This document shows, piece by piece, positions 1 through 32,229 of a stretch of 32,229 nucleotides of DNA (positions are counted from its first letter, which is position 1; each line of letters opens with the position of its first letter). This DNA comes from Lawsonibacter sp. GTDB taxonomy: Bacteria > Bacillota > Clostridia > Oscillospirales > Oscillospiraceae. The translations under genes and the position numbers were made by a program. The stretch is taken from assembly GCA_022794495.1 (NCBI GenBank), contig JAAWEX010000005.1, positions 1 through 32,229 of the forward strand, written 5' to 3'. The notes beneath the pieces are model-generated. The model was not told where the DNA came from. It saw nothing but the letters and a program-made list of their open reading frames with translations, and did not search any database.

Positions 1-463
1 AGTACGCAGCTTCAGAGTCTGTCATTTCTACCAAAACCTTGCGGAAACGTTCTGCTTCCCCTTCCTTTAGACTCCCTCCTGTCAGCAGGAAATCATACCT
101 GCGGTACACTTCTTCGATGAGCATACAAATCTTTTCCCTTGCCGAGGCAAAGGTATTTGCCTTTATATCTGCAAAGCTTAAAAAGATTACAGGCATACTT
201 CCTTGAAGTTTACGGTATTTCTCACTCTTCCATATGGATAAACCCTTAAACACCTCTCCCTGCCCCGCATATTGTACAGATAAGAATCTCTCCAGCATGT
301 TCATATTCAAGGTCTTGCCAAATCTGCGGGGACGGGTAATCAACGTCACATCGTCCCTGTTTTCCCACCACTGCCTGATAAAATCTGTCTTATCAATATA
401 AAAGTTGTTTTCTGTTATCAGCTTTTCAAAACTCTGAATTCCTATTCCTACGGTTCTTGCCAT
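1..463 (-). CDS. AAA-ATPase-like protein, N-terminal part (gene runs off the left edge)
   Basis: About 154 residues are visible; the C-terminus lies beyond the window. The protein begins MARTVGIGIQSFEKL, continues with FYIDKT, and carries an atypical P-loop RPRRFGKT at residues 44-51. A hydrophobic strand VIFLSF and an EEVYRRY helix follow. This pattern matches the AAA-ATPase-like family (PF09820), which often ends in a PD-(D/E)XK nuclease-like domain that cannot be checked here. The ATG at 461-463 has GGGAG about nine bases upstream. Family members are common, often multicopy accessory genes in Clostridia and Bacteroidetes, and their function is poorly known. The base composition is clearly more AT-rich than the topA-dprA region, suggesting acquired DNA. 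The family call is by motif recall only. Confidence 0.72.
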   Translation of the reverse strand, partial: MARTVGIGIQSFEKLITENNFYIDKTDFIRQWWENRDDVTLITRPRRFGKTLNMNMLERFLSVQYAGQGEVFKGLSIWKSEKYRKLQGSMPVIFLSFADIKANTFASAREKICMLIEEVYRRYDFLLTGGSLKEGEAERFRKVLVEMTDSEAAY

Positions 464-495
464 GGCAATATATCTCCCATACTCAAAAGACACTC

Positions 496-524
496 ATTAT
501 ATAAAAACATTCACTAATTCGACC
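496..524 (-). promoter_or_regulatory. Possible promoter of the AAA-ATPase-like gene
   Basis: The minus strand has a perfect TATAAT at 496-501, in an AT-rich gap between the TOPRIM fragment and the AAA-ATPase-like gene. The -35 position (519-524, GGTCGA) is a poor match, so the call rests on the -10 box and its place about 33 bases before the start codon. Confidence 0.4.
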
Positions 525-533
525 GCAAAAACG

Positions 534-1487
534 CTATATTCCAAACGGCAATGACAACTGCACTATTTCATCTACAGAATTTTCTTCTAACGAATCCGCG
601 TCCACAGAAATATCTGTTTCCCTAGCAGATTCGTCATATTCATCCAATTCATCTATATCATCATTTTGTAATATATTGGACTGTAAGCTCTTTAAAATAT
701 TTTTAATTTCTATTGGAATGTCACTTTCCTGCATCACTTCTAATATATCATCTTTACTTAGATTCAACCTCATCTCAGCATTAAGCCAATTAAAAATCTG
801 CTTTAATGCCTCTTTACCCATTCCTATTTTTTTATATGTTTCTTTGTCATCATACTCCTCATATCTCATCCTGATTTTTTCAGCTTCGCGCTTCACCTCA
901 TTATTATTTCTATACTCCTGTAAATTTAAAATCAGACTTGCCTTAAAAATGCTGTCTTCTAAATTATCATCATACTTATATCGCGACATAACAATCGTAT
1001 TTTTCAATGAATCAAAAATTTTTCTTTCTATCTGGTCAATAGACGGGATACCGTCACTTTGAGAATATTTTTTAAAAAGTGCCCTATTGATTAACTCGCC
1101 ATTTAATAAATAATTTTCTATTTCATACATCTCTAAAAGATAAAGTTGAACACTTTTTGATTTTCCATAATCAACTAATTTTTGTTTCCATTCATCAGGT
1201 AATCCATCACTATCCCGAATAAATATAATATCAATATCCTTGTTTAAAAAATCTTTTAATAATGGCTTAATTTGGAAAGGCATTTTATCATCTTTACTTC
1301 TCCCCTTATGTATTGATACTGTGTTCGCCCCATAAAAAACTTTAGTCCCCAGGATTTTGTCTGCCGTTTCCCATATTTCAACATTAGCATCTTCTATAAA
1401 AACCATCTTCCCACTGATAACAGATTTTGCCAATTCATAATTATCAAGTTGCGCTATCTGCTCATCGACATCTTCTTTTGCCGACAC
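534..1487 (-). CDS. TOPRIM-type C-terminal fragment of an OLD-like ATPase, probably 5'-truncated
   Basis: This 317-residue reading frame lacks any Walker A ATPase core. Its beginning, GKMVFIEDAN (residues 27-36), followed by FIRDSDGLPDEW (about 90-101), gives the acidic spacing expected of a TOPRIM fold (E/D, then DxD). The EIENYLL motif near residue 122 is one I associate with C-terminal regions of OLD-like or AAA ATPases. The tail is highly acidic. The only start is a GTG inside the last topA codons with no good ribosome site, and the frame overlaps topA by 26 bases. The simplest reading is a C-terminal remnant of an ATP-dependent OLD-type nuclease whose ATPase half was lost at the junction. 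It is strongly AT-rich and lysine/isoleucine/asparagine-rich, unlike its right-hand neighbours. It may be non-functional. The family assignment is inferred. Confidence 0.55.
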   Translation of the reverse strand: MSAKEDVDEQIAQLDNYELAKSVISGKMVFIEDANVEIWETADKILGTKVFYGANTVSIHKGRSKDDKMPFQIKPLLKDFLNKDIDIIFIRDSDGLPDEWKQKLVDYGKSKSVQLYLLEMYEIENYLLNGELINRALFKKYSQSDGIPSIDQIERKIFDSLKNTIVMSRYKYDDNLEDSIFKASLILNLQEYRNNNEVKREAEKIRMRYEEYDDKETYKKIGMGKEALKQIFNWLNAEMRLNLSKDDILEVMQESDIPIEIKNILKSLQSNILQNDDIDELDEYDESARETDISVDADSLEENSVDEIVQLSLPFGI

Positions 1488-3816
1488 ACTCCGCCTTTTT
1501 GGCGGCTGTAGTCTTTTTTGTTGTGCTTTTCTTTGCCGCCGTCTTCTTCTTCTCCGCCGCAGTCTTTTTCGTGGCAGTCTTCTTTGTGGTGGCTTTCTTC
1601 ACGTCGGCGGATTTTTTTGGCTTCTCCTCCGCCTCCGCGGCGGGGGGCTCCCCCCCGGCGGCGGGCTTCTTCCAGCCTCCCCGCTTCTCCTCGGGGGTAA
1701 AGTTGGAGCACTTCTCGTTGATGCAGAAGGGCTTTTTCGCCCCCCGGCCCGCCTTTTTGAACATGGTCTGACCGCAGACGGGACAGTTGTCCTTTACCGG
1801 CACGTCCCAGGTCATAAAGTCACACTTACTGGTCTCCTCCTTGCCGGTGTGCCGCTCACAGCAGTAAAAGGTGTACTGCTTCCCCGTCTTTTTCGATTTC
1901 CCGGTGCGCTTGAGCAGCCGTCCCCCGCAGATGGGGCACTTTCCCGGCATCTCCACCACCAGGGGCATTGTAAAATCGCACTCCGGCCAGCCGGGGCAGG
2001 CCAGGAACCGGCCGAACCGGCCCGACTTGATGACAAGGTTCCGGCCGCACTGGGGACAGACCTCCTCCGACACCTCGTCGGGCACCTTGATCCGCTCCCC
2101 GTCCAACTCCTGCTCCGCCTTTTTCAGCTCAGCGTCGAACCCGCTGTAAAAATCCGCCAGGAGGGCCTTCCAGTCGGCCGTCCCCTCCTCCACCTTGTCC
2201 AGCCGCTGCTCCATCTGGGCGGTGAAGTCATAGTCCACAATATCGTTAAACTTCTCCTTCATCAGTCCGGTGACCACCTCCCCCAGAGGGGTGGGCCGCA
2301 GGGCCTTGCCGCCCTCCTTCACCACATACTCCCGGTTCATAATGGTGGAGATGGTGGGAGCGTAGGTGGAGGGCCGGCCGATCCCCTGCTCCTCCAGGGC
2401 CCGGATGAGGGTGGCCTCGGAGTATCGGGCGGGGGGCTGGGTGAAGTGCTGGTTTTTTGTCAGTCTCTTGTGGGTGAGGGGCTCCCCCTCCTTCAGGTCG
2501 GGAAGGGGGGACGACCTCTTTTCCTCCTCCTCGTCGTCCCGGCCCTCCTCATAGACGGCGGTAAAGCCGGAGAACCTCAGGGAGGAGTGGCTGGCCCGGA
2601 AAATATAACCGCTGTTCTCCACATCAATGGACAGGCTGTCGTAAACGGCGTTGGCCATCTGGCAGGCCAGGAACCGGGACCAGATCAGCTTATAGAGTCT
2701 GAACTGCTCGCTGGTCAGGTCCTTCTTAATGTCCTCGGGGACCAGGGTCACATCGGAGGGCCGGATGGCCTCGTGGGCGTCCTGGGCGTTGCCCTTGGTC
2801 TTGTACGCCCGGGGCTGGGCGGGGCAGTAGCTCCCGCCGTACCGCTGACTGATAAAGCTCCGGGCGGCGGCCACCGCCTCGTCAGACAGGCGCAGGGAGT
2901 CGGTACGCATATAGGTAATCAGACCCACGGCGCCCTGGCCGCCGATGTCGATCCCCTCATAGAGCTGCTGAGCCACCGCCATGGTCCGGGCGGGGGACAT
3001 GTTCAGCTTGCGGGAGGCCTCCTGCTGGAGGGTGGAGGTGGTAAAGGGGGGTGCGGGCTGACGGTTCTTCTCCTGCCGCTTCACCCTGGCCACCGACCAG
3101 GCCCCTTTTGCCACCGCATCCATCACAGCCTGGGCCTCTGCCTCGCTGTTCAGCTCCATCTTCTTTTCCCGGCCGTGGAACTGGGCCTTGAAGGCGCCCA
3201 GATTGGGGGCCGCCCGCTCCAGATCGGCCTCGATGGACCAGTATTCCTGGGGGACGAAGGCCCGGATCTCCAGCTCCCGTTCTACCACCAGCCGGGTGGC
3301 AACGGACTGCACCCGCCCGGCGGACAGCCCCCGGCGGATCTTCTTCCACAGCAGGGGGGAGAGCTGGTAGCCCACAATGCGGTCCAGAATGCGCCGGGCC
3401 TGCTGGGCGTCCACCAGGTTCTGGTCGATGGCCCGGGGGGCGGCGATGGACTGGTTGACCACGTTCTTTGTGATCTCGTTGAAGGTCACCCGGTAGGTCT
3501 TGTCGTCGGGGATGTTCAGCAGCTCCTTCAGGTGCCAGGAGATGGCCTCCCCCTCACGGTCAGGGTCGGTGGCCAGGTAGACCTTGTCCGACCGCTTGGC
3601 CGCCTTTTTCAGGTCGCTGATGACGTCCTCCTTGCCCTTGATGGGCTGGTAGTCGGGGACAAAGCCCCCCTCGATGTCCACGCTCAGCTTGCTCTTGGGC
3701 AGGTCCCGGACATGGCCCATGGACGCCTTCACCTCATACCCCGCCCCCAGATACTTTCCGATGGTCTTGGCCTTGGACGGGGACTCTACAATGACTAAGT
3801 CAGTTTTATTTGCCAC
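1462..3816 (-). CDS. topA: DNA topoisomerase I (type IA)
   Basis: Relaxes negatively supercoiled DNA by transient single-strand cleavage. The 784-residue protein opens with the TOPRIM domain (VESPSKAKTI at 9-18, Glu11; DPDREGE at 84-90), then the core containing SAGRVQS (165-171) and the catalytic tyrosine Tyr302 in GLITYMRTDS. Three C-terminal tetracysteine zinc ribbons follow (beginning CPQCGR, CPICGG and CPVCGQ), then a long Lys/Ala/Thr tail. The start is GTG at 3814-3816 with GGAGGT eight bases upstream. It follows dprA, the usual Firmicute order. The end is odd: after the natural-looking KKTTAAKKAE, the frame runs eight codons further (CVGKRRCR) into AT-rich sequence, so the original stop seems to have been lost at a DNA junction. 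All catalytic parts are intact. Confidence 0.97.
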   Translation of the reverse strand: MANKTDLVIVESPSKAKTIGKYLGAGYEVKASMGHVRDLPKSKLSVDIEGGFVPDYQPIKGKEDVISDLKKAAKRSDKVYLATDPDREGEAISWHLKELLNIPDDKTYRVTFNEITKNVVNQSIAAPRAIDQNLVDAQQARRILDRIVGYQLSPLLWKKIRRGLSAGRVQSVATRLVVERELEIRAFVPQEYWSIEADLERAAPNLGAFKAQFHGREKKMELNSEAEAQAVMDAVAKGAWSVARVKRQEKNRQPAPPFTTSTLQQEASRKLNMSPARTMAVAQQLYEGIDIGGQGAVGLITYMRTDSLRLSDEAVAAARSFISQRYGGSYCPAQPRAYKTKGNAQDAHEAIRPSDVTLVPEDIKKDLTSEQFRLYKLIWSRFLACQMANAVYDSLSIDVENSGYIFRASHSSLRFSGFTAVYEEGRDDEEEEKRSSPLPDLKEGEPLTHKRLTKNQHFTQPPARYSEATLIRALEEQGIGRPSTYAPTISTIMNREYVVKEGGKALRPTPLGEVVTGLMKEKFNDIVDYDFTAQMEQRLDKVEEGTADWKALLADFYSGFDAELKKAEQELDGERIKVPDEVSEEVCPQCGRNLVIKSGRFGRFLACPGWPECDFTMPLVVEMPGKCPICGGRLLKRTGKSKKTGKQYTFYCCERHTGKEETSKCDFMTWDVPVKDNCPVCGQTMFKKAGRGAKKPFCINEKCSNFTPEEKRGGWKKPAAGGEPPAAEAEEKPKKSADVKKATTKKTATKKTAAEKKKTAAKKSTTKKTTAAKKAECVGKRRCR

Positions 3817-3862
3817 TTTGGATTACCTCCAGAGATTGATTACTTACTGTTTTCCCGCATCG

Positions 3863-3885
3863 TGTAGGGCAAGGGCTCTGCCCTT
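3863..3885. repeat. Solo half of the TGTAGGGCAAGGGC palindromic repeat
   Basis: Twenty-three bases in the dprA-topA gap are identical to the left arm of the complete element at 18681-18758. The element itself contains an internal hairpin (AAGGGC/GCCCTT). No matching right arm follows, although a related GC-rich stretch runs to about 3925. Confidence 0.8.
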
Positions 3886-3929
3886 CATCACATATATGGA
3901 AGGGCAGCCTTTGGCCTGACGGGCCGAAA

Positions 3930-5153
3930 TTACCCCTCCAGCTCCACCGCCGCTATAAACCGCCGGCCCGGCCGCTCCTCCACGGCCCCCTGAACCTGGA
4001 GCATGGTGAGGGCGGACAGCACCCGTTTGGCGGGAATCTGGGTTTTCTCCACCAGCTCGTCGGCGGTGAGGGCCGACTTGGCCGCCGCCGTCAGGATCGC
4101 CAGCTCATCATCGGTAAAACGGGACCTCTGCCGGGCGCGGGGGACCAGCTCCCGCCTGGGGGCATCTGTTTTTTTCTCTGCCTGCGGGGCGGAGGGTCTT
4201 TCGGCCCGGGGCTTGTCCGCCGACAGTCTGGCCGCTGCCACCGCCGGGGACAGGGGGGCCACGGCGGCCAGCTTCACGGGGAACAGGTCCACATAGTCCT
4301 CTAAAATATCCCTGGCGTTCTCCACCAGTCTGGCCTTGCCGTCGTGGATCAGGCGGTTGGTTCCCCTGGAGCGCTTCTCGTCCAGGCCCACAGGGATGGC
4401 GTACACCTCCCGGCCCTGCTCCAGAGCGTGGTTGACGGTGAGCATGGTGCCTCCTGTGCTTTCGCACTCCATAGCCAGCACTCCCAGGCACAGGCCGCTT
4501 AGAATCCGGTTGCGCAGGGGGAAATGATCCCCCTTGTGGGGCGTCCCCGGCGGGTACTCCGAGATAAGCGCCCCCGCGGCGGCCACATCGGCATACAGAT
4601 AGCGGTTCTCATAGGGGAATACCACATCCACCCCGCCGGCCAGCACGGACACCGCCGGCTTTCCCGCCTTAAGGGCACCCCGGACCGCGTGGCAGTCCAC
4701 CCCCTCGGCCATGCCGGACACCACCAGCGCGCCGCTGGAGGCCAGGTCCATGCCAAACCGCTCGGCCCATTCCCGTCCTCTCAGGGAACACTTGCGCATC
4801 CCCACCACGGCCACAGCCGGCTCCTCGTCAAAGCGGAAGACCTTTCCCTTGATATACAGCACCGCCGGAGGTGCTGCGATCTGCCGCAGGCGCTGGGGAT
4901 AGCCGGCGTCCTGAAAGGTCATAATCCGCAGGCCGATCCGGTCACAGTCACCTAAAATTTTGTTGGGCTCGTCCATGCTCTTGTCCAGCAGCGACTGCCT
5001 GGCAAAGGGGGTCAGAGGCAGGGACTCATAGTCCTCTCCCCCGGCGTAGTAGGCCCGCTCCGGCGTGCTGAAGTGATCCAGCACCGCCAGCGCTCCCGCC
5101 GGGCCCAGCCCCTTTCGGGTGGTCAGCCAGAGCCAGTATTTCAGTTCCGCCAT
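3930..5153 (-). CDS. dprA: DNA-processing protein DprA (Smf)
   Basis: Binds incoming single-stranded DNA and loads RecA during natural transformation, in the cytoplasm. The 407-residue protein has an N-terminal helical/HhH region (1-90), then the Rossmann-type DprA domain: VAVVGMRKCS (114-123), VSGMAEGVD (145-153), the FPLRNRILSGL motif (211-221) and ECESTGGT (229-236). A low-complexity linker leads to a C-terminal winged-helix domain (about 345-407, RFTDDELAIL onward). The usual GSR of the first loop is GMR here. The ATG at 5151-5153 has AAGG nine bases upstream. It lies 113 bases ahead of topA on the same strand, the classic dprA-topA pair, so co-transcription is likely. No other competence genes are in the window. 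Confidence 0.96.
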   Translation of the reverse strand: MAELKYWLWLTTRKGLGPAGALAVLDHFSTPERAYYAGGEDYESLPLTPFARQSLLDKSMDEPNKILGDCDRIGLRIMTFQDAGYPQRLRQIAAPPAVLYIKGKVFRFDEEPAVAVVGMRKCSLRGREWAERFGMDLASSGALVVSGMAEGVDCHAVRGALKAGKPAVSVLAGGVDVVFPYENRYLYADVAAAGALISEYPPGTPHKGDHFPLRNRILSGLCLGVLAMECESTGGTMLTVNHALEQGREVYAIPVGLDEKRSRGTNRLIHDGKARLVENARDILEDYVDLFPVKLAAVAPLSPAVAAARLSADKPRAERPSAPQAEKKTDAPRRELVPRARQRSRFTDDELAILTAAAKSALTADELVEKTQIPAKRVLSALTMLQVQGAVEERPGRRFIAAVELEG

Positions 5154-5180
5154 GGAGCACGCCTTCTCTCAAAAATATTC

Positions 5181-5209
5181 TTTACAAATCTCCCCATCCA
5201 CGGTATGGT
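5181..5209 (+). promoter_or_regulatory. Possible promoter of the MFS transporter gene
   Basis: TTTACA at 5181-5186 is separated by 17 bases from TATGGT at 5204-5209. A TATACT at 5210-5215 is an alternative -10. Either would put the transcript start very close to the ribosome site (GGGGAG at 5221-5226), so the call is weak. The 80-base gap is shared with the divergent dprA gene. Confidence 0.35.
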
Positions 5210-5233
5210 TATACTTGGAAGGGGAGAAATTCA

Positions 5234-6490
5234 ATGTGTTCACGTCAATCCGTCCGCCCCTGGCTGGTGTGCCTGGGCGGGGCTGTTATGTTCTTTGTCG
5301 CAATCGGGCTGGGCAGCAACCTGTATTCTGTCTACCAGCCCTACATTATCGTCCAAAACGGCTTTACCAATACCCAGGCCGCATGGATTGTCACCACCCG
5401 CAGCCTGTTCATCGTTCTGGGCATGTTCACCGCCGGATGGCTGTGCGCCCGCCTGGGCATCCGGAGCACCGTGACGGCGGCTATGCTGCTGATGGCCCTG
5501 TCCCGGTTCCAGTTTGGCGCCGCCCGCACCCTGCCCGCCTATCTGGCGGCGGCGGCGGTCACCGGGCTGGCCTACAGCTGGGGCGGGATGATCCCCCTGT
5601 CTCTGCTTATCAACCGCTGGTTCCAGGACCGGAACACCTTCGCCCTGGGGCTGGCCTCGGCCAGCAGCGGCCTGGCCACCATCCTCCTGCCCGCCCCCAT
5701 CACCTGGCTCATCCAGTCCTGGGGGCTGCGGGAGGCCTTCTGGGCTGAGTCCGCCTTCGTCCTCGTTCTGGCCAGAGTGGTGCATCTTCTGGTCCGGGAC
5801 GACCCGGCCCGGCTGGGTCTGGAGCCCTACCGCATAACGGAGGACCGGGAGCCGGACCGGACCCCGGTTCTCCATCCCGCGCCTGCGGGGATGACCCCGC
5901 TGTACTGGGGGCTGTTTCTGGCGGCGGTATTTCTCATCGGCGCCCCCACAGGCATCGGCATCAGCAACATCGGCGTCCTCTTTGTCACCGAGGGCTTCGA
6001 CGCCGCCACAGTGGCCCTGCTGGTCTCCTGCGTGGGGCTGGCCATGATTCCGGGAAAAATGATCTACGGCGAGCTGGCCGACCGGCTGGGAGGCAGGCTG
6101 TCCAGCCTGCTGCTCTGCGGCGTGTCGCTGCTGTCCTACGCGCTGCTCTGTCTGTCCGGCAGCGGCAGCAAGCCGGCGGCCCTCGCCGCCGTTCTCGCCT
6201 TTGGACTGGGGCTCCCCATCAGCAATGTCTCCTTCTCCGTGTGGTGCCAGGACTTTCTGGGGGACAGCGGCTTTGCCAAAGGGCTGAAATGGAGCCAGAC
6301 TCTCTATGCCCTGGGCATCGTCGCCCTGGCGCCTCTCCCCGGCTGGCTGGCCGACCGGACGGGCAGCTATATCCCATCCTATGTCCTCTTCTTTATGATG
6401 ATGGCGGCGGCCTCTGTGTTCATCCTCCTGACCTACCGGCGGACCGGGTCGGGCAGACGGCCGGTCAGCGGGCCAGCTCCCAGAGGATGA
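5234..6490 (+). CDS. Major facilitator superfamily transporter
   Basis: A 418-residue integral membrane protein with about twelve hydrophobic segments in two halves, split by a charged central loop near residues 195-215 (RITEDREPDRT). The first helix starts at about residue 12 (LVCLGGAVMFFVAIGLGSN). The loop after helix 2 has the AGWLCARLGIR motif-A-like pattern (about 73-83), and the second half has GELADRLGGRLSS (about 278-290). Overall style resembles the oxalate/formate and monocarboxylate transporter group, but the substrate cannot be read from sequence. The ATG at 5234 has GGGGAG seven bases upstream. It is monocistronic, divergent from dprA, and its last 26 bases overlap the end of the convergent RNA methyltransferase gene. 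Confidence 0.9.
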   Translation: MCSRQSVRPWLVCLGGAVMFFVAIGLGSNLYSVYQPYIIVQNGFTNTQAAWIVTTRSLFIVLGMFTAGWLCARLGIRSTVTAAMLLMALSRFQFGAARTLPAYLAAAAVTGLAYSWGGMIPLSLLINRWFQDRNTFALGLASASSGLATILLPAPITWLIQSWGLREAFWAESAFVLVLARVVHLLVRDDPARLGLEPYRITEDREPDRTPVLHPAPAGMTPLYWGLFLAAVFLIGAPTGIGISNIGVLFVTEGFDAATVALLVSCVGLAMIPGKMIYGELADRLGGRLSSLLLCGVSLLSYALLCLSGSGSKPAALAAVLAFGLGLPISNVSFSVWCQDFLGDSGFAKGLKWSQTLYALGIVALAPLPGWLADRTGSYIPSYVLFFMMMAAASVFILLTYRRTGSGRRPVSGPAPRG

Positions 6491-7217
6491 CTGCCGCGGC
6501 CACCGCGGCGTTCAGCGACTCACACCGCTCCCGCATGGGGATCTTAATGGTTTTTTCACTCAGGCGCAGCAGCTCCTGCGAGACGCCCCCGCCCTCGCTT
6601 CCAATCACCACGGCACAGCGGTCCAGCCGGACCGCCTTCACATCCACGGTATCCTCCCGCAGGGCGGTGGCATACAGGGGCAGCCCAGACCGCTTCAGAA
6701 GACCGGGCAGCTCCTCCGCCGCCGCCTCATATACCGGCAGCCGGAAACAGGCCCCCATGGTGGCCCGTACGGTCTTGGGGGAGAAGGGGTCGGCACAGCG
6801 GTTGGTCAAAATCAAGCCGTCCGCCCCCAGCGCGTCGGCGGTGCGCCAGATCGTCCCCACATTTCCCGGATCCTGAAGGCCGTCCAGCACCAGCCAGCGC
6901 CTCCCCTCCAGCCGTTCCGGCGGGGTCAGATCAGGCATAGCGGCCAGAAACAGCACCCCTTGGGGAGTCCTGGTGTCGCAGAGGCTGTTCAGCAGGTCCT
7001 CCGGCACCTCCGCCCTCCACAGGCCCTCCAGTCCGGGCAGGTCGGTCCCTTGGGCCGTCACCACCGCCTCTATGGCGGCTCCCGCTTTCAGCGCTTCGGC
7101 CAGCAGCTTGGGCCCCTCGCCGAAGAAAAGGCCGCTGCTCCGGCGGAACTCCCGGTCTGACGTCAGCCTGCGGATGCGCTTAATCAGCTTGTTGTTCCGG
7201 CTGGTGATCATTTCCAC
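6465..7217 (-). CDS. TrmH/SpoU-family RNA 2'-O-methyltransferase
   Basis: Transfers a methyl group from S-adenosylmethionine to a ribose 2'-OH of rRNA or tRNA through a knotted SPOUT fold. The N-terminal substrate-binding region (about 1-100, SRNNKLIKRIRRL and FFGEGPKLL) is followed by motif 1 DPGNVGTIWRTADA (116-129), motif 2 IGSEGGGVS (205-213) and motif 3 IPMRERCESLNAAVA (226-240). The 250-residue length is typical. The target nucleotide is not determinable; homologues are annotated RlmB-like or YsgA-like. Start is GTG at 7215-7217 with GAGAGG six bases upstream, with an ATG two codons later as the alternative. A strong promoter sits just upstream, so it can be transcribed independently of dapF. 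Confidence 0.93.
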   Translation of the reverse strand: MEMITSRNNKLIKRIRRLTSDREFRRSSGLFFGEGPKLLAEALKAGAAIEAVVTAQGTDLPGLEGLWRAEVPEDLLNSLCDTRTPQGVLFLAAMPDLTPPERLEGRRWLVLDGLQDPGNVGTIWRTADALGADGLILTNRCADPFSPKTVRATMGACFRLPVYEAAAEELPGLLKRSGLPLYATALREDTVDVKAVRLDRCAVVIGSEGGGVSQELLRLSEKTIKIPMRERCESLNAAVAAAVILWELAR

Positions 7218-7251
7218 GGCGGCCTCTCCTCTCTCCGGACGCGATTCTTAT

Positions 7252-7280
7252 ATAATAAAGGTATCCCCTCCTGTTGTCAA
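7252..7280 (-). promoter_or_regulatory. Sigma-A-type promoter of the RNA methyltransferase gene
   Basis: On the minus strand, TTGACA (7275-7280, perfect) is followed 17 bases later by TATTAT (7252-7257, five of six). It lies about 35 bases ahead of the GTG start, between the methyltransferase gene and dapF. Confidence 0.75.
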
Positions 7281-7304
7281 GGAAAGATTTTGCAGAAGCG
7301 GGGA

Positions 7305-7333
7305 CCGGGGCGGCACAGAAGCCGCCTCCTACA
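7305..7333 (-). repeat. GTAGG(G)GGCGGC half-repeat overlapping the dapF stop codon
   Basis: Read on the minus strand, it starts CTGTAGGAGGCGGC and continues to GCCGCCCCGG. It matches copies at 16141-16167, 17384-17415, 19797-19825 and 31953-31980. The TAG in the repeat edge is the dapF stop codon. Confidence 0.7.
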
Positions 7334-8114
7334 GGATCTCCCCCTCGAACACCGTCCTTGCGGGGCCGGTCATCAGAACGGCCTCCCCCCGCCGCTCCAG
7401 GGCCAGCACCCCCCCGGGCAGGCAGGCCTCCACCCGGCCATCGCACCGCCCCTCCGCCCAGGCCGCCCCGAAGGCGGCGCAGGCCCCGGTGCCGCAGGCC
7501 AGAGTGATTCCGCTCCCCCGCTCCCACACCCGGATATCCAGATGGGTCCGGTCCGGGCAGGATACGAACTCGATATTCCGCCGCTCCCCCAGGGCGGGGT
7601 GGCGCTCCAGAAGGGGCCCCAGCCACTCCAGGTCGATTGTCTCGGGCTTCGCGCAGAAAATGACGCCATGGGGATTGCCCACATCCACCGGAATCACGGT
7701 GAGGGCCATCCCCGCCGCCGCCAGCTCCACCGGCTGAGCGGGCCGCACCTGCCCCATATCCACCGTCACGGCCGCCACCGTGTCCCCCGTAAGCCGGAGC
7801 TCCAGCTCCCTGGGGCCGGCGTCAGTATCAATAGTGAGGCAGGTCTTTGCGGTGAGCCCCCTGTCGTAAACATATTTTCCCACACAGCGGATCCCGTTGC
7901 CGCACATAGCGCCCCGCGACCCGTCGGCGTTGTACATCTCCATGGTGAAATCCCCGGTTTGGCCCGGCCTGATGCAGATCAGTCCGTCCGAGCCCACGCC
8001 GAAGCGGCGGTCAGACAGCCGGCGGGCCAGATCAGGCAGGTCCGCCGGCGTTCCCTCCAGACAGTTGAGAAAAATATAGTCGTTGCCCAGCCCCTCCATT
8101 TTGGTAAAGCGCAT
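7329..8114 (-). CDS. dapF: Diaminopimelate epimerase
   Basis: Converts LL-diaminopimelate to meso-diaminopimelate, the precursor of lysine and of the stem-peptide crosslinker added by MurE. The 261-residue protein has GLGNDYIF (8-15) and the two catalytic cysteines of this cofactor-independent racemase: Cys71 in MCGNGIRC and Cys207 in ACGTGACA. The GNPH motif is at 147-150. Start ATG at 8112-8114 has GGGGGA about eight bases upstream. It lies downstream of glnA with a palindromic repeat in between. lysA, which decarboxylates its product, is divergent from glnA about 1.7 kb away. The TAG stop is formed by the edge of a dispersed repeat, so the original C-terminus may have been a few residues longer. 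Confidence 0.97.
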   Translation of the reverse strand: MRFTKMEGLGNDYIFLNCLEGTPADLPDLARRLSDRRFGVGSDGLICIRPGQTGDFTMEMYNADGSRGAMCGNGIRCVGKYVYDRGLTAKTCLTIDTDAGPRELELRLTGDTVAAVTVDMGQVRPAQPVELAAAGMALTVIPVDVGNPHGVIFCAKPETIDLEWLGPLLERHPALGERRNIEFVSCPDRTHLDIRVWERGSGITLACGTGACAAFGAAWAEGRCDGRVEACLPGGVLALERRGEAVLMTGPARTVFEGEIL

Positions 8115-8194
8115 GGCTGATTCCCCCTTTCGGTGTCAGCCTATGCGCAGACGGCAGCAGAAAGACCGGGGGCCGATTGCGGCCTCCGGTCAAA

Positions 8195-8279
8195 TGTAGG
8201 GGCCGCCCCCCCTGGGCGGCCCCCTTTCTTTTCCAAAATATTCCTTCAAGGCGGGCCGCCGAGGGCGGCGGCCCCTACA
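8195..8279. repeat. TGTAGGGGCCGCC palindromic element between glnA and dapF
   Basis: An 85-base intergenic element bounded by TGTAGGGGCCGCC and its inverted copy GGCGGCCCCTACA. An AT-richer centre holds the sequence between the arms, and each arm can fold on itself. It starts nine bases after the glnA stop (minus strand). It lacks a T-tract next to the stem, so a terminator role is unproven. Confidence 0.85.
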
Positions 8280-8288
8280 GGCAGCAGG

Positions 8289-9620
8289 TCAATAGATCAC
8301 CAGATACCGCTCCAGCTCCCAGCTGGATACACGGGTCTGATACTCGTTCCACTCCTTCAGCTTCCCCTTCACATACTGCCGGGCCACATGCTCCCCCAGC
8401 ACATCCAGTACCAGGGCATCCTTCTCCAGCTCTTCCAGAGCGTCCTTCAGGGTGTTGGGCAGGCAATGGATGCCGTGGGCCTCCCGGGTGGCGTCGTCCA
8501 TGGCATAGATGTCGCCGGTGATCTCCGGCGGCGGAGTCAATCCCCGCGCAATGCCGTCCAGGCCGGCGGCCAGGCAGACCGCCACCGCCAGATAGGGGTT
8601 GCAGGAGGGGTCTGGGGAGCGCAGCTCCACCCGTGTGGCCTGGCCCCGGGCGGCGGGGATGCGGATGAGGGCGGAGCGGTTAGAGGCGGACCACGCCCGG
8701 TAGCGGGGGGCCTCGTGGCCCGCGCCCAGCCGCTTATAGGAGTTGACCAGGGGGTTGGTGACGGCGGTGAAGCCCTGGACGTGCTCCAGCAGGCCGGCGA
8801 TGAAGGAGTAGGCCGTCTTTGACAGCTTCCGCTCTCCGTTGGGGTCGTAGAAGACGTTTTTCCCCCCCTTGAACAGGGACATATTCATATGCATCCCGCT
8901 GCCGGCAATCCCGTAGACCGGCTTGGGCATAAAGGTGGCGTGGAGGCCGTTTTTCCGGGCAATGCTCTTGGCCATCAGCTTAAAGGTCATAATCTTGTCC
9001 GCCCCGTCCAGGGCGTTGTTATATTTAAAGTCGATCTCGTGCTGGGCCACGGCGCACTCATGATGGCTGGCCTCAATCTCAAAGCCCATCTGCTCCAGGG
9101 TATGGCTGATCTCCCGCCGGGTGGCCTCGCCGTGGTCCAGGGGGCCCAGGTCGAAATAGCCCGCCTCGTCGTGGGTGCAGGTGGTGGCGTGGCCGTCCTC
9201 GTCCAGCTCAAAGAGGAAAAACTCCAGCTCGGGCCCTACGTTGAACACCTCGAAGCCCATGCTCTCCGCCCGGCGCAGCACCCGGCGCAGCACGCCCCGG
9301 GGGTCGCCCACAAAGGGGGTGCCGTCGGTGTTGTACACGTCGCAGAACATCCGGGCCGTTTTGCCGTTGCTCACGTTCTCCGGCAGGACGATAAAGCTGT
9401 TCAGATCAGGATAGAGGCACTGGTCCGACTCGTGGATCCGGGTAAAGCCCTCGATGGAGGAGCCGTCGAACATAATCTGGTTATTCACCGCCTTCTCCAC
9501 CTGGGAGGCGGTGATGGCCACGTTCTTCATCTGGCCGAAAATATCAGTAAACTGCATCCGGATAAACTCCACGCGCTCTTCCCGGACGATGCGGATAATA
9601 TCCTCTTTTGTGTAGGCCAT
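8289..9620 (-). CDS. glnA: Glutamine synthetase, type I (GSI-alpha)
   Basis: Makes glutamine from glutamate, ammonia and ATP; cytoplasmic dodecamer and the main nitrogen-assimilation enzyme. The 443-residue length is that of the Gram-positive feedback-inhibited GSI-alpha class. Visible motifs are FDGSSIEGF (51-59), GPELEFFLF (129-137, metal ligands), the ATP-region AGSGMHMNMS (239-248), NSYKRLGAGHEAP (293-305, with the flap glutamate Glu303), NRSALIRIP (314-322) and RVELRSPDPSCNPYL (330-344). The adenylylation-tyrosine insert of longer GSI-beta enzymes is absent, so control should be by feedback and transcription. The ATG at 9618-9620 has GAGAGG nine bases upstream. Its promoter is back-to-back with that of lysA; no convincing GlnR box was found. 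Confidence 0.97.
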   Translation of the reverse strand: MAYTKEDIIRIVREERVEFIRMQFTDIFGQMKNVAITASQVEKAVNNQIMFDGSSIEGFTRIHESDQCLYPDLNSFIVLPENVSNGKTARMFCDVYNTDGTPFVGDPRGVLRRVLRRAESMGFEVFNVGPELEFFLFELDEDGHATTCTHDEAGYFDLGPLDHGEATRREISHTLEQMGFEIEASHHECAVAQHEIDFKYNNALDGADKIMTFKLMAKSIARKNGLHATFMPKPVYGIAGSGMHMNMSLFKGGKNVFYDPNGERKLSKTAYSFIAGLLEHVQGFTAVTNPLVNSYKRLGAGHEAPRYRAWSASNRSALIRIPAARGQATRVELRSPDPSCNPYLAVAVCLAAGLDGIARGLTPPPEITGDIYAMDDATREAHGIHCLPNTLKDALEELEKDALVLDVLGEHVARQYVKGKLKEWNEYQTRVSSWELERYLVIY

Positions 9621-9654
9621 AGGGTAAAACCTCTCTTCTTTCAGGATGTTCTTT

Positions 9655-9684
9655 AGTATCGCACCGTCCGCCCTGGGTTGTCAA
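9655..9684 (-). promoter_or_regulatory. glnA promoter
   Basis: On the minus strand a perfect TTGACA (9679-9684) is followed 18 bases later by GATACT (9655-9660, four of six). The leader to the glnA ATG is about 30 bases. The -35 box faces the divergent lysA -35 box at 9704-9709. Confidence 0.65.
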
Positions 9685-9703
9685 GAAATTTTTGCACTGT
9701 CGA

Positions 9704-9732
9704 TTGACAAATTCCTCCGAATTGGATAGACT
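9704..9732 (+). promoter_or_regulatory. lysA promoter
   Basis: TTGACA (9704-9709, perfect) and TAGACT (9727-9732, four of six) are separated by 17 bases. The expected start of transcription is near 9739, giving a leader of about 60 bases before the lysA ATG. No lysine riboswitch fits in so short a leader. Confidence 0.65.
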
Positions 9733-9798
9733 GTCTGTATTGCTGTTTTTGCCGCCCCGGCATACAGTAAAAATGCAGAAAGAAAGAGGCGCTGACAG

Positions 9799-11058
9799 AT
9801 GAAACAGCCTTTTGTCACCCTGGAGCAGCTCCAGGGAATTGTGCGGGAGTACCCCACCCCCTTCCACCTCTACGACGAACGGGGCATCCGGGAGACCGCC
9901 CGTGCCCTGCGCCGGGCTTTCGCCTGGAACCCCGGCTTTCGGGAATACTTCGCCGTAAAGGCCACCCCCAACCCCCAGATTTTAAAAATCCTCCGCGAGG
10001 AGGGCTGCGGCGTGGACTGCTCCTCCCTCACAGAGCTGATGATGTCGGACCGCTGCGGCTTTGCCGGGGAGGAGATCATGTTCTCCTCCAACGACACGCC
10101 GGCGGAGGAGTTCGCCCTGGCCCATCAGCTGGGGGCCGTCATCAACCTGGACGACCTCACCCATGTGGATTTTTTGCGGAATACAATCGGTACTATCCCG
10201 AAGAAAATCTCCTGCCGGTATAACCCCGGCGGCACCTTCACCCTGGGGGAGAGCAAGGAGGGCTTCCAGGTGATGGACAAGCCCAGCGACGCCAAGTATG
10301 GCATGACCCGGACTCAAATCGCGCAGGCCTTTGCCCGCCTCAAGGAGCTGGGGGCGGAGGAGTTCGGCATCCACGCCTTCCTGGCCTCCAACACCATCTC
10401 CAACGACTATTACCCCGCCCTGGCCTCCATTCTCTTCCAGATGGCGGTGGAGCTGAAGGAGGAGACCGGCTGTCATATCACCTTTATTAACCTGTCCGGC
10501 GGCGTGGGGGTGCCCTACCGCCCGGACCAGCCCGCCAACGACATCGCCGTGATCGGCGAGGGGGTGCGCAGGGCCTATGAGGAGATTTTGGTCCCCGCCG
10601 GCATGGGGGACGTGTCCCTGTGCACCGAGCTGGGCCGCTTCCTGCTGGCCCCCCACGGCTGCCTGGTCACCACGGCCATCCACGAAAAGCATATCTACAA
10701 GGAGTATATCGGTGTGGACGCCTGCGCCGCCAACCTGATGCGCCCGGCCATCTACGGGGCCTACCACCACATCACCGTGATGGGCAAGGAGGGCGCCCCC
10801 TGCGACCATATGTACGACGTGGTGGGCTCTCTGTGCGAGAACTGCGACAAGTTCGCCGTGGACCGGATGCTGCCAAAAATCGACATGGGCGACCTGCTGG
10901 TCATCCACGACGCCGGCGCCCACGGCCACGCCATGGGCTACCAGTACAATGGCCGGCTGCGCTCGGCTGAGCTCCTGCTTCAAGAGGATGGCTCCACCCG
11001 CCTCATCCGCCGGGCCGAGACCCCCGAGGACTACTTCGTCACGGCAATCTGGGACTGA
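9799..11058 (+). CDS. lysA: Diaminopimelate decarboxylase (PLP, fold type III)
   Basis: Decarboxylates meso-diaminopimelate to L-lysine, the last step of lysine synthesis. The 419-residue protein has the PLP-lysine motif EYFAVKATPNP (Lys54), an HAFLASN stretch in the alanine-racemase-like barrel, the glycine-rich phosphate loop LSGGVGVPY, the TELGRFLLAPHG strand, the catalytic cysteine region CENCDKF and the C-terminal DAGAHGHAMGYQYNG. The last differs slightly from the usual GAYG..MSS.YN. A related carboxynorspermidine or arginine decarboxylase role cannot be excluded, but dapF nearby supports lysA. The ATG at 9799 has AGAGG about nine bases upstream. It is transcribed alone and divergently from glnA. 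A palindromic repeat with terminator-like ends follows 16 bases after the stop. Confidence 0.88.
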   Translation: MKQPFVTLEQLQGIVREYPTPFHLYDERGIRETARALRRAFAWNPGFREYFAVKATPNPQILKILREEGCGVDCSSLTELMMSDRCGFAGEEIMFSSNDTPAEEFALAHQLGAVINLDDLTHVDFLRNTIGTIPKKISCRYNPGGTFTLGESKEGFQVMDKPSDAKYGMTRTQIAQAFARLKELGAEEFGIHAFLASNTISNDYYPALASILFQMAVELKEETGCHITFINLSGGVGVPYRPDQPANDIAVIGEGVRRAYEEILVPAGMGDVSLCTELGRFLLAPHGCLVTTAIHEKHIYKEYIGVDACAANLMRPAIYGAYHHITVMGKEGAPCDHMYDVVGSLCENCDKFAVDRMLPKIDMGDLLVIHDAGAHGHAMGYQYNGRLRSAELLLQEDGSTRLIRRAETPEDYFVTAIWD

Positions 11059-11074
11059 GCGTCCCCCGCAGGAC

Positions 11075-11208
11075 AAGCCTTCCCCTTTAGGGGAAGGTGG
11101 CGCGGCGAAGCCGTGACGGATGAGGCGGAAAAGCGGAGGCCTCCAAAAGGACGGCCTCATCCGCCCCAGTGTGCCCACTGGGGCACCTTCCCCTAAAGGG
11201 GAAGGCTT
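11075..11208. repeat. 134-base inverted-repeat element with CCTTCCCC ends (MITE-like or REP-like)
   Basis: The element is bounded by AAGCCTTCCCCTTTAGGGG and the inverted copy ending GGGGAAGGCTT. Each end is itself a hairpin (CCTTCCCC, four-base loop, GGGGAAGG). The interior contains a second palindromic pair (GGATGAGGC/GCCTCATCC) and a short CCCCAGTG/CACTGGGG stem. No transposase is encoded. The right-hand hairpin is followed by CTTTT on the plus strand and could terminate lysA transcription. Similar elements are, from memory, dispersed in Oscillospiraceae genomes. Confidence 0.85.
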
Positions 11209-11269
11209 TTACGCCCCCACCAGAGTGCTCAGCTCCCGGGACAGCCCAAGCGCCGCACGAAAGAACAGA

Positions 11270-11306
11270 CATTTTATCAGGTTGTCCAGAGGAAATGATA
11301 AAAATG
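11270..11306. promoter_or_regulatory. Candidate operator of the XRE-lrgAB operon (inverted repeat)
   Basis: CATTTTATCA (11270-11279) and TGATAAAAATG (11296-11306) form an inverted repeat with one extra A. The right arm covers the start codon of the XRE gene, and the ribosome site AGAGGA lies between the arms. The position suits autoregulation by the XRE protein or an RNA hairpin that masks the ribosome site. No convincing -10/-35 pair was found. Confidence 0.4.
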
Positions 11307-11519
11307 ACAAGATTATCTGAGAGACTATATTCTTTGCGCAAGGAACAAAATTTGACCCAGCTGCTTGCCGCAGAGGGAATGGGCATCCCATTCAGCACCT
11401 ACCGCCGCTACGAAAAGAACGAGCGTGAGCCAACTGCCCCAATCCTGGTGCAGATGGCGGATTTTTACAGCGTCACCCTGGACTATCTGGTGGGGCGCAG
11501 CGAGGAGAGAACGACATGA
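11304..11519 (+). CDS. Small XRE-family HTH regulator
   Basis: A 71-residue protein that is essentially a single Cro/C1-type helix-turn-helix: LSERLYSLRKEQNLTQ, then GIPFSTYRRYEKNEREP (recognition helix and following loop) and LVQMADFYSVTLDYLVGR. No effector domain is present. The ATG at 11304 is chosen because AGAGGA (11288-11293) lies ten bases upstream; an ATG at 11295 sits only one base from it. A longer reading frame from 11169 begins inside the repeat element and is not credible. The stop overlaps the lrgA start (ATGA), so translation is coupled and the regulator is probably the dedicated controller of lrgAB. The family call is secure; the target is inferred. Confidence 0.88.
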   Translation: MTRLSERLYSLRKEQNLTQLLAAEGMGIPFSTYRRYEKNEREPTAPILVQMADFYSVTLDYLVGRSEERTT

Positions 11520-11884
11520 ATATCATGGGCGAGCTGGCCATCCTCTTCGGCGTCTGCCTGATTTCTCAGGGCGTCTCCGCCCTGCTGCCCGTCCCCTTCC
11601 CGGCCAGTGTCATCGGGATGCTCCTGCTGCTGGGGCTGCTGCTTTGCCGGGCTGTCAAGGAGCGGCACATCAGCCGGGTATGCGGTTTTCTGTCCAACAA
11701 TATGTCCTTTTTCTTCGTCGCCCCCTGCGTCGGGCTGCTGGAGCACGCGGACGTGCTGTTGGACTGCCTGGTCCCCTTCTGCGTGGTCGCCCTGCTTACC
11801 ACCCCCATCGTCTACTTCGCCACCGCCTGGACCATCCAGCTGACCATGGCCCTGATGCGGAAGAGAGGAGACCGTCATGACTGA
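11516..11884 (+). CDS. lrgA: LrgA/CidA-family holin-like membrane protein
   Basis: A 122-residue protein with about four membrane helices: residues 4-24, about 30-48, about 64-84 and about 87-112. The pattern GELAILFGVCLISQGVSAL, then LPVPFPASVIGMLLLLGLLL, is the CidA/LrgA signature (PASVIGM core). Members modulate murein hydrolase activity or act in pyruvate and small-metabolite transport together with LrgB. The ATG overlaps the XRE stop by four bases, with GAGGAG seven bases upstream. The gene then overlaps lrgB by eight bases. cidA is an equally valid family name; the choice of lrgA here is by convention. No LytSR two-component genes are adjacent, unlike the best-studied lrgAB loci. Confidence 0.9.
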   Translation: MNIMGELAILFGVCLISQGVSALLPVPFPASVIGMLLLLGLLLCRAVKERHISRVCGFLSNNMSFFFVAPCVGLLEHADVLLDCLVPFCVVALLTTPIVYFATAWTIQLTMALMRKRGDRHD

Positions 11885-12557
11885 AACCATTCTATCCTCC
11901 CCCTTCTTCGGCCTCACCCTCACCTGCGCGGCCTGGTGTATCGGTCTCTGGGTCCAGAAAAGGACCGGCCTGATCCTGTGCAACCCCCTGGTGGTCTCCA
12001 GCGCCCTCATCATCCTGCTCCTGGTGACCCTGGGCATCCCCTACGAGTCCTACGCCCTGGGGGGCGACCTACTGGTACTGATGCAGACGCCTGTAACGGT
12101 GATGCTGGCCCTGAATGTCTATCAGCAGCGCAGGCTGCTGGGGCAGTATTTCCTCCCCGTGGTGGCCGGGTGCCTGGCCGGCTCCCTCGCCAGTATCGCC
12201 TCGGTGCTGCTGCTGTGCCGCCTGATGGTGCTGGACGAGGTTATCACCGCCTCTCTCCTTCCCAAAAGCGTCACCACCGCCATCGCCATCGCCATCTCAG
12301 AGAGCCAGGGGGGCATTCCCGGCCTCACCGTCACCGCCGTGCTGATCGCCGGGGTGATGGGCGCCGTATTCGCGCCGCTCTTCGCCAAGCTGTTTCACAT
12401 CACCGATCCGGTGGCGGAGGGGACGGCCATCGGCGCGTGCAGCCATGGTCTTGGCACCGCCAAAGCCATGGAGCTCGGCCCGCTTCAGGCCGCTATGAGC
12501 TCCATCGCCATCTGCGTCTGCGGAATTATTACCTCGGTTCTGACGCTGCTTATGTAA
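11877..12557 (+). CDS. lrgB: LrgB/CidB-family membrane protein
   Basis: A 226-residue polytopic membrane protein with about six or seven helices. Typical LrgB motifs are visible: NPLVVSSALII near residues 36-46, the conserved LPKSVTTAIAIAISE stretch at about 127-141, and the C-terminal GTAIGACSHGLGTAKAME at about 182-199. It is the obligate partner of LrgA, acting in the cytoplasmic membrane to restrain or regulate autolysis or to move small metabolites. Start ATG at 11877 has GAGGAG six bases upstream and lies inside the end of lrgA, so the two are coupled. A strong bidirectional terminator follows directly at 12556-12591, closing the XRE-lrgAB transcript and the convergent ftsZ transcript. 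Confidence 0.93.
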   Translation: MTETILSSPFFGLTLTCAAWCIGLWVQKRTGLILCNPLVVSSALIILLLVTLGIPYESYALGGDLLVLMQTPVTVMLALNVYQQRRLLGQYFLPVVAGCLAGSLASIASVLLLCRLMVLDEVITASLLPKSVTTAIAIAISESQGGIPGLTVTAVLIAGVMGAVFAPLFAKLFHITDPVAEGTAIGACSHGLGTAKAMELGPLQAAMSSIAICVCGIITSVLTLLM

Positions 12558-12591
12558 AAAACCGCCCTGCCTGACAGCAGGGCGGTTTTTT
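12556..12591. terminator. Bidirectional intrinsic terminator between lrgB and ftsZ
   Basis: A ten-base-pair GC-rich stem (12561-12570 with 12577-12586, ACCGCCCTGC/GCAGGGCGGT) and six-base loop. It is flanked by A6 on the left and T6 on the right, so it works on both strands. The right T-tract touches the ftsZ stop codon. Confidence 0.95.
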
Positions 12592-13742
12592 CACTTCTTC
12601 TTGCTGAAAATGCGCTCCAGAATATCCCAATCGTCGTCGGCCACGGCAGGCTTGGCCGGCTCGGGGGCGGGAGCGGGAGCGGGCTCCGGCTCCGGTTCGG
12701 GCTCGGGAAGCGTCTCCGCATAAACCTCTTCCACGGGGACGAAGGGGGCGGGCTGGGCAATTTCCGTGGGGAACGGCGGGACAACCTGGTTTTCGTCAAA
12801 GCCGGTGGCGATGACGGTGACCCGAATCTCGTCCTCCATGTCCTCCTCGAAGGTGGTGCCGAAGATGATGTTGTCGGTCTGGGCGGCCTCTCCCACCAGA
12901 TTGGCGGCAATCTCCACCTCTTCCAGGCCGATGTCCAGAGGGCCTGTGACATTAATCAGCACACCGGTCGCGCCGCTGATGGCGGTCTCCAGCAGGGGGC
13001 TGGACACGGCCATCCGGGCGGCGTCCTCCGCCTTATTCTTGCCCGCGGCCCGGCCCACGCCCATGTGGGCCCGGCCGGCGTTCTTCATAATTGAGGACAC
13101 GTCAGCGAAGTCCAGGTTTACCATTCCGGCCACGTTAATCAGGTCAGAGATGGACTTGACCGCCTGGAGCAGCACGTCGTCGGCAATCTCAAAGGCGTTG
13201 GCCAGGGTAATTTTCTGGTCGCTGGCCAGCTTCAGCCGCTCGTTGGGAATGATGACAAGGGAGTCCACCTTGTCCCGCAGCTCCGCGATCCCCTCCTCGG
13301 CCTGGCGCATCCGGCGGGCGCGCTCAAAATGGAACGGCTTTGTCACCACGCCCACCGTCAAGATGCCCTGTTCCCTGGCGATATCGGCCACAATGGGGGC
13401 CGCGCCGGTGCCGGTGCCGCCGCCCATGCCGGCGGTGACAAACACCATGTCGGTGCCCTCCAGCACCTCGGAGATCTGTTTGCGGTTCTCCTCAGCGGCC
13501 TTGCGGCCCACCTCGGGGTTGGCTCCCGCGCCCTTTCCGCCGGTCAGCTTTTCGCCGATTTGAATCTTTATGGTGGCGCTGGAGGTCATCAGCGCCTGCT
13601 TATCCGTGTTGACGGCGATAAACTCAACACCCTTGGTCCCCGTCCTAACCATGCGGTTGACCACGTTGTTTCCGCCGCCGCCCACTCCGATCACCTTGAT
13701 ATTGACAACGCTTTCGGGACCCATATCTAATCCGAACGCCAT
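12591..13742 (-). CDS. ftsZ: Cell-division GTPase FtsZ
   Basis: Tubulin-like GTPase that assembles the Z-ring. The 383-residue protein has [13 protein letters not shown] (19-31), the tubulin signature [12 protein letters not shown] (105-116) and the T7 loop [10 protein letters not shown] (208-217). An alternating EP/AP-rich linker (about 340-365) leads to a short basic tail, [12 protein letters not shown]. The tail deviates from the common DIPxFLR conserved C-terminal peptide. The start is the ATG at 13740-13742 because AGGAGG lies seven bases upstream; the frame stays open for 18 more codons but without a ribosome site. It is the last gene of the dcw cluster, with its own promoter at 13828-13856. 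No ftsA lies between ftsQ and ftsZ. Confidence 0.98.
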
Positions 13743-13827
13743 TCTATTTCCTCCTATAGTACAAATGGGAGCCTCCATCCAAGCTGCTGCAGGCAATCCC
13801 GTTATACAGGCAAACTACTATTCAAAT

Positions 13828-13856
13828 ATTGTATCGCACTTTCATTGCCAGGTCAA
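13828..13856 (-). promoter_or_regulatory. ftsZ promoter
   Basis: On the minus strand TTGACC (13851-13856, five of six) is followed 17 bases later by TACAAT (13828-13833, five of six). The predicted leader is about 80 bases. It lies in the 165-base ftsQ-ftsZ gap and gives ftsZ extra expression independent of the upstream cluster. Confidence 0.8.
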
Positions 13857-13907
13857 GAGAAAATCCATAATGAAGAAAAAATTTCCTGTTTTCAGTCAAA
13901 AATCCCA

Positions 13908-14756
13908 TTATTTCTCCGGAGAAAAGACCGCATCCTGTTCCTTTTGGGTCAGGTCCATTGAGCCTCTTATCTCCGTATTTCCCTGGGCTTCCAGCTCTTT
14001 TCGGACGGCCTGCATCAGGCGCAGGCTGTAAGAAAAATCGGCGTTGATCCGCATCTTCACATCAAAGCGCTCCAGGTAGCGCACCGTCAGCTGGGTGGCC
14101 TCCAGATGGATGGAGGACACCTGAGAAAACAGCTCCGCCTGTTCCAGCGCCCCCAGCAGGGCGGCCAGCGCCTCCAGCCGGGTCTTTTCCGATTCCGGCG
14201 TCTCCAGCATGCTCCCCGCCTGGGGGGCTACGGGAGTCAGGCCGGTAACCGAGATAGCGCTGCTGTCCTCCGGCGCAGGTTCCAAAAGCTTCCCTCTGGC
14301 GTTAATCAGCCAGGGCTCCTGGCCCAGCACAGCCGGCTCTGCATCCGGATCGCCCCCAGCCAGCTCCTCTTGGGCCGCGGCCGCCTGGGCCGGGTCGGGA
14401 ACGGCAATTTGGGCCACCGCCTCCCACTCCGTCACCTGGATGACAATCGTGCTGGGCAAAACCCGGTTGATGGACAGCTCCCCCACATAGGGCAGCTGAG
14501 TGCGGATGTTCCGGTCAATGCGCACCTTGTTCAGCGCATACAGGTTGTCGCCAATCTGGATGCCAGAGGCGGCGATAATGTCCTCCTGCGTGTAGCGCTG
14601 GCCGCCGCTGACCGAGATCCTCTCCACCCGAAAAAACACCGTGGCTCCCACCGTCAGCGCCACAACTACGCCAATGATACACATCAATTTGAACAGCGGC
14701 CCAAACCGGCCCCTGTTTCTTCTGCGGGTTCTGCTGCGGCTGCTGCGTCTTGACAT
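13908..14756 (-). CDS. ftsQ: Cell-division protein FtsQ/DivIB
   Basis: Bitopic divisome protein that recruits and regulates the septal synthase FtsW-FtsI. The 282-residue sequence has a short, very basic cytoplasmic head (RRSSRSRTRRRNRGR), one membrane helix at about 22-43 and an extracytoplasmic POTRA domain: VERISVSGGQRYTQEDIIAASG, and LPSTIVIQVTEWEAVAQI. A larger beta domain with an Ala/Glu/Pro-rich insertion (about 125-165) follows. The ATG at 14754-14756 has AAGGAGA seven bases upstream. It lies 37 bases after murA on the same strand, the usual murA/murB-ftsQ-ftsZ order. Sequence identity in this family is low, but topology and context make the call firm. Confidence 0.9.
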   Translation of the reverse strand: MSRRSSRSRTRRRNRGRFGPLFKLMCIIGVVVALTVGATVFFRVERISVSGGQRYTQEDIIAASGIQIGDNLYALNKVRIDRNIRTQLPYVGELSINRVLPSTIVIQVTEWEAVAQIAVPDPAQAAAAQEELAGGDPDAEPAVLGQEPWLINARGKLLEPAPEDSSAISVTGLTPVAPQAGSMLETPESEKTRLEALAALLGALEQAELFSQVSSIHLEATQLTVRYLERFDVKMRINADFSYSLRLMQAVRKELEAQGNTEIRGSMDLTQKEQDAVFSPEK

Positions 14757-14793
14757 GGTGTTCTCCTTGGTTCAGCTCTCATGATGCGGGGCC

Positions 14794-16047
14794 TTACGGT
14801 ATCTCCCGGATATCCGCCCCCAGTGCGCTCAGATTTTTGTCCAGGGCCTGGTAACCCCTCCGGATGTGGCGCAGCTCGCCTACCTGGGTGACCCCCTCGG
14901 CCCCCAGGCCGGCCACCACCAGAGCCGCCCCGCCCCGCAGGTCAGTGGAGCGGACGGCGGCCCCGTGCAGCCGCCCCACGCCAGAGACCATGGCGGCCCG
15001 GCCGGCGACCTGGATATCCGCCCCCATCCGGCGCAGCTCATCCACATGGCGGTAGCGGCTGTCGAAGATGTTCTCCTCAAAGAGGGTGGCCCCCTCTCCT
15101 CCCGCCAGAGCGGCCATCAGGATGGCCTGGGCGTCGGTGGGAAAGCCGGGGTAGGGGGCGGTGCGCACCGGGGAAATGCCCCGCAGGAGGGCCCTGCTGG
15201 CCAGGACAATCTGGTCCGGGCCGGTATGTAAGGCGCAGCCCGCCTCTTCCAGGCAGGTCAGCACGGCGGTGAGGGTGTCCGGAGAGACGCCGGTGAGCGA
15301 TACCTCTCCCCCGGCGGCGGCACAGCCGCACAGGTAGGTGGCGGCAGCGATGCGGTCTCCCATCACCCGGTACTCCACCGGGTGGAGTTCCGCGCACCCC
15401 TCAACTTCAATGGTAGAGGTGCCCGCCCCTGTCACCCGCGCCCCGGCGGCCTGGAGAAAGCCCTGCAAGTCGGCGATCTCCGGCTCCCGCGCCACGCCTA
15501 CGATGGTGGTAACGCCGGGACAGCCGCAGGCGGCCAGCACGGCGTTTTCCGTCGCCCCCACGCTGGGGACAGCCAGGCATATCTCCCGCCCTCGCAGGGT
15601 TCCTCTCCGGCAGACCAGCGCCCCCTGCTCCTCTAAAATTTCCGCTCCCAGGGCCCGCAGGGCGGCTAAATGCAGGTCGATGGGCCTGGGCCCCAGCTCG
15701 CATCCTCCGGGGTAGGACAGCTCCGCCTCCCCCAGCCGGGCCAGCAGCGCCCCCAGAAAGGTCACCGAAGAGCGCATCTCCCGCATCAGATGCTCCGGAA
15801 TATTCCATCGGGTGAGGCTGGACGCGTCGATCACGACGGCGTCCCCCTCCCGGTCGGCCCGGCAGCCCAGCAGGCGCAGGATGTCCAGGGTGGCGGATAC
15901 GTCGGACAGGTCGGGGCAGTTGTGGAGCACGCACTGCCCGGGAACAAGCAGGCAGGCGGCCAGGATGGGCAGGACGCTGTTTTTGGCCCCGTGGACAGCC
16001 AGTGTGCCGTACAGGGGACGTCCGCCCTGAATTTCATAATAACTCAT
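14794..16047 (-). CDS. murA: UDP-N-acetylglucosamine 1-carboxyvinyltransferase
   Basis: Transfers enolpyruvate from PEP to UDP-GlcNAc, the first committed peptidoglycan step and the fosfomycin target. The 417-residue protein has the substrate residues in GAKNSVLPI (20-28, Lys22 and Asn23) and the catalytic Cys116 in GGCELGPRPIDLH, so it should be fosfomycin-sensitive in principle. Other conserved stretches are GATENA and PYPGFPTDAQA. The start is ATG at 16045-16047, because GGAGGG lies about seven bases upstream; a TTG five codons earlier overlaps that ribosome site. A palindromic repeat fills the gap to murG. Firmicutes often carry two MurA paralogues; which one this is cannot be decided here. 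Confidence 0.97.
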   Translation of the reverse strand: MSYYEIQGGRPLYGTLAVHGAKNSVLPILAACLLVPGQCVLHNCPDLSDVSATLDILRLLGCRADREGDAVVIDASSLTRWNIPEHLMREMRSSVTFLGALLARLGEAELSYPGGCELGPRPIDLHLAALRALGAEILEEQGALVCRRGTLRGREICLAVPSVGATENAVLAACGCPGVTTIVGVAREPEIADLQGFLQAAGARVTGAGTSTIEVEGCAELHPVEYRVMGDRIAAATYLCGCAAAGGEVSLTGVSPDTLTAVLTCLEEAGCALHTGPDQIVLASRALLRGISPVRTAPYPGFPTDAQAILMAALAGGEGATLFEENIFDSRYRHVDELRRMGADIQVAGRAAMVSGVGRLHGAAVRSTDLRGGAALVVAGLGAEGVTQVGELRHIRRGYQALDKNLSALGADIREIP

Positions 16048-16108
16048 GGGATAGCCCTCCAAGTCGTTGGAATCTGGGCTATCCTATGCAAATTGCTAAT
16101 TTACTGTG

Positions 16109-16167
16109 CGCAGGGGGCGGCCCCTGCATTTATGCCCTCGGGGCGGCGCAGAGGCCGCTCCCTACAG
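16109..16167. repeat. GC-rich palindromic repeat between murG and murA
   Basis: The right part (16141-16167), read on the minus strand, is CTGTAGGGAGCGGCCTCTGC and on into GCCGCCCC. It is nearly identical to copies at 17384-17415, 19797-19825 and 31953-31980. The left part has its own GGGGCGGCCCC hairpin. It begins two bases after the murG stop on the minus strand. Confidence 0.75.
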
Positions 16168-16168
16168 A

Positions 16169-17287
16169 TCACCCCATAATCTCCCGCAGCGTCTCGTAGA
16201 TTTTCTCTCCGGCGTTGGGGACGGCCATAGCCTTCAGCGCCGCCGCCATTTTCTCCCGGCGGTCCCGCTCCCGGAGGAGGAGCGCCGCCTCGTCGTAGAG
16301 GGTGTTTTCCACGCAGTCGGCCTCCCGAATCAGGACGGCGGCCCCCTGGCTGGAGAGCACGCGGGCATTTTTCTCCTGGTGGTTGTTGGTAACATTGGGC
16401 GAGGGCACCAGCACGGCGGGCTTGGCGATGGCGGTGAGCTCTGAAATGGTGGAGGCCCCCGCCCGGCAGAGCACCAGGTCGGCAGCGGCCATCACCAGGG
16501 GCATGTCGTAGATATACTCCCGGACCTCGATGCCGTTGTCCCCCAGCTTCAGCCCCCGGCGCAGCAGCTCCTCCTGCATCCAGGGGAAGTCCCGGCCGGC
16601 GCCGTGAATATGCCGCCAGGGGGCGCCCTCATAGCACTCCTTGGCGATAAAATCCACCATCTTCTGGTTCATCACCTCGGCCCCCAGAGAGCCCCAGTAG
16701 GACAGCAGCAGGGGCCGGTCGTCGGAAAAGCCCAGCTTGGCCCGGGCCTCCTCTCTGGTGTACCGGAAAAAGTCCCCCCGGACAGGGGTGCCGGTGACCA
16801 CCACCTTCTTGGGGTCGTCATAGTGGGACCTGCTCTCCTCAAAGCCCACCAGCACCCGGTCCACCACCTTGGACAGGGCCTTGGTGGTCAGGCCGGGGAC
16901 GGCATTGGACTCGTGGACGGCGGTGGGGATGCGGCGGTGGGCCGCCTCGTTGACCACAGGGAAGGAGGCATATCCCCCGGTGCCCACCACCAGGTCAGGC
17001 TTAAATTCGTCCAGGATCGTTCTGGCCTGGCGCTTTGATTTGCTCATGTTCACCAGGGTGCCCAGGTTGTGGGCGATGTCCGCCGGGGCGAAGGAGCGGT
17101 GGAAATTGGTGATGGTAACCGTGCGGATCTGATACCCCTCCTTGGGTACCAGCTTGTTCTCCATCCCACCGTCCGCTCCCACAAAGAGCACCCGGCAGCC
17201 CCGGTGCCGCTCCTGGAAAATGTGGGCCAGGGCCACTGCCGGATTTACATGTCCGGCGGTGCCGCCGCAGGTGAATAAGATATTCAT
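16169..17287 (-). CDS. murG: UDP-GlcNAc:lipid I N-acetylglucosaminyltransferase MurG
   Basis: Peripheral membrane GT-B glycosyltransferase that converts lipid I to lipid II on the cytoplasmic face. The 372-residue protein starts with the glycine loop GGTAGHVNPA (8-17), then GTGGYASFPV and HESNAVPG in the N-domain. The UDP-GlcNAc-binding C-domain shows CRAGASTISELTAI and a PSPNVTNNHQEKNA segment. The third glycine-rich loop reads SYWGSLGAEVMN, the equivalent of the usual GGSxGA, with a tryptophan replacing the first glycine. The ATG at 17285-17287 has GAGGTGA about six bases upstream. It lies between ftsW and murA, the standard dcw position, with repeats in both gaps. Confidence 0.97.
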   Translation of the reverse strand: MNILFTCGGTAGHVNPAVALAHIFQERHRGCRVLFVGADGGMENKLVPKEGYQIRTVTITNFHRSFAPADIAHNLGTLVNMSKSKRQARTILDEFKPDLVVGTGGYASFPVVNEAAHRRIPTAVHESNAVPGLTTKALSKVVDRVLVGFEESRSHYDDPKKVVVTGTPVRGDFFRYTREEARAKLGFSDDRPLLLSYWGSLGAEVMNQKMVDFIAKECYEGAPWRHIHGAGRDFPWMQEELLRRGLKLGDNGIEVREYIYDMPLVMAAADLVLCRAGASTISELTAIAKPAVLVPSPNVTNNHQEKNARVLSSQGAAVLIREADCVENTLYDEAALLLRERDRREKMAAALKAMAVPNAGEKIYETLREIMG

Positions 17288-17306
17288 GCTATCACCTCAT
17301 AAAATC

Positions 17307-17415
17307 TGTAGGGGCCGCCGCCTTCGGCGGCCCGTTTATCATTGGTCGCGGGCCGCCCGGGGGGGCGGCCCCTACATCCAAATCCGCGGGGCGGCGCTGA
17401 GGCCGCCCCCTACGG
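17307..17415. repeat. Compound palindromic repeats between ftsW and murG
   Basis: A complete unit at 17307-17376 is bounded by TGTAGGGGCCGCC and GGCGGCCCCTACA, and its left arm contains the hairpin GGCCGCCGCCTTCGGCGGCC. A second half-unit at 17384-17415, inverted, matches the copy downstream of murG. This is the densest repeat cluster in the window; no coding potential was seen. Confidence 0.85.
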
Positions 17416-17418
17416 GGG

Positions 17419-18648
17419 TCAATCCTTTCTTGGGGCAGGTATCTGCCGGGAAATACTCAAAATTACGCCCATCTCCGCCAGCTGAATCATCAGAGCGGTG
17501 CCGCCGTAGCTGAAGAAGGGCAGGGAAATGCCGGTGTTGGGGATCAGGCCGGTGACCACGCCGATGTTTAAAAACACCTGGGCGGACAGCAGGGTGATGA
17601 TGCCCACGGTGGCGAGCATCCCAAACTTATCCCGTGCGTGGAGGGCGATCCAGTAGCCCCGGAGGATGAGCAGGGAGAACAGCAGCAGAATCATAAAGGC
17701 CCCCACCAGTCCCAGCTCCTCCACCGCGATGGAGAAAATCATGTCGTTCTCCGGCTCGGGGACAAAGCCGTATTTCTGGTTGCTCTCCCCCAGCCCCCGG
17801 CCCAGCAGGCCGCCCGAGGCGATGGAGTAGATGCCCTGCCAGTACTGGTAGCCGCCGTCCTGGGGGTCCACCAGCTCGGGGTGCAGCCAGATGGTAAACT
17901 TTCGCTTTACATAGTTGGTGGTTATATACATCAGCCCCACCATGGCCACGCCCACGCCTCCCAGGCCCACAAACCAGCCCAGGCTGATGCCGGACACCAG
18001 CAGCACCGCGGCCGCTCCCACCGCCACCAGCAGCGCGCCGGACACGTGGGGCTCGAACACCACCAGGCCCAGCACCACCACCAGCACAACGCCGTAGGGC
18101 ACCAGCTCCAGAAAGCCGATCTTCTCCAGCCAGTTCAGCAGCCGCCCGGTGCCGGTGCGGCGGGTAAAGCGCCGCTGCTTCTCGGTGTCCCGCTTGCACA
18201 ATCGGGCGGCGAAAAAGAGGACCACCGCCACCTTGGCCACCTCAGAGGGCTGATAGGTGGGGCCGGCCACCAGAAGCAGCCTCAGCCAGCGCCGCACGTA
18301 GTTGATGGGGGCGTTCAGGCCGGGGATGTAGCACAGCACCAGCAGGACAATGGAGCCCACCAGCATCAGCGGCGCCATCCAGCGCAGGTGCTGGTAATTG
18401 ACCCTGGAAACCAGGTACATGATCGCCAGCCCCGCCCCGGCGTAGAGCGCCTGATTGGTGATATAGAAGTAGGGGTTGTTGTGCACTCTGGGGCTGGAGT
18501 CCCGAAAGGCGGTGTAGTACGAGGCGGAAAAGAGCATCACCAGGCCGATCCCCAGCAGAATCAGCACCAGCATCAGAAAGGGCAGGTCCAGCGGGCCCCG
18601 CGCCAGCTGCTCCTCCATGGTCAAATCGCGTTTCGCTTTGCGGGCCAA
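17419..18648 (-). CDS. ftsW: SEDS-family septal peptidoglycan polymerase FtsW
   Basis: Integral membrane glycosyltransferase that polymerises lipid II at the septum with its partner class B PBP. The 409-residue protein has about ten membrane helices. SEDS hallmarks are the helix-1 motif GLVMLFSASYY, TYQPSEVAKVAVVLFFA after the arginine-rich loop NYVRRWLRL, and the C-terminal GLIPNTGISLPFFSYGGTALM. The start is a TTG at 18646-18648, supported by GAGGAGGT seven bases upstream; the first ATG is ten codons later with no such site. It sits between mraY and murG, where murD would normally separate it from mraY. RodA is the alternative SEDS name, but the dcw context favours FtsW. Confidence 0.95.
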   Translation of the reverse strand: MARKAKRDLTMEEQLARGPLDLPFLMLVLILLGIGLVMLFSASYYTAFRDSSPRVHNNPYFYITNQALYAGAGLAIMYLVSRVNYQHLRWMAPLMLVGSIVLLVLCYIPGLNAPINYVRRWLRLLLVAGPTYQPSEVAKVAVVLFFAARLCKRDTEKQRRFTRRTGTGRLLNWLEKIGFLELVPYGVVLVVVLGLVVFEPHVSGALLVAVGAAAVLLVSGISLGWFVGLGGVGVAMVGLMYITTNYVKRKFTIWLHPELVDPQDGGYQYWQGIYSIASGGLLGRGLGESNQKYGFVPEPENDMIFSIAVEELGLVGAFMILLLFSLLILRGYWIALHARDKFGMLATVGIITLLSAQVFLNIGVVTGLIPNTGISLPFFSYGGTALMIQLAEMGVILSISRQIPAPRKD

Positions 18649-18680
18649 GGGGACACCTCCTCATTGGAATCCTTACGCCA

Positions 18681-18758
18681 TGTAGGGCAAGGGCTCTGCC
18701 CTTGCCTAACTTAAATTACCGTCTCTGTAAGAGGCAAGGGCAGAGCCCTTGCCCTACA
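18681..18758. repeat. Perfect 26-base inverted repeat (TGTAGGGCAAGGGC family) between mraY and ftsW
   Basis: Two perfectly inverted 26-base arms, from TGTAGGGCAAGGGCTC to GAGCCCTTGCCCTACA, flank a 26-base AT-richer centre. The 78-base element has the size and symmetry of a non-autonomous mobile palindrome. A solo 23-base arm is present at 3863-3885. It occupies the usual position of murD. Confidence 0.92.
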
Positions 18759-18781
18759 TCACGGACACAGGAAGGCTTTTC

Positions 18782-19768
18782 TCACATCGGATACCGATAC
18801 ATCACTCCTAAGAAGCCCAGGCAGCACAGGCCCAGGGTGATCCCGGAGAAGATACAGAACAGCTTGGTCTCGCTCCAGCCGCCCATCTCCAGGTGGTGGT
18901 GGAGGGGCGCCATGCGGAAAAACCGCTTGCCATGGGTCTTTTTAAAGTAGACAATCTGAATAATATCAGACAGCACCTCGACCACATAGACCAGGCCGAT
19001 AATGGGCAGCACCAGCGGGATATCCAGGGCGAAGGCCAGTCCGCACACCATCCCCCCCAGGAAGAGGGAGCCCGTATCGCCCATGAACACCTTGGCCGGG
19101 TGGAAGTTATACAGCAGGAAGGCAGCCAGCCCCCCCGCCAGAGCGGCGGACAGGACGGCCAGATCGTTTTTTCCGAACCAGGCCGAGGCTGCCATATAGA
19201 ACAGCGCCACGGGAATGGTGACGCCGGTAGCCAGGCCGTCAATGCCGTCGGTGAGATTGACCGCGTTCACCGTGCCCACCATGACAAAGGCGGCAAAGAC
19301 CATATACACCACCCAGGGCAGAGGAATCACCGTGTTGAAGAACGGGATAAACAGGTTGGGGGTCAGGTAGCCCTTCTCCCGCATGAGGATGGTAAAGACA
19401 ATGGCCGCCGCCAGCTGGAGCAGGAATTTCTGGGCAGCGGTGAGGCCCTCGTTTGCGTGGTGGCGCAGCTTCTGCACATCGTCGATCATGCCGATCACGC
19501 CAAAAATCAGGGCGAACAGAAAGACATACAGATGGTTATAGTTCCCCGCCAGCAGCTCCTCCCAGCCCGCCGCCACGCAGGCCCCTCCGATGGCCAGGAT
19601 GAACATAATCCCGCCCATGGTGGGGGTGCCCTGTTTGGACATGTGCCAGGTAGGGCCGTCCGTCCGGATGGACTGGCCCGCCTTAAGCCTCCGCAGCAGC
19701 GGAATCAGCAGCTGACCCACAATGGCGGCCACGCCGAACGCAATAATAAAGCTGAGGATGTATGTCAT
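18782..19768 (-). CDS. mraY: Phospho-N-acetylmuramoyl-pentapeptide transferase
   Basis: Transfers phospho-MurNAc-pentapeptide to undecaprenyl phosphate, making lipid I in the inner leaflet. The 328-residue polytopic protein has about ten membrane helices. Signature motifs are TPTMGGIMF (48-56), the aspartates in GMIDDVQKL (93-101, Asp96/Asp97), NLTDGIDGLATG (171-182) and the C-terminal HHHLEMGGWSE. The start is ATG at 19766-19768 with AGGAGG nine bases upstream; the frame remains open for another 42 codons, but that part overlaps a repeat. It follows murE directly, without murF, and is followed by ftsW without murD, which is unusual for this cluster. Confidence 0.97.
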   Translation of the reverse strand: MTYILSFIIAFGVAAIVGQLLIPLLRRLKAGQSIRTDGPTWHMSKQGTPTMGGIMFILAIGGACVAAGWEELLAGNYNHLYVFLFALIFGVIGMIDDVQKLRHHANEGLTAAQKFLLQLAAAIVFTILMREKGYLTPNLFIPFFNTVIPLPWVVYMVFAAFVMVGTVNAVNLTDGIDGLATGVTIPVALFYMAASAWFGKNDLAVLSAALAGGLAAFLLYNFHPAKVFMGDTGSLFLGGMVCGLAFALDIPLVLPIIGLVYVVEVLSDIIQIVYFKKTHGKRFFRMAPLHHHLEMGGWSETKLFCIFSGITLGLCCLGFLGVMYRYPM

Positions 19769-19796
19769 ATCTGGAGCCCTCCTGGTTTTTCTCTTA

Positions 19797-19870
19797 TGTA
19801 GGGGGAGGCCTCTGCGCCGCCCCGCCGCCGTCATCCCGGAGAATGGGGCGGCACGGAGCCCGCCCACCCT
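19797..19870. repeat. GTAGGGGGAGGCCTC repeat between murE and mraY
   Basis: Begins TGTAGGGGGAGGCCTCTGCG and continues GCCGCCCC; an imperfect inverted half with GGGGCGGCACGGAGCCC follows. It is the plus-orientation counterpart of copies near murG and ftsW, and fills the place where murF is normally found. Confidence 0.72.
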
Positions 19871-19890
19871 CTCTTTGCAAAGACAACGTA

Positions 19891-21381
19891 TCATACCACA
19901 TCTGCCGGAACTTTTCCAGTCATTTTTTGTCTCTCCTCGGTCCGGGCAAACCAGTCCGCGATGATCTCCCGCTCGTCCATGGGGTGCTGCACGCCGTCAA
20001 TCTCTTGATAGGTCTCGTGGCCCTTACCCGCCAGGACGATCACATCCCCCGGCCTGCCCTGCTCCAGGGCCCAGGCGATGGCCGCCCGGCGGTCCGGCTC
20101 CACGTGGGCCTCCGCCCCCCCGCCGGACATACCGGACAGGATATCCCGGATGATGGCCTGGGGGTCCTCGGTGCGTGGGTTGTCAGAGGTGACCACCGCT
20201 ATGTCGGCCAGCTCCTCGACAACAGCTCCCATGATGGGCCGCTTGGCCCTGTCCCGGTCGCCGCCGCAGCCGAACAGGCAGATGAGCCGGCCGGCGGTGA
20301 AGTCCCGGGCAGTGGTGAGGATGTTCTCCAGGGCGTTGGGGCTGTGGGCGTAGTCGATAATAACGGTGTAGGCCCTAGGCACAGGGACCACCTCCACCCT
20401 GCCCTTCACCCCATGGACGGCGGGCATGGCCCGGGCCATCTCCTCCAGGCCCAGCCCCAGGCACAGCCCCGCGGACAGGGCGGCCAAGGCGTTGTAGATG
20501 GAGAACCCTCCGGGGATGGGCAGGTGAACTCTGGACAGCTCCCCCAGGGTGAGGGCCTCAAACTCCACATGGCTGGGGAACAGGCGGATATTTCGGGCGG
20601 TGAGGCTGGCCTCAGCCCGGTTTTCCGAGTAGGTAAAGACGGGACAGTCCACCTGCTCCTGATACCAGCGCCCCGCCGGATCATCCAGGTTCAGGACAGC
20701 CTGCCTGCACTGCCGGAAGAGCAGGCCCTTTGCCTGGCGGTACTCCTCCATGGTGCGGTGGTAGTCCAGGTGATCCTGGGTCAGGTTGGTAAACACCCCC
20801 ACGTCGAAGGCGAGCCCCGCCGTCCGGCTCTGGACCAGGGCGTGGGAGGAGACCTCCAGCACCCCGTAGGCGCAGCCCTCGTCCGCCATCCGGCGCAGAA
20901 GGGACTGCAGCTCATAGCTGCCCGGCGTGGTGCGGTGGGCGGGCAGCTCCTGGCCCCCAATCATGTTCCGGTTGGTGCCGATCAGCCCCACCTTGGCCCC
21001 TGTCACCCGCTCCAGCAGCTCCTTGAGCAGGCTGGTGGTGGTGGTCTTGCCGTTGGTGCCGGTGACCGCCACAAGGGTCATCCCGTCCCCCGGCCGGCCG
21101 AACCAGTTGGCGCAGGCCAGGGCCAAGGCCTGGCGGCTGTCCTCCACGGTGAGCCAGGGGCCGGGGTAGTCCGGGGCCCGCTCGCACAAAACGGCGGCCG
21201 CCCCCCGCTTCAGGGCCTCGGGAATAAACCGATGGCTGTCCTCCTCCCCGCCGGACAGGGCGGCGAAGAGGGCCCCGGGCGTCAGGGTCCGGGTGTCCTT
21301 TGATATGGAATTTATTTCCATATCCAGGTCGGCACTCCCCCCCGTGAGGGAGACTCCTTCCAAAATCTTTCGCAGCTTCAT
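19891..21381 (-). CDS. murE: UDP-MurNAc-L-Ala-D-Glu:meso-diaminopimelate ligase
   Basis: Adds the third stem-peptide residue to the cytoplasmic precursor using ATP. The 496-residue protein has the ATP loop TGTNGKTTTT (107-116), substrate-binding HRTTPGSYEL (149-158), EVSSHAL, the carbamylated lysine in QAKGLLF (Lys218), DYAHSPNALE and GCGGDRDRAKRP. The DNPR motif at 400-403 is the known marker for meso-diaminopimelate rather than lysine specificity, and agrees with dapF in this window. The start is ATG at 21379-21381 with GAGGGG about seven bases upstream; a TTG five codons earlier overlaps that site. It follows the PBP gene by 44 bases, so co-transcription is likely. Confidence 0.97.
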   Translation of the reverse strand: MKLRKILEGVSLTGGSADLDMEINSISKDTRTLTPGALFAALSGGEEDSHRFIPEALKRGAAAVLCERAPDYPGPWLTVEDSRQALALACANWFGRPGDGMTLVAVTGTNGKTTTTSLLKELLERVTGAKVGLIGTNRNMIGGQELPAHRTTPGSYELQSLLRRMADEGCAYGVLEVSSHALVQSRTAGLAFDVGVFTNLTQDHLDYHRTMEEYRQAKGLLFRQCRQAVLNLDDPAGRWYQEQVDCPVFTYSENRAEASLTARNIRLFPSHVEFEALTLGELSRVHLPIPGGFSIYNALAALSAGLCLGLGLEEMARAMPAVHGVKGRVEVVPVPRAYTVIIDYAHSPNALENILTTARDFTAGRLICLFGCGGDRDRAKRPIMGAVVEELADIAVVTSDNPRTEDPQAIIRDILSGMSGGGAEAHVEPDRRAAIAWALEQGRPGDVIVLAGKGHETYQEIDGVQHPMDEREIIADWFARTEERQKMTGKVPADVV

Positions 21382-21425
21382 GGCGTCACCCCTCAAGGGT
21401 GGAGTTTCATTCTCTTTAAAATACG

Positions 21426-23912
21426 CTATCCCGCATATCCGTCGTCCACCTCGTTAAAGAAGCGCACGTCGATTACGGTGCCGATGGCGGCGGTATCCCC
21501 GCCGGCCACGCTTTGGCGCTCCGCCTTGGTGGTGTTGCTGTAGTAGGTGGACACGCCGGAGGCCCGCATGAAAAAGCCCTCCTTTTCCAGGGCGGTCCGG
21601 GCCGCCTCATAGGTCTTGCCGGTAACGTCGGGCACCGTCCCGCTCTCCTGGGGGACGGCGTCGCCCAGGTACAAAATCACGGTGGAGCCGCCAGGAACCT
21701 TGGTTCCCGAGGCGGGAATCTGCTGGGAGACCGCGTCTCCAGAGCCGATGGTGCGGCACTTCAGGTTTTTCTCCTTCAGCGCCTTCTCCGCCTCGCCGGC
21801 GGACAGGCCAGCCACCTTGGGCATAGACACGTCTGCCACGGCGGACTCGTCGCTGTTGAGGACCCGTTCCACCCCCATGTAGTCCAGGATCTGGGCGATG
21901 AGGGGGCCGGCCTTTCGGGCGGCCATATTGCCGCCGCTGATGTAGCGGCCGGTGGTGGATTCGTTGCTCCCCGGCGCCTTGGGCTGGGGCTTGTCATAGG
22001 CGATAAGGACGATGACCTGGGGGTCGTCGGCGGGGGCGTAGCCCATAAAGGAGACGATGGTCCGGTCCTCCTCGGTCTTCACCTCGGAGGAGCCCGTCTT
22101 GCCTCCGATGCGGTAGCCCGCCACATAGGCGTTTTTGCCCGTGCCCTTAGACACCACCTGCTCCAGGATGTCGGCCGCACGCTGGCTGGTCTGCTGGCTC
22201 ACCACCTGGCGGACCACCTCGGTCTGGGTGTTTTGGATGACCGTACCGTCCTTGGTGCTGATGGACTGGACCACGTAGGGCTTTACCAGGTTGCCTCCGT
22301 TGATCACGGCAGAAAAGCCGCAGATCATCTGGAGGGGGGTAACCTCGAAGCGCTGGCCGAAGGAGGCCACCGCCAGGTCCACGTTGCTCATCTTCTCCCG
22401 GCTCCACATGCCGCCGGCCAGGCTGGCCTCGCCAGGCAGGTCGATGCCGGTGCTCTCCAGCATCCCAAAGGCCTCGAAGTAGTCGTAAAATTTGTCCTTG
22501 CCCAGCCGGCTGCCGATCTCCATAAAGGCGGGGTTGCAGGAGTTGCCCACCGCCTCGGCCAGGGTCTGGCGGCCGTGGCCCGTCTTCTTCGAGCAGCTGA
22601 TGGGCTTGGGGTAGCCCGGAATGGTGACGGAGCCGGAGCAGTAAAAGGTGTCGTTCTCGTCCACCACCCCCTCCTCAAAGGCGGCGGCCAGCACCAGGGC
22701 CTTGAAGGTGGAGCCCGGCTCATACCGGGAATCGATGGCCCGGCTGCGCCACTGGGTGGTCCGGGCGTCGGAGACCGCCTGGCTTTCCGCCTTGGCCATC
22801 AGCTCACTGTCGGTGAGGTTCTCCGTGTTGTTGGCCTTCAGGCTCTGGAAGATGTCGGCTTTGTTCTGCTCCAGCTGGGAGTTGAGCAAATCGTTGGTGA
22901 TCTGGGCGTAGTTGTTGGGGTCGAAGTCCGGCGAGCTGGCGATGCCCAGGATGGCCCCGGTCTTGGGGTCCATGGCGATGCCGAAGGCGCCGTTGCGCAC
23001 GTCAAACTCCTGGATACCCTCCTCCAGGGCCTTTTCCAGGTAGGCCTGGATGGTGGTGTCGATGGTGAGGGTCAGGTTATAGCCGTCCTGGGCGTCGACA
23101 TACTCCGCGTAGGCGTTGTACCGCTCGGTGCCGCCGGCGGTGCGGGTGGTGTATACCCGGCCGGGGGTGCCCTCCAGCAGGTCGTTATACACTGCCTCGA
23201 TGCCATAGGCCCCCCCGTTGGCGTTGACAAAGCCCAGGGCCTGGGCGGCCAGCCCGGAGTAGGGGTAGTAGCGCTTGGTGCTGGTGATGAGATAGAGGTA
23301 AGAGGCCGTTTTATGCTCGGTGATGTACTCCTGAAAGACCTGCTTATCCTCCTCCTCGATATTCACCTTGACCTCCCAGTAGGCGGCCTTGGTGTTGTGG
23401 ACCTGTTTGACCACCTTTTCCCGGTCCAGGGTGGGGACCAGGGCCATCAGCTCCTCCACCATCTGGTCCTGCCGTGCGGCCACGTTGGCATCGTAGACGG
23501 CCTGGTCCAGCAGCTTCCCCTTCTCGTCCTTGTTCGGTACGCTCTTCACCAGGTCGATGGGGGAGAATATCAGCTTATACACCGTGGCCGACATGGCCAT
23601 CACCTTGTCGTTTCGGTCGTAGATGTTGCCCCGGCTGGCCGAGATGGAAAACTCTAAGGTCTGCTGCTTGGTGGCCATCTTCTGATACTCGTCATGGTGG
23701 ACAATGGCGATATCCCACAGCTTCCAAACCAGGGGAAAGAACATTGCCACGCCACACACCGCCATGAGGAACAGCGTTCTGTGGAGGATAGCCCGCTTGG
23801 AGTGGCTGCCCCGCGTGGCGTTGGTGGTCACGCTGCCCCGGCCCAAGCTTCTTTCATATTTACTGCTGTTTCTGATAGGAGGTCCCTCCTTCCTCGCTCC
23901 GTCTCCGAACAC
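21426..23912 (-). CDS. Class B penicillin-binding protein with two PASTA domains (SpoVD/FtsI type)
   Basis: Crosslinks septal or spore-cortex peptidoglycan. From the 5'-most start the protein has 828 residues: basic cytoplasmic head, one membrane helix (about 44-66), PBP dimerisation domain (SRGNIYDRN at 93-101), and the transpeptidase with STFK (Ser401), SCN (458-460) and KTGS (605-608). Two C-terminal PASTA repeats (about 685-745 and 752-825) follow. Class B plus PASTA right after ftsL fits pbpB (FtsI) or spoVD; only one such gene is in the cluster, so it may serve division. The start is unclear: GTG at 23910-23912 lies in a hairpin, while the only good ribosome site (GGAGG near 23881-23886) precedes no canonical in-frame start at normal spacing. 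TTG 23844-23846 and GTG 23829-23831 are further options. Confidence 0.93.
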   Translation of the reverse strand: MFGDGARKEGPPIRNSSKYERSLGRGSVTTNATRGSHSKRAILHRTLFLMAVCGVAMFFPLVWKLWDIAIVHHDEYQKMATKQQTLEFSISASRGNIYDRNDKVMAMSATVYKLIFSPIDLVKSVPNKDEKGKLLDQAVYDANVAARQDQMVEELMALVPTLDREKVVKQVHNTKAAYWEVKVNIEEEDKQVFQEYITEHKTASYLYLITSTKRYYPYSGLAAQALGFVNANGGAYGIEAVYNDLLEGTPGRVYTTRTAGGTERYNAYAEYVDAQDGYNLTLTIDTTIQAYLEKALEEGIQEFDVRNGAFGIAMDPKTGAILGIASSPDFDPNNYAQITNDLLNSQLEQNKADIFQSLKANNTENLTDSELMAKAESQAVSDARTTQWRSRAIDSRYEPGSTFKALVLAAAFEEGVVDENDTFYCSGSVTIPGYPKPISCSKKTGHGRQTLAEAVGNSCNPAFMEIGSRLGKDKFYDYFEAFGMLESTGIDLPGEASLAGGMWSREKMSNVDLAVASFGQRFEVTPLQMICGFSAVINGGNLVKPYVVQSISTKDGTVIQNTQTEVVRQVVSQQTSQRAADILEQVVSKGTGKNAYVAGYRIGGKTGSSEVKTEEDRTIVSFMGYAPADDPQVIVLIAYDKPQPKAPGSNESTTGRYISGGNMAARKAGPLIAQILDYMGVERVLNSDESAVADVSMPKVAGLSAGEAEKALKEKNLKCRTIGSGDAVSQQIPASGTKVPGGSTVILYLGDAVPQESGTVPDVTGKTYEAARTALEKEGFFMRASGVSTYYSNTTKAERQSVAGGDTAAIGTVIDVRFFNEVDDGYAG

Positions 23913-23946
23913 AAACAGCCCCGCTGTGCGGTGCTTGGTTTGTGTT
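23908..23946 (-). promoter_or_regulatory. Hairpin in the leader of the PBP gene, flanked by direct repeats
   Basis: AACACAAAC and GTTTGTGTT form a perfect nine-base-pair stem enclosing a second CCGC/GCGG stem. The hairpin is bracketed by two identical 12-base copies of TTCCTCGCTCCG (23890-23901 and 23945-23956). It lies just after the intrinsic terminator and covers the upstream GTG start candidate, so it could be an RNA control element or a small insertion. Confidence 0.55.
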
Positions 23947-23992
23947 CCTCGCTCCGGTCCAAGCTTCCCTGCTCGGGGATTCGGCGCTTCTT

Positions 23993-24028
23993 GAAAAAAG
24001 GGCGCAAGAAAACCTCTTTCTTGCGCCC
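23993..24028 (-). terminator. Intrinsic terminator between ftsL and the PBP gene
   Basis: A perfect 12-base-pair stem (24000-24011 with 24017-24028, GGGCGCAAGAAA/TTTCTTGCGCCC) with a five-base loop. On the minus strand it is followed at once by T6. It should stop or attenuate transcripts coming from mraZ-rsmH-ftsL. No clear promoter was seen between it and the PBP gene. Confidence 0.9.
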
Positions 24029-24102
24029 GAAATCTTTATATACCGGGTGAGTATGCGCACTTTACCCTAACCGGCCCCGCTCCGTTTCACTATATGGCAG
24101 GG

Positions 24103-24660
24103 TCAGCGGAAATATTCTATGATCCCATCCAATATGTCTCCTACGCCTTGCAGGATGCTTTTCAGCCCAGAGGCGCCCTCCCCCTGGAAAACGGTGACCG
24201 TGTCCGGGGCGGACAGGTCGATGTACACCACCTGTTCACTGGTGGGCCGAACCATGGTGTCTCCCACCGCCGCCTGGATGGTAGCCAGGTCGAACACCCT
24301 CTCATACTGGGCGGAGAGGACGGTGTTCTCCGCCTCAAGGCTGGTAAGCTGGCGGCGCAGCGACACCAGCTCGTCGTTGGCCACGGTAAGCTGGGCGTAG
24401 CTGGTTACCAGCAAAGCGGCAAAAACAGCCACGGCCAAAAAGCCTACCACCGCGAAGGGGGCGATGGCCCCCGCCTGCCGGACCTCTACCTGTGCCCGCT
24501 CGTGGCGGCGGACCGGTTTTTGGGGCTGGGGAGCCGGCGCGCGGCGCAGCTCCTCCTCTCTGCGGGGGACACGGGCTGCATTGCCGTCGTAGGTGGGCGC
24601 ATAGGCCACGCTGCCGTAGGTGCTGTATCCAGTTGTGCGCCGGCGGCGGTTTACAGCCAT
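24103..24660 (-). CDS. ftsL: FtsL-like cell-division protein
   Basis: Small bitopic divisome protein. The 185-residue sequence has a long basic/proline-containing cytoplasmic head (1-67), one membrane helix at about 68-89 (FAVVGFLAVAVFAALLVTSYA) and a heptad-like coiled coil (VANDELVSLRRQLTSLEAENTVLSAQYE, about 92-120; given here only as a landmark range). A variable tail of about 60 residues ends in amphipathic sequence. Position between rsmH and the class B PBP is the standard FtsL position and is the main basis for the name, since sequence conservation is poor. The ATG at 24658-24660 has AAGGAGA seven bases upstream and lies 11 bases after rsmH. An intrinsic terminator follows about 75 bases after the stop. 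Confidence 0.85.
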   Translation of the reverse strand: MAVNRRRRTTGYSTYGSVAYAPTYDGNAARVPRREEELRRAPAPQPQKPVRRHERAQVEVRQAGAIAPFAVVGFLAVAVFAALLVTSYAQLTVANDELVSLRRQLTSLEAENTVLSAQYERVFDLATIQAAVGDTMVRPTSEQVVYIDLSAPDTVTVFQGEGASGLKSILQGVGDILDGIIEYFR

Positions 24661-24671
24661 AACAGTTCTCC

Positions 24672-25607
24672 TTACAGCTTCTCCGCAACCCTCAGCTTGG
24701 CACTGCGGGCCCGGGAATTCTCTTCAAGCTCCTTCCGGGAAGGCAGGAGCGGTTTCTTGCTTACTAATTTGATGTCCGGCGTTCTGCCGCAGACACACAC
24801 GGGAAAGTCGGGCGGACAGGTGCAGCCCCTGGCAAATTCAGCCAGGCCGGTTTTGACGATGCGGTCCTCCAGGGAGTGGAAGGTGATCACCGCCAGCCGT
24901 CCTCCCCGGTTCAGCCGGGGGACAGCCCGCTGGAGCATCCGCTCCACGCTGGCCAGCTCATCATTCACAGCGATTCGGATAGCCTGAAAGGTGCGTTTTG
25001 CGGGGTGCTGCTTCTCCCGCAGGGCCTTCCCCGGCATGGCGCTTTTAATAATCTCCACCAGCTCCAGGGTGGTGGAAACAGGCTTGTCCTCTCTGCGGCG
25101 GACGATGGCTCCGGCAATCTGGGGGGCGTAGCGCTCCTCGCCGTATCGGGAGATAATCCGCCTCAGCTCCTCCTGCGGCCAGCCGTTGACCACCTCGGCG
25201 GCGGTCAGGCCCTCCTCCTGGTCCATGCGCATGTCCAGCGGGGCGTCGGCCATGTAGGAGAAGCCCCGGCTGCCGTCGTCCAGCTGAGGGGAGGACACCC
25301 CCAGGTCGAAGAGCATACCGTCCACGCCGGGCAGAGACAGCCTGTCCAAAATCTCATCCACCCGGTCGAAGTTGCTGTGGACCAGCTCCACCCGGTCCAT
25401 CCACGGGGCCAGCCGCTCCCGGGCGGCGTCCAGGGCCGCCTGGTCCCGGTCCACGCAGATGAGCCGGCCGGTGGTCAGGCGCCGGGCAATCTCCCGGCTG
25501 TGGCCCGCCCGGCCCAGGGTGCCGTCAAAATAGACCCCGTCCGGGCGAATATTCAGCGCTTCCATGCACTCGCCCAGCAGCACCGGGCGGTGGGTAAACT
25601 CACTCAT
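24672..25607 (-). CDS. rsmH: 16S rRNA (cytosine(1402)-N4)-methyltransferase
   Basis: Methylates N4 of C1402 in the 16S rRNA decoding centre using S-adenosylmethionine. The 311-residue protein starts FTHRPVLLGECMEAL, then has the SAM-binding motif DGTLGRAGHS (28-37), VDRDQAALDAA (52-62), FDLGVSSPQLDDGSRGFS (about 100-117) and the C-terminal FHSLEDRIVK. A cysteine-rich stretch GCTCPPDFPVCVCGR is seen near 256-270. All are standard for RsmH (formerly MraW). The ATG at 25605-25607 is separated from the mraZ stop by one base, so the two are translationally coupled. Confidence 0.97.
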   Translation of the reverse strand: MSEFTHRPVLLGECMEALNIRPDGVYFDGTLGRAGHSREIARRLTTGRLICVDRDQAALDAARERLAPWMDRVELVHSNFDRVDEILDRLSLPGVDGMLFDLGVSSPQLDDGSRGFSYMADAPLDMRMDQEEGLTAAEVVNGWPQEELRRIISRYGEERYAPQIAGAIVRRREDKPVSTTLELVEIIKSAMPGKALREKQHPAKRTFQAIRIAVNDELASVERMLQRAVPRLNRGGRLAVITFHSLEDRIVKTGLAEFARGCTCPPDFPVCVCGRTPDIKLVSKKPLLPSRKELEENSRARSAKLRVAEKL

Positions 25608-25608
25608 A

Positions 25609-26025
25609 TCAGAACCCCAGCTCCGCCATACAGGCGGCCATCATCTCGGGGGTCATCTCTTCCTCCTCCTGGGCGTTCCAGGCCTCGGCGGACCAGATTT
25701 CCGCCCGGTCGTGGACGCCGATGATGACGGCCTCCTTCTCCAGTCCGGCATACTTGCGCAGCTTCTGGGGGATGACAATGCGTCCCTGGCTGTCCGGCTC
25801 GCATTTGGCGGCGTTGGCAAACAGGCGGCGCATTCCCTTTGACTGACTCATGGGCAGAGAGGCAAATTTTTCGGTGAAGCGGTCCCAGGTGGACTGAGGG
25901 TAGACGGCCAGGCAGGCGTCCACACCCACGGCCAGGTAGAAAGCGGCACCCAGCTCCTCCCGGAGCTTGGCGGGGATGAACAGCCGGCCCTTTGCGTCGA
26001 TGTTGTGCTCGTATGTGCCGGTCAC
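25609..26025 (-). CDS. mraZ: Transcriptional regulator MraZ
   Basis: First gene of the dcw cluster; a ring-forming AbrB-like DNA-binding protein that represses its own operon. The 138-residue protein has two SpoVT/AbrB half-domains, each with the DXXXR signature: NIDAKGRLFIPAKLRE (8-23) and EPDSQGRIVIPQKLRK (about 75-90). The start is GTG at 26023-26025 with AGGTGA six bases upstream. The upstream promoter has two TGGRG boxes with ten-base spacing around the predicted transcription start, suitable for autorepression. The length is typical. Confidence 0.96.
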   Translation of the reverse strand: MTGTYEHNIDAKGRLFIPAKLREELGAAFYLAVGVDACLAVYPQSTWDRFTEKFASLPMSQSKGMRRLFANAAKCEPDSQGRIVIPQKLRKYAGLEKEAVIIGVHDRAEIWSAEAWNAQEEEEMTPEMMAACMAELGF

Positions 26026-26071
26026 GCCCCCTCACCTCTTCTCCACAAAACCGCTTGTTTGAGGGATTCTT

Positions 26072-26086
26072 CCCCACTTCGCTCCA
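26072..26086 (-). promoter_or_regulatory. Candidate MraZ operator boxes
   Basis: On the minus strand, TGGAG (26082-26086) and TGGGG (26072-26076) are spaced exactly ten bases apart, inside an AGCGAAGTGG direct repeat. Known MraZ targets are short TGGG-type repeats with this period in the mraZ promoter. Only two boxes are evident, one fewer than in the best-studied E. coli case. Confidence 0.5.
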
Positions 26087-26097
26087 CTTCGCTCTCT

Positions 26098-26126
26098 AGT
26101 ATAACCTCTGTTAACATAAAATGCAA
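26098..26126 (-). promoter_or_regulatory. mraZ (dcw) promoter
   Basis: TATACT (26098-26103) lies 17 bases after TTGCAT (26121-26126) on the minus strand. The predicted start near 26091 places the MraZ boxes at about +5 to +20, and the leader is about 65 bases. Confidence 0.65.
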
Positions 26127-26392
26127 GCATTATTTTCTCCCGATTTTGTTCCAAATACTGCGGTTTTCCCCAAAAGTTCGCATTTTCTCGCCAGAAAACA
26201 AATGTTCTAGCTCAGTCCGCCGCTTCAATTTTCACGCTGGCCCGTACAAGATATGCCCTTTTTATCCCAAAAAGCTTTCAACATCTTGTATTTCTCTGAA
26301 AAGTCCTCGGCCAGCCTCCTCCCCGCAAAGTCCGCAGAAAAGTTAAAAATTTTTCGCCTCTAAAAATTTCTTCCCTCACAGGCCATCTTGTG
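26104..26392. other. Intergenic AT-richer stretch with a nested inverted repeat (26245-26290)
   Basis: The mraZ-to-glycosylase gap is 418 bases. Apart from the two divergent promoters it holds no convincing gene. It does contain an outer inverted repeat TACAAGAT (26245-26252)/ATCTTGTA (26283-26290) enclosing CTTTTT (26258-26263)/AAAAAG (26269-26274), and a small TTTTCT/AGAAAA hairpin near 26184-26199. These may be a structured leader, a small RNA or neutral sequence; nothing decides it here. Confidence 0.4.
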
Positions 26393-26399
26393 ATATACT
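26391..26399 (+). promoter_or_regulatory. Extended -10 promoter of the uracil-DNA glycosylase gene
   Basis: TGATATACT at 26391-26399 is an extended -10 (TGN plus TATACT). The -35 region is poor. The leader of about 40 bases ends in the strong ribosome site AAGGAGG. Confidence 0.6.
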
Positions 26400-26443
26400 T
26401 ACCACAAAGCTGTCGAATCTTGATGCTTTAAGGAGGAAATGTT

Positions 26444-27019
26444 ATGCTGTATCATGATTGGGAGGCCCTGGAGCAGGCCTGTCTTTCCTGCCAGAAGTGC
26501 GCTTTGGCCGACACCCGGCACAATGTGGTATTTGGCATGGGCCCCAGAGACGCCGAGGTGATGTGCATCGGCGAGGGCCCCGGCGAAAACGAGGATTTAC
26601 AGGGCAAGCCCTTCGTAGGCCGGGGCGGCAAGCTGCTGGACGACATGCTGGAGATGGTGGACCTGAGCCGGGAGAAGAACGTCTACATCGCCAATATGGT
26701 CAAATGCCGCCCGCCCCAGAACCGGGACCCGCTGAACACCGAGCAGGACGCCTGCATCGACTATCTGCGCAGTCAGGTGGCCCTCATCCGCCCCAAGATT
26801 ATCATCTGTCTTGGCCGCATCTCCGCCTGCCGCATCATCAAGCCCGACTTTAAGATCACCAAGGAGCATGGCCAGTGGTTTGAGAAAAACGGCGTGTGGA
26901 TGACCGCCCTGTTTCACCCCGCCGCCATCCTCCGGGACCCCCGCCGCCGCCCGGAGACCTTCGAGGATTTAAAGGTGATTCAGGCCAAGATTCACGAGGT
27001 CTGCGACCATACCTATTGA
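26444..27019 (+). CDS. Uracil-DNA glycosylase, family 4 (Fe-S)
   Basis: Excises uracil arising from cytosine deamination to start base-excision repair. The 191-residue protein has the family 4 iron-sulphur ligand pattern: Cys16 and Cys19 (CQKC), then Cys88 and Cys104. The uracil-pocket motif is GEGPGENED (43-51), followed by GKPFVGRGGKLLD. The second motif is HPAAILRDP near the C-terminus (from about 157). This group is often annotated UdgA or UDG4. The ATG at 26444 has AAGGAGG seven bases upstream. It is probably co-transcribed with the SUKH-like gene 19 bases downstream. Confidence 0.94.
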   Translation: MLYHDWEALEQACLSCQKCALADTRHNVVFGMGPRDAEVMCIGEGPGENEDLQGKPFVGRGGKLLDDMLEMVDLSREKNVYIANMVKCRPPQNRDPLNTEQDACIDYLRSQVALIRPKIIICLGRISACRIIKPDFKITKEHGQWFEKNGVWMTALFHPAAILRDPRRRPETFEDLKVIQAKIHEVCDHTY

Positions 27020-27038
27020 GAGGGAGGACGGAATGTAA

Positions 27039-27878
27039 ATGGACATACAATATGACCTGTCCGCCGCCGAGCTCCTCAAAATCCTGGGCTATACCCAGCC
27101 GTCGGGCCGGGCGTGGCTGGAGGAGCTGAAACGGGAGAAGCAAATCCCCCTGCCCTCAGTCTACACCGAATTTATGGAGCTGGCCTGGCAGTGTCCGCTG
27201 TTTTCCACCTCCAACCTCTGGACCGGAAAAATTCTTCCCCGGATGTATTACGACGAAATTCAGGAATACATTGATGACCTCAAGGCCCACATGGACAGCG
27301 CCCCGGCCTACCTTAAAAACCGGTATGCCCCCTTTGTGAAGCTCCCTCGGGAGGCGTGGACGGACAAACTGGACGATTACCTTATCATAGGCAGCGATTT
27401 CGGCGGTGGCGAAGCCACCTTCGGCATCCGCAGAGCGGACTTGGAGCAGGACGACCCGCCCATGTACTGGCATCACGAGCGGGACCCCGCCGCCAAGTGG
27501 CGGGAGGATAAGCAGACGCTGTCCAGTTTTCTTTTGGAGGCTCTCTGGAATGTGTTAGAGGGTTCAAACTACGACACCGCAGAGCGGGAGCTGGAAAAAT
27601 CAGGCTGGCGGATTGAGGAGTATTTTGATCCCAAAAAAGAGGATTGGGTGGCATCCAAAGCCGTCCTGAAAAAGCAGGGTATCGTCTATTCTGAACTGAA
27701 GCGATATAAAGGCGATGAAGGCGGAAAAGTGTTTGGCTGTTATGACCGAGATCTAAACGTCATTTATACCGGCAGTATAGCGGATGGTGAAATATCTCTG
27801 TCCGCCATCAACCGGGCAGAGGCTGAAAAGGTCCTCCTTGATATTGACGACTACGATTTTCCCCAGGAGGATGGCTGA
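27039..27878 (+). CDS. SUKH (SMI1/KNR4)-like protein
   Basis: A 279-residue soluble protein of uncertain function. The N-terminal half has a SUKH-like pattern: a helical start, IPLPSVYTEFMELAW (about 36-50), a strand-rich middle, and a core beta element DDYLIIGSDFGGGEATFGI (about 110-128), where such proteins usually read DYLPFGSDGGGDYFAI. SUKH proteins are often immunity partners of contact-dependent or polymorphic toxins, but also occur alone. The C-terminal half (from about 180) is acidic and unassigned. The ATG at 27039 has GGAGG about 11 bases upstream, so translation may be modest. The second half is more AT-rich than its neighbours. No toxin gene is adjacent, so the immunity role is not supported here. 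Confidence 0.6.
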   Translation: MDIQYDLSAAELLKILGYTQPSGRAWLEELKREKQIPLPSVYTEFMELAWQCPLFSTSNLWTGKILPRMYYDEIQEYIDDLKAHMDSAPAYLKNRYAPFVKLPREAWTDKLDDYLIIGSDFGGGEATFGIRRADLEQDDPPMYWHHERDPAAKWREDKQTLSSFLLEALWNVLEGSNYDTAERELEKSGWRIEEYFDPKKEDWVASKAVLKKQGIVYSELKRYKGDEGGKVFGCYDRDLNVIYTGSIADGEISLSAINRAEAEKVLLDIDDYDFPQEDG

Positions 27879-27931
27879 GCCTTCTGTATCATTTCACCTC
27901 TCACCGGGCATACTGTCACTGAGGTGATTGT

Positions 27932-28117
27932 ATGGATTTGAACATGAACGCGGCGGTAACCTTTGGCGAGCTGCTGCAAAAGAACCCCCAGGCCTCTGCC
28001 TTTTACGACCGTTGCACCCCGGAACAGCGGAATGCGATCCTGCTCCAGCTGGGCCAGATGACCAGCCAGTCCCAGCTGCGGGCCTTTGTGGACAACCTGC
28101 CCAGCGCGTCCCTGTAA
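27932..28117 (+). CDS. 61-residue conserved-looking protein, unknown function
   Basis: I do not recognise a named family. The sequence is acidic/amphipathic with no membrane segment: VTFGELLQKNPQASAFYD (about 9-26), PEQRNAILLQLGQM (30-43) and a final LRAFVDNLPSASL. It reads as a two- or three-helix soluble domain. The start is well supported: GAGGTGA lies five bases before ATG 27932. A good intrinsic terminator follows within ten bases, arguing for a real gene. It lies 53 bases after the SUKH-like gene on the same strand and may be the tail of that operon. Similar short proteins ending NLPS.. are, in my recollection, seen in Oscillospiraceae. Confidence 0.75.
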   Translation: MDLNMNAAVTFGELLQKNPQASAFYDRCTPEQRNAILLQLGQMTSQSQLRAFVDNLPSASL

Positions 28118-28124
28118 GCACCGA

Positions 28125-28158
28125 CCGCCCGCCCCATACAGGGCGGGCGGCGCTGTTT
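28125..28158 (+). terminator. Intrinsic terminator after the 61-residue gene
   Basis: A ten-base-pair CCGCCCGCCC/GGGCGGGCGG stem (28125-28134 with 28141-28150) and CATACA loop, followed by CGCTGTTTTC on the plus strand. There is no T-tract on the minus strand, so it serves only the plus-strand transcript. Confidence 0.8.
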
Positions 28159-28159
28159 T

Positions 28160-28741
28160 CTACCCCCAGCCGCCGGAAAATTCCGGCTGGCAGTCGGTGT
28201 CCTGCACCACAAAAATCTCATACAGATGGGACAGGGCGTCCCAGGTGGCCTTATCCATACAGCCTGTGGCCGGCAGTCCGGCGGCCCTTTGCAGCCACCG
28301 GACGTTTTCCGCCGACGCAGGCCCGTGGTTTCCGTCCGCCTGGCAGGGAGTGATTCCCTCAAAGTGCCGGGACAGCACATTAAACATGGTCTGTGGAACG
28401 ATCATATACTCCCTGCTGTTCCCCTCGTGAACCTGAATGCCCTCTGACGGAAATACCCGCGTGGCCCGGGAGTAGCTCTCTCTGGTCTGCTGCCTCAGCC
28501 AGCAGCTGTGGATGGCGTCCCAGGTGGCCTGGTCCACCACCCCGGTGACCGGCAGGCCCGCCTCCCGCTGAAAGCGCATCACCGCCTCCAGGGTGCGCTC
28601 GCCGTAGACCCCGTCTACCGCCAGCTCCGGTAAAAACTGATAGGTTTTCGACAGCTGACGGAGCATATACTGCAGGCTGCTCACCGGCTTGGCCAGCATC
28701 TCCCGCTCCAGCAGCTCCCGTCCTGCCGCAGTGTCTCTCAT
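28160..28741 (-). CDS. Peptidoglycan-binding (PG_binding_1) repeat protein, signal-less
   Basis: A 193-residue protein with two peptidoglycan-binding-like modules. The first is SSLQYMLRQLSKTY...VDGVYGERTLEAVMRFQRE (about 21-62), with TGVVDQATWDAI after it. The second, weaker, is in the C-terminal third (ENVRWLQRAAGLPATGCMDKATWDAL). A link of about 60 residues holds a RESYSRATRVFPSEG stretch. No signal peptide or membrane segment is visible. The start ATG at 28739-28741 overlaps the stop of the SpoIID-like gene (ATGA), so translation is coupled; the longer frame upstream lies in that gene. Third gene of the operon, probably spore-associated by family context. The convergent gene ends 42 bases away. 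Confidence 0.85.
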   Translation of the reverse strand: MRDTAAGRELLEREMLAKPVSSLQYMLRQLSKTYQFLPELAVDGVYGERTLEAVMRFQREAGLPVTGVVDQATWDAIHSCWLRQQTRESYSRATRVFPSEGIQVHEGNSREYMIVPQTMFNVLSRHFEGITPCQADGNHGPASAENVRWLQRAAGLPATGCMDKATWDALSHLYEIFVVQDTDCQPEFSGGWG

Positions 28742-29994
28742 ACCTCTACTCCTCTCTGTCCATTCTGACCATCCCGCTGGCCCAGCTCCAGGGGCCGGCC
28801 CGGATACTGGCCCATCCGGGGGGTGGCGCCCCACTGCTCCGGCTTCTCTCCGGGCAGGCCTCCAGACATCACCGGAAGGGCGTCCTCTCTCAAGGACTGA
28901 GCCCGCACCGTGTCTCTGCGGAGGAAGTAGTCTGCCAGGGCGAAATTGCTGTAAATGGAGTTCCAGGCGGTCTCGTCCACATAGCCGTTGGGGGTCAGGC
29001 CCACCAGCTGCTGGTAGGTGCGCACCGCCTGGGTGGTGGCGGAGCCGAACTGACCATCCACCGCCATCGGAAGCAGGGAGCTGTCAAACTGGGCCAGCAT
29101 GGCCAGCATATATTGCAGAATGCCCACCTCCGGGCCGCTGTCCCCCTCCTCCAGGGGGCCGGGAAACTGGAAGCGGACGGTGACAAAGCTCTGTCCCTGG
29201 CTCACCAGCTCGGCAAGCTGGAGGATGCCCGCGTAGAGATAGACCATCTTATACCAGGTAGCCTTGCCCACCACCCCGTCCGGGTCCAGGCTGAAAATGC
29301 GCTGGAAGGTGCGCACCGCGTTCCGGGTATCCTCCCCGAAGACGCCGGTAACCGGAGCAATCTTGGGGATGGCGGGGTAATTTTGAGAAATGCGGTTGAG
29401 CATAAATTGGAACATGGCTACATTCTGGCCCACCGAGCCCAGCCGCATGGCTTCCCCCGGATAGGAGGGCGAGATGTCCTGGATGGGGGCGTCTACCACC
29501 AGCTCGATGTCTCTGCCGTAGTAGTGGCGCAGGATCTCCATAGAGTTGAGGCCGTCCTGGGCCAGCTCCTGACTGCCCCACTGGGACAGGCCGTCGCAGG
29601 TGGAGGTGGTGCCGTTGCAGAATTTGGCGGCCAGGGGCTCCACATAGCCCTGGCGGCGGATATAGTCGTTAAAAATCTCGTCCACGATCTGGCTGATGTT
29701 CTCAAAGATGTTCCGGCCCTTGATAAACTTCTGGTCATACTGGGTGGTGGAGGTGATCTGGAAGTCGTAGCCCCGGCTGGGGTAAAACTCGGTATACACC
29801 CGGTTCAGGGCGAAGGAGATGATGGCCAGCACGTTGGCCCGAATGGCGGCGGGCTCCCAGGTGGGGTATATCTCGCTGGAGGCCACGTTTTTTACATAGT
29901 CGGGAAAGGATACGGTAACATTCTCCGCCCACTGGTCGGGCAGGCCCATGTGCACCGTGATGGTGCGGGGCACGTATGGAAGAATAATGGGCAT
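28738..29994 (-). CDS. SpoIID/LytB-like domain with two peptidoglycan-binding modules
   Basis: A 418-residue protein, often annotated as a spore cortex-lytic-type or SpoIID-like protein. The N-terminal part (about 1-155) has the SpoIID pattern: PDYVKNVASSEIYPTWEP, with a glutamate matching the catalytic Glu of SpoIID, AIISFALNRVYTEFY, and the terminal FCNGTTSTCDGLSQWGSQ. Two peptidoglycan-binding modules follow (about 182-250 with VTGVFGEDTRNAVRTFQ, and about 280-340 with VDGQFGSATTQAVRTYQ). The C-terminal tail is low-complexity. No signal peptide is visible, which is odd for a wall-active protein. ATG at 29992-29994 has GGGGGAG about six bases upstream. The order with the next two genes suggests one operon. 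Confidence 0.87.
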   Translation of the reverse strand: MPIILPYVPRTITVHMGLPDQWAENVTVSFPDYVKNVASSEIYPTWEPAAIRANVLAIISFALNRVYTEFYPSRGYDFQITSTTQYDQKFIKGRNIFENISQIVDEIFNDYIRRQGYVEPLAAKFCNGTTSTCDGLSQWGSQELAQDGLNSMEILRHYYGRDIELVVDAPIQDISPSYPGEAMRLGSVGQNVAMFQFMLNRISQNYPAIPKIAPVTGVFGEDTRNAVRTFQRIFSLDPDGVVGKATWYKMVYLYAGILQLAELVSQGQSFVTVRFQFPGPLEEGDSGPEVGILQYMLAMLAQFDSSLLPMAVDGQFGSATTQAVRTYQQLVGLTPNGYVDETAWNSIYSNFALADYFLRRDTVRAQSLREDALPVMSGGLPGEKPEQWGATPRMGQYPGRPLELGQRDGQNGQRGVEV

Positions 29995-30006
29995 AGCGGC
30001 TCCCCC

Positions 30007-30408
30007 TCACAGGCTCTGGGCGGGGATATCCCGCTCGTCCCGCTGCTGAAGGCTGCAAAGTCCCTGGGGCAGGGGGATCAGCTCCATGCTCTGCATCGTC
30101 TCAACACCGGGGAATATCTGCACGTTCTCCACCTGGAGCATCGCGTAGCCGGGCTGCTCCGCCCACACAGAGCACAGCGCGCAGGGGGCGCCGTCTCCGG
30201 GCAGCCCGTTGGGCGAGGTGCTCTCCGCCGGGAAGGGGGTGTCGATCTGTATGGTGTTGATTTTTCCGCTGCTGTCAGTACACTGTATGGAGAGCAGCTT
30301 CCACTTGCCCTCCTCCCCCGGCGCGGCCACCACTACCGTGGCCCCCTCCAGGGGTATCTGCGCCTGGGAGGTGTACACCCGGACGCTTAAGGTTCCTGTT
30401 GCTTGCAT
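30007..30408 (-). CDS. Beta-sandwich (carboxypeptidase-regulatory-like) protein, operon leader
   Basis: A 133-residue protein with a repetitive beta pattern at its start: GTLSVRVYTSQAQIPLEGATVVVAAPG, as in prealbumin-like carboxypeptidase regulatory domains, then KWKLLSIQCTDSSGK and GYAMLQVENVQIFPGVETMQ. There is no signal peptide. It is the first gene of the operon with the SpoIID-like and PG-binding genes, 12 bases ahead of the former. The start is ATG at 30406-30408 because TTAGGAGG lies seven bases upstream; the frame is open for nine more codons without a ribosome site. The fold is inferred from pattern only. Confidence 0.78.
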   Translation of the reverse strand: MQATGTLSVRVYTSQAQIPLEGATVVVAAPGEEGKWKLLSIQCTDSSGKINTIQIDTPFPAESTSPNGLPGDGAPCALCSVWAEQPGYAMLQVENVQIFPGVETMQSMELIPLPQGLCSLQQRDERDIPAQSL

Positions 30409-30518
30409 TGTGATACCTCCTAACGGCAGCCCCATCCAGGGGACTGCCGCTCATCCCATCCTATGCCAGGGATGCCTCCCGTGCCCCGCAGGTTTCTCCG
30501 GAGCTTCGTTTTCCGCTC

Positions 30519-30547
30519 TTGCATTACCTGCATATTTATAGTAGAAT
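30519..30547 (+). promoter_or_regulatory. Promoter of the DUF512 gene
   Basis: TTGCAT (30519-30524) and TAGAAT (30542-30547) are 17 bases apart, with a leader of about 27 bases to the ATG and AAAGGAGG as ribosome site. It overlaps the divergent promoter at 30535-30564. Confidence 0.55.
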
Positions 30548-30564
30548 AAAGCGATTTTGGTAAA
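30535..30564 (-). promoter_or_regulatory. Divergent promoter of the SpoIID-like operon
   Basis: On the minus strand TTTACC (30559-30564) is followed 18 bases later by TATAAA (30535-30540). The leader would be about 120 bases. A sporulation sigma factor might instead read this region; no such consensus was clear. Confidence 0.45.
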
Positions 30565-30579
30565 AGGAGGCAGGCGTCC

Positions 30580-31956
30580 ATGGGTATGACGGCCGTAAAA
30601 TCAGTGGACCCCCACAGCCCGGCCCGCCGGGCGGGCGTCCGGGCGGGGGAAACCCTCACCCATATTAACGGCCACCCCATTGTGGACGTGCTGGATTATA
30701 AATTCTACAGCTACGACCCCCGGCTGGAGCTCACGCTCCAAGGGGCGGACGGGTCTGTCCGCACGCTGCGGATACGCAAATCCGAGGGTGAGGACCTGGG
30801 GCTGGAGTTCGAGACCTATCTGATGGATCGGGCCCGGTCCTGCGCCAACCACTGCATCTTCTGCTTTGTGGACCAGATGCCGCCGGGGATGCGCCCCTCC
30901 CTCTACTTCAAGGACGACGACGCCCGGCTGTCCTTTCTTCTGGGCAACTACCTCACCCTTACCAACCTCTCCCCCCGGGAGGTCCAGCGGATCATCGACC
31001 TGCGCATCTCCCCCATCAACATCTCCGTCCACACCACCGACCGGGCGCTGCGGGCTCAGATGCTGAAAAACCCCCGAGCCGGCGAGGGCATCGACATTAT
31101 GGAGCGGTTTGCCCGGCATAACATCACCATGAACTGCCAGATCGTCTCCTGCCCCGGCGTCAACGACGGCCCCGCCCTGGACAAGACCCTGGCCGACCTG
31201 GCCGCCATGTTCCCGGCGGTGAACAGCATCTCGGTGGTGCCGGTGGGGGTGACCAAATACCGGGAGGGACTGTATCCCCTGCAAACCTACACCCAAACCA
31301 CCGCCTCCTCCCTCATCCACCAGGTGGAGGCCTTCGCCGCCAGGCACCTGGAGATTCACGGCACAAGGCTGGCGTGGTGCTCCGACGAGTTCTACCTGCT
31401 GGCCGGGCGGGACCTGCCCGACGAGGACTACTTTGAGGACTTCACCCAGCTGGACAACGGGGTGGGGATGCTCACCCTCCTCAGCCGGGAGTTCAGCCGG
31501 GCCCTGGACCTGATGGAGCCGGACGAGCTGGAGGGAACGGTCCCCTTCTCCATCGCCACCGGGGTATCCGCCGCCCCGTTTTTGGCAAAATTGGTGGCCC
31601 GGGCCAGGGAAAAATGTGGTACAATAGAGGGGCGGGTCTACCCCATCGTCAACCGCTTCTTTGGCGAGACCATCACGGTGGCCGGACTGGTCACCGGGGG
31701 AGACCTGATTTCCCAGCTCCGGGGAAAGGAGCTGGGAGAGCGCCTGCTCATCCCGGCCAGTATGCTCCGCTCCGGAGAGAATGTCTTTCTGGACGACGTG
31801 ACCACCGCGGACGTGGAGCGGGCGCTGGGGGTGCCTGTGGTCCCCGTCCCCCAGGACGGCTACGAGCTGCTGGACGCCATCTGCGGCGTGGCGCTCACCC
31901 ACGAAGCCCAGCGCCCGGCTTGGGAAAATGAGGAATTTTATCGGTATAATCCGTAG
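30580..31956 (+). CDS. DUF512 radical-SAM protein with N-terminal PDZ domain
   Basis: A 458-residue protein. An N-terminal PDZ-like domain (about 5-65, [21 protein letters not shown]) is followed by a radical-SAM core with the cluster motif CANHCIFC (88-95), embedded in [23 protein letters not shown]512 is at the C-terminal side ([20 protein letters not shown], and [12 protein letters not shown]). The family, common in Clostridia and often next to der, has an unknown substrate; it is not established what it modifies. The ATG at 30580 has AAAGGAGG nine bases upstream. It runs into der with a 52-base gap containing a dispersed repeat whose edge supplies the TAG stop. The unusually GC-rich repeat next to the stop suggests the original C-terminus may have been altered. 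Confidence 0.93.
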
Positions 31957-31980
31957 GGGGCGGCCTCTGCGCCGTCCCTG
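31953..31980 (+). repeat. GTAGGGGGCGGCCTC repeat fused to the DUF512 stop codon
   Basis: CGTAGGGGGCGGCCTCTGCG and the following GCCGTCCC match the copies at 7305-7333, 16141-16167, 17384-17415 and 19797-19825. The TAG at its left edge (31954-31956) is the gene's stop codon. Confidence 0.78.
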
Positions 31981-32008
31981 CACATGCGAATCAAAAGGAA
32001 GTGACCAA

Positions 32009-32229
32009 ATGAAACCTCTAGTTGCTATTGTGGGCCGGCCTAATGTGGGCAAGTCCATGCTGTTTAACAAGCTGTGCGGCCAGCGGCTGTCCATTGTGGA
32101 GGACACCCCCGGCGTCACCCGGGACCGGCTGTACGCCCCGTGCGAGTGGCGCAACCGGGTCTTCGACATTGTGGACACCGGCGGCATCGAGCCGGGCACC
32201 GATGACCAAATTCTATCCTTTATGCGGGA
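32009..32229 (+). CDS. der: GTPase Der (EngA), N-terminal part
   Basis: Double-domain GTPase for 50S ribosome assembly; only the first 73 residues are in the window. The first G domain shows the P-loop [14 protein letters not shown] (9-22), the switch I segment [10 protein letters not shown] (about 31-40) and the G3 motif DTGG (57-60). The residue after GKS is Met rather than the common Thr. ATG at 32009 has AAGGAAGTGA about five bases upstream. Position after the DUF512 gene is the typical clostridial arrangement. The rest of the gene, including the KH-like domain, lies outside. Confidence 0.95.

Follow-up and report, generated by a model that had tools for sequence, protein, structure and literature searches.

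In Bacillus subtilis, sigma-E controls the cortex genes spoVD, spoVE and spoIVA (PMC517825), and in spore-forming Firmicutes the dcw-encoded SpoVD and SpoVE are believed to serve sporulation (PMC10693644). Termination efficiencies of 20.7-96.1% are on record for clostridial internal stem-loops that have few Us (PMC9045158). We analysed a 32,229-nucleotide stretch of a Lawsonibacter sp. contig (JAAWEX010000005.1; hereafter the window) that carries dcw genes on its minus strand (Table 1). The gap between its ftsL-like gene and its penicillin-binding protein (PBP) gene is made up of a sigma-E-type promoter, a conserved hairpin (hairpin 1) and an inserted copy of a dispersed repeat, the last two being unrelated and of separate origins. 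We consider it probable that these three layers act, respectively, as a sigma-E promoter, as a partial internal terminator and, in the case of the second hairpin, as nothing but part of a decaying repeat copy.

The PBP contains PBP dimer, transpeptidase and PASTA domains, and its gene adjoins murE in the dcw cluster. Among all NCBIfam models the best match was SpoVD (TIGR02214), at 515.7 bits, which is below the equivalog cut-off of 688; we therefore call the protein SpoVD-like. The ftsL-like protein matched no Pfam and no NCBIfam model, and the gene is named by its position. The start codon of the PBP gene (23876-23874, minus strand), placed by alignment, reads ATC in the window, where the close relatives G005 and G002 have ATG or GTG, and the ATC may be a base error of the metagenome-assembled genome (MAG). 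In-frame alternatives are a GTG at 23912, within the repeat, or a TTG downstream. The Shine-Dalgarno sequence (23890-23885) can pair with a CCTCCT just upstream (-6.3 kcal/mol).

Table 1. Features of the dcw cluster and of the ftsL-PBP gap in the window.
Feature	Positions	Strand	Remarks
dcw genes: rsmH, ftsL-like, PBP with PASTA, murE, mraY, FtsW/SpoVE-like, murG		-	dcw genes in the window
Putative sigma-A promoter TTGCAT-17-TATACT	26098..26126	-	mraZ-rsmH-ftsL operon; read by eye
ftsL-like gene, 185 aa	24103..24660	-	named from its place after rsmH and before the PBP gene
-35 box of sigma-E-type promoter, GAATATT	24111..24117	-	within the final ftsL codons (..GAA TAT TTC CGC TGA)
-10 box of sigma-E-type promoter, CATATAGT	24089..24096	-	14 nt past the -35 box, immediately beyond the ftsL stop
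Inverted repeat CCCTGC/GCGGGG	24075..24102	-	around the -10 box; covariation in 15 close relatives
Hairpin 1	24000..24028	-	conserved intercistronic hairpin; 12-bp stem, 5-nt loop, -19.9 kcal/mol
T6 tract	23994..23999	-	directly 3' of hairpin 1; at least 6 U in 2/42 genomes
Dispersed repeat copy, 3'-degenerate	23888..23992	-	covariance model forced to 23853 at the degenerate 3' end
First 12-mer CGGAGCGAGGAA	23945..23956	-	internal loop of the repeat, 5' side
Hairpin 2	23907..23947	-	apical hairpin of the repeat; 10-bp arms 23947-23938/23916-23907 plus an inner stem
Second 12-mer CGGAGCGAGGAA	23890..23901	-	3' side of this loop; other copies mostly have CGGAGGGAAGG
SpoVD-like PBP gene (PBP dimer, transpeptidase, PASTA domains)	21426..23876	-	start register from alignment to relatives

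The initial annotation had seen no promoter between the hairpins and the PBP gene, and had allowed for an undetected one used by another sigma factor. Indeed, the minus strand of the ftsL-PBP gap yielded no sigma-70-like promoter. A near-consensus sigma-E promoter, GAATATT-N14-CATATAGT, nevertheless occupies 24117-24089 of that strand, with the ATA-containing -35 box and the CATA-type -10 box, spaced by about 14-15 nt, that mark such promoters; it had been missed because of its position, 5' of hairpin 1 and partly within the end of ftsL. The suspicion of another sigma factor was thus right as to the type of boxes but not as to their place, which is before hairpin 1 and not between hairpin 1 and the PBP gene.

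A scan with the strict pattern RNATATT-N14-CATAYANT gave a single match in the 1.95-Mb assembly of the window's own genome, at the ftsL end, and no match in 10 simulated genomes. Both boxes, spaced by 13-15 nt, were present at the ftsL end in all 63 readable genomes of the genus, although genomes in this and the other cross-genome counts are related by descent and hence not phylogenetically independent. The -35 box read GAATATT in 53 of the 63 and GCATATT in five, and nearly all relatives had CATATAGT or a variant of it 14 nt further on. Similar boxes stood upstream of spoIVA in 13/13 genomes of the genus, including CATATAGT and CATAGAGT variants, and upstream of spoIIIAA in 7/7. These controls were taken from sister species because neither gene was found in the window's own genome, a 70% complete MAG; sigE was found there (371.8 bits against a curated cut-off of 348.6). 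A looser pattern, applied to five genomes, matched spoIVA in G012, and the two other matches whose surroundings were read adjoin genes without an obvious link to sporulation. The sigma-E consensus of C. difficile is of a type similar to these boxes (PMC3789822).

As the -35 box lies in coding sequence and the encoded peptide is conserved, the boxes might be a by-product of a conserved FtsL C-terminus (..EYFR) and no promoter at all. We regard this as highly improbable, since rare codons are fixed within the box: its Glu codon was GAA in 55 of 55 cases, while GAA accounts for 17 of the 178 Glu codons (10%) in the window's dcw genes. In G010, G041 and G075 the variant GCATATT alters the amino acid and retains the DNA box. 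The -10 box and the spacing are conserved as well, although they fall outside the gene, and the near-identical boxes upstream of spoIVA and spoIIIAA also speak against a constraint on the peptide. We conclude that there is a strong case for a sigma-E-dependent promoter, with transcription predicted to start ~7 nt beyond the -10 box, around 24082. Such a promoter would drive mother-cell transcription of the SpoVD-like PBP gene in sporulation, and the transcript would probably extend over murE, mraY and the FtsW/SpoVE-like gene.

Hairpin 1 was confirmed as first described, a perfect 12-bp stem followed by T6 at 24028-23994 on the minus strand. The stem, GGGCGCAAGAAA/TTTCTTGCGCCC at 24028-24000, starts 75 nt past the ftsL stop codon, and its predicted stability (-19.9 kcal/mol) is that of the stable GC-rich stem-loop of an intrinsic terminator. 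A perfect 12-bp stem with at least six T in the next eight nucleotides occurs once on the real minus strand of the window, and arose in none of 200 first-order Markov simulations of it. The hairpin is also conserved. GGGCGCAAGAAA..TTTCTTGCGCCC or a near variant was present in the same gap in all of the first 19 relatives compared, down to 57% PBP identity, and hairpin 1 is kept at this site in most of 64 genomes of the genus, which includes nearly all of those outside one subclade. Across 25 diverse copies, 98% of the pair cells were kept, four pairs were double-changed and G-U was tolerated, as expected for an RNA hairpin. A generic genome-wide hairpin was excluded, the stem pattern being found once per genome.

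In the subclade in question (G001, G013, G019, G023, G058-G061, G066 and G072), another and longer hairpin takes the place of hairpin 1. At loci L111, L107, L108, L118, L110, L133, L114, L116, L103 and L112 this hairpin comprises 20 or more bp (CCTCTCTTGCTCC..GGAGCAAGAGAGG) and is mostly followed by CTTTTT.

The U-tract did not share the conservation of the stem. Among 42 genomes, at least six U within eight nucleotides after hairpin 1 were seen in the window and in G068 only; in G012 and G007, hairpins with at least six U are frequent at other sites. By the types described for clostridial stem-loops (PMC9045158), most orthologues of hairpin 1 would be of the partial, few-U kind and the window copy of the strong kind. 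The T6 tract makes hairpin 1 unusually strong-looking in its own genome. Vegetative read-through from the mraZ-rsmH-ftsL promoter would need to cross hairpin 1 to reach murE and the later genes, so that termination is expected to be partial. Partial read-through, which the initial annotation had proposed, accordingly stands as the plausible vegetative route past a conserved, terminator-shaped hairpin. We believe that hairpin 1 is most likely a partial internal terminator that may also give some protection to the mRNA end and set the output of the downstream genes.

A promoter 5' of a terminator is awkward, as sigma-E transcripts would likewise cross hairpin 1 and would be cut as well. A pure terminator reading is at its weakest here, which leaves room for a rival in which hairpin 1 is an mRNA-processing or stabilising hairpin, protecting the 3' end of the rsmH-ftsL message or shielding the 5' end of the transcript before the spoVD ribosome-binding site. 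The absence of the U-tract in most relatives indeed indicates that termination may not be the main role of hairpin 1. In relatives the hairpin usually ends 10-25 nt upstream of the Shine-Dalgarno sequence, and the constraint on its stem sequence exceeds what a terminator needs. We hold such a role to be possible but on the unlikely side, in view of the partial termination at clostridial stem-loops with short U-tracts (PMC9045158) and of the T6 tract in the window copy.

The initial annotation had also proposed that antitermination or attenuation governs passage through hairpin 1, in which case a ligand or protein would switch its fold in the leader. The leader is structured, and a further covarying inverted repeat, CCCTGC/GCGGGG, surrounds the -10 box: 10 double-changed cells were counted in close relatives, compared with 4.0 ± 1.5 in shuffles (reached in 0/500) and 1-6 in slid controls. 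In the subclade with the longer hairpin, the 5' arm could alternatively pair with an AAGGGGC block upstream. The folding of the window's own leader does not bear this proposal out, however. Hairpin 1 had a pairing probability of ~0.9-0.99 at nearly every leader length (falling to 0.45 at one length, for the weakest pair), and folding across the leader lengths tested gave no competing antiterminator in the window. Furthermore, no part of the window matched an Rfam family at gathering score; matches to the gap and to seven loci of the dispersed repeat, at E up to 5, were sub-threshold and at chance level. We therefore judge regulated attenuation unlikely. The inverted repeat can form solely in read-through RNA coming from ftsL, and a leader sensitive to the origin of the transcript could be imagined, in which this repeat alters hairpin 1 so that it stops vegetative transcripts and lets spore transcripts through. 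We give this version very little credence.

Hairpin 2 and the identical 12-base direct repeats flanking it were recovered as initially annotated (Table 1). They are not the second half of a structured leader. The two 12-mers are the two sides of the internal loop of a dispersed element whose full length is ~131 nt. By DNA search, 23992-23894 was matched elsewhere in 13 of 40 genomes, all within the genus, and a second, partial copy was found in the window's own genome (G000:C198:1-68). This copy (L002 1-68) ends at a contig border, which suggests that the repeat breaks short-read assemblies and that copy counts in MAGs are underestimates. Twenty aligned copies gave a consensus hairpin of 28 pairs, 16 of which covary by double changes, and when a covariance model was built with the window copy left out, that copy scored 78.7 bits (E 1e-13). 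Run on 64 genomes of the genus, the covariance model detected copies in at least 44, with up to 13 copies per genome; this is a lower bound, since only 53 candidates were scored per genome. Tandem copies joined by the 5' arm were seen at several loci (L045, G053), and the copy at L026 1501-1700 bears an extra hairpin-containing insert.

The places where the repeat occurs explain why we separate it from hairpin 1. Copies lie between dnaK and dnaJ, dapA and dapB, and relA and dtd (flanking genes named by eye from reading frames), and G009 and G019 each have one between the PBP gene and murE. Copies or remnants directly follow hairpin 1 in G000, G003, G053 and G068, and most relatives' ftsL-PBP gaps contain none. 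A comparison in relatives, which the initial annotation had suggested for both hairpins, thus found hairpin 1 conserved and hairpin 2 not; with hairpin 2 elsewhere in the dcw cluster, or absent from it, in relatives, a single two-hairpin leader was excluded. Could the repeat still serve the PBP operon as a functional, riboswitch-like leader or non-coding RNA? Beyond its covarying consensus pairs, copies often start at stop codons within operons: at 11 of 23 loci no more than 7 nt separated the start from the stop codon of a same-strand upstream gene, by crude ORF calling in a scan of 30 loci from which those at contig ends and mis-registered were dropped. We nevertheless find such a function scarcely credible, as the repeat follows hairpin 1 in so few genomes, adjoins unrelated genes elsewhere, belongs to no Rfam family and has a degenerate 3' arm in the window. 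A riboswitch or other known RNA family was excluded on the same absence of a match at gathering score, the relaxed threshold having given chance-level matches only. In the reading we prefer, a copy would have inserted just past hairpin 1 and would now be decaying, with no conserved role in the PBP operon.

REP/BIME and ERIC-type elements are intergenic palindromic repeats, and the present repeat is a new family of this familiar type, absent from Rfam. RAYT-mobilised REP was excluded as its identity: copy number does not track PF01797 (Y1), G042 having 13 copies and no PF01797 and G017 having five PF01797 and no copies. A literature search for such repeats in Flavonifractor and Oscillospiraceae found nothing relevant.

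These results place a dcw-encoded PBP of a group of gut spore-formers under a candidate sporulation promoter, half of which is coding sequence and which is therefore easily overlooked, and agree with the idea that the dcw SpoVD and SpoVE have turned into sporulation enzymes in Clostridia. They also caution that adjacent hairpins need not form one regulatory leader, one of the two here being a dispersed repeat. That family is undescribed in Rfam, covarying and genus-wide, with copies inside essential operons. The individual pieces are of known kinds; their combination deserves recording, as do the undescribed family of repeats and the promoter concealed in ftsL.

The promoter resembles those of B. 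subtilis spoVD and spoVE, which are likewise under sporulation sigma-E control inside the dcw cluster (PMC517825). It differs from them in that the 3' end of ftsL supplies its -35 box, that the cluster contains a single PBP and that the promoter has a conserved hairpin behind it. In having one dcw PBP/SEDS pair, this group of spore-formers recalls C. difficile, with its sporulation-specialised SpoVD and SpoVE (PMC10693644), although in this genus the pair may also serve outside sporulation. Hairpin 1 is like the partial terminators inside clostridial ABC-importer operons in being a GC-rich intercistronic stem-loop with a short or absent U-tract (PMC9045158). It differs in that it lies in a different operon and that its stem sequence is itself conserved. 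The repeat, finally, is like REP/BIME elements in being intergenic, palindromic, often placed right after stop codons, multi-copy and structured if transcribed (PMC3733652). Unlike these and ERIC, it is a multi-loop hairpin of ~131 nt in which no GTAG/CGTC tag was seen, and unlike REP its copy number is not linked to Y1 transposases; among the genomes searched it is confined to the genus.
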